From Bacteroidota bacterium (GTDB lineage Bacteria > Bacteroidota > Bacteroidia > NS11-12g > UBA955): DNA of 61,735 nt. The notes below the pieces were generated by a model, which had not been told where the DNA came from, searched no databases, and was given only the letters and a program-made list of their open reading frames with translations. How positions within the stretch are numbered: the first letter of the stretch is position 1; the number at the start of each line of letters is the position of its first letter. The stretch covers positions 1 to 61,735 of the forward strand of contig JAIXYV010000107.1 of assembly GCA_027490055.1 (NCBI GenBank). The letters are read 5' to 3'. This document shows positions 1 through 61,735 of this stretch, piece after piece. The translations under genes were made by a program, and so were the position numbers.

Positions 1-701
1 CTAACCACTGCGTTGTTACCACTGCCTTTTAACTGATAGGCACATTCAACCCGGCTGGTATCGCCATTGATGATTTGAAATGCAAAGGGTTTCTGCTCCT
101 CGATGGTATTAATACTTGAGCGCAGTTGTAATTTGCCATTGACAATAGCAATATCTGTCTGATGCTTGTATCTTAATTGAATGCTTTGAGGCGAATAACC
201 AGCCTGAATAATATAGTTGTGCTTAACAGAGTTTGGACCAGAAATAACTTCCCAATCGATGCCATTGTACAGGTTTTTGTAGGTGATCTGATAATAGTCT
301 TTTAAGCCAACAGCCCAATGCGAAGGGTCATTGCCCTTAAAAAAATTGTATTGCGTAACAGAGGCCATCTGTGGCAGAATATCACAGGCTTTGCTGTTGA
401 CGAACTCAACATCTATTCTGTGAAATTTTAAAGTAAAGTCAGATTTAAGCGTTTTAAACTGATGAAAATGGCGCCATAGATTGTCCATGGCTTTCTGGTC
501 TTTTATCAGCAGTGTAAAGCCCTTGTCGGTGTAATAAGAGGTATTGCCTCTGGTTTGCTTGGTATACTTAACAAATTCGGGTAAGCGACCACCATTCTCG
601 AGGAAATGGTTCTGAGCAAACATACTTCCGCCTGATAAGCAGATATAGCTGATTAAACCAAGTATTTTGAGACGGATCTGATATTTAAAAAAAGGCTTCA
701 A
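1..701 (-). CDS. Secreted SBBP/gliding-type protein, N-terminal part (cut by window edge)
   Basis: This open frame enters from the left edge and is read leftward; only the first 233 codons are present. After a hydrophobic signal peptide ending near FAQ, the protein reads FLENGGRLPEF, YYTDKGFTLL, FKGNDPSHWAVGLKDY and YKNLYNGIDWEV. These match the conserved opening domain (DUF7948) of SBBP-repeat and gliding-motility-type secreted proteins, where the usual form is ENKGQWP...YFIGNDPSKW...YPGID. Such proteins are normally large and exported by T9SS. No ATG precedes the signal peptide: a stop lies three codons upstream, so the TTG at 701 is the only usable start. A TATCTTTG box at 728-735 could be its promoter. 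The missing C-terminus prevents naming the full architecture. Confidence 0.7.
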   Translation of the reverse strand, partial: MKPFFKYQIRLKILGLISYICLSGGSMFAQNHFLENGGRLPEFVKYTKQTRGNTSYYTDKGFTLLIKDQKAMDNLWRHFHQFKTLKSDFTLKFHRIDVEFVNSKACDILPQMASVTQYNFFKGNDPSHWAVGLKDYYQITYKNLYNGIDWEVISGPNSVKHNYIIQAGYSPQSIQLRYKHQTDIAIVNGKLQLRSSINTIEEQKPFAFQIINGDTSRVECAYQLKGSGNNAVV

Positions 702-788
702 GCTTTGCTAACACCAACAATTTAATACAAAGATACATAAATTAGTATTTTAGTTGCCCAGAAACATTAAAAAGTGACGAATACCAAG

Positions 789-796
789 TATTTTTG
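789..796 (+). promoter_or_regulatory. Candidate -7 promoter box of lysS
   Basis: TATTTTTG matches the Bacteroidota -7 consensus TAnnTTTG and ends 24 nt before the lysS ATG. No clear -33 TTG/TTTG element sits at the expected spacing, so this is a partial match. Confidence 0.45.
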
Positions 797-820
797 CAAA
801 CTTAAAATTTCAGAATTTTC

Positions 821-2329
821 ATGTCAGAATTAAACGAATTACAATTACAGCGCAGACACAAGCTGGAGCAGATCAAAGCCATGGGCATTGATCCATATCC
901 GGCCGATATGTGGGAAGTGAATGCAACATCAGAGGAAATCTTAGCACAATTTGATGCTGAGAAGAACAATTTCCAATCTGTTAGTATTGCAGGCAGAATC
1001 ATGAGTTTGCAGCCGAAGGGTAAGGTATGTTTCATGAAAATTCAAGACCATTTGGGTCGCTTACAATTATATGTTGGTCGCGATAATATCTGTCCAGACG
1101 ACAACAAAGCTTTCTTTGATGAACTGGTATTGCACCACTTGGATATTGGCGATATCATTGGTGTTAAGGGTGAAGTATTTGTTACCAAAACTGGTGAAAC
1201 TACGCTTAGAGTAAAACAGTTGAATCTGTTGTCAAAATCGCTCAATCCACTGCCTATCGTGAAAGAAAAAGATGGTGTGTTGTTTGATGCCTTCAGCGAT
1301 CCTGAACTGCGTTACAGAATGCGTTATGTGGATTTGATTGTTAACGCACACGTTAAAGAAACCTTTATCAAAAGAACCAAGGTGGTTCAATCTTTAAGAA
1401 ACACTTTCAACCAAAGTGGTTATATCGAAGTTGAGACGCCAATTTTGCAGGCCATTCACGGTGGTGCAGCTGCACGTCCGTTTATGACACATCACAATGC
1501 TTTGGATATGCCTTTGTACTTAAGAATTGCCAACGAATTGTATTTGAAAAGATTGATCGTTGGGGGGTTTGATGGCGTGTATGAGTTTGCTAAAAACTTC
1601 AGAAACGAAGGTATAGACAGAACCCACAACCCTGAGTTTACAGGCTTAGAAATATATGTGGCTTACAAAGATTACAACTGGATGATGGATTACACCGAAA
1701 CCATGTTAGAGAATGTGGCCATGGATGTTAATGGTACTACTTTGGTAACTGTGGGCGAGAATCAGATCAGTTTTGAAAAGCCTTTCAGAAGAATTACCAT
1801 GTTTGATGCCATTAAAGAATATACGGGCATAGATGTATCTGAAATGGACGAAAATCAGTTGAGAGATACCTGTCATAAACTGGGCATTAAAACCGACCCA
1901 AGCATGGGCAAAGGCAAATTAATTGATGAGATTTTTGGCGAGAAATGTGAGAAGCATTGTGTACAGCCAACCTTCATCACCGATTACCCTATTGAGATGA
2001 GTCCGCTAACCAAGAAACACAGAAGTAAAGCCGGACTGGTAGAGCGTTTCGAGTTGTTTGTGAATGGTAAAGAGATTGCGAATGCCTATTCAGAGTTAAA
2101 CGACCCTATCGACCAGAGAGAGCGTTTTGAGGAGCAATTAAAACTGGCAGGCAGAGGCGATGACGAGGCCATGCCATTAGACGAAGATTTCTTAAGATCT
2201 TTAGAATACGGCATGCCACCAACAGCGGGCTTAGGTATTGGCATCGACCGACTAACCATGTTAATGACCAACCAGGCCAGCATTCAGGAAGTCTTATTCT
2301 TCCCGCAAATGCGACCAGAGAATCAATAA
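821..2329 (+). CDS. lysS: Lysyl-tRNA synthetase, class II
   Basis: The enzyme charges tRNA-Lys with lysine in the cytoplasm. The 502-aa length is standard for class II LysRS. An OB-fold anticodon-binding domain occupies about residues 50-145 ([18 protein letters not shown]). The catalytic core carries motif 2 at about 260-274 ([15 protein letters not shown]) and motif 3 at about 470-480 ([11 protein letters not shown]). Only one ATG fits the family N-terminus. The gene stands alone, with a promoter-like TATTTTTG box 24 nt upstream and a hairpin-T terminator just downstream, so it is probably monocistronic. Identification is secure. Confidence 0.97.
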
Positions 2330-2343
2330 TATTTTACATGAAG

Positions 2344-2368
2344 AAGGCAGGTAAATCCTGCCTTTTTT
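2344..2368 (+). terminator. Intrinsic terminator of lysS
   Basis: An 8-bp perfect stem (AAGGCAGG / CCTGCCTT) with a TAAAT loop is followed by a T run, starting 15 nt after the lysS stop codon. Confidence 0.85.
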
Positions 2369-2670
2369 ATTGATTTAGTCTTGAATTCTCTTAATAAATT
2401 TTTGACTCTAAGTTATAGCACTGAAAGAAAGATGTTTGAGATTAAAAGGTGTTATGTATTTCGGCAAGAATCATTTACTACTTAAAATTTCTAACATTTA
2501 AAAATAACATTTCTTTAATAGGATTTTACAAAAAATACGCTTTAATTTGTTGAATAAACTAAAATAATTAAACAAATCTGTTATTTTTTATCTAAAAGTT
2601 AGGTTTCAGTATTTGGAGATGAATATTGATGATATAACAGAAAAATACAAATAAGTATCTTTAATTTGGT
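2369..2670. other. AT-rich intergenic region, no gene seen
   Basis: About 300 bp of AT-rich DNA lies between the lysS terminator and the next gene. I see no ORF with coding character, tRNA or strong hairpin. The promoter of the downstream T9SS gene probably lies near its end; a weak TATCTTTA sequence about 15 nt before the ATG is the best candidate. Confidence 0.5.
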
Positions 2671-4941
2671 ATGAAACACATTAGGTACATATCATTCTTG
2701 ATATTGCTCTTTTTGAATATTGAGTTGATTGCTCAATCAAATAGGCATTATGAAACTAATCCTGATAAGAAAAGAGCCAATATTTGGTATTTTGGACAAA
2801 ACGCAGGCATCTCTTTTAACACCAACCCTCCGACCGCCTTATTTGATGGGAAAATAAATACCTTTGAGGGTTGCAGCAGTATGTCTGATACTGGAGGCAA
2901 CCTTTTGTTTTACACGGATGGTTTAACTGTTTGGGATAAAAACCATCAAGTTATGTCCAATGGCACTGGATTATTAGGCGATAAATCATCGACTCAATCT
3001 GCTATTATTATTCACCATCCAGAGAATGATAGTCTTTATTACATTATTACAACTCCGTATGCGTATGATTACAACATTGGAGCGCGGGTAAGTATAGTAA
3101 ATATTTATCAAAATCGCGTCTTAACAAAAAATCTTACTTTGCATCCTAATAGTTCTGAAAAAATTACTGCCGTGAACCATAGTAATGGGAGAGATATTTG
3201 GATTGTTGGTCATGAGTATGGGAATAGTAAATTTTTTAGCTATCTCCTTACTAAAAATGGGTTTATTAATTGTGGTTTGATATCTAATGTTGGCGGTAGT
3301 TTAGAAAGTGACGAATTTAACAATCAAGGGCAAATTAAATTTTCAGTTGATGGAAAATTACTCGCTATTTGTCACTATACTGATATGCTTGTGGAGCTTT
3401 TCGAGTTTGACAACTTTAATGGAATGTTAAAATTGAAAAAATCAATTTATACAAATGGATTTATCTCAGGAATCCTTCCTTATTCAATTGATTTTTCTTA
3501 TAATGGTTCTTTTCTATATATCTTCTTAAGAGATAGCCACTTGCTTCAATACAACATCAAGGATAATAAATTGAAATCTATTTTGAAACTTACCTCTGGT
3601 CAATGGGGACAATGCAGTAGAAGTCCAATTGGGAAAATACTCTTTCAACTTAAGGATTCTTCATTTTTGTACACAATCTCTAATGATAATGATTCAAATG
3701 CTTCCATAATTAATAATTTTATTTCAGTATCTCCTAAAAAAACTATTTCCTCGTTACCTAATTTCAACCAAAGCTATTTTTACACACCATCAATTGACTT
3801 TGCTTATAAGTATGATTGTTATCTTAATAAAATTGAATTTGAAGGTAGAGATACCTTTTATTCTGATTCATTTAACTGGCTTATAAAAAAAGTTTATGGA
3901 AGCAATCAGCAGTCTGCATCAATCAAGAATCCAACAGTAAGCTTTCCAGATACTGGACTATTTGAGATTCGATTTATAGCAACTAAAGGAATCAGAAGTG
4001 ATACTGTAACAAAAAAAATAAACATTTTTTCGAAAATCACAAAGGGTTTTCTTGGAAAAGACACAACCTTTAAATCAGATATTCCGTTTAACCTTATTCT
4101 AAAAACTCCTTCTGAATCAAATTGCATTCTATGGCAAGACAAAAGTAGTGGTGAAACTTTACAAGTTGATACCGCCGGAGTTTATTATGTAAAAATCACA
4201 AACAAAGCATTTTGTACGGTAAGTGATACGATTGTCGTTACCCGATGCGATAATAGCATTCCAAAACCTTATATTTTCAGAAGTAACGATACCCTCCGAA
4301 CGAAATCTTCAGAAGCTGACAGCCTTATCTGGTTTAAGAATGGGATGCTGCTAACTGTTACAAAAGATACTTTTATTTTACTCACCGATACCGGAACCTA
4401 TAGAGTTGAAGTTACCAAGCAGGGTTATTGTAATAAGAGTAGTGACAATTTAACTTATACATGTCTTATTGGCCTTTCAATTCCTGGCTTGCGACTTAGC
4501 AGCGATACTCTTTATGCTTCCCAATCACAAGCAGACAGTTTTGTTTGGTACAAGAATGGCAAGAAACTCAAAGTGACTAAAGAGTCGTTCATTAAACTTT
4601 CTGATACAGGAAGCTATCAGGTAGAGGCCATCAAAAAAACATATTGCAACCGCAGTAGCACAGCTTTTAAGGTTTCAAAACTTAATACAGGTCTTCTTTC
4701 ATTATCTTCTAATAACATAAATATTTATCCTAATCCGGTTGAAGAGATTTTAACTATTGAGACACATAGTGTAGAAAACTTTAACATTAGGCTATACGAT
4801 ACTCAAGGGAGGCTAATTTTAGAGAAAAGATACGAAGGCACAAACACAGCAATAAGTTTAAGTGAATTTACAGAAGGAATATACCTGCTAGAGCTAAACA
4901 ACTATCAAACATTCTTTCGCTATAAAATATTAATCAGGTAA
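2671..4941 (+). CDS. T9SS-exported surface protein with propeller-like N-terminus and Ig-like repeats
   Basis: This 756-aa protein has a signal peptide (cleavage near ELIAQS). Residues of about 35-380 start IWYFGQNAGISFN and continue with repeated beta-strand blocks, resembling the propeller-like N-terminus common in large Bacteroidota surface proteins. Two homologous Ig-like modules of about 70 residues follow (about 525-590 and 600-665). They share the pattern SLIWFKNG...TDTGTYRVE...YCN and SFVWYKNG...SDTGSYQVE...YCN. The last 75 residues form a T9SS type A sorting domain (YPNPVEEILTIE, LYDTQGR, EGIYLLEL). It should be carried across the outer membrane and attached to or released from the surface. 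Its function is unknown; the sequence suggests adhesion or display. A decayed T9SS gene follows directly. Confidence 0.8.
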   Translation: MKHIRYISFLILLFLNIELIAQSNRHYETNPDKKRANIWYFGQNAGISFNTNPPTALFDGKINTFEGCSSMSDTGGNLLFYTDGLTVWDKNHQVMSNGTGLLGDKSSTQSAIIIHHPENDSLYYIITTPYAYDYNIGARVSIVNIYQNRVLTKNLTLHPNSSEKITAVNHSNGRDIWIVGHEYGNSKFFSYLLTKNGFINCGLISNVGGSLESDEFNNQGQIKFSVDGKLLAICHYTDMLVELFEFDNFNGMLKLKKSIYTNGFISGILPYSIDFSYNGSFLYIFLRDSHLLQYNIKDNKLKSILKLTSGQWGQCSRSPIGKILFQLKDSSFLYTISNDNDSNASIINNFISVSPKKTISSLPNFNQSYFYTPSIDFAYKYDCYLNKIEFEGRDTFYSDSFNWLIKKVYGSNQQSASIKNPTVSFPDTGLFEIRFIATKGIRSDTVTKKINIFSKITKGFLGKDTTFKSDIPFNLILKTPSESNCILWQDKSSGETLQVDTAGVYYVKITNKAFCTVSDTIVVTRCDNSIPKPYIFRSNDTLRTKSSEADSLIWFKNGMLLTVTKDTFILLTDTGTYRVEVTKQGYCNKSSDNLTYTCLIGLSIPGLRLSSDTLYASQSQADSFVWYKNGKKLKVTKESFIKLSDTGSYQVEAIKKTYCNRSSTAFKVSKLNTGLLSLSSNNINIYPNPVEEILTIETHSVENFNIRLYDTQGRLILEKRYEGTNTAISLSEFTEGIYLLELNNYQTFFRYKILIR

Positions 4942-4942
4942 C

Positions 4943-5103
4943 ATGAAAAAACTACTACTTATGATTCTGCCTTTATAATGGATATCTGAGGAAGTCGAGC
5001 AAGTTACACTCTGTTGATTAGTCTGTCTAAGCTTGTAAGTGGCATTTATACTGTTTATGCCCCTGAACTTAATTACTACTACAAACTTGTATTAATCAAA
5101 TAA
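4943..5103 (+). pseudogene. Remnant of a second T9SS-secreted gene
   Basis: One nucleotide after the preceding stop codon an ATG opens a signal-peptide-like start (MKKLLLMILPL) that stops after 11 residues. From 5011 to 5103, in a different frame, the DNA encodes ISLSKLVSGIYTVYAP and then ELNYYYKLVLIK before a stop. That is the classic tail of a T9SS sorting domain (LSSGIYxV...YKLVIK). The beginning and end of a secreted gene therefore survive while the body has been deleted and frameshifted. It probably arose from a duplicated neighbour. Confidence 0.7.
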
Positions 5104-5123
5104 AAAATACAAATGTTACTTTT

Positions 5124-5157
5124 AAAGTCCCGCTAAATTACTCTTTGGCGGGACTTT
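5124..5157. terminator. Bidirectional terminator between convergent genes
   Basis: A 14-bp stem (AAAGTCCCGCTAAA / TTTGGCGGGACTTT, one G-U pair) with loop TTACTC has T runs on both sides. It lies between the rightward T9SS remnant and the leftward lipid- or sugar-binding-like gene, whose stop codon abuts it. Confidence 0.85.
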
Positions 5158-5721
5158 TTACTTCCCCTCGAAATTCAAATTACTTGGTTCCTTCTGTATG
5201 GTAGAAGATGGCGGAATATCAGACAGGATTTCCATTTTGATATCGTCGAACCAGATTTGTCCTTTGCCAGAAAGTAAAGCGCCGAAGCAAATCAGTTCGG
5301 CTTCTTCAATGACATCCAGTTCAAACGAATAGGTCTGCCAGTCGATGCTGCCTTTTAACTGCTTGTCGTACATGTTATTGAAATCAAGCACCGTGTAAGG
5401 GTAATTTATGTCTACGCGCATCCATAATCCTGCCCAGCCATCTACATTTTCTAACTTTAATCTACCAGAAAATTTGACGCGTTTGCCTTTGTATTTATCC
5501 GGCAATGTTTGCTGCATTAAGGTGCCAAAGCCTTTGCATTTTTTAGCGGTGCTTTTAATGGTGGCTACATGGTTGCTGTCCTTAGAAGTAGTGTCCAGTC
5601 CCATTACATAATCTTCCGGATTAGATCCGGCAATGATCCAGCCTTTTGGCAAGGGTAAATCTGAATGGGTAAATGATGCTGCCAGTAATACTACACATAC
5701 AGCTATTAGTATCCTTTTCAT
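5158..5721 (-). CDS. Secreted beta-sandwich protein of unknown function
   Basis: The 187-aa protein has an N-terminal signal peptide (hydrophobic VCVVLLAASF). Its body is a single conserved domain with GWIIAGSNPEDYVMG, GFGTLMQQ, GKRVKFSGRL, WAGLWMRVD and GQIWFDDIKME. This jelly-roll-like pattern recurs in Bacteroidota and Firmicutes proteins, sometimes attached to transcription factors, and resembles carbohydrate-binding modules. I infer an exported binding protein; no catalytic residues are recognisable. The next gene upstream (a lipoprotein) ends 38 bp before its start, so the two are probably co-transcribed. Confidence 0.7.
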   Translation of the reverse strand: MKRILIAVCVVLLAASFTHSDLPLPKGWIIAGSNPEDYVMGLDTTSKDSNHVATIKSTAKKCKGFGTLMQQTLPDKYKGKRVKFSGRLKLENVDGWAGLWMRVDINYPYTVLDFNNMYDKQLKGSIDWQTYSFELDVIEEAELICFGALLSGKGQIWFDDIKMEILSDIPPSSTIQKEPSNLNFEGK

Positions 5722-5759
5722 ACTATCAAAATTAGAGATAAATTAACTAATCGATACTT

Positions 5760-7178
5760 TTAATTTTCAAAAGCACCCATATCCGGATTGGCATCGCGCG
5801 ATTTTTCGTCGAGATCTACCAGAGTTGCCGTTGCTGGATTGGCCTTGCCTATAGCGGGCGATCCTGTTTTAAGCTTTAGATTCAATCTTGAAATATCTTC
5901 AAATAATGGGTCTTTACTGCGAATATTACTTGTACCACCTAAATCCGTTTTTGATTTGTACAAACTGAAGGATAAGCCTGCCAATAACACTTTACTGTCG
6001 TTGGTAAGGTCGACACCAAATTCGCTGTCTAATGGTCCCCAAAGTATCGAATTCTGGATATTAAAACTGATATCAAAGGTTCTGATGATCTGTTTTTTAT
6101 CGTTTCTTAAAATATTATTGAAAATGACATGTGGATCTCTGCGTCCATTAGCGCCATTGTAAAATGTACAATTGTTAATCAGATAATCACCGCCATAGTA
6201 GCCAATAAAAGTATTGGCGCCACAATTGGCAATTACAGAGTTTTCCATGGCAATAGCAGCTGTCAGACCAAGTACCCCATAAGCACTCATGTTTTTGATG
6301 GTCGTATTTTTAATGATCAGGTTGCGTGTGCCAGATTCAGGAAGTGAATCAACCCAGATACCAACAGTGGCATTTTTAATGATGGCGTGCTGAATGGTAT
6401 TATTAACACTGCCTCTGTAGAAATGGAAACCACGCCATTGTCCAGATTTATCCTGATAAATATTGTCTAATCTATCGCCTTCAAAAATCACTTGTTCTGT
6501 TTTAGTGCCATTAATTTTTAGTGTTCCAAACACATTGATGGCACTAATATTATATTTTTTATTGGCAGTATCAACAAAGACAGAGTTTGGCGTCGTGTAG
6601 AAATGTAAACCTGGTCCGATGCTTAAAGTTGCTCCATCTTCCACATAAACGGCATTAACGATGACATAGGGTTTGTCTTTTAAAATAAGGCTGTTAGTAC
6701 CTGTAAAAACGGTATCTTTTAAATAGTAAGCATCCCAGCCATAGGCGGCTAATTGCACATACTGTCGGTTGCCATTGGTTTCAAATTCGATACTGTCGCG
6801 CACCAATGCCGGATTAAGGACATTATTGGCATCTAAAGTAGCTTCTACAAACACCCAGGCACTGTCTTCAGGAAGTATCTCGACATCATTGATGCGTCGA
6901 CCAGTTAATCCATCTACATTGATTCTGAATGGCGAAGAAGTACCGCCCATCAATGTCACATTCAGACTCACCTTTTCTTTATAAGGATTTCTGATCATGA
7001 AGCGTTTATTGATAGAGCGAGGGAAATTGCTGCCAGGTAATCTGGTAAATACAGTGTCAAAATAAACAGTGTCTTCTGAAAAATTCAGGGTGCCGGGATC
7101 GGTTAAGAGTTGATCATCTTTTCTACACGAAGAGAAAACAAACAGCAGGCAGGCAAAAACAAGGAGTTTATTTAACAT
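5760..7178 (-). CDS. Lipoprotein with right-handed beta-helix
   Basis: The 472-aa protein starts with a lipoprotein signal peptide (LLFVFSSC, lipobox Cys18). Residues 30-145 look like an immunoglobulin/ASPM-like domain (FSEDTVYFDTVFT, FMIRNPYKEKVSLNV). The rest is a series of short beta-rungs typical of a right-handed parallel beta-helix (GTLKINGTKTEQVIFEG, IQHAIIKNATVGIWVD, IKNMSAYGVLG). The family is frequent in Bacteroidota and usually annotated only as a right-handed beta-helix protein; a role in surface polysaccharide binding is an inference. A TATATTTG box lies at 7189-7196, 10 nt upstream of the ATG. Confidence 0.75.
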   Translation of the reverse strand: MLNKLLVFACLLFVFSSCRKDDQLLTDPGTLNFSEDTVYFDTVFTRLPGSNFPRSINKRFMIRNPYKEKVSLNVTLMGGTSSPFRINVDGLTGRRINDVEILPEDSAWVFVEATLDANNVLNPALVRDSIEFETNGNRQYVQLAAYGWDAYYLKDTVFTGTNSLILKDKPYVIVNAVYVEDGATLSIGPGLHFYTTPNSVFVDTANKKYNISAINVFGTLKINGTKTEQVIFEGDRLDNIYQDKSGQWRGFHFYRGSVNNTIQHAIIKNATVGIWVDSLPESGTRNLIIKNTTIKNMSAYGVLGLTAAIAMENSVIANCGANTFIGYYGGDYLINNCTFYNGANGRRDPHVIFNNILRNDKKQIIRTFDISFNIQNSILWGPLDSEFGVDLTNDSKVLLAGLSFSLYKSKTDLGGTSNIRSKDPLFEDISRLNLKLKTGSPAIGKANPATATLVDLDEKSRDANPDMGAFEN

Positions 7179-7188
7179 TCTGAACTTA

Positions 7189-7196
7189 CAAATATA
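7189..7196 (-). promoter_or_regulatory. Candidate -7 promoter box for the beta-helix lipoprotein
   Basis: Read on the minus strand this is TATATTTG, a match to TAnnTTTG. It lies in the only sizeable gap between the upstream kynU operon and the lipoprotein gene. No -33 element is clear. Confidence 0.35.
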
Positions 7197-7270
7197 ATGG
7201 ATTTCGTTTGTATGGTAGAAGTAACGACTCTTGTAAAAGAAAATTGTACGGTGGCGTTGAAAATGAAGGT

Positions 7271-7972
7271 TTACTGACGTGGACCTTTTGGTTGCAGTGG
7301 TCGCACTTCAAGATTGACCTGATGAAAGTTATCAGGCGTTTTTAAAGCGTATACCATCATGTCTGCCACATCCTGAGGCATCAGCATATAATCGTGTGGC
7401 TGGATATTCGGACTGTTTCTAAAGAAATCCGTTTTAACACTACCAGGATACACGCAAGTTACCTTGATTTTAAAGTCACGCAGTTCGCGCCAAATGCTTT
7501 CACTAAAACCTTTTACAGCCCATTTGGTAGCACAGTAACCACTTACCATCGGCATGCCTTCTAAGCCCGCCGTACTGGCAATATTGATGATGTGACCAAT
7601 ACCTTGTTGTTTCATAACAGGAACCGCCAAACGGGTGCAATAAAACATGCCATTAACATTGGTTTGCATCATGGTATCCCACTGTTCCATTGGTAAGTCT
7701 TCGACATTGCCGAAATAACCTAATCCAGCATTGTTAATCAATACATGAATGTTTTGATTGCTTTCAGAGAGGATCTTGTTAAAGGCAGCTTCCACAGAGG
7801 TATAATCACGTACATCGGTAGAGATAAAGTGGAAATTGGTGTCGTCGGTGTCGAAGTTGTTGCGACCTAAACCGTAAACGATAGCACCTTCTTCAAGCAA
7901 TTGGCGGCATAAAGCTTCACCAATACCTTTACTAACGCCGGTTACAACTGCAATTTTATTCTTAAGATCCAT
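7271..7972 (-). CDS. Short-chain dehydrogenase/reductase
   Basis: The 233-aa protein is a classical SDR, a cytosolic NAD(P)-dependent oxidoreductase. The Rossmann glycine motif TGVSKGIGEA is at 11-20, the NNAG motif at about 80-83, catalytic Ser at 133 (IASTAG) and the YxxxK pair at Tyr146 and Lys150 (YCATK). SDR substrates cannot be read from the sequence. It is the last gene of a tight leftward run: its start lies 1 nt after the prmA stop, and kynU precedes prmA. This suggests co-expression, not necessarily a shared pathway. Confidence 0.9.
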   Translation of the reverse strand: MDLKNKIAVVTGVSKGIGEALCRQLLEEGAIVYGLGRNNFDTDDTNFHFISTDVRDYTSVEAAFNKILSESNQNIHVLINNAGLGYFGNVEDLPMEQWDTMMQTNVNGMFYCTRLAVPVMKQQGIGHIINIASTAGLEGMPMVSGYCATKWAVKGFSESIWRELRDFKIKVTCVYPGSVKTDFFRNSPNIQPHDYMLMPQDVADMMVYALKTPDNFHQVNLEVRPLQPKGPRQ

Positions 7973-7973
7973 A

Positions 7974-8825
7974 TTAGTTTAAAATAAAGCGGGCACATAC
8001 CCAGTTCTTTTTCATTTTATTTTCCTGGAAAACTAACCCGTATTTCTCGCATTCTGTGCGGATATCAGCGAGATCGTCCAGGTAAAATCCACTTAGAAGT
8101 AAGACCGAACCTGGGTTCATAGTTTTCACATAATGGTGAATATCTGCCAGTAAGATATGGCGGTTGATATTGGCAATAAATACGTCAAACATATTTGGAT
8201 AGGATTTCAGCATGCCAGCATCACCCAATACCATTTCAAAGTTAGGGATATTGTTTTTCTCGATATTTTCCTGAGCATTTTCGTAGCACCAGCTGTCGTT
8301 ATCAATACCAATCACACTCTTGCAACCAATCATTGAAGCCAATATGCCTAAAATGCCGGTGCCGGTACCCATGTCCATCACCACTTTATCTTTAAGGTCT
8401 ATTTCAAGCAGATATTCTGCCATCATGCTGGTGGTTTCGTGGTGCCCTGTACCGAAGCTCATTTTTGGATCGATGATGATCTCGTATTTGGCCTGAATAT
8501 CGGTTTTATGGAAACTACTTTTTATAAGGCATTCGTTGCCAATGAGGATGGGTTGAAAGTAATTTTTTTCCCATTCTTCGTTCCAGTTTTTTGGTTTGAT
8601 AATGTCTATGCTGTATTGCTCAAAACACAATTGTTTTTCAATCAATTCATCAATGATGATCTTGATTTCTTCCATAGTTTTTTCGCCTTCGGCGATATAA
8701 GCTTTTATCGCTTCGTCTTCGGCGGTGCCTTCAAATCCGAAATCACCAAGATAGGCTGAGATAATTTCAACATTCTCTTCTACTGGTTCGCAAGCGGTGA
8801 GGCTTACCTCTATATAATTTGTCAT
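7974..8825 (-). CDS. prmA: Ribosomal protein L11 methyltransferase
   Basis: PrmA trimethylates ribosomal protein L11 using S-adenosylmethionine. The 283-aa sequence shows the family signature MSFGTGHHETT at 122-132, the SAM-binding motif DMGTGTGILG at 151-160 and the substrate/catalytic loop ANINRHIL. The N-terminal domain (about 1-95) is the poorly conserved L11-recognition region typical of the Bacteroidota form. The start lies 3 nt after the kynU stop, so translation is probably coupled. Confidence 0.93.
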   Translation of the reverse strand: MTNYIEVSLTACEPVEENVEIISAYLGDFGFEGTAEDEAIKAYIAEGEKTMEEIKIIIDELIEKQLCFEQYSIDIIKPKNWNEEWEKNYFQPILIGNECLIKSSFHKTDIQAKYEIIIDPKMSFGTGHHETTSMMAEYLLEIDLKDKVVMDMGTGTGILGILASMIGCKSVIGIDNDSWCYENAQENIEKNNIPNFEMVLGDAGMLKSYPNMFDVFIANINRHILLADIHHYVKTMNPGSVLLLSGFYLDDLADIRTECEKYGLVFQENKMKKNWVCARFILN

Positions 8826-8828
8826 ATG

Positions 8829-10100
8829 TTATGCTTTAAATGATTGAAGGATCTGACCAAAACGGAAAATATCCTCAAAAGAGTTGTACAAAGGTACAGG
8901 TGCCATTCTGATGACATTAGGATTTCTCCAGTCGGCGATGACACCATGCAAGGTCAGGTAATCAAAAAGCGCTTTGCCTTTTTCACCTGTAAGTACACTA
9001 ATCTGGCAACCTCTTTCAGGAGCAGGCGGGGTAATAATATTGAGTTCCAGATCGGTATTATTGACCATGGCTTCGTCGATTACAAAATTGAGATAGGCAT
9101 TGAGTTGTTTGCCTTTTGCCACCAATTGAGACATGCCTGCTCTGGCAAATATATCAAGTGACACTTTATGCACGGCCATGCTAAGCACAGGCGCATTGCT
9201 GAGTTGCCATCCGGCTGCACCAGGTTCGGCATCAAAGCCTTTCAGCATTTTAAAACGCTCGTTCTCGTTATGTCCCCACCAACCGGCAAATCGCGGTAAG
9301 TCGTTGTTACGGGCATGTTTTTCATGGACGAAAACACCGCCTACACTTCCTGGTCCGGAATTTAGGTATTTGTATGAGCACCACGCAGCAAAATCTACTT
9401 GCCAGTCGTGTAATTGCAAATCAATATTACCAGCAGCGTGTGCCAGATCAAAACCAGCAACAGCACCAACTTCATGGGCTTTTTTGGTGATCTGTTCGAT
9501 ATTGAACACTTGTCCGGTATAGTATTGAACACCACTAAAAAATACCAGAGCCACACTATCTTTATTGTCTTCAATGGCCTGAATGATATCTTCGTGTCTC
9601 AGAGTATGCTCGCCCTCTCTTGCTTGTAATTCGATGATGGCTTCGCTAGGTTGATAACCGTGAAATTTAACCTGAGATTCTACCAGGTACATATCGCTGG
9701 GGAATGCACCTGCTTCCATGATGATTTTATAACGCTGAGCAGTTGGGCGATAAAAGCTAACAAACAGGAAATGCAGATTAGATGTCAGTTGATTCATCAC
9801 CACCACTTCGAGTGGCAAAGCACCTACTACTTTAGCGGCATTATCGGTTAAAAATTTATGGTAATGGAACCAAGGGTTTTTGCCTTGAAAATGGCCTTCA
9901 ACACCCAGATTTTTCCAGTCTTCGAGTTCTGTCTGTAAAGCTGTTGCTGTTGCCTTTGGTTGTAATCCAAGCGAATTGCCTGTGAAATACATGGTATCCT
10001 GCCCATTGTGAACAGGAATATAAAATTCGTCTCTGAACGAACGCAAAACATCATTTTGGTCTGCTTGCTGAGCAAATGAGAGGGTATTCTCAAAATTCAT
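8829..10100 (-). CDS. kynU: Kynureninase
   Basis: This PLP enzyme cleaves L-kynurenine to anthranilate and alanine (or 3-hydroxykynurenine to 3-hydroxyanthranilate). The 423-aa length is usual. The phosphate/ring-binding Asp218 lies in GFDLAHAAGN and the Schiff-base Lys244 in CSYKYLNSGPGS; YFTGNSLGLQP near residue 38 is also diagnostic. No other tryptophan-catabolic gene is nearby. It heads an operon kynU-prmA-SDR. A TACCTTTG box ends only 4 nt before the ATG, so the message may be almost leaderless. Confidence 0.95.
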   Translation of the reverse strand: MNFENTLSFAQQADQNDVLRSFRDEFYIPVHNGQDTMYFTGNSLGLQPKATATALQTELEDWKNLGVEGHFQGKNPWFHYHKFLTDNAAKVVGALPLEVVVMNQLTSNLHFLFVSFYRPTAQRYKIIMEAGAFPSDMYLVESQVKFHGYQPSEAIIELQAREGEHTLRHEDIIQAIEDNKDSVALVFFSGVQYYTGQVFNIEQITKKAHEVGAVAGFDLAHAAGNIDLQLHDWQVDFAAWCSYKYLNSGPGSVGGVFVHEKHARNNDLPRFAGWWGHNENERFKMLKGFDAEPGAAGWQLSNAPVLSMAVHKVSLDIFARAGMSQLVAKGKQLNAYLNFVIDEAMVNNTDLELNIITPPAPERGCQISVLTGEKGKALFDYLTLHGVIADWRNPNVIRMAPVPLYNSFEDIFRFGQILQSFKA

Positions 10101-10104
10101 GAGG

Positions 10105-10112
10105 CAAAGGTA
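10105..10112 (-). promoter_or_regulatory. Candidate -7 box directly upstream of kynU
   Basis: On the minus strand this reads TACCTTTG (TAnnTTTG). If used, transcription would start within a few bases of the kynU ATG at 10100. No convincing -33 element is visible. Confidence 0.35.
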
Positions 10113-10163
10113 ATATCATTTTAGCGTCTATCCATAACCCGACAAAGGCTGTTTATAAACACA

Positions 10164-11630
10164 CTATGGGTTTTTGCGACGCCATAAAATAATGATGTCT
10201 TCGTCAGGTTTTTTCAGACTGTCTATCTTCTCGTAGTGTTTATTATAGAATTCAGTTTCTGGCAGAAACCACGAAAAATAGGCGGTGGTGTATGTGGTGA
10301 TTAAGTAATCTGGTGTTTTGGTGCTCAGGTCTTTCCAAATTTTTTCACGGTTTTTTAAACCATAAGCATTGTTCTGAAAGTGGATAGGCAGGGCAACAGG
10401 GACAAAAGTTACCGGTACTTTTTCGGATTTTAAGTAGTAGTCTGATCGCGTGACATAATCTACAAAAAGGGTTTTGTCCTTTTCTTTTTTCAGAAAATCT
10501 GCAATTTTATCGCTTTGATAAGGCGTCACAGAGTAAGTAAATTTAATCTTGTTATTGTCGTCGAGCTGATACATAGTGTAGATGCACAGGATAATGATGG
10601 GCAATTTTAAGCCTAAGGTTTTCTCTTGCAGTTGGCCGTAAACCACGATCACAAAAACAAAGAATGTCACAAAAACCGGAAAGTAGTAGTGTCCGAAATT
10701 GTGTGGCGAGGCCAATACCAGAGCGAAAGATGCCAGAAAAACGACGAGGATTAGTAATACATTAGTTTTGATTTCCTTCAATTTTAAACTTTGATAAGTG
10801 ATAAAACCGGCAAAGAATAAGAGGGGTATAATTTTATGAAACAGGTTGTCGTATAAGTCGTTCAGTTTTACTTTAAAGCTCACCACTTCTTCAGTGCCGA
10901 TATAAAAAAAGTTATACTTCAGCATATCGAAAAATCCAGACAAAGAGCCACCAATGGCCAGCAGAATAATAAACAATGCGCTTGGTATAAGAACGGCCAG
11001 AATGCTTAATCGCAATGACATCTTAGCTTTATTCTTTAGGTAGATTAAGTATGCCAAAGGAACTACCATCAGGATAAAAGGCTCTCTGAACCAGAAGGCA
11101 GTGCCTACTAGCGCCAGTGCCACTATTAGTCCACGTTTAGTTATGGCATCTCTTAAACTGAGAGCAAAACCGAGCAACAAAAACATCATCCCAAATATCT
11201 CGGTGTATAGACCATCGCCAATTGTATTTTTAAAAATAGTAAAGTAGAGAGCAATGGGCGTAAACAGCAAGGAGACAGATAATGATTTGGTTGATTTATA
11301 AACGATATAGTAGAGAGACAGACTTAATGTTAACAGTCCTGAAAATGCGGTCAGAAATAGAGCCGTTACCGGATCCGGACTGACTAACATGAACAATTCT
11401 AGCAGGTAAAAAATGCCAGGTGCTTTGTTTTCCCAGGCATCGACATACAAGGTGCCGCCATTTAAATCTTTATAAGCCACAGCGCCAAACAAACCACCAT
11501 CAGTATGAATAGTGCCAGGTTGGATATAATTCAGGATTAAGCCGCTTGAAATAAAAGCAATTGCAGCAAATCCAAAGTAGAGTTTGCTTGGATGATCGGA
11601 TTTAGGCAGGTTGATGGAGGAAATGAACAA
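10164..11630 (-). CDS. Integral membrane glycosyltransferase, GT-C/ArnT-like
   Basis: The 488-aa protein has roughly ten hydrophobic segments. Its first extracytoplasmic loop holds HTDGGLFGAVAYKDLNGG followed by WENKAPGIF. This resembles the acidic loop and P/A-rich segment of dolichyl-phosphate-mannose-type (GT39/ArnT/GT-C) transferases that use polyprenyl-phosphate sugars. The C-terminal ~110 residues are soluble. Its start lies inside the 3' end of the phosphatase gene (29-nt overlap), so the two are translated from one message. The sugar and acceptor cannot be inferred. Confidence 0.75.
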   Translation of the reverse strand: MFISSINLPKSDHPSKLYFGFAAIAFISSGLILNYIQPGTIHTDGGLFGAVAYKDLNGGTLYVDAWENKAPGIFYLLELFMLVSPDPVTALFLTAFSGLLTLSLSLYYIVYKSTKSLSVSLLFTPIALYFTIFKNTIGDGLYTEIFGMMFLLLGFALSLRDAITKRGLIVALALVGTAFWFREPFILMVVPLAYLIYLKNKAKMSLRLSILAVLIPSALFIILLAIGGSLSGFFDMLKYNFFYIGTEEVVSFKVKLNDLYDNLFHKIIPLLFFAGFITYQSLKLKEIKTNVLLILVVFLASFALVLASPHNFGHYYFPVFVTFFVFVIVVYGQLQEKTLGLKLPIIILCIYTMYQLDDNNKIKFTYSVTPYQSDKIADFLKKEKDKTLFVDYVTRSDYYLKSEKVPVTFVPVALPIHFQNNAYGLKNREKIWKDLSTKTPDYLITTYTTAYFSWFLPETEFYNKHYEKIDSLKKPDEDIIILWRRKNP

Positions 11631-12063
11631 GGTCTTTGGTAATTATATTCAACATATGAAAAACTTCATCAAAGCCTTCTTGTCCTCCAAAATAAGGGTC
11701 TGGAACGATTTGGTCTTTGTAGGTATCGTGAAAATAGGTAAGTAAGTTGACTTTATGAGCCATGGCTGGATTAAGGGCCACCACATTGTTATAATTGCTA
11801 TGGTCCATTACCAGTAAATGGTCGAATTCGTCGAAATCACTTAAGCGAATTTGTCTGGCTCTATGCGTAAGAACAATATCGTTTTTTTCGGCCGTCTTTC
11901 GCATTCTGGGATCCGCTAATTCACCCGCATGCCAGTCGCCAGTACCACAAGAGTCGTAACTGAACACATCAGACAGATTTAAAGTATTAACATGGTGGGC
12001 AAATAGCCCTTCGGCAAGCGGACTCCTGCAGATATTTCCTAGACAGATAAAAAGTACTTTCAT
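11602..12063 (-). CDS. Low-molecular-weight protein-tyrosine phosphatase
   Basis: The 153-aa protein has the P-loop CLGNICRSP at residues 7-15 (nucleophile Cys7, Arg13) and the general-acid loop PDPYFGG (Asp122). It dephosphorylates phosphotyrosine proteins and is related to Wzb/YwlE enzymes, which often control exopolysaccharide tyrosine kinases. The following gene overlaps it by 29 nt and encodes a membrane glycosyltransferase, which fits an envelope-polysaccharide setting. Two TAnnTTTG-like boxes lie at 12099-12117 on this strand and a small hairpin occupies the leader. Confidence 0.93.
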   Translation of the reverse strand: MKVLFICLGNICRSPLAEGLFAHHVNTLNLSDVFSYDSCGTGDWHAGELADPRMRKTAEKNDIVLTHRARQIRLSDFDEFDHLLVMDHSNYNNVVALNPAMAHKVNLLTYFHDTYKDQIVPDPYFGGQEGFDEVFHMLNIITKDLVHFLHQPA

Positions 12064-12075
12064 TTCAAAGGTGTA

Positions 12076-12092
12076 CTGAAAGGAACTTTCAG
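12076..12092 (-). promoter_or_regulatory. Short hairpin in the phosphatase leader
   Basis: CTGAAAG-GAA-CTTTCAG is a perfect 7-bp inverted repeat starting 13 nt upstream of the phosphatase ATG and downstream of its likely promoter. It has no T run, so it may be a translational hairpin or operator; the role is a guess. Confidence 0.35.
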
Positions 12093-12098
12093 CAAGGG

Positions 12099-12117
12099 CA
12101 AAATTAAGGCAAATATA
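12099..12117 (-). promoter_or_regulatory. Two overlapping -7-like boxes before the phosphatase
   Basis: On the minus strand TATATTTG (12110-12117) and TAATTTTG (12099-12106) both fit TAnnTTTG. Either would give a leader of about 30-50 nt containing the hairpin. Confidence 0.4.
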
Positions 12118-12131
12118 TTAATCGAGCACTT

Positions 12132-12254
12132 TTACATTGTGCCCATATCAGTGGCAGTGCCTCTGCTACCGTTGCATTTTCTGGCGCCTCCACAAGCACT
12201 GGTGAAGACAATTGTCATAATTAAAGCGATAAATAAAATGGTTTTATGTTTCAT
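12132..12254 (-). CDS. Tiny lipoprotein (40 aa)
   Basis: On the minus strand an ATG opens a 40-residue protein: a hydrophobic signal (ILFIALIMTIVFTSAC) with lipobox TSAC at Cys21, followed by GGARKCNGSRG and a short hydrophilic tail. The mature peptide would be only about 20 residues with a second Cys. It resembles the other small lipoprotein at 17036-17164 (Cys-Gly-Gly, Arg, Lys, then a Cys). Small CGG...K-C lipoproteins occur in Bacteroidota but have no known function. It ends 68 nt before the phosphatase start and may share its transcript. The opposing rightward frame here is a shadow. Confidence 0.65.
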   Translation of the reverse strand: MKHKTILFIALIMTIVFTSACGGARKCNGSRGTATDMGTM

Positions 12255-12373
12255 AACAGAAGGGGTTTATACTTTACAACGCAAATATCTGTTATTAAAG
12301 TATAAGTCTCTAAAAACTTTTCCAATTGTGATGGTATAATGGTCAGTCTGACTTAAAATAAGCCTAAATTAGT

Positions 12374-12381
12374 TATTTTTG
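12374..12381 (+). promoter_or_regulatory. Candidate -7 box for the Omp85-like gene
   Basis: TATTTTTG, matching TAnnTTTG, ends 12 nt before the ATG at 12394. Confidence 0.4.
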
Positions 12382-12393
12382 TAAGCATAACGC

Positions 12394-14166
12394 ATGTTTC
12401 ATTCATCAAAATTTTTCTTGTTAAGATGCCTGGTAGTACTAGTATTACTGATGAATTTAACAGCGTTCTCGCAAGCATACAGGGTCGTAGTTCCCAACAA
12501 TCCATTAGAAATTAAATATCAACCTGATGCCGACAGTCTGCAAGTTTATTCGATAATTTACAGACTAAAGAACCAATATCTCAGCAAGGGATATCTGGCA
12601 GTTAATACCGATAGCATCGTTTGGGGAAGGAAAGAAGTTAAGGTGTATTTGTTTACCGGGGATGTATACAGAATTGGGGAAATTGAAGTTGTGAACGATT
12701 CGGCAAAAGGGAAATTTAACCAGCTGAATTCCAGATATACCGGGTCAGTTATTGATACCCTGAGTGGTAGCAGAATGGCAGAGAGTATTCTGACTTATAT
12801 GGATAACAATGGCTATCCTTTTTGTAAAATACAGGTCAATGCCGATGCTGATAAAGAAAAAATCAATTATCGCTTAAGGGTCAACGAAGGTCCGTTTTTT
12901 ATGTTCGATACCGCGCATATAGACGGTGATCAGGTGCTGAGTAAGAAATTTCTGGAGGCCTATACTGGCATCAAAACCGGCACACCTTATAATGAGATGT
13001 TATTCAGAAAGGCTCACGAGAAACTCAATCAGTTGCCTTTTCTTATATCAGAGAGAGTGCCGCAAATGGTATTTATATATGGGGGCAAGGCCAGACCTTA
13101 TTATTATTTAAAGAAGCGAGCCTCAGATCAGATCAATGGTATTATCGGATTAGCGCCTTCTACTGGTACAGGTAACCAGCAAAATAGCGTTGTGTTTACG
13201 GGTGAATTTGCTTTAAGACTCAATAATTTATTCAAGAGTGCAAAGATGCTTAGCATTAACTGGCGCAGCTTTAAGGCAAGGTCTCAGGAATTAAAGACAG
13301 CCTTCAACTATCCATATATATTTGGAAAGCCAGTAGGTGTAGATGTGGCATTAGATTTTGTAAAATTTGATACTCTGTACAGTACGTTTCAGAGGCAGAT
13401 AGGCTTGCAATACTATACGTCTGGGATCAACGGATTTAAGTTCTTTTATCAGGTAAATTCAACCAATTTAAATTCCATAGATACGGCAAGAATCCGCCAG
13501 ACTAAACAGTTTCCATCCACTAACGCTGTAGAGCTAAGGCAGTATGGCTTTACTGCAGCTTTTAATTTGTTAGACAACCGGAATAATCCACTAAAGGGGT
13601 ATTTTATTGATGCGGTATTTTCGGCCGGGACTAAGTCCATCGTCAGAGATAATCAGATTTCAGAGATTAGGTTCGGACCATCACAATATACCTTGTATGA
13701 TTCTTCGATTTTAAAAACCAATCAGTTTCAATTTAAGGTACGCATTGACAAGTATATACCTGTAGGGACTAATACCACGATAAAATTAGGTTTATACAGT
13801 TCGCAAATTTCAGCGCCGAGAATCTATTTTAATGAACTATTAAGAGAAGGCGGGATAAATTCGCTGAAAGGATTCAACGAACAGAGTATATTTGCGAGCA
13901 ATTTCAATCTTTTTGAATTGGAGTTCAGATATCTTATTGGTCAGAATTCGCATATAAAGGCATTTTGGAATGGTGCTTATTACGAAGACAAGAGTTATGG
14001 ACGCGATAAGGCTATTTACGACAAGCCATGGGGATTTGGAATCGGAGGAAATATCGAAACTGGAGCAGGCGTATTATCCTTGGTTTATGCTTTAGGTAAA
14101 GAGAAAGGGAATAGTTTTGATTTTCGAACGGGCAAGGTACATTTTGGGTTAAGTAGTTATTTTTAG
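12394..14166 (+). CDS. Omp85/BamA-TamA-like outer-membrane protein
   Basis: The 590-aa protein has a signal peptide (cleavage near AFSQA). POTRA-like segments follow over about residues 60-235 (GDVYRIGEIEVVNDS; a second one with NEGPFFMFDTAHIDG). The C-terminal ~330 residues are predicted as amphipathic beta-strands of an Omp85 surface-antigen barrel, including GGINSLKGFNE, which corresponds to the conserved loop-6 region (VRGF/Y in BamA), and a final strand ending in SSYF with terminal Phe. It is shorter than BamA (two POTRAs rather than five), closer to TamA-like or Bacteroidota-specific members. It probably inserts or translocates outer-membrane components. DUF4271 and hemD follow closely. 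Confidence 0.8.
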   Translation: MFHSSKFFLLRCLVVLVLLMNLTAFSQAYRVVVPNNPLEIKYQPDADSLQVYSIIYRLKNQYLSKGYLAVNTDSIVWGRKEVKVYLFTGDVYRIGEIEVVNDSAKGKFNQLNSRYTGSVIDTLSGSRMAESILTYMDNNGYPFCKIQVNADADKEKINYRLRVNEGPFFMFDTAHIDGDQVLSKKFLEAYTGIKTGTPYNEMLFRKAHEKLNQLPFLISERVPQMVFIYGGKARPYYYLKKRASDQINGIIGLAPSTGTGNQQNSVVFTGEFALRLNNLFKSAKMLSINWRSFKARSQELKTAFNYPYIFGKPVGVDVALDFVKFDTLYSTFQRQIGLQYYTSGINGFKFFYQVNSTNLNSIDTARIRQTKQFPSTNAVELRQYGFTAAFNLLDNRNNPLKGYFIDAVFSAGTKSIVRDNQISEIRFGPSQYTLYDSSILKTNQFQFKVRIDKYIPVGTNTTIKLGLYSSQISAPRIYFNELLREGGINSLKGFNEQSIFASNFNLFELEFRYLIGQNSHIKAFWNGAYYEDKSYGRDKAIYDKPWGFGIGGNIETGAGVLSLVYALGKEKGNSFDFRTGKVHFGLSSYF

Positions 14167-14191
14167 AAGTATTGTTATATCGCTGTTTTTA

Positions 14192-15076
14192 TTGGTTTAC
14201 TGTTCGGCAAACGGTCAGGTAGACTCATCTCAATTTTTACATGAGATGGATAGCATTAATAATGTATTGTATAACGAATTTATAGGAGATACATTGGTCA
14301 AGAAGGATACCCTCACTCCAGAGAAATTTGTTCCATATGACAAGCAGATTTACAGGAATTCAAAAGCCAATTTAAGGAAGTCGCTGGCATCCTCGAGTAA
14401 TCCACCAATCAGAAAGAACTTAAATAACTGGATTGTCTTTGTTTGGGGCTTATTGATAGTTCTATTGATTATTTTCTTCAAGTCTAATTTCCCTCTGCAG
14501 TATCGGTTACTTAACAAAGCTTGGTATAGTCATATTAGTTTTAATGAATTTTTTGATACCCAGACATCGGTCTTTAAGAACAGTAAATTTTTTACCTGGC
14601 TGATCATCAGTCTGACGATTTCGATGGGCGTTTATATTGTCATTAAGTCTGGAAGTTTTGATATAAAATTAAACGAGATGGCATTAATTGGCTTGATTTG
14701 TTTGGCTGTCATAGCTTTATTTACTGCCAATCAGTGGTTAAAAAATGTCTTTGCCTTTTCATTTTACCAGCCAGGCTTAAGTCACGATTATGCGATTATC
14801 TTCAGGATTCAGGCCTATGTTGCCTCTTTAATATTATTGCCTGTCATCATGATGATCTATTACAATGGGTCATGGAATATGAGCATTGTTACTACGGTTG
14901 TTCTGATTGCTTATATTATTTTAGTATACGCTGTAAGTTTGATTAAATTTATCTTTTCAGGACGCTTTTTACAAAACCAGTCAAATTTCATTTTAATTTT
15001 GTATCTTTGCGCCTTCGAAATTTTACCGCTACTAGTGCTGGTAAAGTCGATAACCAACTTGCTTGAATATGACTAA
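14192..15076 (+). CDS. DUF4271 membrane protein
   Basis: Several hydrophobic segments (about six) over residues 75-290 identify the Bacteroidota DUF4271 family, which characteristically sits directly upstream of hemD, as here. Its function is unknown. The N-terminal ~70 residues are extracytoplasmic and hydrophilic. The TTG at 14192 is the only canonical-class start, but it truncates an obvious signal peptide: in-frame codons upstream read FRSIVISLFLLVYCSANGQ. The frame is open back to 14153, and an ATT at 14159 overlaps the preceding stop codon. The true start may therefore be this ATT. The last codons overlap the hemD start as ATGACTAA. Confidence 0.75.
   Translation: MVYCSANGQVDSSQFLHEMDSINNVLYNEFIGDTLVKKDTLTPEKFVPYDKQIYRNSKANLRKSLASSSNPPIRKNLNNWIVFVWGLLIVLLIIFFKSNFPLQYRLLNKAWYSHISFNEFFDTQTSVFKNSKFFTWLIISLTISMGVYIVIKSGSFDIKLNEMALIGLICLAVIALFTANQWLKNVFAFSFYQPGLSHDYAIIFRIQAYVASLILLPVIMMIYYNGSWNMSIVTTVVLIAYIILVYAVSLIKFIFSGRFLQNQSNFILILYLCAFEILPLLVLVKSITNLLEYD
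15002..15009 (+). promoter_or_regulatory. Candidate internal promoter box for hemD
   Basis: TATCTTTG inside the end of the DUF4271 gene, 60 nt before the hemD ATG, fits TAnnTTTG. It could allow hemD expression apart from the upstream genes. Confidence 0.35.
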
Positions 15077-15830
15077 AGACGGAAAAGTTAAAACGATACT
15101 AATTTCTCAGAACAAGCCTGAACCCGGCAAAAAGTCGATATTTGACGATCTTGCAGCCAAGTTTAAACTTAAAATAGATTATCGTTCTTTCATACAGGTA
15201 GATCCAGTACCTGGTCGTGAAGTCAGACGCAATAAAATCAATATTCTGAACCATACAGCCATTATCTTTAATTCAAAGAATGCTGTTGACCATTTCTTCA
15301 GAGTTGTTGAAGAGCTCAGAGTGGAACTCCCTCAGGATATGAAATACTTTTGTCTGACAGAAGGTATTGGTATGTATATCCAGAAGTACATTTTCCTAAG
15401 AAAGAGAAAGGTTTTCTATCCAAAAACAAATTTAGAAACAGATTTTCTAAACCTTATTTTGAATCATAAAACGGAGAAATACCTGTTTCCATGTTCAGAC
15501 ATAAGAAAGTCGACAATCCCTGATTTCTTTAAAAAGCACAAACTTAACTTCGTTGAAAGTACGATGTACAAAACAGTTTCTGCTGACTTAAGCGATTTGG
15601 AAAATGTATTCTACGATGTAATTGTTTTCTTTAGTCCAGCAGATATTAAATCCCTTTTTGATAATTTCCCTAACTTCAAACAGAACGATACAAGACTGGC
15701 AGTATTTGGCGAAAGTACACAGAAGGCGATTTTAGAGCACGGACTGTTTTGCAATATCCCAGCCCCAACCAAAGACAATCCATCGATTGTTAAAGCGATA
15801 GAGTCTTATATCAAGGTAGTAAACAGTTAA
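15069..15830 (+). CDS. hemD: Uroporphyrinogen-III synthase
   Basis: This is the divergent Bacteroidota HemD, which closes hydroxymethylbilane to uroporphyrinogen III in tetrapyrrole synthesis. Conserved landmarks are TILISQNKPEP, FNSKNAVDHFF (near 75), the FPCSDIRK segment and VFFSPADIKSLFDNF followed by AVFGESTQKAI, matching the two-lobed fold. I chose the ATG at 15069, which overlaps the DUF4271 stop by 8 nt; a TTG two codons earlier is possible. The stop codon overlaps that of the convergent methyltransferase gene in a TTAA sequence. Confidence 0.9.
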   Translation: MTKDGKVKTILISQNKPEPGKKSIFDDLAAKFKLKIDYRSFIQVDPVPGREVRRNKINILNHTAIIFNSKNAVDHFFRVVEELRVELPQDMKYFCLTEGIGMYIQKYIFLRKRKVFYPKTNLETDFLNLILNHKTEKYLFPCSDIRKSTIPDFFKKHKLNFVESTMYKTVSADLSDLENVFYDVIVFFSPADIKSLFDNFPNFKQNDTRLAVFGESTQKAILEHGLFCNIPAPTKDNPSIVKAIESYIKVVNS

Positions 15831-16927
15831 TCTGTGATTCTTCGGCAATGGTAAGCCATTGCTTTGCCCTTATAAGGGAGAACAAACAGAAAGTCTTCCC
15901 CACCTTCACTTATTTTCAGAGATTTTCTTAATGAATCAGTGGAATATTTCATGCCTCTGACTTTTAAGTTAATTTTATTGATCTCCAAAGCCTTTAAGTA
16001 GGACGCGCCAATTTTTGAGGAAAATTCGAAAGCCTTTACAATCTCGAAGACTCTGCCAATAAAAGTTTCTAATAAACTATCAGAACAGAAGTATGGCACG
16101 GTGGCATCAATCATAGGAAGCTCTAATTGAGAGGCATAATTCTTGAATTGTCTTAATTTAACAACAGAAGCACCAGCTTCGTACAGATATTTTCCAGTTC
16201 CAGTGCTGTTGGATTGAGTTTTGTTTTCAGTGCCGAATCTGGCAATTAAAGTTTTGTCCTTTTTAACGTCTACTGCAATCAATTCACAATCATTTTGATT
16301 TTTTGGAAGGCTATTACAAACAATTAACAACTCTTTCATTTCGCCATTTCTGCTGATGGCATACATCTTACTGATATTATCTAATTCTTTAAATGCCTGC
16401 TCATAATCGTATAGAGGCGAGCATTTAATGAGGATTGTATTTGATATTTTTTTAAGCTTCGGCATTAGATCGATGCAGTTCGGAAGATGATCTTTTAATA
16501 AGATTTGTCTTTGCTCATCAGCTCGTCTGTCGGGATCAATGTAAATTAGGTCGAACGTAGCATCTGAACGATCTAAAAATTCTTCTGCTTTTTGGGAAAT
16601 TCTATTAATGTTATTGATATTTAACCGACTGAAATTAAATTCACAAATATCATTTAGTTCAATATCTGGTTCAATAGAAATTACCTCTTTAAATGTCTTT
16701 GAAAATGCGATATCATCCATGCCCAATCCGCCCGCCAAAACCAGAGCTGATTGTCCGCTGAATAAAGAAGCTTTGAAATTAGCGACATCTTCGGCGGTGC
16801 ATTGCTCGAAGGCTCGTTTTGTGAGCAGACATTTATTCTCACTGAAAGAGGGAAGTTTATCTTTAATGGCTTTCTTTAAATCGTTGACACTTAGTACCAG
16901 TCGCGCCGATTGACCAAAAGTGTTCAA
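15827..16927 (-). CDS. SAM-dependent methyltransferase with THUMP-like C-terminal domain
   Basis: The 366-aa frame holds a class I Rossmann methyltransferase core (VLAGGLGMDDIAFS; acidic IEPD after strand 2; DLIYIDPDRRA as the catalytic D-P-D/N-P-P-like motif). A C-terminal THUMP-like domain follows (KALEINKINLKVRGMKYS, with a K-x-R-G core). Family members are thought to modify RNA, but the substrate is not established. The assigned start is a TTG at 16927; the frame is open far upstream and encodes NEINLLFDEVEILGKDKFL, which looks like the missing family N-terminus. An ATT at 17014 is a candidate true start. Confidence 0.82.
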   Translation of the reverse strand: MNTFGQSARLVLSVNDLKKAIKDKLPSFSENKCLLTKRAFEQCTAEDVANFKASLFSGQSALVLAGGLGMDDIAFSKTFKEVISIEPDIELNDICEFNFSRLNINNINRISQKAEEFLDRSDATFDLIYIDPDRRADEQRQILLKDHLPNCIDLMPKLKKISNTILIKCSPLYDYEQAFKELDNISKMYAISRNGEMKELLIVCNSLPKNQNDCELIAVDVKKDKTLIARFGTENKTQSNSTGTGKYLYEAGASVVKLRQFKNYASQLELPMIDATVPYFCSDSLLETFIGRVFEIVKAFEFSSKIGASYLKALEINKINLKVRGMKYSTDSLRKSLKISEGGEDFLFVLPYKGKAMAYHCRRITD

Positions 16928-16986
16928 ATATTTGTACAGAAACTTGTCCTTTCCGAGTATTTCTACCTCGTCGAACAGTAAATTAA

Positions 16987-17018
16987 TTTCGTTATCTGAG
17001 AATTTAGCGCTAATTTTG
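16987..17018 (+). promoter_or_regulatory. Candidate promoter of the small lipoprotein-ytxJ pair
   Basis: TTTC at 16987-16990 and TAATTTTG at 17011-17018 are separated by 20 nt, fitting the Bacteroidota -33/-7 layout. They lie 18 nt before the small lipoprotein ATG and inside the possible 5' extension of the opposing methyltransferase gene. Confidence 0.45.
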
Positions 17019-17035
17019 TATATATTTATAAAAGA

Positions 17036-17164
17036 ATGAAAAAAATTAAATTCATTGCAGCGGTTGTAGTTTTGGTAGCTTTAGTAGCTTCTTGTGGTGG
17101 TCGTAAAGACAGATGTCCTTCTGTTGGCAAAGTTATTTCAGCAGAGGCAACTTTCATAGCATAA
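17036..17164 (+). CDS. Tiny lipoprotein (42 aa)
   Basis: An ATG opens a 42-codon ORF encoding a signal peptide (KFIAAVVVLVALVASC, lipobox VASC with Cys20) and a mature part CGGRKDRCPSVGK plus about ten more residues. It ends 4 nt before ytxJ, so both are likely on one message. The CGGRKDRCP core parallels small Bacteroidota lipoproteins of unknown role and the 40-aa lipoprotein at 12132-12254. Confidence 0.75.
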   Translation: MKKIKFIAAVVVLVALVASCGGRKDRCPSVGKVISAEATFIA

Positions 17165-17168
17165 TTTT

Positions 17169-17501
17169 ATGGTCTGGCATCCGTTACAAAAATCGGAACA
17201 GTTGCACAGCCTAATAGAACAATCTGTAGAAAAGCCTATTGTAATTTTTAAGCACAGTACCCGCTGTGTCATAAGTTCTATGGCTAAGGACAGACTTGAA
17301 AGACAATGGCAGCAAGATATTTCTGTACCATTTTATTACTTAGACTTGCTCCAGTTCAGAGCTATTTCTAATGAGATTGCTGATGTAACCAATGTTGAGC
17401 ATCAGTCGCCTCAAATCATCCTCTTATCAGGGGGTAAGTGTGTTTATACAGCCAGTCACGGCGATATAAACATCAAAGCTATTCTTAGCGCGCTTAATTA
17501 G
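17169..17501 (+). CDS. ytxJ: YtxJ-family redox protein
   Basis: The 110-aa protein matches the bacillithiol-system YtxJ family, a thioredoxin-fold monothiol protein. The signature is PIVIFKHSTRCVISSMA, with the single active Cys37 in a TRCxxS context. VPFYYLDLLQFRAISNEIA corresponds to the following helix and HQSPQIILLSGGKCVYTASHG to the cis-Pro strand region. It presumably reduces bacillithiolated proteins. It follows a tiny lipoprotein by 4 nt and its stop overlaps the convergent osmC gene by 8 nt. Confidence 0.88.
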   Translation: MVWHPLQKSEQLHSLIEQSVEKPIVIFKHSTRCVISSMAKDRLERQWQQDISVPFYYLDLLQFRAISNEIADVTNVEHQSPQIILLSGGKCVYTASHGDINIKAILSALN

Positions 17502-17913
17502 TTGAGTAACTAATTGAGATATTTTGCTGGATGTCTGGGTGCAGACTCAGAGAAACCGGGCAAGTCTTTGCGACTCTTTCGATAATTATTCTTTGCTTCT
17601 CATCCATTGTTTCTGTCGTTACAATTTCTAATTTAACGTCAATAGCAACTATTCTTCGTGGCCCTTCAGTATTCATAATTTTGGTAACTTCAGCGTGAGT
17701 ACCTTTCATGTTGATACCACTTTTGTCGGCATGAATTCCTAATACAGTAATCATACAAGCTGCCAGGGAAGTTGCAGCCAGATCTGTTGGCGAAAATGCC
17801 TCACCTTTACCATGGTTATCAACTGGTGCATCTGTAACAATGGTAGAATTTGATGCCAGATGTGTGGCATTTGTTCTCAAGTCATTTAAATATATTACCT
17901 TTGAAGTACTCAT
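17494..17913 (-). CDS. OsmC-family peroxide-reducing protein
   Basis: The protein is an OsmC/Ohr-fold thiol peroxidase family member of about 139 aa. Catalytic-type cysteines are in SLAACMITVLG (about residue 53) and KTCPVSLSL (about 116), at the usual positions for OsmC-like proteins. I chose the ATG at 17913 (MSTSKVIYLN) rather than the one 11 codons upstream, because this matches family N-termini. Its start is only 5 nt from that of the divergent outer-membrane gene. The 3' end overlaps ytxJ. Confidence 0.87.
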   Translation of the reverse strand: MSTSKVIYLNDLRTNATHLASNSTIVTDAPVDNHGKGEAFSPTDLAATSLAACMITVLGIHADKSGINMKGTHAEVTKIMNTEGPRRIVAIDVKLEIVTTETMDEKQRIIIERVAKTCPVSLSLHPDIQQNISISYSTN

Positions 17914-17918
17914 TTGTG

Positions 17919-18686
17919 ATGTTGAATATTTCCAGCAAAAATACAAAACTATTCAGGATTAAAGCATGGCTTTTAGTGACATTTTTAATGTCTTCTAAAC
18001 TCTTTGCACAGGAGCTGTACGATATCACATTCGAGGACAAGTCTCTAAAAGCAGGCATTCATGCCAGTCCAAACGGCACGGGCCTCTTTTATCGCAACAC
18101 TGTGCCTGTAAAAGGCAAGAAGTTTAGAGTTTTTGATATCAGCCTTACTGGCGTGCGCAGTATTAAAGAAAAAACGATTCTGAACCAGAGAATGTTCAAT
18201 CCATCGCCTTATGTTTACGGCAAGATCAACAGATTGTATGCCCTGCGTCCAATGTTTGGATTGCAGAAAACAGTAGCTGAAAGGCAGAGCAAAAACAGCG
18301 TAGGCGTAAATATTTTCGCGCTTGGCGGTATTAGTCTGGGTCTGGTAAAACCAATTTTTGTTGATGTGGAAGCAGTTGATCCGAATACGCCAAACGCATT
18401 TTACACATTATCATTAAGATACAATCCCAGCTCGATCAATAAAGATAAAATTTACGGATATTCTTCCTTTGATAAGGGAATTGGGCAAACAAAACCACAA
18501 CTTGGATTGTCTTTTAAGGCGGGTGCAGATTTTAATTGGGGATATTACAATTCAGATTTCAGATCGATAGAAATAGGGGTATTATTAGACTATTTTCCGG
18601 CTCGACCAGAGATCATGTATGGGATAAAAAACAAGGTAGTTTATTCTTCCTTTTATATTAGTTTTGCACTCGGAAAAAATTATTAA
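17919..18686 (+). CDS. Secreted or outer-membrane protein, unknown
   Basis: The 255-aa protein starts with a signal peptide (IKAWLLVTFLMSSKLFAQ). The mature part is rich in alternating beta-strands with glycine turns (SVGVNIFALGGISLGLVKP, SFKAGADFNWGYY, SSFYISFALGKNY) and ends in an aromatic-containing strand, consistent with a small outer-membrane barrel. I do not recognise a named family. I placed the start at 17919; the longer frame to 17850 runs through the divergent osmC gene and adds no signal. lipA begins 8 nt after its stop, suggesting co-transcription. Confidence 0.7.
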   Translation: MLNISSKNTKLFRIKAWLLVTFLMSSKLFAQELYDITFEDKSLKAGIHASPNGTGLFYRNTVPVKGKKFRVFDISLTGVRSIKEKTILNQRMFNPSPYVYGKINRLYALRPMFGLQKTVAERQSKNSVGVNIFALGGISLGLVKPIFVDVEAVDPNTPNAFYTLSLRYNPSSINKDKIYGYSSFDKGIGQTKPQLGLSFKAGADFNWGYYNSDFRSIEIGVLLDYFPARPEIMYGIKNKVVYSSFYISFALGKNY

Positions 18687-18694
18687 GTAGCTAG

Positions 18695-19561
18695 ATGTCA
18701 GAGATTATAAACGATAAACAACGCAAACGGGTAAAGCCAGACTGGCTTAAAATTCAGATACCTGTAGGCGAGAATTATGCAGAGGTAAAGCAAATAGTAA
18801 AAACCCATAAACTACATACTATTTGTGAAGATGGTAAATGTCCTAACATGGGCGAATGCTGGGGCGCCGGCACAGCTACTTTTATGATACTTGGAAATGT
18901 TTGTACCAGAAGTTGCTCGTTTTGTGCTGTAGCCACTGGCCGACCAAACGAGTACGACCTTGATGAGCCAAAGCGTGTTGCAGAAGCTATTAAGTTAATG
19001 AAGGTTAAGCATGCTGTCATTACTTCAGTTAATCGCGACGAGTTAAAGGACAAGGGAGCAGGCGTTTGGGCAGCAACCATCAGAGAAGTTAAGCTTTTGA
19101 ATCCAGGTGTTACTATGGAAACATTGATACCCGACTTCAAGGCTAACTGGGATTTACTGGAAATGGTGATAGATGAAAAGCCCGAAGTGGTGAGTCATAA
19201 TATGGAAACTGTAGAGCGTTTGTATAGAATTGTTAGACCTCAGGCCAAATATGAGAGAAGTTTGGAACAGATTAAGCGCACCAAAGAGCATGGCAGAAGA
19301 ACAAAGAGTGGTATAATGCTGGGACTTGGAGAAACTGAAGAAGAGGTATTTAAGGCGATGGACGACCTTGTGGCGCATGGTTGCGATGTTTTAACCTTGG
19401 GTCAGTACCTGCAACCAACCAAAATGCATTTGGAAGTGAGAGAGTTTGTGACCCCGGAAAAGTTCAGAATGTATAAGGAAGTAGGCGAGTCAAAAGGCTT
19501 TAAAATAGTGGAAAGCGGACCAATGGTGAGGTCGTCTTACCATGCAGAAAAGCATATCTAA
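18695..19561 (+). CDS. lipA: Lipoyl synthase
   Basis: This radical-SAM enzyme inserts sulfur at C6 and C8 of protein-bound octanoate to make lipoyl cofactors. The radical-SAM cluster motif CxxxCxxC is at Cys70, Cys74 and Cys77 (CTRSCSFC). The auxiliary cluster CxxxxCxxxxxC is at Cys44, Cys49 and Cys55 ([12 protein letters not shown]). The C-terminal RSSYHAEK supplies the conserved Ser ligand. At 288 aa it is full length. Confidence 0.97.
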
Positions 19562-19591
19562 AAAATTTTTTTACATTATCGGAAAATCATT

Positions 19592-19599
19592 TAACTTTG
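19592..19599 (+). promoter_or_regulatory. Candidate -7 box of the BNR-repeat T9SS gene
   Basis: TAACTTTG fits TAnnTTTG and ends 23 nt before the ATG at 19623. This supports that start over the longer frame that overlaps lipA. Confidence 0.4.
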
Positions 19600-19622
19600 A
19601 AAAATTGTTTATATTATCAAAT

Positions 19623-22289
19623 ATGAAAATCAAATTATTTTATGTTGTAGCAGTAGGCGCAGTAGTCGCGACAGTAAGTACTCTGTCATTTAAATCTAAT
19701 GTGTACACGCCAAGAGCAACTTCTCAGATTGAAGAAGTGCTTTCTTATCAGGTGCCAGGTGGCAGAGTAGCGGCCGGTATGTCTGATTATTTCAATTCGT
19801 TAAGATCGAATATTTTAACAGGTAGCGTAAGTGAAGCAGAATATATGTCTGCTTTAAATGCATCCTTGCAAATGGAGTCAAAGAGAAGTATCAGTGCTAA
19901 CTGGACAGAACTTGGTCCGGATAACGTTGGTGGCAGAATCAGGGCATTCCTTCAAGATAAGGATACCCCATCTATTATGTTTGCAGGTGGTGTAAGCGGT
20001 GGTTTATTCCGTTCAACTTCAAGAGGTTCTTCTTGGAGACCAGTAAATGATTATCAGGAAAACCTAAATGTTAACTGTATCGCTCAGAATTCTGATGGTA
20101 TTATTACTTATGGTACTGGTGAAGGAAACTTCGTTTTCATCAGCGGAACACCAAGTGGTACTCCAGGTTTTCAGGGTGCAGGAATTTTTGTTTCTACAAA
20201 CAGAGGCAGATCTTTTAGCAGAATAACCTCTACATCATCTTTTGGCAATATCAATTCGATGGATGCAGAACACAACGGTCAAAGAATATATGCAGGTACA
20301 AATGGCGGAATAAAGTATTCTGACAATGGTACTACCTGGACGAATTCAAGAAACGGTAACTGCAGCGAAGTAAAAGTAGCCACTAATGGCAATGTATTTG
20401 CTCAGGCTGGATCTGCTATTATCAGAAGTAAAGACAGAGGTGTAACATGGAATGTTATCACGCCTGTAAACTCAGATATTTCAAGAGCTTCTATCGCCAT
20501 TTCTCCAGAAGACCCAAATTATGTTTATGTTATGGCTTCAGGTGGTGACAATAGATTAAGTGGTGTTTTCAGAAGTACAGACGGTGGCGATTCATGGGAA
20601 ATGATTATCGGCGCAGGTACTTCTTATTTTGATCCATTAGTTGCCGGATTAACTAACCCACAGGGTGGTTACAACAACGTATTAACGGTTAACCCTAAAG
20701 ACAAGAACCACATCATCATGGGTGGTGTATATCTTGCAGAATGGAAATTAGGTACTAATCCAAAATATATCGCATCATTAAATGATTTCGGTGGTGCTAA
20801 CCCAACTTATGTTCACGCTGATAAGCACGTATTAGAGTGGGATATGACTACTAATCCTCCAACCTTAATTTGCGGTAGCGATGGTGGGGTTTGTTTTAGC
20901 TCAGACAACCTGAAATCATTTACTCAGAAAAACTTTGGTTTCAATGTTACTCAGTTTTATGCTGTAGCAGCAGACTATGAAGGTAATGTTGTGGGTGGTA
21001 CTCAGGATAACGGTACTCAATACATCAACAAAAAAGGAAACACTAAAAAATCTGCTGTTGAAATTAAAGGTGGTGACGGTTTCCAATCAGAAATCTCTGT
21101 TAAAAATAATGCAGTTGTTTTCTCTGAAACTTATTATGCTAATATAACTCGTTCAAGAGACTATGGTAAAACCCAAAGTTGTATCTGGGACAGAAGAATT
21201 GCAAAAGTATTCACAGGTTTAAGTGATACAGCTAAATATTGCGATCATAATCACCCTTCTTCTTGGGCACCATTTAATACTAAGTTCCGTCTATGGGAAC
21301 ACCCATTATACGATAGCTCACAGTCAAGATTGTTCCTTGCAAGAAACGGTCAGTTATGGATGGGTATCGGTGTTACCGATTTCCAAAAAGAGCCAGAGTG
21401 GTACTTAATCGCTGGTTCTCATGGTAACTCTCAGGTATGGGACATCGAACCAACGCTTGATGGTAACAGTGTATTCTTCTGTAACAGCACTACTATCTAC
21501 CGCGTAGATGGTTTGAATACTGCTACTTACTACAAATGGTCTAATCCAACTTCAATACCTCCTGGAATTACTGTAAGTAACATTGGTTTCAGTCCTGCAG
21601 GTGGTAGAGCAATTACCTCTATCAATTTAGATCCAAACAACAGCAATGTTGCGATGATTACTATGGGTAACTATGGCGCTACAACCTACGTTTATAAAGG
21701 TACTAACATGTTAGGTACTCCTACCTATACTAATATTACAGGTAATTTACCAAATATGCCGGTATACGATGGCTTCATTGATGTTGCTAATTCAAACAGA
21801 ATGTTCGTAGGAACTGATATCGGTGTTTATGCTTCTGATGATGGAGGTGCAACATGGACTTCTCAAAATACAGCTGCGAATGGTTTCCCTAAAGTTGCTA
21901 CTATGGCACTTAGACAATATATCTTCCCAGGAAGAAACAGAGGTTCTATTTATGCTGGTACACACGGTAGAGGATTCTTTGAATGTCAGCAATTCAAAAC
22001 TTCAATTGCAGATATGAGAACACCTAAAGGTGCCCAAATCATTTCAGCATATCCTAACCCTGCTAACGAGCAAACTAATCTGAAATTTAACACCAAAACA
22101 ATTGAGGATGTTACAGTAACAGTATACGATATCACTGGTAAAACAGTTTTCACTAAAGTATACAGCGCTTTAAGTGCAGGTGAGCAACATCTGACAATTG
22201 AAACAGGTGGCATTCAGGCTGGTTCTTATATCGTTACAGCTAAAGGGACAAACACCAATGCTGTATTAAGACTGGTAGTAAGACACTAA
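19623..22289 (+). CDS. T9SS-exported BNR/sortilin-like beta-propeller protein
   Basis: The 888-aa protein has a signal peptide and a propeller body with many Asp-box/BNR repeats: STSRGSSWRPV, STNRGRSFSRI, SDNGTTWTNS, SKDRGVTWNVI, STDGGDSWEMI and SDDGGATWTSQ. These resemble sialidase, Vps10/sortilin and xyloglucanase-type propellers. The last ~80 residues form a T9SS sorting domain (ISAYPNPANEQTNL, VYDITGKTVF, GSYIVTAKG). The propeller could bind glycans or act as a glycosidase; no catalytic set is obvious. The start at 19623 (MKIKLFY) has a promoter box 23 nt upstream. A strong terminator follows. Codon choice looks strongly biased (GGT, GCT, AAC), hinting at high expression. Confidence 0.85.
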   Translation: MKIKLFYVVAVGAVVATVSTLSFKSNVYTPRATSQIEEVLSYQVPGGRVAAGMSDYFNSLRSNILTGSVSEAEYMSALNASLQMESKRSISANWTELGPDNVGGRIRAFLQDKDTPSIMFAGGVSGGLFRSTSRGSSWRPVNDYQENLNVNCIAQNSDGIITYGTGEGNFVFISGTPSGTPGFQGAGIFVSTNRGRSFSRITSTSSFGNINSMDAEHNGQRIYAGTNGGIKYSDNGTTWTNSRNGNCSEVKVATNGNVFAQAGSAIIRSKDRGVTWNVITPVNSDISRASIAISPEDPNYVYVMASGGDNRLSGVFRSTDGGDSWEMIIGAGTSYFDPLVAGLTNPQGGYNNVLTVNPKDKNHIIMGGVYLAEWKLGTNPKYIASLNDFGGANPTYVHADKHVLEWDMTTNPPTLICGSDGGVCFSSDNLKSFTQKNFGFNVTQFYAVAADYEGNVVGGTQDNGTQYINKKGNTKKSAVEIKGGDGFQSEISVKNNAVVFSETYYANITRSRDYGKTQSCIWDRRIAKVFTGLSDTAKYCDHNHPSSWAPFNTKFRLWEHPLYDSSQSRLFLARNGQLWMGIGVTDFQKEPEWYLIAGSHGNSQVWDIEPTLDGNSVFFCNSTTIYRVDGLNTATYYKWSNPTSIPPGITVSNIGFSPAGGRAITSINLDPNNSNVAMITMGNYGATTYVYKGTNMLGTPTYTNITGNLPNMPVYDGFIDVANSNRMFVGTDIGVYASDDGGATWTSQNTAANGFPKVATMALRQYIFPGRNRGSIYAGTHGRGFFECQQFKTSIADMRTPKGAQIISAYPNPANEQTNLKFNTKTIEDVTVTVYDITGKTVFTKVYSALSAGEQHLTIETGGIQAGSYIVTAKGTNTNAVLRLVVRH

Positions 22290-22309
22290 TTATTAATAAA
22301 AAATATTGG

Positions 22310-22340
22310 AAGTCCTGTACATTTGTACAGGACTTTTTTT
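22310..22340 (+). terminator. Intrinsic terminator after the BNR-repeat gene
   Basis: An 11-bp perfect stem (AAGTCCTGTAC / GTACAGGACTT), ATTT loop and a T run, beginning 20 nt past the stop codon. It touches the ATG of the next gene. Confidence 0.9.
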
Positions 22341-22856
22341 ATGCTCCTTTCAATCGGTAATATCAGGGATGTTAAAGTTGTTGTATCAATCGCGAAGCAG
22401 GCGATTGAAGAGCCCGATATTTTAAAAGAATTATTATCCATCTTAATTAAAGGTAAAACCAGAGAACAGTATATTGCTTCCTGGATATTGTCAAGGGCTG
22501 TTGAGATGCGCTCTGATATCTTCAGCGAAAGTGCCCACAAGACTTGTTTAAAGGCCATTTACGCGACTAACGAAGGCGGGATAAAAAGGAATTTAATCAG
22601 GATATGGCAATTCTCAATTCCTGAATCAGAAGCGACACAACTTGAAGTGCTTGACAAAGCTCTTAATCTGCTCTCAGATGGATCCCAGGATTTAGCAGTC
22701 AGAGTTTTTGCCATTACAGTACTCGAACGATTGCTCAAGTATTTTCCAGAAATTAAAGAAGAAGTTATCTTTTTACTTGAGCGAGAATATTCGCAGGCTT
22801 CGCCATCTTTCAAAGTTAGATCAGACAGATTCTTTAAAGCTGCTTCGAAACTATAA
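22341..22856 (+). CDS. Helical HEAT-like repeat protein
   Basis: The 171-aa protein is almost entirely alpha-helical, with paired amphipathic helices (DVKVVVSIAKQAIEEPDI, QYIASWILSRAVEMRSDI, DLAVRVFAITVLERLLKYF) like ARM/HEAT repeats. There is no signal peptide or catalytic motif. I started it at the ATG at 22341; the frame also opens at an upstream TTG that lies in the terminator hairpin. The ATG immediately follows the T run of the previous terminator, so the promoter location is unclear. A scaffolding role is an inference from the fold. Confidence 0.65.
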   Translation: MLLSIGNIRDVKVVVSIAKQAIEEPDILKELLSILIKGKTREQYIASWILSRAVEMRSDIFSESAHKTCLKAIYATNEGGIKRNLIRIWQFSIPESEATQLEVLDKALNLLSDGSQDLAVRVFAITVLERLLKYFPEIKEEVIFLLEREYSQASPSFKVRSDRFFKAASKL

Positions 22857-22927
22857 GGGCAATATGTCCTTTTATATACTCAAAAGGGCACTTGGACTTA
22901 ATTATGTAGATTAATAATTCAGGACAG

Positions 22928-22961
22928 GTTTCAAAAAGTGAAACACTTGACAGTATTTTTG
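22928..22961 (+). promoter_or_regulatory. panC promoter box with overlapping inverted repeat
   Basis: TATTTTTG at 22954-22961 fits TAnnTTTG. GTTTCA-AAAAG-TGAAAC (22928-22944), a 6-bp inverted repeat, covers the -33 region and could be an operator. The box ends 8 nt before the TTG start of panC, so the leader would be only a few bases long. Confidence 0.4.
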
Positions 22962-22969
22962 CAACAGCA

Positions 22970-23809
22970 TTGAAGGTACTAAAAACTAATAAAGACTTAC
23001 AAGAGGTTCTGCAGCAGATTCGTTCAGAAAAAAACCGACTTGGTTTTGTGCCAACCATGGGTGCGCTTCACGAGGGTCATATTAATCTGGTGAATAAAAG
23101 CATAGATGAAAATGATATAAGCATTGTGTCTGTATTCGTCAATCCAAAGCAATTTAACAATGTCGAAGATTTTGAAAAGTATCCCAATACAGTTCAGAGT
23201 GATATCAATTTACTGGAAAAGGCAGGTTGTGATTACCTTTTCTTGCCAGATTTTAATGAAGTTTATACCTCGGCTTATCAGCCAGTCAATATAGATCTGG
23301 GTGCTATTGACGACGTGTTTGAAGGTCCCTTAAGACCAGGGCATTTTGACGGTGTCGTTCAGGTGGTCAATATTTTATTCCGATTGGTTCAACCTGATAT
23401 GGCCTATTTTGGATTGAAAGATTATCAGCAATGCATGGTAATAAAAGCGCTGCGTGATCAGAAGTACCCTAAAATTAATTTGTCTCTCTGCCCGACTGTC
23501 AGAGCGCAAAGCGGACTAGCTTTAAGTTCCAGAAATAAACGCTTATCGGATAAGGGTTTGGAGAAAGCTGCCTTTATCTATAAAGCACTGAAAACAGTTA
23601 ATGAACTTAAAAAACACATAGAAGCCGATGATGCTGTAAAATATGGTGCACATATTCTAAGCACACATCATATCGAGGTGGAGTATTTCGCCTTGGCAAA
23701 CGCCGAGACCCTGCAACCTAGTAGAAAGTGGCTTAGAAGCGGTAAAAATGTGGTTTTGGCGGCAGTTTGGATAGAAGGCGTTAGGTTGATTGATAATATA
23801 GTTTTTTAA
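22970..23809 (+). CDS. panC: Pantoate--beta-alanine ligase
   Basis: PanC joins pantoate and beta-alanine with ATP to form pantothenate, the CoA precursor. The nucleotidyltransferase HxGH-type motif is His34-Glu-Gly-His37 in PTMGALHEGH, followed by VNPKQFN and the KMSKS-like SSRNKRL. At 279 aa it is full length. Translation must start at the TTG (22970): it gives the family N-terminus MKVLKTNKDL and there is no suitable ATG. The neighbouring LUD-like gene starts 1 nt after the stop. Confidence 0.95.
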   Translation: MKVLKTNKDLQEVLQQIRSEKNRLGFVPTMGALHEGHINLVNKSIDENDISIVSVFVNPKQFNNVEDFEKYPNTVQSDINLLEKAGCDYLFLPDFNEVYTSAYQPVNIDLGAIDDVFEGPLRPGHFDGVVQVVNILFRLVQPDMAYFGLKDYQQCMVIKALRDQKYPKINLSLCPTVRAQSGLALSSRNKRLSDKGLEKAAFIYKALKTVNELKKHIEADDAVKYGAHILSTHHIEVEYFALANAETLQPSRKWLRSGKNVVLAAVWIEGVRLIDNIVF

Positions 23810-23810
23810 A

Positions 23811-24833
23811 ATGGATTTCATTACGGCAAATACTGAATATAAAGAGAGATTGAACCTTAGTTTATCTAAGGTGACAGATTTGGATCTGGCTAAAAAACGT
23901 CTGACCTATTCAAGATGGAAAGTGGCAGAAAATCTCGATAAACTGCTATTCGAGTTTGAAACCAATGTTAAGAAGAACGATGCAAATGTCTTCTGGTGTC
24001 CTGATGTAAAAACAAGTATTGAGCAACTCAATAAACAATTAAAAAATTATAACAAAGTTAGTTTCCTGAACCATAACTCTGTTAACTACCTGGTTAATAC
24101 AGCTGATATTAAAGTACCCGAACCTGTTGAAGATCCCGAAGCAGTGGTTATTGGTGCTAAATTCATTATTGCGAATACCGGTAATTACTATGCCTCTTTT
24201 AACTCTATCGAGGACTACGAAAAAGTGATCAGAGCGAAGAAAATTGTTGTAATTGCTGGTATAGATAGTGTCTTGAGTTTACAGTCGGAATTGTATACAG
24301 CTAAACAACTCTATGCCATTTTCGAGACTGGCAATCTGCACTATACTGCCGAAATTCTCGGTCGACCAGGCAGAGTCAGAGGTTTGAATTCTGAGGCTAG
24401 TTTGTTGCTGGTGGATTTGAATAAAAGTAAGTTACTAGATATACCTGATCACCGACCATTATTTAGTTTACTGAATTTTGATTTGCCACCTGTTTGCCCG
24501 ATGCAGCAATTTAGCTACTATCCAGAAGACAGAACAAAGACAGATACTTTGCAGTATTTGTTTTACGCATTTCTTAATGGTTTGAAAGACTATCAGTCGC
24601 ATCTCAATGGCAATTACGGTCTTCAATTGCTTAACAGATATCTACCATACGATATCAATCTTTATAAGCAAATACTTGATGCCAGAGCTTTATTACATGC
24701 CGATGAGAAAAAGAAACCTGCTATCTTAAATCTGTTTAATAAAGATATGTCTAATCTGGTTATGCAGCCTAAGAAATTTAAGGAAGCTGAGCGCTTTAAA
24801 AAGTTTGCCGAGCACAATTTCTTTGGACAGTAG
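23811..24833 (+). CDS. LUD-domain-like protein (LutB/LldF relative)
   Basis: The 340-aa protein resembles the N-terminal LUD part of LutB/LldF lactate-utilisation proteins (ITANTEYKERLNLSLSKVTDL, SRWKVAENLDKLLFEFETN, VIGAKFIIANTGNYYASF). The two 4Fe-4S cysteine clusters that follow in LutB are absent; cysteines are few and scattered. It may therefore be a non-redox relative. It is coupled to panC (1-nt gap), though a link to pantothenate synthesis is not established. Its stop is 4 nt from that of the convergent carbonic-anhydrase-like gene. Confidence 0.6.
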   Translation: MDFITANTEYKERLNLSLSKVTDLDLAKKRLTYSRWKVAENLDKLLFEFETNVKKNDANVFWCPDVKTSIEQLNKQLKNYNKVSFLNHNSVNYLVNTADIKVPEPVEDPEAVVIGAKFIIANTGNYYASFNSIEDYEKVIRAKKIVVIAGIDSVLSLQSELYTAKQLYAIFETGNLHYTAEILGRPGRVRGLNSEASLLLVDLNKSKLLDIPDHRPLFSLLNFDLPPVCPMQQFSYYPEDRTKTDTLQYLFYAFLNGLKDYQSHLNGNYGLQLLNRYLPYDINLYKQILDARALLHADEKKKPAILNLFNKDMSNLVMQPKKFKEAERFKKFAEHNFFGQ

Positions 24834-24837
24834 CCTG

Positions 24838-25350
24838 TCAGAAAGCTTCCAAATACACTTTACTCAGACTGACATAAGATTCAGCATTTTTAACGATCTT
24901 TATTTTCTGTTCTTCCGATATACTTTTTACCACTTTGGCAGGCACGCCCATGACTAAACTATAGGCAGGGATTTTCATTCCTTCAGGCACTAATGCTCCC
25001 GCAGCTATAATACTGAACTCGCCAATTTCAGCCCCATTTAACACTGTGGCATGCATGCCTACAAGTACATTGTTAGACAGTTTAGCGCCATGGATTATGG
25101 CACCGTGTCCGATGATGCATTCTTCGCCGATATGACTTGGGTAGCCCGGATCGACATGAATAACAGCCATATCCTGAATATTGCTTCTGCTTCCCACTAG
25201 GATATCATCGCCATCGCCTCTGAGCACAGCGCCAAACCAGATACTGACTTCATCACCCAATGTTATTTTTCCGAACACTCTGGCTGTGTCGGCAATAAAA
25301 ACTTCTTTACCTTTGCGAATAGCTTGTTTTAAAATATCAGGTGTAATCAT
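24838..25350 (-). CDS. Gamma-class carbonic anhydrase-like hexapeptide protein
   Basis: The 170-aa protein is a left-handed beta-helix with hexapeptide repeats (DEVSIWFGAVLRGD, SNIQDMAVIHVD, NNVLVGMHATVLNGAEIG). The metal-binding His triad is present at His65, His82 and His87 (VIHVD, GHGAIIHG). Members of this family hydrate CO2 or are inactive paralogues; activity cannot be judged here. Its ATG (25350-25348) overlaps the hutI ATG on the opposite strand within one CATG tetramer. Confidence 0.85.
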   Translation of the reverse strand: MITPDILKQAIRKGKEVFIADTARVFGKITLGDEVSIWFGAVLRGDGDDILVGSRSNIQDMAVIHVDPGYPSHIGEECIIGHGAIIHGAKLSNNVLVGMHATVLNGAEIGEFSIIAAGALVPEGMKIPAYSLVMGVPAKVVKSISEEQKIKIVKNAESYVSLSKVYLEAF

Positions 25351-26575
25351 GCAGTCTAAAAATTATTTAATCACAAACATAGGCGAATTATTTGGTATTC
25401 TCGGCCAAGAGGTAAAGCAGTTAAAAGGCAAAGAACAGTCGCATATCAATACCTTAAAAAATGCGTATTTACTGGTAGAGAATGGTCTTATAAGCGACTT
25501 CGGACCAATGTCTGAATGTCCAGCATATTCAGGTGAAATTAAAGACTTGTCTGCTCAGTGGTTATTGCCTGGTTTTGTAGATTCACACACCCATATGGTT
25601 TTTGCTGGTCCGCGACACAACGAATATGTGATGCGCCTGCAAGGTAAAACCTATGCTGATATTGCTGCAGAAGGTGGTGGTATACTGAATTCAGCCAAGC
25701 GATTGCAGGGCATGAGTGAAGACGAACTCTATCAGAGAACTTTTGATTATGCTCAAGCGGCTATCAAAAGCGGTACTTGTGCGCTTGAAATTAAGAGTGG
25801 CTATGGTTTAAGTGTGGAAGCAGAATTGAAAATGCTTAGGGTGATTAAGCGCCTTAAAACAAGTTTACCAATTGCGGTAAAAGCTACTTTCCTTGGTGCG
25901 CATGCTTTTCCAGCAGAATATAAAAATAATCATGAGGCCTATATCCGACAGATAGTAGATGAGATGTTACCAGTGATTGCCAAGGAGGGATTAGCAGATT
26001 TTATTGATGTATTCTGCGACGAGGGTTTTTACAGCACCGAAGAAACAGATTATATTTTAAAGGCAGCGGCGGCATATGGATTACAGCCAAAGATTCACGG
26101 AAATGAATTAGGCATTACCGGAGGTGTTCAGGTAGCGGTTGCCAATCAATCATTATCTGTTGATCATTTGGAGCATATTGGGGAAGCAGAGATAGAGTGT
26201 TTAAAAGCCAGTGAGACTATGCCAGTAGCATTACCTGGCAGTTCTTTTTTCCTTAAGATACCATACACTCCAGGAAGACGGATTATTGATAGTGGTTTGC
26301 CACTTGCTATCGCCTCAGATTTCAATCCAGGCAGCAGTCCGTGCAGTAACCTTTGGTTTATCTGGAGTTTGGCTTGTTTATACAATGGCTTATTGCCGGA
26401 AGAAGGCTTTAATGCTTTAACCATCAATGCCGCAAAGGCCATGGGTTTAGAAACTAGTCTCGGAAGTATTACAAAAGGTAAACGAGCGTGTTTTATTGTA
26501 ACGAGAGCCTTCGAGCACATCAATGAGATGCCATATTGGTTCACACAGAATCACGCTGTGGAAGTATTGGTATAA
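25349..26575 (+). CDS. hutI: Imidazolonepropionase
   Basis: HutI hydrolyses 4-imidazolone-5-propanoate to N-formimino-L-glutamate in histidine degradation. It is an amidohydrolase with the metal motif DSHTHMVFAG (His80, His82) and conserved KIHGNELG and ASDFNPGSSP segments. The 408-aa length from the ATG at 25349 equals that of family members; the longer open frame to 25181 is merely antisense to the divergent gene. No other hut gene is in the window. The start codons of hutI and the carbonic-anhydrase-like gene overlap head-to-head. Confidence 0.95.
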   Translation: MQSKNYLITNIGELFGILGQEVKQLKGKEQSHINTLKNAYLLVENGLISDFGPMSECPAYSGEIKDLSAQWLLPGFVDSHTHMVFAGPRHNEYVMRLQGKTYADIAAEGGGILNSAKRLQGMSEDELYQRTFDYAQAAIKSGTCALEIKSGYGLSVEAELKMLRVIKRLKTSLPIAVKATFLGAHAFPAEYKNNHEAYIRQIVDEMLPVIAKEGLADFIDVFCDEGFYSTEETDYILKAAAAYGLQPKIHGNELGITGGVQVAVANQSLSVDHLEHIGEAEIECLKASETMPVALPGSSFFLKIPYTPGRRIIDSGLPLAIASDFNPGSSPCSNLWFIWSLACLYNGLLPEEGFNALTINAAKAMGLETSLGSITKGKRACFIVTRAFEHINEMPYWFTQNHAVEVLV

Positions 26576-26577
26576 AA

Positions 26578-26608
26578 AAAAGCCAATCTCTTGAGAAGAT
26601 TGGCTTTT
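26578..26608. terminator. Bidirectional terminator between hutI and rplY
   Basis: GCCAATCT / AGATTGGC stem with A-run on the left and T-run on the right, so it can terminate both convergent transcripts. Confidence 0.85.
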
Positions 26609-26627
26609 ATACAATTTAAAAATCAGA

Positions 26628-27206
26628 TTATTTTTTAGCCGGAGCTGCTTCTTCTTTAACTACGTTTCTTGTCATCTTAACGGTAACAATAGCGTTGTCT
26701 TTAGAATCAAGGATGTCGATATTAGGAATGTTGATTTGTTTGATTTTGATTGACTGACCAAGATCGAGGGTATCGATATTAACGTCAACTGAATCAGGAA
26801 TGTTAGAGATTAGACCTTTGATTTTCAATCTCTGAACTTTTTGGATCAACTTACCACCTGATCTAACACCTGGAGAGTTACCAGTTACTTTTACAGGGAT
26901 AGAAACCGTTACTTGCTTCTTGTCATCAACCAGAAGGAAGTCGGCGTGAATGATGGCTTCATTAACAGGGTGAAACTGCATGTCCTGCAGGATCGCCTGA
27001 TACTTCTTACCTTCGATTGTCAATTGTACTTTGTACGTGTTTGGCGTGTAAACGAGGTTTTTGAAGTCAGGTGAATAGATGAAGAAGTGAATTAATTCAC
27101 TTCCACCATATAAAACACATGGTACTTTACCTTCGTTTCTCAATGCCCTTGAGCTTTTTGATCCTAAATTAGATCTCAGCTCGCCAGTTAATGCTACTGT
27201 TTTCAT
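26628..27206 (-). CDS. rplY: 50S ribosomal protein L25 (CTC form)
   Basis: The 192-aa protein has the L25 N-terminal RNA-binding domain (KSSRALRNEGKVPCVLYGG) that binds 5S rRNA, plus the C-terminal TL5/CTC extension (VRSGGKLIQKVQRLKIKGL, VDVNIDTLDLGQSIK). It ends with a charged, Ala/Lys-rich tail. It follows prs by 12 nt, a widely conserved prs-rplY/ctc order. Confidence 0.95.
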   Translation of the reverse strand: MKTVALTGELRSNLGSKSSRALRNEGKVPCVLYGGSELIHFFIYSPDFKNLVYTPNTYKVQLTIEGKKYQAILQDMQFHPVNEAIIHADFLLVDDKKQVTVSIPVKVTGNSPGVRSGGKLIQKVQRLKIKGLISNIPDSVDVNIDTLDLGQSIKIKQINIPNIDILDSKDNAIVTVKMTRNVVKEEAAPAKK

Positions 27207-27218
27207 TTTACTTTGAAA

Positions 27219-28184
27219 TTAAATTAAATTGGGTTGGAAACTATTATCAAGCTTGAACAGGGAACTTACTGAACCGTGTTCGTGGATATTTCTGATGGCT
27301 TTACTAATCAGTGGTGCTACTGATAACACTCTGATTTTCGGACTGGTTTGTTTCATTGGAATGGTATCGCAAACGATTAATTCCTCTAAAACACTGTTTT
27401 CGATATTTTCGTAAGCTTTACCGCTTAATACAGGGTGGGTACAAACAGCTCTTACAGAGCGGGCACCGCTGTCCTTAATTAATTTGGCAGCTTTAGATAA
27501 TGTACCGGCAGTATCGCAAAGATCGTCTACCAGAACAACATCCATATCGGTAACATCACCAATGATGGTCATGCTGGCGATTTCGTTGGCTTTGCGTCTT
27601 TCTTTGTCGCAAATAACCATTGGTACACCCAGCACCTTAGCATATTCTCTATTTCTGTTACTTGCACCCACATCTGGAGCAGCAATTACCAGTTTTTCTA
27701 AATTTAATGATTTGATATACGGAATAAACACCACAGAAGAATCCAGGTGGTCAACCGGCATATTAAAGAAACCCTGAATCTGAGGAGCGTGTAAATCCAT
27801 TGTGATAACGCGGTTAGCGCCAGCGGCACTCAATACATCCGCAATCATTTTACTACCGATAGATACTCTTGGCTTGTCTTTTCTGTCTTGTCTGGCGTAA
27901 CCATAATATGGAATTACTACCGTGATAGAATTGGCAGAAGCTCTTTTAGCAGCATCGATCATCAATAACAACTCAAGTAAATTGTCACCTGGAGGGGTAG
28001 TAGACTGGACCAAAAACAGGTCGCATCCTCTGATAGACTCATTAAAACTTGGTTGCATTTCGCCGTCGCTGAACTTGTTTAGGGTCATGTCCCCTAAGCC
28101 TGTACCATAATATTCGGCAATTTTCATCGCCAGAGAATAAGAGGCTGAGCCACTGAAAATCTTTACTTTGTTAAGAATTGACAC
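27219..28184 (-). CDS. prs: Ribose-phosphate pyrophosphokinase
   Basis: The enzyme makes PRPP from ribose-5-phosphate and ATP for nucleotide and histidine synthesis. Diagnostic motifs are DNLLELLLMIDAAKRASA, the flexible loop YYGYARQDRK, DLHAPQIQGFF and the PRPP-binding DVVLVDDLCDTAGTL. At 321 aa it is full length. It heads the prs-rplY operon; tRNA-Gln lies 28 bp upstream on the same strand. Confidence 0.97.
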   Translation of the reverse strand: MSILNKVKIFSGSASYSLAMKIAEYYGTGLGDMTLNKFSDGEMQPSFNESIRGCDLFLVQSTTPPGDNLLELLLMIDAAKRASANSITVVIPYYGYARQDRKDKPRVSIGSKMIADVLSAAGANRVITMDLHAPQIQGFFNMPVDHLDSSVVFIPYIKSLNLEKLVIAAPDVGASNRNREYAKVLGVPMVICDKERRKANEIASMTIIGDVTDMDVVLVDDLCDTAGTLSKAAKLIKDSGARSVRAVCTHPVLSGKAYENIENSVLEELIVCDTIPMKQTSPKIRVLSVAPLISKAIRNIHEHGSVSSLFKLDNSFQPNLI

Positions 28185-28212
28185 TGCGATGAATTTTATT
28201 TCCTCTTAAGAG

Positions 28213-28283
28213 TTGCCCGAGCTGGATTCGAACCAACATACAGTGCACCAAAAACACTAGTCCTGCCATTAGACGATCGGGCA
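28213..28283 (-). tRNA. tRNA-Gln (anticodon UUG)
   Basis: Read on the minus strand the sequence folds as a cloverleaf: acceptor TGCCCGA/TCGGGCA, D-arm GTCT...GGAC, anticodon stem AGTGT/GCACT with loop TTTTGGT (anticodon TTG) and T-arm with TTCGAAT. No CCA is encoded. Confidence 0.92.
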
Positions 28284-28382
28284 ATCTTCGAAAAGGACTG
28301 CAAAAGTAATTTTTGTTTTCTTTTTTACCAAAAAAAATAGCAAAGATTATTTAAAAAAATTCTATAAACCTGATTGGTATAG

Positions 28383-28390
28383 TATCTTTG
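28383..28390 (+). promoter_or_regulatory. Candidate -7 box of metG
   Basis: TATCTTTG fits TAnnTTTG and ends 21 nt before the ATG at 28412, which favours that start over any upstream codon. Confidence 0.45.
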
Positions 28391-28411
28391 CCACGTTTTA
28401 CTGATAATTCC

Positions 28412-30535
28412 ATGTCTAAATTTAAACGTACTCTCGTTACTGCAGCGCTACCTTATGCTAATGGTCCGAAACATATTGGCCATCTGGCTGGTGCCTACAT
28501 TCCTGCCGATATTTATACCCGTTATCTCAGAAACTGTGGCGAAGAAGTGATGTATGTCTGTGGTAGTGATGAGCATGGAACGGCTATTCCAATTCAGGCC
28601 CAGAAAGAAAACACGACAGCTCAAGCCATCATCGACCGTTATCATGCCTTGTTAAAATCTAATTTTGAAAAACTGGGTGTTGCCTTCGATATATACCACC
28701 GCACCAGCGACCAGATTCATCATGAAACGGCTCAGGAGTTTTTCCTACAACTCTACCACAAAGGTCTGTTCACTGAAGAAACCAGCGAGCAATACTTCGA
28801 CGAGGAACAACAAACTTTCCTGGCAGATAGATATATTAAAGGAACTTGTCCGAATTGTGCATCTGAAAATGCCTACGGCGATCAATGCGAGAAATGTGGC
28901 AAAGCTTTAAGTCCTAACGAACTTATAAATCCGATATCAACCTTATCTTCTAAAGCACCTGTTCTAAAAACCACCAAACACTGGTACCTGCCTTTGCAGA
29001 ACTACGAACCATGGTTGAAAGAATGGTTATTAGAAGGTCATAAAGCCGACTGGAAATCGAATACCTACGGGCAGAGCAAAAGTTGGATTGATGGCGGTTT
29101 GTCGCCAAGGGCTATGACCCGCGATCTGGACTGGGGCGTTAAAGTACCTGTCAACGGAGCGGATGGTAAAGTATTATATGTGTGGTTTGATGCACCTATC
29201 GGCTATATTTCGGCTACCAAGGCGTTTTTTAAAGAACTGGCCGATGGCAAAGCAGACTATTCTTATCCGAACAATTCTGTAATAAAAGCCGGTAAGGCTG
29301 ATGATTGGCAGAAGTGGTGGAAGGAAGAAGATACCCGTCTGATCCACTTTATTGGTAAAGATAATATTGTATTCCATTGTATTATTTTCCCTGCTATGCT
29401 GCACGCAGCAGGCGATTATATCCTGCCTGATAATGTTCCTGCCAATGAGTTCCTCAACCTGGAAGGTGATAAAATGAGTACCAGCAGACAATGGAGTGTC
29501 GAGATGGAAGATTATTTCCAAAGTTTCGATGGTAAAGAGGATGTGATGCGCTATGTCTTAACAGCGATTGCGCCCGAAACCAAAGATGCAGATTTTAGCT
29601 GGAAGGATTTTCAAACCAGAAACAACAGCGAGTTAGTGGCTATTCTCGGTAATTTTATTAATCGTGTGGCGGTACTGACCCATAAGTTTTACGAAGGTAA
29701 GGTACCTGCAGCAGGTGCATTAACCGATAACGAACAGCAATTGATAAACGATACTGAACGATGCACCATTGCTATCGACGAGTGTCTGAGAAACTTTAAA
29801 TTCAGAGAGGCTTTGTTTGAACTGATGAACATTGCCAGAGCAGGTAATAAATACCTTGCCGACAACGAACCTTGGAAAACTGTTAAAACAGATGCCGACA
29901 GAACTGCCACTGTGATGCACCATGCTCTTCAACTGGCAGCGCAACTTGCTTGGTGGATGGAACCTTTCATGCCATTTACATCTGAGAAACTTTATCAATT
30001 ACTACAGTTTAAAAAGACAGAGTTCAAACATTCAGCCTTTACTCAGTTAGATAAGGGACATCTTTTGGGCGAAGCCGTTCATTTATTCAGCAATATCGAA
30101 GATGGCATCATCGACGAGCAGATTCAGAAACTCAATGCCACCAAAATAGCCATGGCCGAAAAGGTACAGGCTGCAGAGGCAAGTGCGTGGACAGCCGAAG
30201 CACAGAAGGAGTCGGTAACATTTGACGAATTTTCTAAAATGGACATTCGTGTTGGTACCATTGTAGCCGCAGAAAAAGTAAAGAAAGCAGATAAGTTATT
30301 AAAACTGGAAGTTGATTTAGGATTCGAAACTCGCACCATCGTATCTGGTATTGCTTTGCATTTTGAACCGGAGACATTGATAGGAAAGCAGGTTTGTGTA
30401 CTGGTCAATTTAGAACCAAGAATGATTAAAGGCATAGAATCGAAAGGTATGATCCTGATGGCAGATCATTCTGATGGCAGTTTAAAGCTGGTATCGCCTT
30501 CTGATTATGCAGCGCCAGGTGCAGGCATCCGATAG
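28412..30535 (+). CDS. metG: Methionyl-tRNA synthetase
   Basis: The 707-aa enzyme charges tRNA-Met. HIGH is at residues 21-24 (KHIGHLAGAY), a four-cysteine zinc insert at about 146-163 (CPNC...CEKC), and the KMSKS loop is KMSTS at 354-358. The last ~110 residues form the EMAPII/Trbp111-like tRNA-binding domain (FSKMDIRVGTIVAAEKVK). I chose the ATG at 28412 because the promoter box lies just upstream and the N-terminus then matches the family. The gene ends 1 nt from the stop codon of the convergent peptidase. Confidence 0.96.
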   Translation: MSKFKRTLVTAALPYANGPKHIGHLAGAYIPADIYTRYLRNCGEEVMYVCGSDEHGTAIPIQAQKENTTAQAIIDRYHALLKSNFEKLGVAFDIYHRTSDQIHHETAQEFFLQLYHKGLFTEETSEQYFDEEQQTFLADRYIKGTCPNCASENAYGDQCEKCGKALSPNELINPISTLSSKAPVLKTTKHWYLPLQNYEPWLKEWLLEGHKADWKSNTYGQSKSWIDGGLSPRAMTRDLDWGVKVPVNGADGKVLYVWFDAPIGYISATKAFFKELADGKADYSYPNNSVIKAGKADDWQKWWKEEDTRLIHFIGKDNIVFHCIIFPAMLHAAGDYILPDNVPANEFLNLEGDKMSTSRQWSVEMEDYFQSFDGKEDVMRYVLTAIAPETKDADFSWKDFQTRNNSELVAILGNFINRVAVLTHKFYEGKVPAAGALTDNEQQLINDTERCTIAIDECLRNFKFREALFELMNIARAGNKYLADNEPWKTVKTDADRTATVMHHALQLAAQLAWWMEPFMPFTSEKLYQLLQFKKTEFKHSAFTQLDKGHLLGEAVHLFSNIEDGIIDEQIQKLNATKIAMAEKVQAAEASAWTAEAQKESVTFDEFSKMDIRVGTIVAAEKVKKADKLLKLEVDLGFETRTIVSGIALHFEPETLIGKQVCVLVNLEPRMIKGIESKGMILMADHSDGSLKLVSPSDYAAPGAGIR

Positions 30536-30536
30536 A

Positions 30537-32045
30537 TTATTCCATACTTTGATCGATGATATAAATCATCACAGCTACTGCAGCGGCACCTAGTTCCAGC
30601 TCGCGTTTATTGACGTTTTCAAAAACATCCGTTTCGGCGTGGTGCACATCAAAATACCTTTGAGAGTCGGGGTGTAATGCAGCAAAAGCTGTATTAGGAA
30701 ATACTTTTTTCAGTGGCGCGATATCGACACCGCCTCCCCCTTTTTCGAGAGTACCAATGCCGTATTGGTCGAGCAGTGGAAGGTATTTAGCGGCATGAAT
30801 TAGCAAGGCAGAATCTAAACCAAAACCACGCGGCGTAAAGCCACCACGGTCGCTTTCGAGAGCGGCAATATGTTGCTCATTTCTGGCAGCTGCTACTCTG
30901 GCATATTCGTTTCCACCTCTAACGCCGTTTTCTTCATTGATCCAGAAAACACAGCGCAGTGTATGTTTGGGTTGATAGCCGATGGCTTTTAACAAACGCA
31001 GTGCTTCGAATGCATGCATGCAACCAGCACCGTCATCATGGGCACCTTCACCTTGGTCCCAGCTATCAAAATGCCCCCCGAAAACAATCACTTTCTCGGG
31101 CGATTCTGTCCCATTGGTTTGTGCCATCACATTGGCGCTTTGACGGTCAGGCAACATCTTACAATTGAAATCGACAGTAACTCTCAAGCTTGTATCGTTT
31201 AAAGATAGATAATGTAAAACATCAGCCGCTGCAGTTGCCACAGCAATCATGGGAATTGGGGTGATATTTTTGCTGTATGATGTTACGCCAGTATGTGGAT
31301 GCAGATCGCAGCGGTTGGAGACACTTCTGACAAGCACAGCCAAAGCGCCGTATGGCGAGCACCAGTCGGAGCCCTGAACACGCTGATTGACGCAACCACC
31401 ATAGGCATGAAAGGTATTCACTTTAGCTTCTTCCATAGGACGGTTGAGGAGCACGATAGTATTTTTTAGTAAACCTAGTTGACCAAGACTATCTAGCTGT
31501 TTTTTGTTATTGACAGAGACAATTTTAGCGGATGCTTTACCGCCGACAGAACCACCGAGAGCTAGAGCAGGCATGGGTGTCCAGGTAGCGGCTTTAGAAG
31601 AAGATTCGAGGAAAGCTTCACATTCGAATTCGGGAGCAGGCGAGTTAGGGTAAGCCAATGCAACGATATTATGCAGTAAAGTGTTTTTGTCTGTTTTATT
31701 AGCGGTCATTTTTTTGAAGACATCGCTTTTGAAGGTCACGTTTCCTGCGGTACCTCTTTCCCAGCGTGGCACCATGACGCCTTGCGTATCTACTTTATCG
31801 AAGCCATAGGAAGATAGCATGTTATAGGCCCAGTTAACCCCATTTTCAGCGGCATCGCTGCCACTAAGACGCGGACCGATGGTTTTGCAGAGTTCACCAA
31901 GACGAGGGTAGGCATGACCTTTGGTGAGGGCTATTTCAAATAGTTGTTTAAATACCAGGCTATCTTTTTCGGAGTAGGATTTAGTATTTTGAGCAAGCAA
32001 TTGAGAGCTGCTTAACAAAAGGATGAGAGCAAACAGACGCGACAT
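30537..32045 (-). CDS. Secreted M28-family metallopeptidase
   Basis: The 502-aa protein has a signal peptide (LFALILLLSSSQLLAQ) and a PA-insert region before the catalytic M28 domain. Zinc ligands are visible in GGHFDSWDQGEGAHDDGAGC (His and Asp), WINEENGVRGGNEY (catalytic and metal Glu) and the later His in ALHPDSQRYFDVHHAETD. It is probably a periplasmic aminopeptidase or carboxypeptidase (PGCP-like). The ATG at 32045 places the signal peptide at the very N-terminus; an ATG three codons upstream is less likely. Confidence 0.9.
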   Translation of the reverse strand: MSRLFALILLLSSSQLLAQNTKSYSEKDSLVFKQLFEIALTKGHAYPRLGELCKTIGPRLSGSDAAENGVNWAYNMLSSYGFDKVDTQGVMVPRWERGTAGNVTFKSDVFKKMTANKTDKNTLLHNIVALAYPNSPAPEFECEAFLESSSKAATWTPMPALALGGSVGGKASAKIVSVNNKKQLDSLGQLGLLKNTIVLLNRPMEEAKVNTFHAYGGCVNQRVQGSDWCSPYGALAVLVRSVSNRCDLHPHTGVTSYSKNITPIPMIAVATAAADVLHYLSLNDTSLRVTVDFNCKMLPDRQSANVMAQTNGTESPEKVIVFGGHFDSWDQGEGAHDDGAGCMHAFEALRLLKAIGYQPKHTLRCVFWINEENGVRGGNEYARVAAARNEQHIAALESDRGGFTPRGFGLDSALLIHAAKYLPLLDQYGIGTLEKGGGGVDIAPLKKVFPNTAFAALHPDSQRYFDVHHAETDVFENVNKRELELGAAAVAVMIYIIDQSME

Positions 32046-32110
32046 GTGGTGCAAGTTATTTTAAAAAGCGGTGACCACAAAATTTCTGTTCAGGGAAGGT
32101 AAGAAAATTG

Positions 32111-32118
32111 TAATTTTG
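32111..32118 (+). promoter_or_regulatory. Candidate -7 box of tRNA-Arg
   Basis: TAATTTTG fits TAnnTTTG and ends 11 nt before the tRNA 5' end. Confidence 0.4.
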
Positions 32119-32129
32119 CAGGAGTAGTT

Positions 32130-32201
32130 GGCCCTGTAGTTTAATGGATAAAATTAGCGTTTCCTAAACGTTCGATATGGGTTCGATTCCCGTCGGGGCT
32201 A
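32130..32201 (+). tRNA. tRNA-Arg (anticodon CCU)
   Basis: The 72-nt cloverleaf has acceptor GGCCCTG/CGGGGCT, anticodon stem AGCGT/ACGTT with loop TTCCTAA (anticodon CCT) and T-arm with TTCGATT. No CCA is encoded. A decayed second copy follows 43 bp downstream. Confidence 0.9.
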
Positions 32202-32244
32202 CTATTAATTTTCAGATCTATTAAATAAAAATAAAAAGTAAAAT

Positions 32245-32345
32245 AGACTCGTAGTTCAATGCCAGCCCGAACGACGTTCAGTCGGGCGGGTATAGAATAG
32301 ATGTTTCCTAAACATTTGATATGAGTTCGATTCTCGTCGAGACCA
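32245..32345 (+). pseudogene. Second tRNA-Arg(CCU)-like sequence interrupted in the D-loop
   Basis: This 101-nt sequence aligns with the preceding tRNA: TAGTTCAATG, then TAGATGTTTCCTAAACATT (same anticodon loop) and ATGAGTTCGATTCTCGT (intact T-arm). About 29 nt are inserted in the D-loop as a GC-rich palindrome. The acceptor stem (AGACTCG/CGAGACC) has mismatches at pairs 1-72 and 3-70. It is probably a dead tandem duplicate, but the preserved anticodon and T arms leave function open. Confidence 0.7.
32262..32290. repeat. GC-rich REP-like palindrome inside the tRNA copy
   Basis: CCAGCCCGA...TCGGGCGGG forms a stem-loop (GCCCGA/TCGGGC, with an inner GAAC/GTTC). Its GC content contrasts with the surrounding AT-rich DNA. 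It resembles short dispersed intergenic palindromes, but I see no second copy in this window. Confidence 0.55.
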
Positions 32346-32356
32346 CAAAAATTAAA

Positions 32357-32380
32357 ACCGCCCCCAAGGCGGTCTTTTTG
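32357..32380 (+). terminator. Terminator of the tRNA-Arg unit
   Basis: ACCGCC/GGCGGT stem with a CCCAA loop followed by CTTTTTGTTTTTTT. Confidence 0.85.
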
Positions 32381-32721
32381 TTTTTTTAGTTCGTTAACGC
32401 TTTGACCTTCTCCTTAATTAACGAAAAAAATTTCTAATGCAGGTTGTATAGAATAAAGTGATGGGATCTTGAACAAAGGAGTTATAGTCTATTTGTCCTT
32501 TAAGTAACTTCAAGATTTAAATGAATAATTAATTTTTTTGATAAATATGTTGTTATGATTTATTTCTTATATGTCTAGTAATTAAGTTTTTAAAATTTAT
32601 AGTATGTTGGCGTAATGTTTAATTGTTTTTCTGATAATTCTATTGTTAATCAAATTTAATTTCAATATCATGTTGTTTTCACAATGCAAACCTTGCTTTG
32701 CATACAATAAATATAAGCAAC
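32381..32721. other. AT-rich intergenic region before the PhoX-like gene
   Basis: About 340 bp without a gene. The only structure I see is ATGCAAA-CCTTGC-TTTGCAT (32684-32703), a 7-bp inverted repeat ending 18 nt before the ATG, which could be an operator or a leader hairpin. Confidence 0.45.
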
Positions 32722-35700
32722 ATGAAGTTTAAAAATTTACTTATCACTGCAATGGTCTTTATGACATTCTTGATAACGCAAAACTTGTTTGGTCAAAAGA
32801 CGCTCAATGTTAGAATTGGCTCAGCAGATGACGACCAAGAAGAGTGGTTACCAGCTAAGTCTGGTCAAACACAATCGAAAACAGTTGGAAGTTTAGATCC
32901 AGGAAGTTCTGATTTAGAATTCGGAACTGAAGCTTCTGGAAACGACCCACAAATGGTAGGTTTAAGATTTACTAACATAAATATTCCTAAAGGTTCAATA
33001 ATTCTAAGCGCCTACATACAGTTTACTGTTGATGCGATTAACAAGAACAATGATCCTTGTAAGGTATTCATTAAAGGTGAAGCGAGCGATAGTTCATTAA
33101 TCTTTAATCCTGCTGCTTCTTACAATATTTCTTCTCGTTCAAGAACGAATGACTCAATAATTTGGAATGTTACAGGTTCAAGTTGGGCTACAGTTGGCGC
33201 AGCGACAGCAGATCAAAGAACGCCTAACCTTAAGCTTCTAATAGAACAAATGATGAATAGAGGTGGTTGGAAATCTGGAAACCCATTAACTTTTTTAATG
33301 TATGGTTCAGGTACCCGTGAAGTAGAATCATATGATGGTGACGCACCAAAAGCAGCAATGTTGGTCATCACTTATATCGAACCTAAAACCATCATGAGTA
33401 GAATTAATGCTGCTGATGATGATCAGGAAGAATGGTTGCCAGCTAAATCTGGTCAAACTCAATCTAAAACAGTTGGTAGTCTTGATCCGGGTAGTTCTGA
33501 TTTAGAATTCGGAGCAGAATCAGCAGGTAACGATCCTCAAATGGTTGGAATGCGTTTTACTAATATCAATATTCCTAAAGGTTCCTTAATCACCAATGCT
33601 TACATTCAATTTACAGTTGATGCTATTAATAAGAATAATGATCCTTGTAATATTATTATAAAAGGTGAGGCAAGCGATAGTGCAGTTATGTATAATCCTA
33701 CAAGTGCTTACAATATTACTTCAAGACCAAAAACAACGGATTCAGTAAGCTGGGCAGTTTCAGGAAGTTCTTGGAGCACAGTTGGTGCAGCAACAGCTGA
33801 TCAAAGAACACCCAATTTAAAATCTCTTGTTCAGACCATGATACAAAGAAATGGCTGGAAATCTGGAAATCCATTAGCTTTTTATATGTATGGAACTGGA
33901 ACCAGAGAAGTAGAATCATATGATGGAGATGCTCCGAAAGCGCCATTACTTGTCATTGAGTATATTCCATCAAGTACTATGTCAGTGCGAGTTAGTGCAG
34001 CAGATGACGATCAAGAAGAATGGACACCTGCTAAAGCTGGACAAACTCAAGCAAAAACTGTTGGAAGTTTAGATCCAGGAAGTTCAGATTTAGAATTAGG
34101 AACTGAATCAGCAGGCAATGACCCTCAAACTGTTGGTATTCGTTTTAACAATATAAATTTACCACAAGGTGCAATTATTCAGAATGCCTATATCCAGTTT
34201 ACAGTAGATGCAATTAATAAAAACACAAGTCCTTGCATACTCACTATCAAAGGTGAAGCAAGTGATACGCCTTCAATTTTTAAACCATCTGTATCGTATA
34301 ATATTACCAGCAGAGCCAAGACACAAGATTCAGTTATTTGGAATGTTTCTGGAACTACTTGGTCAACTGTAGGTGCAGCTACTGCAGATCAAAGAACAAG
34401 TAATTTAAAGCCAATAATAGAAAATCTGGTTAATAGATCGGGTTGGAAGAGTGGCAATTCAATGGCCTTCTTCATAAATGGAACAGGTACACGCGAAGTA
34501 GAATCTTATGATGGTGATGCACCTAAAGCACCGCTTTTAGTTATTGATTATTTAAGTGGTGATAATGGACCGGTGCAAAAGCCAAGAATCCCTTTGACTA
34601 CTTATCCGATAACCAAGAAGTCTAATTGGCTTTATTCTGATAGTGGTTTTAATTTAGGAACTACTTGGAAAAATAGTATTTATAAAAAAGACACTACCTG
34701 GAGTTTTGGAAAAGGTCCATTGGGCTTTGGTGAACTTGGATTTACTGGTACCGATATCAATCAAGGTAATACCAATAATAGATACATCACAAACTATTTC
34801 CGTAAGCCTATTCTGGTGTCTAATTTATCTAGTTTGACAGACACAATTGAATTACAATTAATGTGTGATGATGGCGCGGTTGTATATATTAACGGTACAG
34901 AAGTAGTCAGAAAAAATATTAATGCTGGCGCTGTTCTCTCTAATACAAAAGCAAATAAAAATGTTGACGCTCCGCAAGAGAGAGTTTATTGGTTGTATTA
35001 TTTGCCAAAAACCGTTTTAAAAGCGGATACTAATATTATTGCTGTTGAGGTTCACCAATATGACAGTTTAAGTTCAGATTTATTATTCGACCTTGCTTTA
35101 AATAACAGAAAATATAAGGCTAATGCAGCAGCATTAGGTTGCATAGGTGGTAACAGTCATATTTCTTGTTTTACCTCTGTAATGCCAATAGAACAATATG
35201 ATACTATTTGTATTCCTGCGACACACAAGTTTCAAGCCATCTTAAAAACAGGTGATGCTTATAGCAAGGGAGGCGCTGTTCCAAGTAATTTTGATTTTAC
35301 CGGATATAGCCCAATTAGCGGCAGTAGCAAAAAAGGTTATGTTGCGCTCAACCATGAAAAGAATCCAGGTGGTGTATCAATTTTAGATGTTCAATTTAAT
35401 TGTTCAAGTGGTACTTGGGTGGTTGATTCAGTTTTGCCAGTTAATTTTGGTGGCGATTTGGTTAAAACAGCACAAAATTGTTCAGGCGGACTTACTCCAT
35501 GGGGTACAACAGTTACCTGCGAAGAGGATGCCCCTATAGGTGATGTAAATGGAGACGGATATCAAGACATTGGTTGGAATATAGAAATCGATCCTAAGAC
35601 AAGAAAAGTGAAAGAATATGGCAATGGCAAACCAGAAAAATTATGGGCTATGGGTCGTATGAGTCACGAAAACATTGTATTTAAACAAGATAGTATTACT

Positions 35701-36930
35701 TCATATTATGGTGAAGATGAACCAGATGGTAACGTCTATAAATTTGTTGCATCTAAAAAGATGGATATATCAGCAGGTACTCTTTACGCGTTAAAGTTAA
35801 ATACTGTATTAGATAGTAAAGGCGATCCTACAGGTACAACTGGTACATGGGTTGTTATACCAAATACAACTAAATCTGATAGAAATAACACCAAAATACT
35901 AGCGAAAAATGCAAGCGCAACGCCATTTAATGGTGTTGAAGATGTAGAAATTAATCCACTTAATGGTCAGATTTATTTTACAGCAAAAGGAGTAGGACGT
36001 ACTTATAGCTTTAAAGACGATGGAACTACTGTTTCTGATTTTAAAACTTTTGTTGGTGGAGAAACCTATCCAATCAATTTTGGTTCTGGTATTATTGCTG
36101 AAGAATGGGCTGGTGGTAATGATAACCTTACTTTTGACGATAAAGGAAATTTATGGGTATTGCAAGACGGCGGCAGAAACTTTATTTGGTTGGTAAGACC
36201 AGATCACACTCAAGCATCACCAAAGATTGAGTTATTTATGACAACGCCTACAGGATCTGAACCAACTGGTATGACCTTTACGCCAGATTATAAATACATG
36301 TTCTTATCGATTCAAGAACCTTCAGCTGCTTCTACTACACAAAAGGATGTTAAAGGCGCATCTGTTCTGTTCAATAAAAGTCATTTAATTGTTGTTGCTC
36401 GTAAAGAAAACTTTAATCCAACTTCAATTACAAAGCCTACAATTGTTGGCCCTACAACAGCTAAACAACTATCTACGCAAACATACTCAGTGCAGAATAA
36501 CCCAGGTAGTGTTTATAATTGGACTGTTACAAACGGCTCTCAGGTTTCTGGTGGTGTAACCAATACAATAGGCGTTAAATGGGGTTCTACAGCTTCAGGA
36601 TCTCTTAATGTTATCGAAACTGCTAGCGCACAATGTGTAAGTAGTAATGAGCAAATTACTGTTTCTTTACAGAATACTTCAATTGATAACTTAAGTCAAA
36701 TTCCAGGTTTGAAAGTGTATCCGAATCCAACAGAAAACTACCTTTTCATTGATGCTATCGAAGGCTTAGACTACGAATTATTTGATTTGAATGGTAAGTC
36801 GATGTTTGCTGGCAAGAAGGAAGAGAATTCTGTCGCCTCAATTGATTTGAGTAATCTATCAGCAGGTATTTACACCTTAAGAGTAAGTAACGGTATAACC
36901 GTTGTAGCCTACCAGATTAGTCATAAATAA
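32722..36930 (+). CDS. T9SS-exported PhoX-like (DUF839) protein with three tandem repeat domains
   Basis: The 1402-aa protein has a signal peptide (ending LFGQ). Residues 28-615 are three near-identical 196-aa repeats (each with DDDQEEW, TVGSLDPGSSDLE, QRTPNL, REVESYDGDAPKA), probably beta-sandwich adhesion or stalk domains. About 620-800 is a further beta-sandwich (LMCDDGAVVYINGTEVV). About 820-1240 is a PhoX/DUF839 domain (YVALNHEKNPGG, TPWGTTVTCEED, GRMSHEN, EPDGNVYKF, DNLTFDDKGNLWVL). A PKD/SprB-like segment and a T9SS sorting domain (VYPNPTENYLFID) finish it. PhoX enzymes are Ca/Fe-dependent alkaline phosphatases, so a surface phosphatase is plausible. The ATG at 32722 best fits the signal peptide. 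Confidence 0.85.
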   Translation: MKFKNLLITAMVFMTFLITQNLFGQKTLNVRIGSADDDQEEWLPAKSGQTQSKTVGSLDPGSSDLEFGTEASGNDPQMVGLRFTNINIPKGSIILSAYIQFTVDAINKNNDPCKVFIKGEASDSSLIFNPAASYNISSRSRTNDSIIWNVTGSSWATVGAATADQRTPNLKLLIEQMMNRGGWKSGNPLTFLMYGSGTREVESYDGDAPKAAMLVITYIEPKTIMSRINAADDDQEEWLPAKSGQTQSKTVGSLDPGSSDLEFGAESAGNDPQMVGMRFTNINIPKGSLITNAYIQFTVDAINKNNDPCNIIIKGEASDSAVMYNPTSAYNITSRPKTTDSVSWAVSGSSWSTVGAATADQRTPNLKSLVQTMIQRNGWKSGNPLAFYMYGTGTREVESYDGDAPKAPLLVIEYIPSSTMSVRVSAADDDQEEWTPAKAGQTQAKTVGSLDPGSSDLELGTESAGNDPQTVGIRFNNINLPQGAIIQNAYIQFTVDAINKNTSPCILTIKGEASDTPSIFKPSVSYNITSRAKTQDSVIWNVSGTTWSTVGAATADQRTSNLKPIIENLVNRSGWKSGNSMAFFINGTGTREVESYDGDAPKAPLLVIDYLSGDNGPVQKPRIPLTTYPITKKSNWLYSDSGFNLGTTWKNSIYKKDTTWSFGKGPLGFGELGFTGTDINQGNTNNRYITNYFRKPILVSNLSSLTDTIELQLMCDDGAVVYINGTEVVRKNINAGAVLSNTKANKNVDAPQERVYWLYYLPKTVLKADTNIIAVEVHQYDSLSSDLLFDLALNNRKYKANAAALGCIGGNSHISCFTSVMPIEQYDTICIPATHKFQAILKTGDAYSKGGAVPSNFDFTGYSPISGSSKKGYVALNHEKNPGGVSILDVQFNCSSGTWVVDSVLPVNFGGDLVKTAQNCSGGLTPWGTTVTCEEDAPIGDVNGDGYQDIGWNIEIDPKTRKVKEYGNGKPEKLWAMGRMSHENIVFKQDSITSYYGEDEPDGNVYKFVASKKMDISAGTLYALKLNTVLDSKGDPTGTTGTWVVIPNTTKSDRNNTKILAKNASATPFNGVEDVEINPLNGQIYFTAKGVGRTYSFKDDGTTVSDFKTFVGGETYPINFGSGIIAEEWAGGNDNLTFDDKGNLWVLQDGGRNFIWLVRPDHTQASPKIELFMTTPTGSEPTGMTFTPDYKYMFLSIQEPSAASTTQKDVKGASVLFNKSHLIVVARKENFNPTSITKPTIVGPTTAKQLSTQTYSVQNNPGSVYNWTVTNGSQVSGGVTNTIGVKWGSTASGSLNVIETASAQCVSSNEQITVSLQNTSIDNLSQIPGLKVYPNPTENYLFIDAIEGLDYELFDLNGKSMFAGKKEENSVASIDLSNLSAGIYTLRVSNGITVVAYQISHK
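32803..34566 (+). repeat. Three in-frame tandem repeats of exactly 588 bp
   Basis: Landmark codons of the GATGAYGAYCAR motif recur at 32827, 33415 and 34003, a constant 588-nt (196-codon) period. The repeats are highly similar at protein level and clearly similar at DNA level, so the duplication looks fairly recent or gene-converted. Confidence 0.9.
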
Positions 36931-36945
36931 TACATTATTTTTTAG

Positions 36946-36978
36946 AAAAGGTGATTGGGAAACCAGTCACCTTTTTTT
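36946..36978 (+). terminator. Intrinsic terminator of the PhoX-like gene
   Basis: A 13-bp stem (AAAAGGTGATTGG / CCAGTCACCTTTT, one G-U pair) with a GAAA tetraloop and a T run. Confidence 0.9.
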
Positions 36979-37011
36979 ATGCTTTTTAGTTTGTATAAGT
37001 TGCGAATTTTT

Positions 37012-37066
37012 AGTTATCTGATCCCTTGTTTTTATAACTATTGTGCGGTAAAGGTGGAAATACCGG
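37012..37066 (+). repeat. Left copy of a ~54-nt direct repeat flanking the NRPS/PKS locus
   Basis: The core CTATTGTGCGGTAAAGGT plus ATACCGG matches 48186-48214 at 24 of 29 positions, with weaker similarity upstream (AGTT...ATCC...TTTTT). Both copies are in the same orientation, about 11.1 kb apart. Confidence 0.65.
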
Positions 37067-37140
37067 TCAAACTGACCCCCTAAAGCCGAAACAAACTGAT
37101 CCCCTCTTGCCGTTTTAAATTGACCCCCTAAATTCTTCAT
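37065..37140. mobile_element. Relic of an IS21-family element end
   Basis: Three copies of AAAYTGAYCCCC start at 37069, 37093 and 37117, an exact 24-bp period. On the minus strand this reads GGGGGTCAGTTT/GGGGATCAGTTT/GGGGGTCAATTT. Multiple terminal repeats of this kind mark IS21-family ends. No istA or istB coding sequence remains nearby, so only an end survives. Confidence 0.6.
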
Positions 37141-37270
37141 AGTTCCACTGCAGACATTGCGCGAAAGCATCAGCTTACAACAGCACAGCCGAGATGTTCA
37201 ACAGATATAATGTATCCATTTAAAAAGAAGCCACATTAAAATAGGGGTATACGATAAATCAGTTTCTGGT
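37141..37270. other. Intergenic stretch between IS relic and PPTase gene
   Basis: Nothing recognisable: no ORF, tRNA or hairpin terminator for the leftward operon was found here. Confidence 0.4.
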
Positions 37271-38044
37271 TTAAACGCCTGGTAGTTCTATTCCAAGCTG
37301 ATAAACCTTCAATGGTTCTGTCTCAAAACCGGGATTAAATGTCAATGAGGCTACATAATCGCCTTCTATACCAAACGAAGCCGTTTTCCAAGGTAATTCT
37401 GTATTCGTGATTTCAGACAATACGGTGTGTTTCCCGTCCAGTGAAGGCACATTTGGCAAACAATCGTCTATGCCTTTGCCTGTCGCCTTCAGCAAGGCCT
37501 CTTTGCGCGTCCAAAGCAGAAAAAAAGCTTCGCTCTGTTTATTGCTGTTTTTAATAAAACTGAGTTCTTCCTCCGAAAAGGTCACATCAAGCACCTGCTC
37601 ATAAGAGAAGGCAGTATCAATATATTCCACATCTACACCCAAAGGGGAACTGCTTATGGCGATCAATACCAGATCACGTGAATGTGAAATATTGAAAAAA
37701 AGCGGCTTCCCGGCCTGACGGATTAGCGGTTTATGATTTTCTTCGAAATAAAATTCAATCTTTGCCGCCGGTCGGTTCAGATAAGCACCAAGAAGGAATT
37801 TCAGCATACCTCTGGCTACGGTAAAACGGGTAGCATCTTTTTCCATAAGATATTTATCTGCCCTGAGTAATTCTTTCTCGTTCAAAAGCGTTTTCAAGAA
37901 CTGAATCTGATTTTCAAAATCTGATATGCGCAAGCAATGAATCGCAAGTGCATCATTATACCTGCAATAACGATGTTCTGTCAGATGTAAGTCGCTTATC
38001 CAGAAGCAATCAACGGTGTGAGTGTGATTTAGAAACTGTTTCAT
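37271..38044 (-). CDS. Sfp-type 4'-phosphopantetheinyl transferase
   Basis: This 257-aa enzyme transfers phosphopantetheine from CoA to the carrier-protein serines, making the adjacent NRPS and PKS active. The pseudo-dimeric Sfp/HetI fold is evident from NISHSRDLVL (118-127), the metal motif GVDVE (136-140) and WTRKEALLKATG (178-189). It is the last gene in the leftward cluster and presumably activates PCP Ser545 and ACP Ser1544 of the hybrid protein and PCP Ser1045 of the NRPS. A 53-codon ORF overlaps its start. Confidence 0.93.
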   Translation of the reverse strand: MKQFLNHTHTVDCFWISDLHLTEHRYCRYNDALAIHCLRISDFENQIQFLKTLLNEKELLRADKYLMEKDATRFTVARGMLKFLLGAYLNRPAAKIEFYFEENHKPLIRQAGKPLFFNISHSRDLVLIAISSSPLGVDVEYIDTAFSYEQVLDVTFSEEELSFIKNSNKQSEAFFLLWTRKEALLKATGKGIDDCLPNVPSLDGKHTVLSEITNTELPWKTASFGIEGDYVASLTFNPGFETEPLKVYQLGIELPGV

Positions 38045-38171
38045 TTTGCGTATTGTATTGTAAAATTTTATTATCGATTGCCATCTGCAGTGTTTTTACA
38101 AAACAGACGTTGTTTGGTAGCAGAAACATGCCTTCATGATAACCTTTACTTTTAAGCACTTTAAGTCCCAT
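38010..38171 (-). CDS. Small ORF (53 aa) between NRPS remnant and PPTase
   Basis: The frame begins with an ATG overlapping the stop of the adenylation-domain remnant (TAATG) and runs 53 codons (MGLKVLKSKGYHEGMFLLPN...). It overlaps the PPTase start by 35 nt. I recognise no family. The tight stop-start coupling argues for translation, but it could equally be a further piece of a decayed NRPS module. Confidence 0.4.
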   Translation of the reverse strand: MGLKVLKSKGYHEGMFLLPNNVCFVKTLQMAIDNKILQYNTQNETVSKSHSHR

Positions 38172-38434
38172 TAATCCCAGTTTCTTTCAAGCTCAAATAT
38201 TTCAGGTCCTGCAAGAAATAAAGCATTGTCTTCAGAGGCTATAACTTGTAGAAGTCCCACTTCGCTTAACATCCACTTTAATTTCTCGGTATTAAAGGCA
38301 GTTTCAAGCCAAATAAAGGCTGTGCCTGATTTACATACATCAAGCACAGAAACCAGCATTAGGGCAGAAGGAATACAAAATATCCCTATTAAGGCCTCAT
38401 CTGCTGATCCAGACAGTTTATTTGTTATCCTGAT
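38171..38434 (-). pseudogene. Remnant of an NRPS adenylation domain (A2 region)
   Basis: The open frame on the minus strand has ALIGIFCIPSALMLVSVLDV, then CKSGTAFIWLE and LKWMLSEVGLLQVIASE. These align with the adenylation-domain stretch around core motif A2 (VAIYCERS..MIVAILGVLKAGGAYVPLD..RLxYMLEDSG). There is no A1 or anything beyond A2, and no convincing start codon before the internal ATG at 38359. The frame overlaps the 3' end of the large NRPS gene. I infer the scar of a deleted adenylation module; a repurposed small protein is the alternative. Confidence 0.6.
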
Positions 38435-41400
38435 CTAGAACACTTTGAAGCAATGAGGCAAATCCGACATGGTTCGGTGGCAAAATCATATCATCATGAT
38501 TTCCAGTCACTTCATGTATAAAAATACCTTTTAAACCATACTTTTTCCAAGTCTTTATATCCGTATCTCTGCGATATTCCATGCGTTCTTTTGCGATAAA
38601 TAAATTCAAAGGACCATTGTATGGTTTAAACTCATAGTTATAAATAGCACTTTCATGCATTGCCATTCCTTTGAGTATGTTATCTGTAAGGACTGGATGC
38701 TGCAATTCTAAATCGTTCTGTATTCCAAACCTTTGCCTAAGGGTTACCCATCTGAGTTTCCACTTCAATTTGTAATGAATAGTCGCTTTAATTGGGTATT
38801 TGAAAAAAATCTTGATTTTAAATGCAGTTTTGGGCAAAAAATCAGAAAACAGCGTTTTCAATTTTAGTTTAACATCATTTTTTCCAATGTATTCAATTCG
38901 ATCATTTTTGATGACAAAATCAAAATCAAAAAATATGGTTGATTTAACCTGTTTTCCGCTCTCCTGGAGTTGTCTCGCCATTTCGTAGGCTATCAGACTA
39001 CCTGACGAAAGTCCTGCCAGCTGGTAGGGTCCATTTGGATTGTGTTCAATGATTTCTGAAATATAAAATGCGGCTGTTTCTTTAATGCAATTCAAAGGAA
39101 TATCGTTGCTGCCTTCGCCCAGAGCTTGTATACCAAAGGCGGGTTGATCTGGATCTAATTCTCCAGCAATATGCGTAAATACCATAGCCCCAAGTCCGGC
39201 ACCATGAATGAGGTAGACAGGGGGTTTAGTGCCCGACGGTTTTAGTGAGACCAATGACTTCCATTTATTTGATTGAATGCCAGAATCAATGTAATTCGCA
39301 AAGTCCCGTATGTTTGGATACTCAAACAATGCTGCGATTTTGATTTTAGCTTTAAACTCATCTCCACACTTTATCACAAATTGTATAGCCAGCAAAGAAT
39401 GCCCACCGGATTCAAAAAAATTATCGGTGATACCGGCTTTTTTTACGCCTAAGACGTTTTCCCAAATGCGTTTGACTCGTTTGACAGTATTGGATAGAAC
39501 CATTTCAGTCTCATCCTTGTTTAAGTCTTCCTTAACTTCCAGATTCGAAATTCTTTTAGTCAAGTCGGACAATAAATTTCTGTCCGTTTTATTGTTTAGA
39601 TTCAATGGAATCTGATTGATTCCAATAAAAACCGAAGGCAGCATGTAATCTGGCAAATAGGAGGAAATAACAGTCTTCCACGTTTGTTCCTGGGATTTGT
39701 CTATTGCAAAAGCACTTATTGAATCTATTGATGCGAGATGTTCCCCCAGAATAGCAGATGAATTATTTGGTTGCACAAAGGCAATCATCCTTACATCATC
39801 TGCAGTCACCTTATGAGCAATCAACACAGCATCAGCAAGCTCAGGCAAATTGCGAAGAGTATATTCTATTTCACCTGTTTCAATCCGGTAACCCCTGACT
39901 TTAAGTTGTTCATCATTTCGCCCTAAACAATAGATTTCACCATTGTTGCTCATTTTACCCAAATCGCCTGTTTTGTAAAGGATTTCACCTTGTAAGTCAT
40001 GATTAACGATGAATTTCTCAGCATTGAGCTCCGGTCTGTTTAAATACGATTTCGCAAGACCGGCTCCTCCAATACAAATTTCACCAACTTGGCCGGGAGC
40101 CATTACCTCATTATTGTTACCTAGTATATAAACCTGATTGTTTTTAATGGGTCGTCCAATGCTAATTTCTGTGTCTACATCCTTTATTTGCTTCATGGTT
40201 GCCCATATAGTCGCTTCAGTGGGCCCATACATATTCCAAAGTGTTTTACATCTGCCTAGCAGCATTCTTGCCAATTCAATACTCAGTGCCTCGCCGCCAG
40301 ATAATAGGATAATTTCGCTTGATCCTTTCCAATCTGCTGCTATCAACAGTTTAAAGGTTGACGGCGTTGCTTGTATGAAATTGACTTTGCTATTTTTTAT
40401 CCTGTTTTGTAAGGCATATCTATCTTTACTTTCTTGAGGATTTAGCATAACTAGAGTACCACCGCATATCAAAGGCAATAACAACTCCAGCAATGAAATG
40501 TCAAACGAAATAGTTGCCAGCCCAAGAAACCTGTCTGATGCTTTAAACTTCAATTCGTCGCGCATGGCATATAAAAGATTAGTAAGACTACCATGCTCGA
40601 TCAGCACACCTTTGGGAAGACCAGTTGACCCTGAGGTATACATTACATAGGCCAAGTCGTTAGCGGTTTGTTTAAGGTCCGGATTGTGAGATGAAAACTG
40701 ATTTATATCCCTTTTAAAATCTTCAAATAGGATTTGCTTACAATTGCTATGGAAATTATCTTTGAGATGAGATTGTGTAATCAGGAAATTACTCATCGAA
40801 TCTGCCAGTACATATTCTATTCTCTTTGAAGGAAATCCAATATCGATTGGCAAAAAAGCCCCGCCTGCTTTTAGTACACCCAAAATGGCAATTAGTTTAT
40901 CCGAAGACCTGTCCATTGCAATTGCTACAATGTCATTCTTTTTTAGTCCGCATTGCAAAATATAATCCGCCAGCGCATTAGATTGTTTATTAAGTTCCTC
41001 GTATGAAATTGCGTGTTCGTTAAATTCAACGGCGGTCTTATGCTTGAATTGCACTACAGTTTTTTCAATGCATTGATTAACAGGAAAAAAATCGGTCAAG
41101 CAAGCGAACTTTTGGGGATTTACTGGATCAGACTTTTTCAAACCTTTAATAAGATCCAATACATCACTTAAGTGTATGTCAGGTGATTCGACAATTCTAT
41201 CCAGCAAATCACAAAAAGAATTAAACCAATTCTGTACAGTACTTTCTTTGAATAGATATGTGTTATAAAACCACTCCATTTTTAAATCATTTCCGCTGCC
41301 CCGGATATTCATAAACAATTCGAAATTTCCGTACGACTTTGGATTTGCAGTCATTTCAACGTTTAGCCCCGAAAATTCCACTCCTTTGTCTAGGTCTATA

Positions 41401-42530
41401 TCGAGATTGTATACTACTGGTGCGAGTGGAATCCTTGAAGGATCTCTGTTCAGCCTTAACTTTTTGAGCAAACTTCCAAAGGTGAATTGTTGGTGTTCAA
41501 ATACATTCAGAGCATACTCTTTTCGGTCTGACAGGTAGTCTCTAAAGCAGCAGTTCAATTTCGGTTTGCTACGAAATGGCAAAAAATTAACACAATGACC
41601 AATTAAATCGGCTTTACCGTTGAATGCTTGGTAGGCAGTTGGTACACCAACAACTATATCGTCTTGCCGACACAAGTGCTTTAAAAAATATTCAAAGACC
41701 GACAGGAGCGAGATGGCAAAGCTAACTTCACTTTCGGTACCAATTTTTCGTAATTGTTGAATGGTTTCATTTTTCAGCCTTCCCTCCACTGTTGCGCAAC
41801 TATAGGTTCTTGGAACTCGTCTTGCAACATCTACCGGCAAATTTAACTGCGGCACTTTTTCCAGATATTGATTAAGCCAGAAAGATTCATTGCGCTCATA
41901 GTCCGTGCTTTGTTCAAATTCTCTGAGCTCCAATGCATAGCTGGAGTAAGTGGCAGGCAGGGGGAGTGCCTCTTTGTTTGGATGAACTTCCAAAGAATAC
42001 AATTTCCCCAGATCTGATGCAATAGAGCCCAAAGACCATCCATCTGCTGCTATGTGGTGCACGGTAATCACCAAATGGTTCAACACATCCGATAGTTTGA
42101 TTATAGTTGCTCTGATTAAAGGCCCCAATTCCAGATCAAAACGCAAATGGGTATCTGTCTTAATAAAATCCGTTAAAAATTTTGTTTGCGATTCTGGTGT
42201 CAGGGTAGAAATATCTTTTTTACCGCATTCAAATTCTAATGTCTTCAGGATGCATATCTGATTACTGTATATACTGTAAGTAGCGCGAAGGGCTTCGTGC
42301 CGGTTAACCAAACTCTGTATGGCTCTTTCTAGCTTATCTTTATGCAGCTCGCCTTTAAAAATGAGGGTAAAAGACAAATTAAAAGACTTGTTTGCATTGT
42401 CGTCTCCAAGAGCACATGCAGTCAAAATTTCAGACTGCGGTTCAGGGCACTGAAAGCACATTTCAATTTCAGGTCCTGAAAACGGGTTATAATCTATGGA
42501 TTCAACTGCAAATTCAGATTTTTCTTTCAT
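38418..42530 (-). CDS. NRPS termination module, C-A-PCP-TE, predicted Gly-activating
   Basis: This 1370-aa synthetase has a condensation domain (about 18-450; HHIAADG at 158-164), an adenylation domain (about 490-985; YTSGSTGLPKG 631-641; MYGPTEATIW; YKTGDLG; NNKTDR with Lys981), a carrier domain (GGHSLL, Ser1045) and a thioesterase (about 1104-1370; GLSSG with nucleophile Ser1175, His1345 near the end). The ten-residue specificity code read by alignment to GrsA is D-I-L-Q-L-G-M-I-W-K, one residue off the glycine code. It should add Gly to the chain from the hybrid protein and release it. Its ATG overlaps the upstream TGA (ATGA), so the two are translationally coupled. Confidence 0.95.
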   Translation of the reverse strand: MKEKSEFAVESIDYNPFSGPEIEMCFQCPEPQSEILTACALGDDNANKSFNLSFTLIFKGELHKDKLERAIQSLVNRHEALRATYSIYSNQICILKTLEFECGKKDISTLTPESQTKFLTDFIKTDTHLRFDLELGPLIRATIIKLSDVLNHLVITVHHIAADGWSLGSIASDLGKLYSLEVHPNKEALPLPATYSSYALELREFEQSTDYERNESFWLNQYLEKVPQLNLPVDVARRVPRTYSCATVEGRLKNETIQQLRKIGTESEVSFAISLLSVFEYFLKHLCRQDDIVVGVPTAYQAFNGKADLIGHCVNFLPFRSKPKLNCCFRDYLSDRKEYALNVFEHQQFTFGSLLKKLRLNRDPSRIPLAPVVYNLDIDLDKGVEFSGLNVEMTANPKSYGNFELFMNIRGSGNDLKMEWFYNTYLFKESTVQNWFNSFCDLLDRIVESPDIHLSDVLDLIKGLKKSDPVNPQKFACLTDFFPVNQCIEKTVVQFKHKTAVEFNEHAISYEELNKQSNALADYILQCGLKKNDIVAIAMDRSSDKLIAILGVLKAGGAFLPIDIGFPSKRIEYVLADSMSNFLITQSHLKDNFHSNCKQILFEDFKRDINQFSSHNPDLKQTANDLAYVMYTSGSTGLPKGVLIEHGSLTNLLYAMRDELKFKASDRFLGLATISFDISLLELLLPLICGGTLVMLNPQESKDRYALQNRIKNSKVNFIQATPSTFKLLIAADWKGSSEIILLSGGEALSIELARMLLGRCKTLWNMYGPTEATIWATMKQIKDVDTEISIGRPIKNNQVYILGNNNEVMAPGQVGEICIGGAGLAKSYLNRPELNAEKFIVNHDLQGEILYKTGDLGKMSNNGEIYCLGRNDEQLKVRGYRIETGEIEYTLRNLPELADAVLIAHKVTADDVRMIAFVQPNNSSAILGEHLASIDSISAFAIDKSQEQTWKTVISSYLPDYMLPSVFIGINQIPLNLNNKTDRNLLSDLTKRISNLEVKEDLNKDETEMVLSNTVKRVKRIWENVLGVKKAGITDNFFESGGHSLLAIQFVIKCGDEFKAKIKIAALFEYPNIRDFANYIDSGIQSNKWKSLVSLKPSGTKPPVYLIHGAGLGAMVFTHIAGELDPDQPAFGIQALGEGSNDIPLNCIKETAAFYISEIIEHNPNGPYQLAGLSSGSLIAYEMARQLQESGKQVKSTIFFDFDFVIKNDRIEYIGKNDVKLKLKTLFSDFLPKTAFKIKIFFKYPIKATIHYKLKWKLRWVTLRQRFGIQNDLELQHPVLTDNILKGMAMHESAIYNYEFKPYNGPLNLFIAKERMEYRRDTDIKTWKKYGLKGIFIHEVTGNHDDMILPPNHVGFASLLQSVLDQDNK

Positions 42531-45500
42531 GATTTAAGAATAAGTTTAAGGAATTTACCAGGTCGTGAATCATCGCTGATGTACCAAGCTGGTATACCAT
42601 TCTCATCTCTCCCTAATTTCGCTCCAGCAATAGGTGGTTCAGAGGCATTAAAAACATTGCTTTGTTTATGTTTTAATGCTTTCGTTGTCAGATTTGTACT
42701 TCTCTCATCCGGCACAAAATCAACGCTCTCTTTCATTGCCAATAATTCAGCATTGAACACACTTTCGAGAGAATGATTGAAAGCATCTACCGCTTCCTGA
42801 ATAGCATTCCGGTTTGAATGTTTTAAATTTTCCTTTAGCGCTTCGCTCATCAATTTAATAGCAGAAAGATTTTGCTTGATTTTTGCCAAAGGCTGAACGC
42901 TATTTTGACTGTTATCTGCATCCAAACTTTGTAAATTCGGCTTATTGTCAATTATGCCAATGTTTTGCAAATCTTCAGTATCAGTTGCCATATTGGAATC
43001 TAAATAACTGGAAAGCTTATCAAATGTATTAACATCAAGATTCAATTGTCTGAAGGTTACTTGTATGCCAAATTTCTTGCGAATAGTTACCGAAAGTTGG
43101 GTTAAAAGAAGTGAATCAAGTCCAAGTTCAATAAAACTCAAATTGTTATTAGATCCAGACAAATCAGATCCTGAGGCCTCGCTGCACAAAGATTTCAGTT
43201 TTGTGCAAATGACATCAATCCTTGTTTTGCCTTCGTCAACAGATTTGGATATTGAAGAACCATCTTCTTCTACTATTTGTTCATCAGGCAAACGAACGTT
43301 ACTGACCATAGATGACTTTATCCAATATGGCTTTCTGTCAAATGCATAAACGGGTAAATTAAGTTTCACAGATCCCATATCAGGGAACAATTTTTCCCAT
43401 TTGAACGGCACACCATACAACCACATCGTTCCAAAGGTTTCTAAAACCAACTGAGGGTCTTCTTCTGTCTCATTGCTATAATCCATACCAGCTATTGCCT
43501 GTATCGGGTTTCCCGCAGCATGCTGTTTGAGAAGATTTGTACAAACATTGCCGGGTCCGATTTCTTGATACACAAAACGCCCTTGATACAAAATTGTATC
43601 CATAGCTTCAGAAAAACGAACGGTGGCGAGTAAATGTTGGCTCCAGTATTTCGGATCAGTGGCTTGCTTTTTTGATAATACCTGGCCACTCACTGTCGAT
43701 ATAATGTCAATTTGAGGTGCCTGCAAATTCATGCCATCAAGTACCATTTCCAATTGCTTTAATGCGGGTTCCATCAAGTGCGAATGGAATGCATGACTCG
43801 TGTTCAACAACTTATTTGGTACTTCAGCTGAATCTAATTTTCTGGCAAAATCAGCTACATGATCATCTTCACCGGCCACTACGATAGAATGTTTGCTGTT
43901 GATGGCAGCTATACTGAGACCTTTAGGCAACAATTCCAGTAATTTCTCATGTGTTAATCTGACCGAAAGCATGCTTCCCCTGGGTAGTTCACTGACCAAT
44001 ATGCCTCTATTTGCAATGAAAGTTAATGCATCGTCCAAACTGAATACCCCGGCTAAATGTGCAGCCGCAATTTCACCAATACTGTGCCCGCAAAGTAAGT
44101 CCGGCATTAACCCGTAATGCATCCACAATTTGGCTAGAGCGAGTTCAGTTACAAAAATTGCCGGCTGTGTAAATCTTGTATTTCTTAATGATTCCTCTGC
44201 ATTTAAATTATTTTGAGCCGGGAAAAGTAATGTCCTCAAATCAATTCCCAGTAATGGTCTCAACTTTTCCGAACACTCATCTATGCAATTGCGGTAAACT
44301 GCTTCTCGTTTATAGAGATCAATACCCATGTTGACAAACTGAGACCCCTGACCTGGAAACAGCCATACTAATCCATCTGGAACTGCCTTTAGTTCAAAAG
44401 GCGTTTCCAATGCCGCATTTTCAGAAAGTTTACTTACCAGTTCTTTTTTATTACGCGCAATGGCAAATCGTCTAAAGGTAAAATCTTCCCGATGATGTCT
44501 GAGTGTATTGGCTATATCCGGCAATGTTGCCTTTTCATTGCTCACATAATGACTTAGTTTCTTGGCATACATATTCAGACTGAAAGCTGATTTTGCTGAC
44601 CAGGCAACTAACTGCACTTTGTCTGTTTGCTGGCCACCTGCTGGTTCGCTTTCCGGGTTAGTAAATTCTTCTAGAAGGATGTGTACATTCGTTCCGCCAA
44701 CGCCGAAAGAACTGACACCGGCAATGCGTTTTTTGCTTGGTTCAATTTTCCATTCTGAAGTTTTAGTATTCACATAAAACGGAGTGAAACTGAAATTTAT
44801 ATTGGGATTGGGGGTTTTGAAACCAAGTGATTTAGGAATAATTCTATGTTTAAGAGACAAAGCGGTCTTGATTACCCCAGCCACACCGGCTGCAGTGGTA
44901 AGATGCCCAATGTTGCTTTTTACAGAACCAATTGCACAGTATTGCTTTTCTGAGGTTTGCCCAAAGGCAAGATTAAGTCCTTCAATTTCTATAGGATCAC
45001 CTAGGGGTGTTGCAGTTCCATGGGCTTCAATATAAGTTATATCTGTAGGATCTGCATCAGCATCGTTTATAGCCATCCGGATAGCAGCTGCCTGCCCATC
45101 GCTACTCGGCGCAGTAAAACTACCCTTTCCACCGCCATCATTACTGACACCTACTCCACTTATGACCGCAAAGATGTGGTCTCCATCGGTTATTGCCTGA
45201 TCAAGTGGTTTTAAAAGAACTGCTGCCGCGCCATCACTGAAAACCGTCCCACTCGAATCTTCATCAAATGCCCTGGTTCGTCCGTCGTGGCTGAACATGG
45301 CTCCTTCTTGATAAATCTGACCACTGTTGACTGGCGAAGTTATACTGGCGCCACCAGCTATAGCAACATCACACTGACCGCTTCTAATTGCATTGACTGC
45401 TTCTGCTATAGCCAATAACGAGGTAGAACAAGCTGAATATACACTGACTGCAGGCCCTTTCAGGTTTAATTGATAGGCCGTTCGACTGGCGATGTAATCC

Positions 45501-47743
45501 TTTTCATTAAGAGTCATAACCTGAAAAGCCCCGATTTTATCAATTTCTTTCTTGTTTCCCTGTACGTTATTCAGATAATAGGTGTTGTTGCCGGTGCCCG
45601 CATACACTCCTATCCGTCCTGAATATTTCGAAGGTATACAGTTACCGTGTTCGAGTGCCTCCCAGGCCAGTTCCAGAAAAATCCTTTGCTGGGGATCCAT
45701 CAAACGCGCCATACTTGGTGTTATCCCAAAAAAAGCAGCATCAAACATCTCGGCATTGTTTATGACACCACGAACGGGTACATAATTCGGATCGTCTTTT
45801 ATCTCATCAGGAATGGATGGGTCAAGTTCATCGCGACTGAATGTCGTAATTGTTTCTTTTTCGTTTAAGAGGTTATACCAGAACTCGTCGACATTATCAG
45901 CCCCTGGAAACTTTCCCGACATACCAATTATGGCTATTTTGCTACCCGCCCGATTTGGCTTTTCGCTCTTTGCAAGTTCCAATTGCTGATTTCCTTGTTT
46001 AATGTATTCCGCAAGGGCAGAGATAGTAGGTGACTGATAAAAACGTGTAATCGATATTCTGTATTGGAATTTGTGATTAAATTCGGCCAAACATTTCTGC
46101 ACCAACAAAGAATTACCGCCAATCTGAAAGAAATTATCATCTGTGCCAAGCTCATCAAGCTGAGTAAGTGCAGTCCAGACAGAGGCCATATTCCTCTCAA
46201 TTTCAGTTTTGGGCTTTCTGTATAGGGTTGTTAAATCTGAACGTAATTTTTGTGGTTTGGGTAACATGCTTTGATCAACCTTGCCATTAGGTGTCACAGG
46301 TAATTCATTCAGGTTGACAAAATAATCCGGCAACATAAAATCTGGCAGTTGCTTTTCAAGCATTTGACGCCATTGTGCTGCATCAGGTATATGTATTTCC
46401 GATACAATATATGCTACAATATTTTTCTGCCCAACACTGTCTTCGCGCACCATAACATGAACTTGTTGTATGCCATCCATCTGCATAATAGCATGTGCGA
46501 TATCACCCAACTCGATACGATTTCCTCTAATTTTAACCTGATCATCCACTCGACCAATAAAATTGAAATCTCCATCGGCATCTATGCTCACCAAATCTCC
46601 ACTGGCGTATAGTTGAGAATGTCCCTGATCGAATGGATTCGGAATCCGTTTTCGGCTAGTCAAATCCGGGTTATTTAAATACCCTTCAAACAATTGCACT
46701 CCCCCAATGTACAGTTGCCCTTTGTTTGTCCTTTTAAGTTCATCGTCCAGAACGTACAACTGAACCCCGGGCATTGGCTTTCCGATACTTATACTTGTCG
46801 AAGTATATTTATAATCTGCCAAAACACTAAATTTAAACACCATACAGCCTACGGTTGCCTCGGTAGGGCCGTATTCATTCACAATTTGTGCATTAATTCC
46901 GGCATCTTTCAGGAAGGCAAAATGCCAGGGATGAAGGGATTCGCCGCCTAGAACGAATGTTTTTGTAGAATGCCATGCTCTTTTGTCAGAAGCATTATGT
47001 AAAAACATAAATTGAACTGGCGTCAATTTAATGAAATTGTATGGTGCGTATTTAACCAGATTAGGGTCATCAAAGGCTTCCAAACGATTAAAAGAATTAA
47101 TCACAAGTAATTTTCCACTGCACAAAGGAACAAAAACAGAAGTCAACGAAGCATCAAATGCCAGTGAAAGATGTAAAAAACTTCCGGCGATAGCGCCATC
47201 ATCGCTACCATATAAATTTATTGCTGATTTTACATAATTGATAATGGCATTATGTGAAATCATTACACCCTTTGGTTTCCCGGTAGACCCAGATGTAAAT
47301 ATTACATATGCGGTTTCATTCTGGTTAAATCCTGTTATTTCAGGCGCAGTGTAGTTGTAATCGTTTGCTATAACACTGAGTCCTGTCTGCTGAAAATAAT
47401 CTGTTTCCGAGGCGTTGGATAGAATATAACGAAAATGACCTTCCTCCACCATATCCCTCAATCTGCTTTGCGGATGCTTCGGGTCTAGCGGCACAAAAGC
47501 TTTTCCAGCTTTTAATATGGCCAGAACACTCACAATCATTTCTACAGATGGCGTACAACTTACTGCAATATAGGGCTCAGAAAATGCCTGTCTTAGTATT
47601 TCTCGACTAAGCATATCAGCCCTTTCCTCCATATTTTTAAAAGAAAGCGCTTCCTCCCTGAATACCAACGCAATTGTTTCGGCATTAAGCCTAGCAGCGT
47701 CAGAGATCAGATTTTCCAGTCGTGCAGGCTTTTGAATATTCAT
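42527..47743 (-). CDS. Hybrid NRPS-PKS, A-PCP-KS-AT-ACP
   Basis: This 1738-aa protein starts directly with an adenylation domain (about 15-500; FTSGSTGKPKG 149-159; EYGPTEATVG; YASGDL; NGKVD Lys488). It continues with a PCP (GGNSLL, Ser545), a ketosynthase (about 602-1030; ACSTS Cys772, His908, His947), an acyltransferase (about 1125-1420; GHSIGE Ser1221; HAFH 1317-1320, the malonyl-type motif) and an ACP (GLDSL, Ser1544). There is no KR, DH or ER, so the beta-keto group should remain. The adenylation code reads D-A-T-K-V-G-E-V-G-K, closest to asparagine codes. The C-terminal ~150 residues include a helical segment and PPIAGAKLGRDENGIPAWY, a linker-like motif seen after carrier domains. Lacking a C domain, it is a loading/extension starter. 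Confidence 0.95.
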   Translation of the reverse strand: MNIQKPARLENLISDAARLNAETIALVFREEALSFKNMEERADMLSREILRQAFSEPYIAVSCTPSVEMIVSVLAILKAGKAFVPLDPKHPQSRLRDMVEEGHFRYILSNASETDYFQQTGLSVIANDYNYTAPEITGFNQNETAYVIFTSGSTGKPKGVMISHNAIINYVKSAINLYGSDDGAIAGSFLHLSLAFDASLTSVFVPLCSGKLLVINSFNRLEAFDDPNLVKYAPYNFIKLTPVQFMFLHNASDKRAWHSTKTFVLGGESLHPWHFAFLKDAGINAQIVNEYGPTEATVGCMVFKFSVLADYKYTSTSISIGKPMPGVQLYVLDDELKRTNKGQLYIGGVQLFEGYLNNPDLTSRKRIPNPFDQGHSQLYASGDLVSIDADGDFNFIGRVDDQVKIRGNRIELGDIAHAIMQMDGIQQVHVMVREDSVGQKNIVAYIVSEIHIPDAAQWRQMLEKQLPDFMLPDYFVNLNELPVTPNGKVDQSMLPKPQKLRSDLTTLYRKPKTEIERNMASVWTALTQLDELGTDDNFFQIGGNSLLVQKCLAEFNHKFQYRISITRFYQSPTISALAEYIKQGNQQLELAKSEKPNRAGSKIAIIGMSGKFPGADNVDEFWYNLLNEKETITTFSRDELDPSIPDEIKDDPNYVPVRGVINNAEMFDAAFFGITPSMARLMDPQQRIFLELAWEALEHGNCIPSKYSGRIGVYAGTGNNTYYLNNVQGNKKEIDKIGAFQVMTLNEKDYIASRTAYQLNLKGPAVSVYSACSTSLLAIAEAVNAIRSGQCDVAIAGGASITSPVNSGQIYQEGAMFSHDGRTRAFDEDSSGTVFSDGAAAVLLKPLDQAITDGDHIFAVISGVGVSNDGGGKGSFTAPSSDGQAAAIRMAINDADADPTDITYIEAHGTATPLGDPIEIEGLNLAFGQTSEKQYCAIGSVKSNIGHLTTAAGVAGVIKTALSLKHRIIPKSLGFKTPNPNINFSFTPFYVNTKTSEWKIEPSKKRIAGVSSFGVGGTNVHILLEEFTNPESEPAGGQQTDKVQLVAWSAKSAFSLNMYAKKLSHYVSNEKATLPDIANTLRHHREDFTFRRFAIARNKKELVSKLSENAALETPFELKAVPDGLVWLFPGQGSQFVNMGIDLYKREAVYRNCIDECSEKLRPLLGIDLRTLLFPAQNNLNAEESLRNTRFTQPAIFVTELALAKLWMHYGLMPDLLCGHSIGEIAAAHLAGVFSLDDALTFIANRGILVSELPRGSMLSVRLTHEKLLELLPKGLSIAAINSKHSIVVAGEDDHVADFARKLDSAEVPNKLLNTSHAFHSHLMEPALKQLEMVLDGMNLQAPQIDIISTVSGQVLSKKQATDPKYWSQHLLATVRFSEAMDTILYQGRFVYQEIGPGNVCTNLLKQHAAGNPIQAIAGMDYSNETEEDPQLVLETFGTMWLYGVPFKWEKLFPDMGSVKLNLPVYAFDRKPYWIKSSMVSNVRLPDEQIVEEDGSSISKSVDEGKTRIDVICTKLKSLCSEASGSDLSGSNNNLSFIELGLDSLLLTQLSVTIRKKFGIQVTFRQLNLDVNTFDKLSSYLDSNMATDTEDLQNIGIIDNKPNLQSLDADNSQNSVQPLAKIKQNLSAIKLMSEALKENLKHSNRNAIQEAVDAFNHSLESVFNAELLAMKESVDFVPDERSTNLTTKALKHKQSNVFNASEPPIAGAKLGRDENGIPAWYISDDSRPGKFLKLILKS

Positions 47744-47800
47744 AGTGTGTTTTGCAGTTCATTAATTTAGGGGATATGCCTCTGTTTAAAAAAATCTGTG

Positions 47801-47832
47801 CAAAAATACTAAAAAAGTATATTCTAATCAAG
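47801..47832 (-). promoter_or_regulatory. Promoter of the NRPS/PKS operon
   Basis: Read on the minus strand: CTTG, 20 nt, TATTTTTG. This fits the Bacteroidota -33 (TTTG/TTG) and -7 (TAnnTTTG) elements and predicts a leader of about 50 nt. It is the best-formed promoter I found in the window. Confidence 0.65.
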
Positions 47833-47855
47833 AGTTTCAACAAGTTGTGCACCTT

Positions 47856-47874
47856 TTATAGCTTAAAGCTATAA
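47856..47874. promoter_or_regulatory. 19-bp palindrome upstream of the NRPS/PKS promoter
   Basis: TTATAGCTTAAAGCTATAA is a perfect inverted repeat around a central A, about 25 bp upstream of the -33 element. The position suits an activator or other dimeric regulator; no regulator gene is in the cluster. Confidence 0.5.
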
Positions 47875-48160
47875 CGAATAATAAAATTTGAAAAAAATAT
47901 TCATAAATACCTGAAAAACAAACTGCTATGAAATAGGAAATGAAAAGAAAAAATCCGTTGACAACCCTTTATGTTTGCTTATAATTGGTCCAAATTATAC
48001 TGGTTATTAACATTCACCTCTTAAAGGCTATTTTTATAACTTTCGGTGGTCTTTTAACCTAGGTAGAAAAAATTTAATTGAGTGCTATGTGCTGAAAGAA
48101 GTAATTAGACTGTTTGGTCTAGCAAACCCAATACAAACAAGGCTTTACAAGAAAGTGGGT

Positions 48161-48214
48161 AGTTGTTCATCCTCTTTTTTCTTATCTATTGTTCGGTAAA
48201 GGTTGCTATACTGG
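48161..48214 (+). repeat. Right copy of the ~54-nt direct repeat flanking the NRPS/PKS locus
   Basis: CTATTGTTCGGTAAAGGT...ATACTGG matches the left copy at 24 of 29 core positions, same orientation. The 24-bp-period IS array seen on the left is absent here. Confidence 0.65.
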
Positions 48215-48333
48215 GTATTAAGAATGTTTCAAAATTCTAATATTCCCACGGATAGGAGAGCGAAAATGAGAGTGAGAGCGGAGAGCTTGTTTTCTAATCA
48301 TCCCGTTTGTGTCAGTCAATTCGCAGAATGGTC

Positions 48334-49104
48334 TTAATTATTTTTGTTAAAAGTGTAGTTTAAACTAACAAAGATAAAATGTAGTTGAATAAAGTTGTAT
48401 CGGTTTGTGCCCTTGGTTCCTCCTTCAAGTAATCTATAACCAATGTTTCCTTGAAGGTTTTTAGTAAAACAATATCTTCCGGATAATGAAAGGTCAATGG
48501 CTCTGCCTCTACTTGCGGCTAATCCATCGCCAAAGAAATCAACCCCCATTTTTTTCGAAATATTCCAGTTAGCTAAAAGGTTGATTAGAGGAACGAAACC
48601 AAGGCTAAAATTTCCACTTAAAAAATCTTTATTCTTCAAGGTGAAGCCCGCATCTCTGATTTTTGCAGACAAACCTATCCCCATTTTAAAATTGTCTTTA
48701 CTGACTATTATTCGATTATAGGTAAAGCGATATGAATTAAACTTGTAAACAGCTTCTATCGGTAGATTAGCTTTAAAGGTTTTACCATCAAATAAAATAT
48801 CCTTATCAAATGTTCCAGTTTCTACAATTTTTAAAGGCGCATAAAGGAGTGAAAAGTGATTTTTTCCTTTTAATAAATAACCAGCGCGCAACCTCAAAAA
48901 TGGACTTACAGGCGTCTTAAAATCATTTTTCAGAGACAATAGCGTGCCATTACTGCCACTCCGAATATCATTAATATTTGTAAATAATGCACCAGATTCA
49001 ATATTAACGAATGTCTGTGCAGATGCAGAAAAATTCGAATTCAAACAAAGTAAAAGCACCCAATATTTAGACTGGAAAATAAATTTATAAGTCATGCGAT
49101 GCAT
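48334..49104 (-). CDS. Predicted outer-membrane beta-barrel protein
   Basis: The 256-aa protein has a signal peptide (YWVLLLCLNSNFSASAQ). Strands alternate through the mature part (FLRLRAGYLLKGKNHFSLLYAPLK is typical), ending with FIFVSLNYTF, an aromatic C-terminal strand. It resembles small Bacteroidota outer-membrane barrels without a named function. It lies upstream of the NRPS/PKS region on the same strand, but the 590-bp gap with its own promoter argues against co-transcription. Confidence 0.65.
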   Translation of the reverse strand: MHRMTYKFIFQSKYWVLLLCLNSNFSASAQTFVNIESGALFTNINDIRSGSNGTLLSLKNDFKTPVSPFLRLRAGYLLKGKNHFSLLYAPLKIVETGTFDKDILFDGKTFKANLPIEAVYKFNSYRFTYNRIIVSKDNFKMGIGLSAKIRDAGFTLKNKDFLSGNFSLGFVPLINLLANWNISKKMGVDFFGDGLAASRGRAIDLSLSGRYCFTKNLQGNIGYRLLEGGTKGTNRYNFIQLHFIFVSLNYTFNKNN

Positions 49105-49142
49105 ATTGAGTTTGTATTTTTAGAAGTCTGTTGTTTAAAGTT

Positions 49143-49601
49143 TTACACTTCGCAAATTTCTTTTAACTTATCAAGTGCTTTAGGATAGTTTTCGTTCATG
49201 TAATCGACAAATTCTTCGGTGGTATCCAGATCAACTGTAATAGTAGTAGCGCCATTGGTTTCCTCGAAGCTATAATTTTCCAAACCATTAGCCCATTTTT
49301 CTACTTCTGGTCCCTCCATAATTTCTTGTCCACCTACCATTAATCCCTTATGCTGAATAGACACAAATTGCATTGGAATATGCGCTTCTATTCTTGATAC
49401 CATACCACCTTTTTGACCATTTTCGTCTACGCCTACAAAAAGCATTTTTTCTCCCTTATTCCAGTTGCCTTCGTAAGAAGAGGTCGGATTAAACAGGGCA
49501 GTCCATTGCTCATAAGTTGATATATTATCAAGTCCTAGCATGGTAGTATAAACCTTCTCTGCTGTGGCATTGATTGTGATTTTGAATTGTAATTGGTTCA
49601 T
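49143..49601 (-). CDS. SRPBCC/AHSA1-like protein, copy 1
   Basis: The 152-aa protein has the START/SRPBCC lipid- or ligand-binding fold typical of AHSA1-like proteins (FKITINATAEKVYTTMLG at the N-terminus, WTALFNPTSSYEGNW, MVSRIEAHIPMQFVSIQHKG, a C-terminal helix). It lacks catalytic motifs. It is a close paralogue of the gene at 51325-51783, with most residues identical and the same length. The pair arose by local duplication. Confidence 0.85.
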   Translation of the reverse strand: MNQLQFKITINATAEKVYTTMLGLDNISTYEQWTALFNPTSSYEGNWNKGEKMLFVGVDENGQKGGMVSRIEAHIPMQFVSIQHKGLMVGGQEIMEGPEVEKWANGLENYSFEETNGATTITVDLDTTEEFVDYMNENYPKALDKLKEICEV

Positions 49602-49619
49602 GATGGATATGGAGTAATT

Positions 49620-50246
49620 TTAATGTTGTAATGTCAAGCACGAATATAAGGCGAAAACGCCAAATGATAGAATTAACAGTCCAGAAAGTCTGTTAATCCA
49701 GGTTAGTCTGACAGGTGTAATTTTAGATTGAAAACGACTAACAGCAGAACTTAATATGAACCACCACAGACCGGAGCCTATAAAAACTCCAAGCACCAGT
49801 GATATAGAGGAGGAATAGTCTGTCTTAGTGGTACCTAAACCTAGTCCTGCAAATATCGCTAAGAAAGAAAGTATAGTTGCCGGGTTAGTAACGGTGAGGA
49901 AAAAAGTAGAAATGAAATTATTGAACAGACCTTTACTATCCAGGTTTGCAGCTGCAGAGGCAGGTTTTGCTATAAATGATTTTATCCCTAAAAAAAGCAG
50001 GAACAAGCCACCTACAAGTTTCATCCAAAATTCTTGTGTCATGATAAACGAGGAAACCACAGTCAAGCCAAAACCAGCTATAACGCCATAGAGTGTATCT
50101 GCCATTGCGGCCCCCATTCCGGTAACAAAACCAGATAGTCGCCCCTCTGTCAAGGTGCGTTTAATGGTAAGTACACCTATCGGTCCTACCGGAGCAGCAA
50201 TTGAGAAGCCAATGATAAATCCTTTTATTAAGTAGTCTGTTGTCAT
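49620..50246 (-). CDS. LysE/RhtB-family exporter
   Basis: The 208-aa protein has about six membrane segments and the LysE signature near the N-terminus (GFSIAAPVGPIGVLTIKRTL) with the following MGAAMADTLYG. LysE-type proteins export amino acids or small solutes; the substrate is not predictable. It is the only exporter-like gene near the NRPS/PKS locus, but it is 2 kb away in a different unit, so a role in product export is speculative. Copy 1 of the SRPBCC gene starts 18 nt after its stop. Confidence 0.87.
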   Translation of the reverse strand: MTTDYLIKGFIIGFSIAAPVGPIGVLTIKRTLTEGRLSGFVTGMGAAMADTLYGVIAGFGLTVVSSFIMTQEFWMKLVGGLFLLFLGIKSFIAKPASAAANLDSKGLFNNFISTFFLTVTNPATILSFLAIFAGLGLGTTKTDYSSSISLVLGVFIGSGLWWFILSSAVSRFQSKITPVRLTWINRLSGLLILSFGVFALYSCLTLQH

Positions 50247-50274
50247 TATTTTTTTTTCAATTTATTTTTCCTCA

Positions 50275-50373
50275 TCACTCAATCCCCTCCCTGATCTCAT
50301 CACTCAATCGCTTACTATGTCCATTCCAGATATGATTGCCGTCGGTATACTGAAAATTGTTTAGTTTTGGCAT
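50275..50373 (-). pseudogene. Truncated C-terminus of an AlgJ/SGNH-like gene
   Basis: The 32-codon frame encodes YTDGNHIWNGHSK and SDEIREGIE. This matches the last 30 residues of the intact protein at 52626-53408 (YTDGNHIWNGQSK, SKEIRESIKKYF). Only this tail survives, between the LysE gene and a lipoprotein gene. Together with the duplicated SRPBCC gene it marks a segmental duplication followed by deletion. Confidence 0.7.
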
Positions 50374-50443
50374 AAAAATTATGTATTGGATTAGGGGCCT
50401 TTTTGTCAGGTTATGTTTTATTTGTTGTTTTCAACGAAAATTT

Positions 50444-51214
50444 CTATTCTAAACGTGACAAGTTGCTTTTCTCTATCCACCCATATTTATCGCCATATTT
50501 TTTATCGTCTACTTTAAGTTGATATAGTATATACGGCTTATTCTCGACAAAAAAGTATTGCACTAAATCTGCATATTGCTTATTGGAGTAAAATTGAAGT
50601 GTATTGTCTTTGTTCCAGTGACCATAAAAGACATAATCTGAGTGCATATCGGCAATTAGGTAGTTGCCATGTCTAGGAATTTTGCTTCCAGTTGGAATCA
50701 CGGAAACATGAATAAATTTAACGTTTTGATGATCTTTCATATACCGATATGCCACTAATTCGTATTGACCATTGGGAGAAATTTCTCTGTGCTCTACCAC
50801 TAAATGATCGTCTTTGTCAATATAGTCATATTCAGAAACTTTGATCTTAATACCATTCATGTTTTCCTCATCTAAGTCAATTTCCTCTCCAGAGCGTAAA
50901 TTCGGTAAAATATCAATTTGTGCAGATACAGTTGAATTGTCCAGCCATTGATAATTAATAAACTGTTTAGAGACAGTAAAGTCGCGCAGATTCTTATTTA
51001 ACTCTGATTTTTTGAGTATTGCGACAAATCCTATTGTATAACCAAATGCACCAATATCCAGGCTATAGTTAAGAAGTAGCATTGAACTGTCTGGCGAATA
51101 CAATCTATAATTCTCAACAAAGTCTTTGTCTGTCATGTATATTTCCTCTTTTCTGTCGTTAATATTGCAGGCTGCGAGAATTGTTAGAATAAGTATGTAG
51201 AGTGCTTTTCTCAA
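50444..51214 (-). CDS. Lipoprotein of unknown function
   Basis: The 256-aa protein has a lipoprotein signal peptide (LYILILTILAAC, Cys16). The mature part is beta-rich and hydrophilic with no recognised motif (YSPDSSMLLLNYSLDIG, REISPNGQYELVAYRYM, DMHSDYVFYGHWNKD). The last two phrases resemble the ends of 'SPDG'-type repeated strands. I cannot name a family. It lies between the two SRPBCC copies. Confidence 0.6.
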   Translation of the reverse strand: MRKALYILILTILAACNINDRKEEIYMTDKDFVENYRLYSPDSSMLLLNYSLDIGAFGYTIGFVAILKKSELNKNLRDFTVSKQFINYQWLDNSTVSAQIDILPNLRSGEEIDLDEENMNGIKIKVSEYDYIDKDDHLVVEHREISPNGQYELVAYRYMKDHQNVKFIHVSVIPTGSKIPRHGNYLIADMHSDYVFYGHWNKDNTLQFYSNKQYADLVQYFFVENKPYILYQLKVDDKKYGDKYGWIEKSNLSRLE

Positions 51215-51324
51215 TATCGAGTTTTAAAGGGAGTGATACATGTATTTAAAATGTTAGATTTAGGATAAGGGTCTACTTTTCAAAATCTAAGAATTTATTT
51301 AATTGTTTTATGAAGAGCCTTATT

Positions 51325-51783
51325 TTACACCTCGCAGATTTCTTTTAACTTATTGAGCGCTTTAGGATAGTTTTCGTTCATGTAATCCACGAATTCGTCT
51401 GTTGAGTCTAAATCGACTGTTACGCTTGTGATACCATCCTTCTCCTCGAAGCTATAATTTTCCAAACCATTAGCCCATTTTTCAACCTCTGGTCCTTCAG
51501 TAATTTCCTCTCCAGCTACTAACAATCCTCTATGCTGAATTGATACAAATTGCATTGGAATATGCTCTTCTATTCGTGATACCAAGCCGCCTTTTTCTCC
51601 TTTGTCATCTACACCTATAAATAAAATTTTTTCACCCTTACTCCAACTGCCTTCGAAAGAAGAAGTTGGATTAAACAAGGCGGTCCACTGCTCGTAAGTT
51701 GATTTGTTATCAAGGCCAAGCATGCTCGTATATACCTTCTCTGCTGAGGCATTGATACTGATTTTGAATTGTAGATGTTTCAT
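51325..51783 (-). CDS. SRPBCC/AHSA1-like protein, copy 2
   Basis: This 152-aa paralogue of 49143-49601 shares the layout FKISINASAEKVYTSMLG, STYEQWTALFNPTSS, EGPEVEKWANGLENYSFEE and EFVDYMNENYPKAL, with most changes conservative. It is intact, with no sign of decay. Neither copy shows a partner gene that reveals its job. Confidence 0.85.
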   Translation of the reverse strand: MKHLQFKISINASAEKVYTSMLGLDNKSTYEQWTALFNPTSSFEGSWSKGEKILFIGVDDKGEKGGLVSRIEEHIPMQFVSIQHRGLLVAGEEITEGPEVEKWANGLENYSFEEKDGITSVTVDLDSTDEFVDYMNENYPKALNKLKEICEV

Positions 51784-51975
51784 ATATGTTTATATTAAAA
51801 GTATTACAGGGAATTGCTAGTGTTTGATATTTTTTATTTAAAACTAAATAGAATTAGATAAGTTAGGATTTAAGAAGTAGTAATGCTCAAATTTAGAATA
51901 AAAAATATCAAATTTTCATAATAGAACTCAACTTTATTTTTGACATTGTAAAATTCTTGCGAAGTGTAACTACGG

Positions 51976-52614
51976 CTATTGCTTTTTCTGCTTTATTGCG
52001 GTAACTATTGTATGTGTTTCAAACGCATTTTCTGAGGTTTTATATGGAACCTTAAAAGTTTTGATTTCTTTAAATTTCGTATGAAGAAGTTGCTCTTGTA
52101 TCTCTTCCAGTAGATGATAATAAAAATAGACCCTTCCATAGTGATTGGTTTTGAATTCAGATGCATCGGGGTTGCCTTCAACGAAGCTCAAATAGATCAA
52201 TCCGTTGTTGTTGAGTAAATCATAGGCAGTTGAAATTAAATCCTTACTTTCGGAAGGAGATAGATATGGCAAGCAAAAACCTCCGATAATACCGTCATAT
52301 TTTTCTTCAATTTTTTTGATTTCCCGGCAGTCCATGACTGCAAAACTGGCTGTTGGATTATTGATTCTGGCAAGCTCAATCATGTTGCTGGCGATATCAA
52401 TTCCAAATATATCAAAGTCGGGCCTCCTGGATAAAAGATATTGAGTGATGTTTCCTGGTCCGCACCCAATTTCTAACAATTTAGCCAGTGGTTTATTAAT
52501 GGCATTGCAGATATGGTCATAGCTCTCGTTATAAAGATCTAAGTTCATAAACTTTTCTTGGTACAAAGAGGCGATTCTGTTCCAGGTATCAAATGTTTCC
52601 TGCTGTTTATCCAT
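51976..52614 (-). CDS. Class I SAM-dependent methyltransferase
   Basis: The 212-aa protein is a small-molecule-type methyltransferase with motif I LLEIGCGPGNITQYLL at about 46-61, acidic DIFGIDIASNMIELA as motif II, AVMDCREI as motif III and YDGIIGGFCLPYLSP after it. The substrate is unknown. The gap of 11 nt to the AlgJ-like gene suggests an operon with it. Confidence 0.87.
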   Translation of the reverse strand: MDKQQETFDTWNRIASLYQEKFMNLDLYNESYDHICNAINKPLAKLLEIGCGPGNITQYLLSRRPDFDIFGIDIASNMIELARINNPTASFAVMDCREIKKIEEKYDGIIGGFCLPYLSPSESKDLISTAYDLLNNNGLIYLSFVEGNPDASEFKTNHYGRVYFYYHLLEEIQEQLLHTKFKEIKTFKVPYKTSENAFETHTIVTAIKQKKQ

Positions 52615-52625
52615 AGTGGTTTAGT

Positions 52626-53408
52626 TTAAAAATACTTCTTTATACTCTCCCTAATCTCCTTACTTATTATTTTCGACTGCCCATTCCAGATATGATTACC
52701 ATCGGTGTACATATAATCATTGCGCAAAGGCATTAGGTTGATATAGGGCACTTTCCGCTGCATACTGATGTCATGCATTTGCTCGTCAAAATTTGGGGCC
52801 ATAGTGTTTTCTATCACATACATTTTCTCGTGTACTGGCAATCTTACCAAAACTACCCTGCCGTCTTGCGAGAGATAGTCAATTATCTGTTTGAGGATGC
52901 TCAAACGCTTTTCAGAAAGATATCCTTCTGTATACTCTTTCTTTTTCTTGTAAGATGCTACTTTGCCTTCTATGCTTTTTTCTCTATCTATCAGCGATAA
53001 TGAGTCGATGGGTACCACATACCTTCCACCTGCATTGACATGTTTGTTTGTTGCCAGCACCGTTGTCAGAGATTTTAGTACTGGTACAAAATGGTAAATG
53101 TATTGGTAGTTCGGATTTTGAATGGGTGCTTCTAACAATCGTTCGAACCCTGGATTGAGCATCTCTTCTGCTTGGTCCGTGTATGTCCATAAGGCCCATG
53201 GATCGACGCTGATGATGTGCAGACGAGTGCTATCATAAGCAGCCTTTGGATGGTATTTTTGAATGAGTTTAAAATAAGTGCTATCAAACGGACTTAATTG
53301 CACCGTAAAGGCAAAATTGTACAGCCTGTTGTCGAAGCAAGCTGGCTCTATGGCTTGTGCTGCTCTGCTGGTCCCAATTATCAAACCGTCTTTGTGGTAT
53401 TCTGTCAT
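52626..53408 (-). CDS. AlgJ/SGNH-like partner of the MBOAT acyltransferase
   Basis: The listed frame starts at the only ATG (53408) and gives 260 aa, including LIIGTSRAAQAIEP (the GTSR block of SGNH/AlgJ-like proteins) and YTDGNHIWNG with the D..H pair near the C-terminus. Upstream in frame, without a stop, are ILTLRKFILHTALFISTT and ALIGLW...DPFYRRM, a membrane anchor typical of this family. The true start is probably a CTG at 53534 or ATT at 53537, overlapping the MBOAT stop as CTGA. It likely acts at the cytoplasmic-membrane/periplasm face with the MBOAT protein to O-acylate an exported polysaccharide. Confidence 0.8.
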   Translation of the reverse strand: MTEYHKDGLIIGTSRAAQAIEPACFDNRLYNFAFTVQLSPFDSTYFKLIQKYHPKAAYDSTRLHIISVDPWALWTYTDQAEEMLNPGFERLLEAPIQNPNYQYIYHFVPVLKSLTTVLATNKHVNAGGRYVVPIDSLSLIDREKSIEGKVASYKKKKEYTEGYLSEKRLSILKQIIDYLSQDGRVVLVRLPVHEKMYVIENTMAPNFDEQMHDISMQRKVPYINLMPLRNDYMYTDGNHIWNGQSKIISKEIRESIKKYF

Positions 53409-53530
53409 CCGGCGGTAAAAAGGGTCTAGTTCCGGACAGTAGAACTGTATCAGACACCATAATCCAATCAGCGCTGTCAGACAGGTGGTGCTTATAAAAA
53501 GGGCGGTATGTAGTATGAATTTACGCAGTG

Positions 53531-54976
53531 TCAGAATTGAAAATAGATGAAAGTATTATTGGCTTCGCCATTCAACATACCGTATAAGATTAGGATGCCC
53601 ATAATTAAATAGGCCAGGGTATTCAATAGAGAATTTTTGGATGTGAAAAGTCGATGTTCTGTTTGCTTACGCAGTCGCATATCTGCCAAGATTATAGGTA
53701 CTATAAAGACCAATGCTGCGATGTTGTTGGGTACACGCAAGAGTTGTTGGGGTTCGTGCATTAGACTACTTCCTATTTGTTGGAGGTAGTCTAATGCCAT
53801 ATGGGTAGTATCGGCTCTGAAAAATATCCAAGCCAAACTGACGAAAGCAAAGGTCACTATAATAGAGAAGACAGTGGTGGTTTTGCTGGGTGAAGGACGT
53901 CTTGTATCTGACTGGAAAAGACCTTGTCGATTCATTAAAATGGCGGGTACAAACGCTATAGCATGTAGCAAACCCCAGGCGATGAAATGCCAGTGACTGC
54001 CATGCCAAAGGCCACTGAGTAGGAAGACGATAAAGACGTTTCTCAGTGTGATGATTACACCCTTTTGAGAGCCTGCCAATGGAATGTATAAATAGTCTCT
54101 GAACCACGAACTGAGAGAGATGTGCCAGCGTCGCCAGAACTCGTTGATATTTTTAGAAAAATAAGGGAAATTGAAATTGCGGATAATATCAAATCCCAAT
54201 AATTTAGCAACCCCCGAAGCAATGTCAGAATAGCCGCTGAAGTCGCCGTAGATCTGAAAACTAAAAGCGATACTGCCAATGATCAATGTTGTTCCATCGA
54301 GCGTTTGATAGTTCCTGAAACAATCGTCTACAAAAGGCGCCAGACTGTCTGCCAGCACTACTTTTTTAAACAGACCCCAGATGATCAATCGCCCAGCTAT
54401 TAGTCCCTGATGGTAAGTAAAATGTCTTTTAGTCTGAATTTGTGGTAGCAGGTGAGCCGCCCGTTCTATGGGACCAGCCACCAGTAAAGGAAAAAAGCTA
54501 ACAAAGAGACTATAGTCGACGATATTTTTTACAGGCTGCATTTTGCCTCTATAGATATCAAAGACATAAGACATGCCATGGAAAGTGTAGAAGGAAATGC
54601 CAATTGGCAAAACAATATCGAGGAGGTAAATAGGTATATTCAAGCCCAGCGATTGCATGAGTATACTGAGCTGAGCGGCAAAGAAATTATAGTATTTAAA
54701 AATGGCGAGTATACCGAGGTTATTGATCACACTTAGCCAGACAAATAGCTTGGCTTTTTTTCGGTTGTGTGATGCTACTGCAAAACCATAGAGGTAATCG
54801 AGGATAGTGCTAAGGGCTAACAGACCTACAAATTTCCAGCTCCACCAGGCGTAGAAGCCATAACTGGCTAATAAAAGTAGGCCATTTTGCCAGGCAATGG
54901 ATTTTTTATTGAGACCCCAATAAAGAAGAAACAACAGAGGAAATAAAGCCAGAAATTCAAATGAGTTGAATAGCAC
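53531..54976 (-). CDS. MBOAT-family O-acyltransferase (AlgI-like)
   Basis: The 481-aa protein has many hydrophobic segments and the MBOAT signatures YGDFSGYSDIASG (243-255), FWRRWHISLSSWFRDYLYIPL (280-300) and the active-site LWHGSHWHFIAWG (His325). Such proteins move acyl groups across the membrane to acetylate alginate, teichoic acids or exopolysaccharide. The coupled AlgJ-like gene directly downstream supports this. The polymer is unknown; no glycosyltransferase cluster is adjacent. Confidence 0.93.
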   Translation of the reverse strand: MLFNSFEFLALFPLLFLLYWGLNKKSIAWQNGLLLLASYGFYAWWSWKFVGLLALSTILDYLYGFAVASHNRKKAKLFVWLSVINNLGILAIFKYYNFFAAQLSILMQSLGLNIPIYLLDIVLPIGISFYTFHGMSYVFDIYRGKMQPVKNIVDYSLFVSFFPLLVAGPIERAAHLLPQIQTKRHFTYHQGLIAGRLIIWGLFKKVVLADSLAPFVDDCFRNYQTLDGTTLIIGSIAFSFQIYGDFSGYSDIASGVAKLLGFDIIRNFNFPYFSKNINEFWRRWHISLSSWFRDYLYIPLAGSQKGVIITLRNVFIVFLLSGLWHGSHWHFIAWGLLHAIAFVPAILMNRQGLFQSDTRRPSPSKTTTVFSIIVTFAFVSLAWIFFRADTTHMALDYLQQIGSSLMHEPQQLLRVPNNIAALVFIVPIILADMRLRKQTEHRLFTSKNSLLNTLAYLIMGILILYGMLNGEANNTFIYFQF

Positions 54977-54992
54977 TCAGATTACCTCGATA

Positions 54993-55763
54993 TTAAAACA
55001 CCAAATCAAGCGTTAATCCTGCCGATTCTGAAAAGCGAATGGCATTGGTGAAGAATGCCCCTCCTGGCTCTAAAACGATAAAATTGATTTGTTGGGTTTG
55101 GTAGTTCAGGCTAATGTTGTAGCGCATTTTGTTTTTACCTTTGATCTGGGCGCCAATACTGGGATTAAACAAGAAGCCTTCGCCTTCAAAACCTTTATTT
55201 GGGTTGAATGAAAAACCAGCGCTAAAGCCAAGCATGGGACTTACTTTCTGGTCCATGAATTTGTATTTGATATCGGCAAAGAGCGGAATTAAAGTCATTT
55301 CAGACTCGTTGAAATATTTGATTCCGGTACCTACTCCGACAAATAGTTTTTCGGTGAACTGATAGCCATTAACAAAATTGAAATTTGTCACATCCAAACC
55401 ATACTTTCCAGATTTTAAGCCATAGCCCAGTTCAACAATCCCTCTGTAACTTTTGACAAACTCGTCGCCGCCAGGATATTCTAATGCGGTCGGGGCTGCA
55501 GGAAAAGTATCACTTTTAATGGGAACAGTGCTAGCCGGTGCTGTTAATGTTTGTTCTTTGGTGATTTTAACAATATCTCCGATGTTGCAAACAAAGATAC
55601 TGCCTTCTGCTGTTGTAATGGTATAGGATACATTGGGTACGAATTCGGTAATCATACCTTTTATTTTTGAACCATTTTTGAGGTAGACCACATCTTGCCA
55701 GCCATTCTGTGCAGATAAGCCAAAACTAAGCAGGAGTAATAATGTTAAAATCAGAGATTTCAT
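54993..55763 (-). CDS. Outer-membrane beta-barrel protein with N-terminal sensor-like segment
   Basis: The 256-aa protein has a signal peptide (SLILTLLLLLSFGLSAQ) followed by the common Bacteroidota block DVVYLKNGSKIKGMI and DIVKITKEQ. A predicted ~8-strand barrel (VGVGTGIKYFNES, SPMLGFSAGFSF) follows. Its function is unknown. The ATG overlaps the stop of a 27-codon upstream ORF (TGA/ATGA) and lies about 30 nt downstream of a strong terminator hairpin in its leader. Confidence 0.7.
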   Translation of the reverse strand: MKSLILTLLLLLSFGLSAQNGWQDVVYLKNGSKIKGMITEFVPNVSYTITTAEGSIFVCNIGDIVKITKEQTLTAPASTVPIKSDTFPAAPTALEYPGGDEFVKSYRGIVELGYGLKSGKYGLDVTNFNFVNGYQFTEKLFVGVGTGIKYFNESEMTLIPLFADIKYKFMDQKVSPMLGFSAGFSFNPNKGFEGEGFLFNPSIGAQIKGKNKMRYNISLNYQTQQINFIVLEPGGAFFTNAIRFSESAGLTLDLVF

Positions 55764-55843
55764 GATTCAATATTAGAGTAAAAACCCCAATAAAAAAAGA
55801 GCCCCAGCCAATGGCCAGGACCCTTTATGCAGCAATTAATCAT
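55760..55843 (-). CDS. 27-aa upstream ORF in the leader of the outer-membrane gene
   Basis: The frame begins at an ATG (55843) and ends in a TGA overlapping the next ATG (ATGA). The peptide MINCCIKGPGHWLGLFF... is rich in aromatic residues (Trp, Phe, Tyr). A terminator hairpin lies within it. This layout recalls a leader peptide; it may also be accidental. Confidence 0.35.
   Translation of the reverse strand: MINCCIKGPGHWLGLFFYWGFYSNIES
55792..55826 (-). terminator. Strong leader terminator or sRNA 3' end
   Basis: On the minus strand a 14-bp stem with only Watson-Crick and G-U pairs (AAAGGGUCCUGGCC / GGCUGGGGCUCUUU, loop AUU) is followed by a U run. On the plus strand the same DNA has A-C mismatches, so it works only leftward. 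No leftward gene lies upstream before the TetR gene, so the terminated transcript must start in 55827-56021. Confidence 0.75.
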
Positions 55844-55999
55844 AATAATCTAAACGAAGTTACGTCAATCGCATGTAGTTTGTTGTCTTGAGCTTGAAAC
55901 TATGACAGAACGATGATGTAAGGCCCAAAAAATGGCATAAATATGATAATTGGAATGATATCTCTGAATTTTTCAGAACTATACAGAACAATATCAACG

Positions 56000-56011
56000 G
56001 TAACTTGTTAC
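56000..56011. promoter_or_regulatory. Candidate TetR operator
   Basis: GTAAC-TT-GTTAC is a 12-bp palindrome ending 10 nt before the TetR start codon, a typical autoregulatory position. The palindrome is short, so chance is possible. Confidence 0.4.
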
Positions 56012-56021
56012 ATCTGTAGTT

Positions 56022-56690
56022 ATGGCTACAAAAACTCAAAAATCCGGAAAAATTACTGAGGCATTGATCTTGGATGCCTATGTTGACTACGTCTTAACCG
56101 AGCAAAAAGTACCCGCATCTATTTATGCATTTGCCAAGATGCTAGAAATTACTGAGGCTGACATTTATAAATTCTTCAATAATTTCGAGAGCATGGATAC
56201 AACTCTTTGGCAGAATGCAGCCAACTCAACAGTGAGTATGCTTAAATCTTCTGAAGAATTTGGAAGCTACACTACCAGAGAAAAAATGTTGGGTTTATTT
56301 TATACACTCACAGAACACCTCAATCAGCAAAGAAGTTATTTTATATACAGTTTACAGGCGTCTAAAATGCCTTTGAAAAATGCTGAGGCAATGAAATCAA
56401 TTATAAAAGACTTCGCTACAGAGATTATACAAGAAGGTTTGCAGGATAAACAGATAGAAGATCGCAAACTATTGAGCGATAAATATCCCGATGCTGTATG
56501 GTTAAATATCTGCTTCGTTCTTGGATACTGGATGAAAGACCAGAGTAAGGGTTTTGAAAAGACCGATGCAGCCATCGAAAAATCGGTGACCTTGATGATG
56601 GAACTTATGGGTAAGAGTGCCTTAGACAGCATGATAGACCTGGGTAAGTTTTTATTGAAAGACAAAGTTAAACCTTCCTTTAAATTTTAA
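56022..56690 (+). CDS. TetR-family transcriptional regulator
   Basis: The 222-aa protein has the TetR layout: an N-terminal helix-turn-helix of about residues 10-60 (ILDAYVDYVLTEQKVPASIYAFAKMLEITEADIYKFF, the AxxMLxIxExDIYKFF pattern) and a larger, helical ligand-binding domain (TetR_C_33-like). The gene sits 18 nt upstream of the ABC1 kinase gene and is probably co-transcribed, so the TetR may control that operon and itself. A small palindrome precedes the start. Confidence 0.87.
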   Translation: MATKTQKSGKITEALILDAYVDYVLTEQKVPASIYAFAKMLEITEADIYKFFNNFESMDTTLWQNAANSTVSMLKSSEEFGSYTTREKMLGLFYTLTEHLNQQRSYFIYSLQASKMPLKNAEAMKSIIKDFATEIIQEGLQDKQIEDRKLLSDKYPDAVWLNICFVLGYWMKDQSKGFEKTDAAIEKSVTLMMELMGKSALDSMIDLGKFLLKDKVKPSFKF

Positions 56691-56708
56691 TCATCTGTTG
56701 ATTTCCAT

Positions 56709-58040
56709 ATGAAAGAACAGGTTAAGATTCCAACATCGAAAATTCAAAGAGCTGCCAGTTTTGCAGGAACTGGAGCCAAGATCGGCGGTAATTACTTAAA
56801 GTATTACATTAAGAAAGCGGTTAATCCTGATCTTACCCGCGATGAACTCAACGAGGACAATGCTGGGGATGTTTATGAAACATTAAGTAAGTTGAAAGGT
56901 TCGGCTTTAAAGGTGGCTCAGATGTTGAGCATGGACAAGAATATCCTGCCTTCAGCCTATCAGAATAAGTTCCAGATGGCGCAGTACAGTGCACCACCAT
57001 TGAGCTATCCATTAGTGCTAAAGACTTTTCAAAAGGAATTGTCAAAATCACCTCTCGAAGTTTTCGATAGTTTTAGCAAATCGGCTATGAATGCTGCCAG
57101 TATCGGCCAGGTTCACAAAGCCAGCATTGGAAATAAAGAATATGCAGTAAAAGTTCAATATCCGGGGATTGCCGACAGCGTTAGCAGCGATCTGAAGCTG
57201 GTAAAACCTTTGGCAGTAAGATTACTCAATCTGAAAGGTACCGATATCGATAAATACTTTAAAGAAGTTGAGATTAAACTTCTGGAAGAGACAGACTATC
57301 AGCTGGAGTTGAAACGCTCAATCGAAATTTCTGAAGCTTGTAAATCAATTAAAGGGGTTAAATTTCCAAAGTATTATCCAGAATTTAGTAGTGGTAGAAT
57401 TCTTACTATGGATTGGATGGAAGGTGTTCCATTGACTGTATTTATTAATCAATGCGACGATCAGTCTATTAAGGATAAAATTGGACAAGCTATTTGGGAT
57501 TTCTATATTTATCAGATTTTTGAATTGCGTAAAGTGCATGCTGATCCACACCCTGGAAATTTCATCATTGGAGATGATCAGCAGTTGGGTGTGATAGATT
57601 TTGGCTGTGTGAAAGAAATAGAACCTGCCTTTCATGAAGCCTATTTTAAACTGCTTGATCAATCAACTATTTCAGATGAAGTGGTGTTTAGCAAATCTTT
57701 GTATGCACTCGACTTTTTACTAAAAGAAGATGATGCGAAAACTGTAGGGTTGTTGAGATCTAATTTTGCTGAAATGCTGAGTTTACTTGGTAAACCTTTT
57801 AATAGTGTTCGCTTTGATTTTAGTGATGATGCCTATTTTAAGAAAATATATGAGTTAGGTGAGAGCTTCTCGTCAAATCCAGAGCTTAAGCATATTAACG
57901 GCGCAAGAGGTCCGCAAGACGCCCTTTACATCAACAGAACTTGTTTTGGTTTATACAGTATATTAAATCTTCTGAAAGCCAGAATCAATACTGAAGGCGT
58001 AAAGCCTTATATGATGGGTCAGGGTTTTTCTATGGCGTAA
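56709..58040 (+). CDS. ABC1/UbiB-family atypical kinase
   Basis: The 443-aa protein matches the AarF/UbiB/Coq8 family, which supports quinone biosynthesis or lipid homeostasis by ATPase activity. The KxGQ motif reads KVAQ (68-71, in KGSALKVAQML), with Gly replaced by Ala. Ala-rich NAASIGQVHKA at 128-138, the Lys in YAVKVQYPG (Lys148), the HADPHPGNF catalytic loop and the VIDFG motif are present. Its 3' end overlaps the convergent membrane-protein gene by 22 nt. Confidence 0.9.
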   Translation: MKEQVKIPTSKIQRAASFAGTGAKIGGNYLKYYIKKAVNPDLTRDELNEDNAGDVYETLSKLKGSALKVAQMLSMDKNILPSAYQNKFQMAQYSAPPLSYPLVLKTFQKELSKSPLEVFDSFSKSAMNAASIGQVHKASIGNKEYAVKVQYPGIADSVSSDLKLVKPLAVRLLNLKGTDIDKYFKEVEIKLLEETDYQLELKRSIEISEACKSIKGVKFPKYYPEFSSGRILTMDWMEGVPLTVFINQCDDQSIKDKIGQAIWDFYIYQIFELRKVHADPHPGNFIIGDDQQLGVIDFGCVKEIEPAFHEAYFKLLDQSTISDEVVFSKSLYALDFLLKEDDAKTVGLLRSNFAEMLSLLGKPFNSVRFDFSDDAYFKKIYELGESFSSNPELKHINGARGPQDALYINRTCFGLYSILNLLKARINTEGVKPYMMGQGFSMA

Positions 58041-59428
58041 TACTTCTCGTCTTTCAGACGGAAAACAGATTTATTTAAAAGGTAGCTGGCAGGTAGAACC
58101 GGTATAAAATCGGCGCCCAGAAAGATATCCGTTCTATGTAATTCTTTATTGATAGTCGAATCGTTTTTATAGATCCTGGCACTCACGTCAGGTAGGCCTT
58201 TCACTTTAGATAACAATAATGTTTCATATGGTAAAGCCCATACTCCAAGCCATTCTTCGTGATTGACGGTACTGTCCTGAATAAGCAATTTAGAATGGCC
58301 TTCTGCTTTTTGTGTTATCAGCTGGTCCATTAAATACAGGCGTTTCTGATACATGTCTTTCACTTTAAAGATGCCGATAAATGCCACTAAATAAATAATT
58401 GTAATCCCCGAGATAACAGGCCAATGTATTTTAGTGTCCTGAAGCTTGATGAGGAAAGTTAAAGGATACAGGGCTACAAAAATCCACGGTGTAAAGTTTT
58501 TTTCCATGAATATTGTACCATCACCACGGTTAAAGAAGATGATGATTAATAACCAGAATCCTACCGAACATAAAACATAATAAGTGAGCTGCAGCCATAA
58601 TTTCTTTTTTGCCATCAGATAGATGCTCAGCATCATTAATAACACAGGGATCCAGTATATTTTAAAGAAACCACCTTCCAGTTTAAATTCGCCAGTAAAG
58701 AATTTGAAGCTGTAGATATCTTTAAGGTTTGTAATTATATGCCAGGTGTTATTGAGCTGGGCATACAAATCATCTTCGTAGCCGCTGCCAGAACTCATCA
58801 ACTTTTTTGTCAATGCTAATAGAATCAGTGCCAGACCAACCGATAAGGTCTGTTTTTTGACGATGGAATTTTGTCTGTTTCTGATGAAGTGAAAACCAAG
58901 AATGAAAGGCAATAATATCATCGACATTGGGTGACTGAATAAAGCAATTAGGATACATACTATACATAAAACTATATCCCAAAAACCCCATTTTAAAGCC
59001 GATTCGCGAAGGTTTAACCAAGCAGACAACAGTGTGCAGGCAGAAATGGCTAAGGCAGTCTCGTTGACGGCTAAAAAGAAACATTCTCTGTAGCCTATGA
59101 TTTGCATGATTAGCAACAAAGCCGCTAAGGGTGCTTGCTTCATTCTGAACAACATCAGAAAAGTCAATCCATGTAAGAGAATATGGCATACAGAATAGAC
59201 CCTTAAGGTTAAAGGAAAAGAGGCACTCATTTCGAACAAGCCCCAGGGGATTAGCTGATAAAGGTAGAGGGCATAACGGTTGTGTTCGGCAGCAGGATAC
59301 CCATTGTTGAAGAGGTTGAAAGCGTAATAAGCTGAGTCGATATACAATACGCGCTCTTTATACCATACAGCTGCCAGTATACAAAGCAAGGTCAGTAAAG
59401 CGATTCCAAGCAGGCGTATTTGTTTCAT
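58019..59428 (-). CDS. Multi-pass membrane protein, GT-C-like
   Basis: The 469-aa protein has roughly ten hydrophobic segments; the first loop contains IDSAYYAFNLFNNGYP, an acidic loop like that of GT-C glycosyltransferases, and the C-terminal ~100 residues are hydrophilic. It is similar in plan to the gene at 10164-11630 but not clearly homologous. I infer a polyprenyl-phosphate-dependent glycosyltransferase with moderate confidence. It may share the leftward unit with the oxidoreductase. Confidence 0.6.
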   Translation of the reverse strand: MKQIRLLGIALLTLLCILAAVWYKERVLYIDSAYYAFNLFNNGYPAAEHNRYALYLYQLIPWGLFEMSASFPLTLRVYSVCHILLHGLTFLMLFRMKQAPLAALLLIMQIIGYRECFFLAVNETALAISACTLLSAWLNLRESALKWGFWDIVLCIVCILIALFSHPMSMILLPFILGFHFIRNRQNSIVKKQTLSVGLALILLALTKKLMSSGSGYEDDLYAQLNNTWHIITNLKDIYSFKFFTGEFKLEGGFFKIYWIPVLLMMLSIYLMAKKKLWLQLTYYVLCSVGFWLLIIIFFNRGDGTIFMEKNFTPWIFVALYPLTFLIKLQDTKIHWPVISGITIIYLVAFIGIFKVKDMYQKRLYLMDQLITQKAEGHSKLLIQDSTVNHEEWLGVWALPYETLLLSKVKGLPDVSARIYKNDSTINKELHRTDIFLGADFIPVLPASYLLNKSVFRLKDEKYYAIEKP

Positions 59429-59462
59429 CAGTCAGACAAAACTAACTTAAAATTAGAATATA

Positions 59463-61735
59463 TCAATGCTCAGCGATAAGTGCTTCAGCCTGATGCGCAA
59501 AAATTTTAACAATAACCGATTTGGAAGTTGGGGTATTGCTTTTTTTCGCTGTCGAGTCGATAGGCACTAAAACATTGGCTTCTGGGAAGTAAGTAGCGAT
59601 ATTGCTTTCAGGGATATTGTATTCGATGACCAGGAATTTTCTGGCAACTCTTTCTTGATGGTCTGAGTAGTTGTGCAAGTCGACTATATCACCTTGTTTA
59701 AAACCGAGTTTCAGACAATCATTTTTATTGATTAACACTACACGCCTTTCATTAAAAATCCCGCGGTAACGGTCGTCGAGACCATAAATGGTGGTATTAA
59801 ACTGATCATGACTGCGAATGGTCATCATTAAAAATTCGTCGTGTTCCAGTTTAACTGTTTCTACATCAGAAACTGTAAAGTTGGCTTTACCAGTTAGGGT
59901 ATTATAGGTATTGTCTCTGGCGCCGTTAGGCAGATAGAAACCACCCTTTACTCTGACGCGTTCGTTATAATGATGGAAACCCGGAATACAGGCTTCTATA
60001 CTATCGCGGATATGATCGTAATGCTGGAGGTAGAGGTCCCAGTTGATGAGGCTTCTGCTACCAAGCGTGGATTTAGCCATCTGGCAAACAATTACGGGTT
60101 CGCTAAGTAAGTTCGCAGAAACTGCTTTGATACTGCCATGACTGGATTGAATCACCCCCATAGAATTTTCTGTGGTGACAAACTGTTCAACGCCATTGAG
60201 CATATCGATGTCGGTGCGACCATAACAAGGAAGAATTATAGCGGTTTCGCCGTGTATCAAGTGACTTCTGTTGAGTTTGGTAGAGACTTGCACAGTCAGC
60301 TCACAATTCTCAAGCGCTTCGGCGGTATAGGCAGTATCAGGAGTTGCAGAGAGAAAATTACCTCCCATAGCGATAAAGACCTTGGCTTTTTTCTGATGCA
60401 TGGCATGAATACATTCGACGGTATCGTAGCCATGCTGTTGAGGTGGCTTGAATTTGAAAATTCGCTCGATGTTGTCCAGAAAAGCTTTGGGCGGTTTCTC
60501 ATAAATGCCCATGGTGCGGTCGCCCTGCACATTGCTATGTCCTCTGACAGGGCAGGTGCCAGCGCCAGGTTTGCCAATACTGCCTTTTAAAAGCAGTAGA
60601 TTAACAACATCCTGAATGGTTTCTACCGAATTTTTATGTTGTGTTAATCCCATAGCCCAGCAAGCTATTATTTTCTTCTTACTGGCTAAGACATCGACAA
60701 CTAAGTTGACTTGTTCATCTGATATGCCGCAGATATTTAGCAGCTCTGAATACTGATATTTTTGAAGATTGGTTTTAAATTCTTCGAAGCCTGCGGTGTG
60801 TTGTTCTATGAATGGGAGGTCTAGTACAGAGCCAGGATTCAGAGCATCTTTTTCGAGTAGCTTAATCATGATGGCTTTCAGTAAAGCCATATCACCATTG
60901 AGTTTTACCTGCAGGTAGTGATCGGTAAGATTGGTTCTGATACCCATCATGCCTTTAAGGTGTTGCGGATTGGCAAATCCCATGAGACCTGTTTCCAGCA
61001 GCGGGTTAACCGATATGATGGTAGTGCCGTTTGCTTTAGCTTTTTGCAAAGCTGACAGCATGCGTGGGTGGTTGGTGCCAGGGTTCTGCCCTAAAATCAG
61101 GATAACATCCGTCTGATAAAAATCTTCCAGTTTAACACTGCCTTTACCAATGCCCAGTGTTTCGTTTAGCGCAACACCACTTGATTCATGGCACATATTA
61201 GAACAGTCTGGCAAATTGTTGGTGCCATACTCACGGATGAATAACTGGTATAGAAAGGCCGCTTCATTACTGGTTCTGCCAGAGGTATAAAAGACTGCTT
61301 CGTTAGGAGAATTAAGACTGTTTAGATGTTTTCCTATGGTTTGAAAAGCCTCGTCCCAGCTGATTTCAGAGTAATGGGTATCACCTTTACGCAAAATCAT
61401 TGGTTGGGCTATTCTACCTTTTTTTCCGATTTCGTAATCGTTTAAAAGAGATAGATCGTAAACCGAATTATTTTTAAAAAATTCAGGGGTCAGACTTTTA
61501 GAAGTAGCTTCTTCGGCAATTGCTTTCGCACCGTTTTCGCAATATTCGGCGATAGCACTGCGCTCATCATCTGGGTCGGGCCAGGCACAAGAAGGGCAAT
61601 CAGTACCGCCTTTCTGATTGAGTTTAGATAAGGCTTTTAGACCTCTTCCAACACCCATTTCACTGAACACATGTTTCATCGCCATCAGCACACCGGTAGG
61701 ACCGGCAGCAGTGTCTTTAGGTAATGTTAGTTTGA
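59463..61735 (-). CDS. FdhF/YdeP-family molybdopterin oxidoreductase (N-terminus beyond window)
   Basis: The frame runs off the right edge: codons KLTLPKDTAAGPTGVLMAMKH continue upstream of the ATG at 61691, and family members have an N-terminal extension here. Visible marks are the CPSCAWPDP motif (cysteines resembling the 4Fe-4S region of this clade), GRTSNEAAFLYQLFIREYGT, DCSNMCHESSGVAL, ILGQNPGTNHPRML, and the C-terminal molybdopterin-dinucleotide-binding domain (LMMTIRSHDQFNTTIYG). It is related to formate dehydrogenase alpha subunits, but its substrate is unknown. An fdhD-type partner is not visible in the window. Confidence 0.93.
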   Translation of the reverse strand, partial: KLTLPKDTAAGPTGVLMAMKHVFSEMGVGRGLKALSKLNQKGGTDCPSCAWPDPDDERSAIAEYCENGAKAIAEEATSKSLTPEFFKNNSVYDLSLLNDYEIGKKGRIAQPMILRKGDTHYSEISWDEAFQTIGKHLNSLNSPNEAVFYTSGRTSNEAAFLYQLFIREYGTNNLPDCSNMCHESSGVALNETLGIGKGSVKLEDFYQTDVILILGQNPGTNHPRMLSALQKAKANGTTIISVNPLLETGLMGFANPQHLKGMMGIRTNLTDHYLQVKLNGDMALLKAIMIKLLEKDALNPGSVLDLPFIEQHTAGFEEFKTNLQKYQYSELLNICGISDEQVNLVVDVLASKKKIIACWAMGLTQHKNSVETIQDVVNLLLLKGSIGKPGAGTCPVRGHSNVQGDRTMGIYEKPPKAFLDNIERIFKFKPPQQHGYDTVECIHAMHQKKAKVFIAMGGNFLSATPDTAYTAEALENCELTVQVSTKLNRSHLIHGETAIILPCYGRTDIDMLNGVEQFVTTENSMGVIQSSHGSIKAVSANLLSEPVIVCQMAKSTLGSRSLINWDLYLQHYDHIRDSIEACIPGFHHYNERVRVKGGFYLPNGARDNTYNTLTGKANFTVSDVETVKLEHDEFLMMTIRSHDQFNTTIYGLDDRYRGIFNERRVVLINKNDCLKLGFKQGDIVDLHNYSDHQERVARKFLVIEYNIPESNIATYFPEANVLVPIDSTAKKSNTPTSKSVIVKIFAHQAEALIAEH

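Follow-up and report, generated by a model that had tools for sequence, protein, structure and literature searches.

A hairpin-interrupted tRNA-Arg(CCU) copy in a Bacteroidota genome, probably a spare from a family of tRNA-linked GIY-YIG elements

We analyzed a window of 61,735 nucleotides, contig C70 of a 3.02-Mb draft genome (G000), that carries two tandem copies of tRNA-Arg(CCU), the second of which is interrupted in its D-loop by a GC-rich palindrome. We think it probable that this second copy is a disarmed spare from a family of small selfish elements found in Bacteroidota tRNA genes, either left behind at this locus or carried into it. The unit in related loci consists of an intact tRNA, a small GIY-YIG gene in the same orientation, and either another copy or a fragment of the tRNA, and this additional copy is often interrupted by a GC-rich hairpin in one of its loops. 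Judged by sequence comparison, the palindrome and the backbone of copy 2 in the window match such elements almost to the letter. The features of the pair are as follows.

32130-32202, + strand: copy 1, an intact tRNA-Arg(CCU) and the presumed working gene (ARAGORN, tRNA-Arg(cct); Rfam RF00005, 57.4 bits)
32203-32244, + strand: A+T-rich spacer of 42 bases between copy 1 and copy 2, at the place taken by the GIY-YIG gene in related loci
32245-32261, + strand: copy 2, tRNA positions 1-17, the mutated 5' strand of the acceptor and the 5' side of the D arm
32262-32291, + strand: D-loop insert of copy 2, the GC-rich palindrome CCAGCCCGAACGACGTTCAGTCGGGCGGGT (from folding and from comparison with the palindrome of locus L059)
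32292-32346, + strand: copy 2, tRNA positions 19-73, the anticodon arm, T arm, and 3' strand of the acceptor
32357-32380, + strand: terminator-like hairpin and T run downstream of copy 2 (read from the sequence)

Copy 1 was the sole match to an intact tRNA-Arg(CCU) pattern in this genome, which is 96.8% complete. Copy 2 differs from it at 4 of 7 positions in tRNA positions 1-7, at 1 of 10 in positions 8-17, and at 12 of 55 in positions 19-73. By eye, the pairs of the D, anticodon, and T stems are present in copy 2, and its acceptor stem retains five of seven pairs, the others being A-C and A-A mismatches. Copy 2 was not called by ARAGORN, and Rfam matched only its 3' part with 27.2 bits, below the gathering score of 29 bits; on these results and the state of the acceptor stem, we rejected copy 2 as a functional tRNA-Arg(CCU). 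Rfam matches to Phe_leader, mir-544, and P9 near copy 2 were under their gathering scores and were disregarded. An earlier note on this DNA had described a tandem tRNA-Arg(CCU) duplicate with intact anticodon and T arms, two acceptor mismatches, and a GC-rich palindrome in the D-loop. All of this was confirmed, the duplicate at 32245-32346 and the palindrome as 29-30 nt at 32262-32291; the net insertion relative to the intact D-loop is 29 nt when the next G is counted as a T. A sequence like that at 32357-32380 also follows other tRNA genes of the same genome (contigs C101 and C43).

The insert folded alone gave -16.8 kcal/mol (z, -3.71), a value equalled by 1 of 200 shuffles. Its core had no second match in its own genome at up to three mismatches. 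With a looser palindrome pattern, two weaker relatives were found, on contigs C46 and C119, which brings the places in this genome to three with the tRNA one included; these two are all that was found of the genomic copies for which the earlier note had proposed a search. Because there is no further exact palindrome and only two weaker relatives exist, we rejected a high-copy REP family in this genome. Among the 16 other genomes of the genus that were searched, the loose pattern was found in G009 only, where by our reading it lies outside tRNAs. The D-loop-insert pattern had no match in viral_contigs, and carriage of such a tRNA by phages was rejected on this result. Group I introns in tRNA genes are long and self-splicing, and they typically lie in the anticodon loop. 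A group I intron was rejected here, the insert being only 30 nt long and in the D-loop, with no Rfam intron match in 31000-33500.

When a pattern for the interrupted tRNA-Arg(CCU) was run against a collection of 84,980 species, 22 stretches were returned, and 17 of them carry a related palindrome in the D-loop at the position seen in the window. The remaining five comprise one stretch in which half a palindrome precedes a full tRNA (L064) and four with tandem tRNA fragments lacking a palindrome (L047, L051, L054, and L057). All named hosts are Bacteroidota, including Chitinophagaceae, Cyclobacteriaceae, Sphingobacteriaceae, and Flammeovirgaceae; L065 and L046, both with an Arg-group nuclease, are from Algoriphagus and Taibaiella, respectively. 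The window palindrome differs at 1 of 29 bases from the palindrome at the same tRNA site in L059, and the 3' part of copy 2 differs at 1 of 55 positions from the intact tRNA of L050. PrsA of the L059 and L050 genomes is 61% and 68% identical, respectively, to that of the window genome, as compared with 94% and 91% in the genus-mates G013 and G016 and 69-70% in three genomes of the same family. By this protein, the L059 genome is distant from the window genome, and the L050 genome may be no more distant than a neighboring family. At the syntenic site, beside the same peptidase gene, the genus-mates G010 and G013 have one intact tRNA-Arg; in G011 the contig stops just past the tRNA-Arg, so a second copy is still possible there.

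A shorter D-loop-insert pattern matched 5 of 395 genomes in an evenly drawn sample of the class, the window genome included; of these five, G140 had a match that lacks a palindrome. Members of the palindrome family are scattered through several genomes (for example, G442, G445, and G028), also away from tRNAs, and by our reading about half of the dispersed palindromes returned sit after TG, as does the D-loop insert. In G440, G441, and G452, the genome-wide palindrome pattern matched the tRNA copy alone. Other arrangements were also seen. In L107 (G004, of the same genus as the window genome), a second tRNA-Arg(CCT) at about 1405-1530 bears a different GC-rich hairpin at another position of the D arm, and no nuclease was found in the 3 kb examined. 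In L110 and L111 (G016 and G021), a 5' part of tRNA-Arg(CCU) lies upstream of the intact gene and is followed by an inverted-repeat region, in which a stretch of approximately CTGAGCAGTGAAGTGAGCAGTGATTGTA is common to both genera. In L134/L204 (G447, contig C35), the same type of palindrome lies in another tRNA-like D arm (GTAGTACAATG ... GATAGTATAAG).

GIY-YIG genes were located by HMM, with 14 sequences from relatives as its basis, in place of an over-strict regular expression that gave one match. A single-domain GIY-YIG ORF was found near the palindrome in 15 of the 17 loci, and in 16 of 17 when more of the L056 contig was taken in (L150); by coordinates, the nuclease and the hairpin copy are no more than about 125 bp apart. 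The five pattern stretches lacking a full related palindrome had no GIY-YIG ORF by the HMM. The lone exception among the 17, L048, has an intact tRNA-Arg, a terminator-like hairpin, and a palindrome copy with no nuclease, which is the layout of the window itself. Among 29 loci gathered from relatives with a tRNA-Arg query (L003-L031), one (L020) had a GIY-YIG gene; a further case outside that set, L102 (G028), has palindromes as well. Two layouts recur. In seven loci (L046, L049, L058, L059, L061, L062, and L065), an intact tRNA is followed by the nuclease and then by the hairpin copy, and the stop codon of the nuclease is the TAG within the GTAG of the tRNA. In three (L044, L052, and L102), a hairpin-bearing 5' part is followed by the nuclease and then by the intact tRNA. 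L050 has three tandem hairpin-bearing 5' halves, then an intact tRNA, then the nuclease. Nuclease ORFs of the tRNA-Arg group have roughly 80-115 codons. Many spare tRNA copies in related loci are truncated, and sister copies outside the window are mostly identical or nearly so in their matching pieces outside the hairpin, an identity that is biased upward because the pieces come from BLAST. A tandem array of near-identical tRNA-Arg(CCT) fragments with palindromes was seen after a GIY-YIG gene in L219.

The linkage was also examined starting from the nuclease, in two sets: GIY-YIG places among the matches listed in relatives, with long ORFs left out, and a class set gathered by similarity to one Arg-group protein at an E value of 1e-16. 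The class set is blind to the palindrome, yet it is no random draw of GIY-YIG genes because it was found through protein similarity. Before counting, each locus was reduced to its best GIY-YIG gene, and ORFs of more than 240 residues, exact duplicate ORFs, and matches under 25 bits were dropped; the sets partly overlap the palindrome set (L212 overlaps L053, L215 overlaps L062, and L216 is the region of L119). Among the matches listed in relatives, 80 GIY-YIG loci were scored, of which 34 had an intact tRNA within 300 bp and 46 had none. The nearest tRNA was on the strand of the nuclease in all 34; in 22 of them that tRNA was present again as another copy or a piece, and in 12 no such copy or piece was detected. 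In the class sample, an intact tRNA lay within 300 bp in 22 of 27 loci, and all 22 had this tRNA on the strand of the nuclease together with another copy or a piece of it. Some of the second copies so counted are pieces of 12-20 nt. A strict GC hairpin was present at the break in 14 of 22 loci among the matches listed in relatives (1.2 expected from control windows of the same locus; absent in 8) and in 13 of 22 in the class sample (1.3 expected; absent in 9). These counts are low because the rule, which demands perfect arms, misses imperfect D-loop palindromes; the figure in the palindrome-selected set, whose members were chosen for having a palindrome, is 6 of 15. The tRNAs nearest to the nucleases are those for Arg, Met, Asn, Asp, Val, Ala, Leu, Ser, Glu, Gly, Phe, Cys, and Lys, and alignments of 13 loci together with gap printouts place the hairpins within, or in place of, D-loops, anticodon arms, and T-loops.

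A tree was built by a quick method from 97 GIY-YIG proteins and 103 columns, with rows under 40 bits dropped and SH-aLRT as the only support measure. The 18 rows labelled Arg_cct, which were largely gathered through the palindrome pattern and include one label set by hand (L053), required 2 changes against a shuffle mean of 16.8, and none of 500 shuffles was as low. Seventeen of them form one group (support, 90), with L150 apart, and eight of nine tRNA-Met rows are grouped (support, 83). All labels together required 29 changes against 53.7 in shuffles (0 of 200 as low); several other isotypes are spread over the tree (Arg_acg, for example, with 4 changes in 5 rows), and 40 of the 97 rows had no tRNA inside the limit used. 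L102, from the window's own family, groups with the Arg nucleases of distant families and apart from L092 and L172 of its own genome. Nuclease clades tend to follow the adjoining tRNA. Pfam PF01541 was matched by all 10 proteins tested. For one Arg-group protein, the closest solved structures by sequence were those of UPF0213 proteins, 1ywl and 1zg2. The window genome itself has a small GIY-YIG gene just after a tRNA-Met (L100; G000:C105:48907-49256), which falls in the tRNA-Met group of the tree and for which no second tRNA copy was detected.

By the HMM, there is no GIY-YIG ORF in the 61.7 kb of the window. A nuclease relic at 32203-32250 was rejected as well: when the region was aligned locally to the 3' ends of eight GIY-YIG genes, 438 of 500 shuffles and 27 of 100 intergenic windows nearby did as well in the summed score, and 207 of 500 shuffles did as well in the best score. 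The reference for this test omitted the L059 copy that has no preceding nuclease. The window locus is at best an orphan of the tRNA/GIY-YIG element family, because it has neither such an ORF nor a relic and there are 12 differences in 55 positions between its two copies, in contrast to the mostly identical matching pieces elsewhere. Farther downstream of the tRNA pair, the window holds an ORF of 1410 residues (32698-36930, + strand) with a triplicated segment (...ADDDQEEW...) and long ORFs at 37271-47743 (- strand) with motifs that we take to resemble those of phosphopantetheinyl transferase and NRPS/PKS genes.

How might a disarmed spare arise? We suppose that the nuclease would cut the tRNA gene and that recombinational repair would then duplicate the tRNA around the nuclease gene. 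One tRNA copy would be kept intact, by which the host would survive, and the other would have a hairpin that either abolishes its cut site or belongs to the element itself. Immunity conferred by the hairpin would be insufficient alone, because the intact copy retains the presumed cut site. In the window, the nuclease gene may be gone by loss, or the spare copy may have moved alone; L048 has the same nuclease-less form. A bolder version is possible, and we put it forward tentatively: a large, isotype-specialized family of selfish GIY-YIG elements in Bacteroidota chromosomes would break an essential tRNA gene, restore it by duplication in one and the same step, and disarm the displaced copy with its own mobile hairpin. 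Hairpin, nuclease, and tRNA would then be one minimal cassette, and the scattered hairpins would be its offspring, REP-like but run by a GIY-YIG nuclease instead of a Y1 transposase.

The earlier note had suggested insertion of a REP-like element into a redundant tRNA, and part of this stands, in that copy 2 is redundant and its palindrome is one of a family that recurs and is dispersed in some genomes. Recurrence at the same site in 17 of 22 stretches, the lack of a GTAG foot in the dispersed relatives returned, and the GIY-YIG neighbor do not fit it. More generally, an independent REP-like palindrome, otherwise mobile, could have struck a spare tRNA, with the GIY-YIG gene merely sharing its liking for tRNA loops and redundant copies. 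The dispersal of the family in several genomes, the TG that precedes about half of the returned copies as it does the insert, and the lack of a nuclease in both the window and L048 are in favor of such a palindrome. We nevertheless regard it as rather unlikely. A random landing is very unlikely because in three genomes (G440, G441, and G452) the tRNA copy is the only match, and an independent palindrome would also have to be reconciled with the nuclease near 16 of 17 palindrome loci and with the same layout across different tRNA isotypes.

It seems improbable to us that the hairpin-bearing tRNA is a retained functional RNA, such as a decoy, a regulator, or a structural partner of the nuclease, rather than a disarmed leftover. 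The near identity of sister copies outside the hairpin and the stem pairs seen in copy 2 speak for function, but that identity may stem from a recent origin or gene conversion, the acceptor strand is broken in the window and diverged in several other copies, and truncation of the spare is frequent. Nothing in the present analysis supports a new functional small RNA, which the earlier note had offered as its other option. Least of all do we expect a plain decaying tandem duplicate, or the attachment-site scar of an integrase island, with a chance hairpin, or an artefact of assembly. The acceptor mismatches of copy 2 are in keeping with decay or a scar, as are partial tRNA-Arg copies found next to intact ones in other members of the genus and outside it; chance and artefact are contradicted because 17 loci of separate assemblies share the site and a related palindrome. 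The earlier note had set a simple decaying pseudogene as the outcome if no other copies of the palindrome existed, and this does not apply because the palindrome recurs.

GIY-YIG matches were found in all 58 relatives, UvrC-like long ORFs included, and the genomes searched commonly carry small GIY-YIG genes. If these are homing elements of tRNA genes, they would gain a function, the story of the phage nuclease SegB would be extended to bacterial chromosomes, tRNA genes that are duplicated and broken by hairpins, which annotation may overlook, would be explained, and a nuclease of roughly 80 residues with a testable target for each tRNA would be in hand. Homing nucleases of the GIY-YIG type linked to tRNAs are already known in phages; what seems to be novel is the variant in bacterial chromosomes, in which a tRNA copy is duplicated and disarmed by a hairpin. 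Among the matches listed, mostly from open-licence literature, we recognized no report joining GIY-YIG nucleases, duplicated tRNAs, and hairpins in bacteria.

Several known systems invite comparison. Rickettsia palindromic elements are palindromes tolerated inside genes, which is a likeness to the present hairpins; the difference is that they are not known to be linked with a nuclease or with duplication of a tRNA. UPF0213 proteins are single-domain GIY-YIG proteins and include the nearest solved structures for the Arg-group protein noted above; a difference is that none of the 10 tRNA-linked proteins tested matched an NCBIfam model. The resemblance to REP/RAYT systems (REPtrons), as given in the part of their account available to us (PMC3733652), lies in short imperfect GC-rich palindromes beside a nuclease or transposase gene, dispersed in some genomes. 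Unlike in that account, the partner gene here is a GIY-YIG gene, and unlike GTAG REPs, the dispersed non-tRNA copies returned have, by our reading, no GTAG 5' foot or CTAC 3' foot (PMC3733652). The GTAG that lies 7 nt upstream of the insert belongs to the tRNA itself. The high copy number of GTAG REPs is also not seen in the window genome, with its three places for the loose pattern.

The closest parallel is with SegB, described in the portions of two accounts available to us as a free-standing GIY-YIG homing endonuclease at tRNA genes of phages T4 and T6 (PMC13096335, PMC2988022). According to the available portion of one of these, SegB cleaves DNA within tRNA genes, brings about amplification of the tRNA and the nuclease in tandem, and co-localizes in phages with tRNAs of many isotypes (PMC13096335). 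Its reported motif there is RAWTSGAAC, which by our own reading is the complement of a T-loop sequence. The present elements differ from the phage SegB so described in that they lie in bacterial chromosomes and have a single domain, and in that one tRNA is duplicated around the nuclease, with the spare often broken by a hairpin; hairpins in tRNA copies are unmentioned in the portions of the SegB accounts at hand (PMC13096335, PMC2988022). The GIY-YIG domain expected of a SegB-type unit is absent in the window and present near 16 of 17 related palindrome loci. A SegB-type element would also cut alleles that lack it and be copied into the break; what bears on this here is the isotype linkage of the nuclease clades in the tree. 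As with SegB, a GIY-YIG nuclease adjoins tRNA genes of many isotypes, and tandem nuclease-tRNA units occur, in L052, L077, and L155. The position beside a tRNA was found in 34 of 80 loci among the matches listed in relatives and in 22 of 27 loci of the class sample, and in all 56 of these the tRNA and the nuclease are on the same strand.
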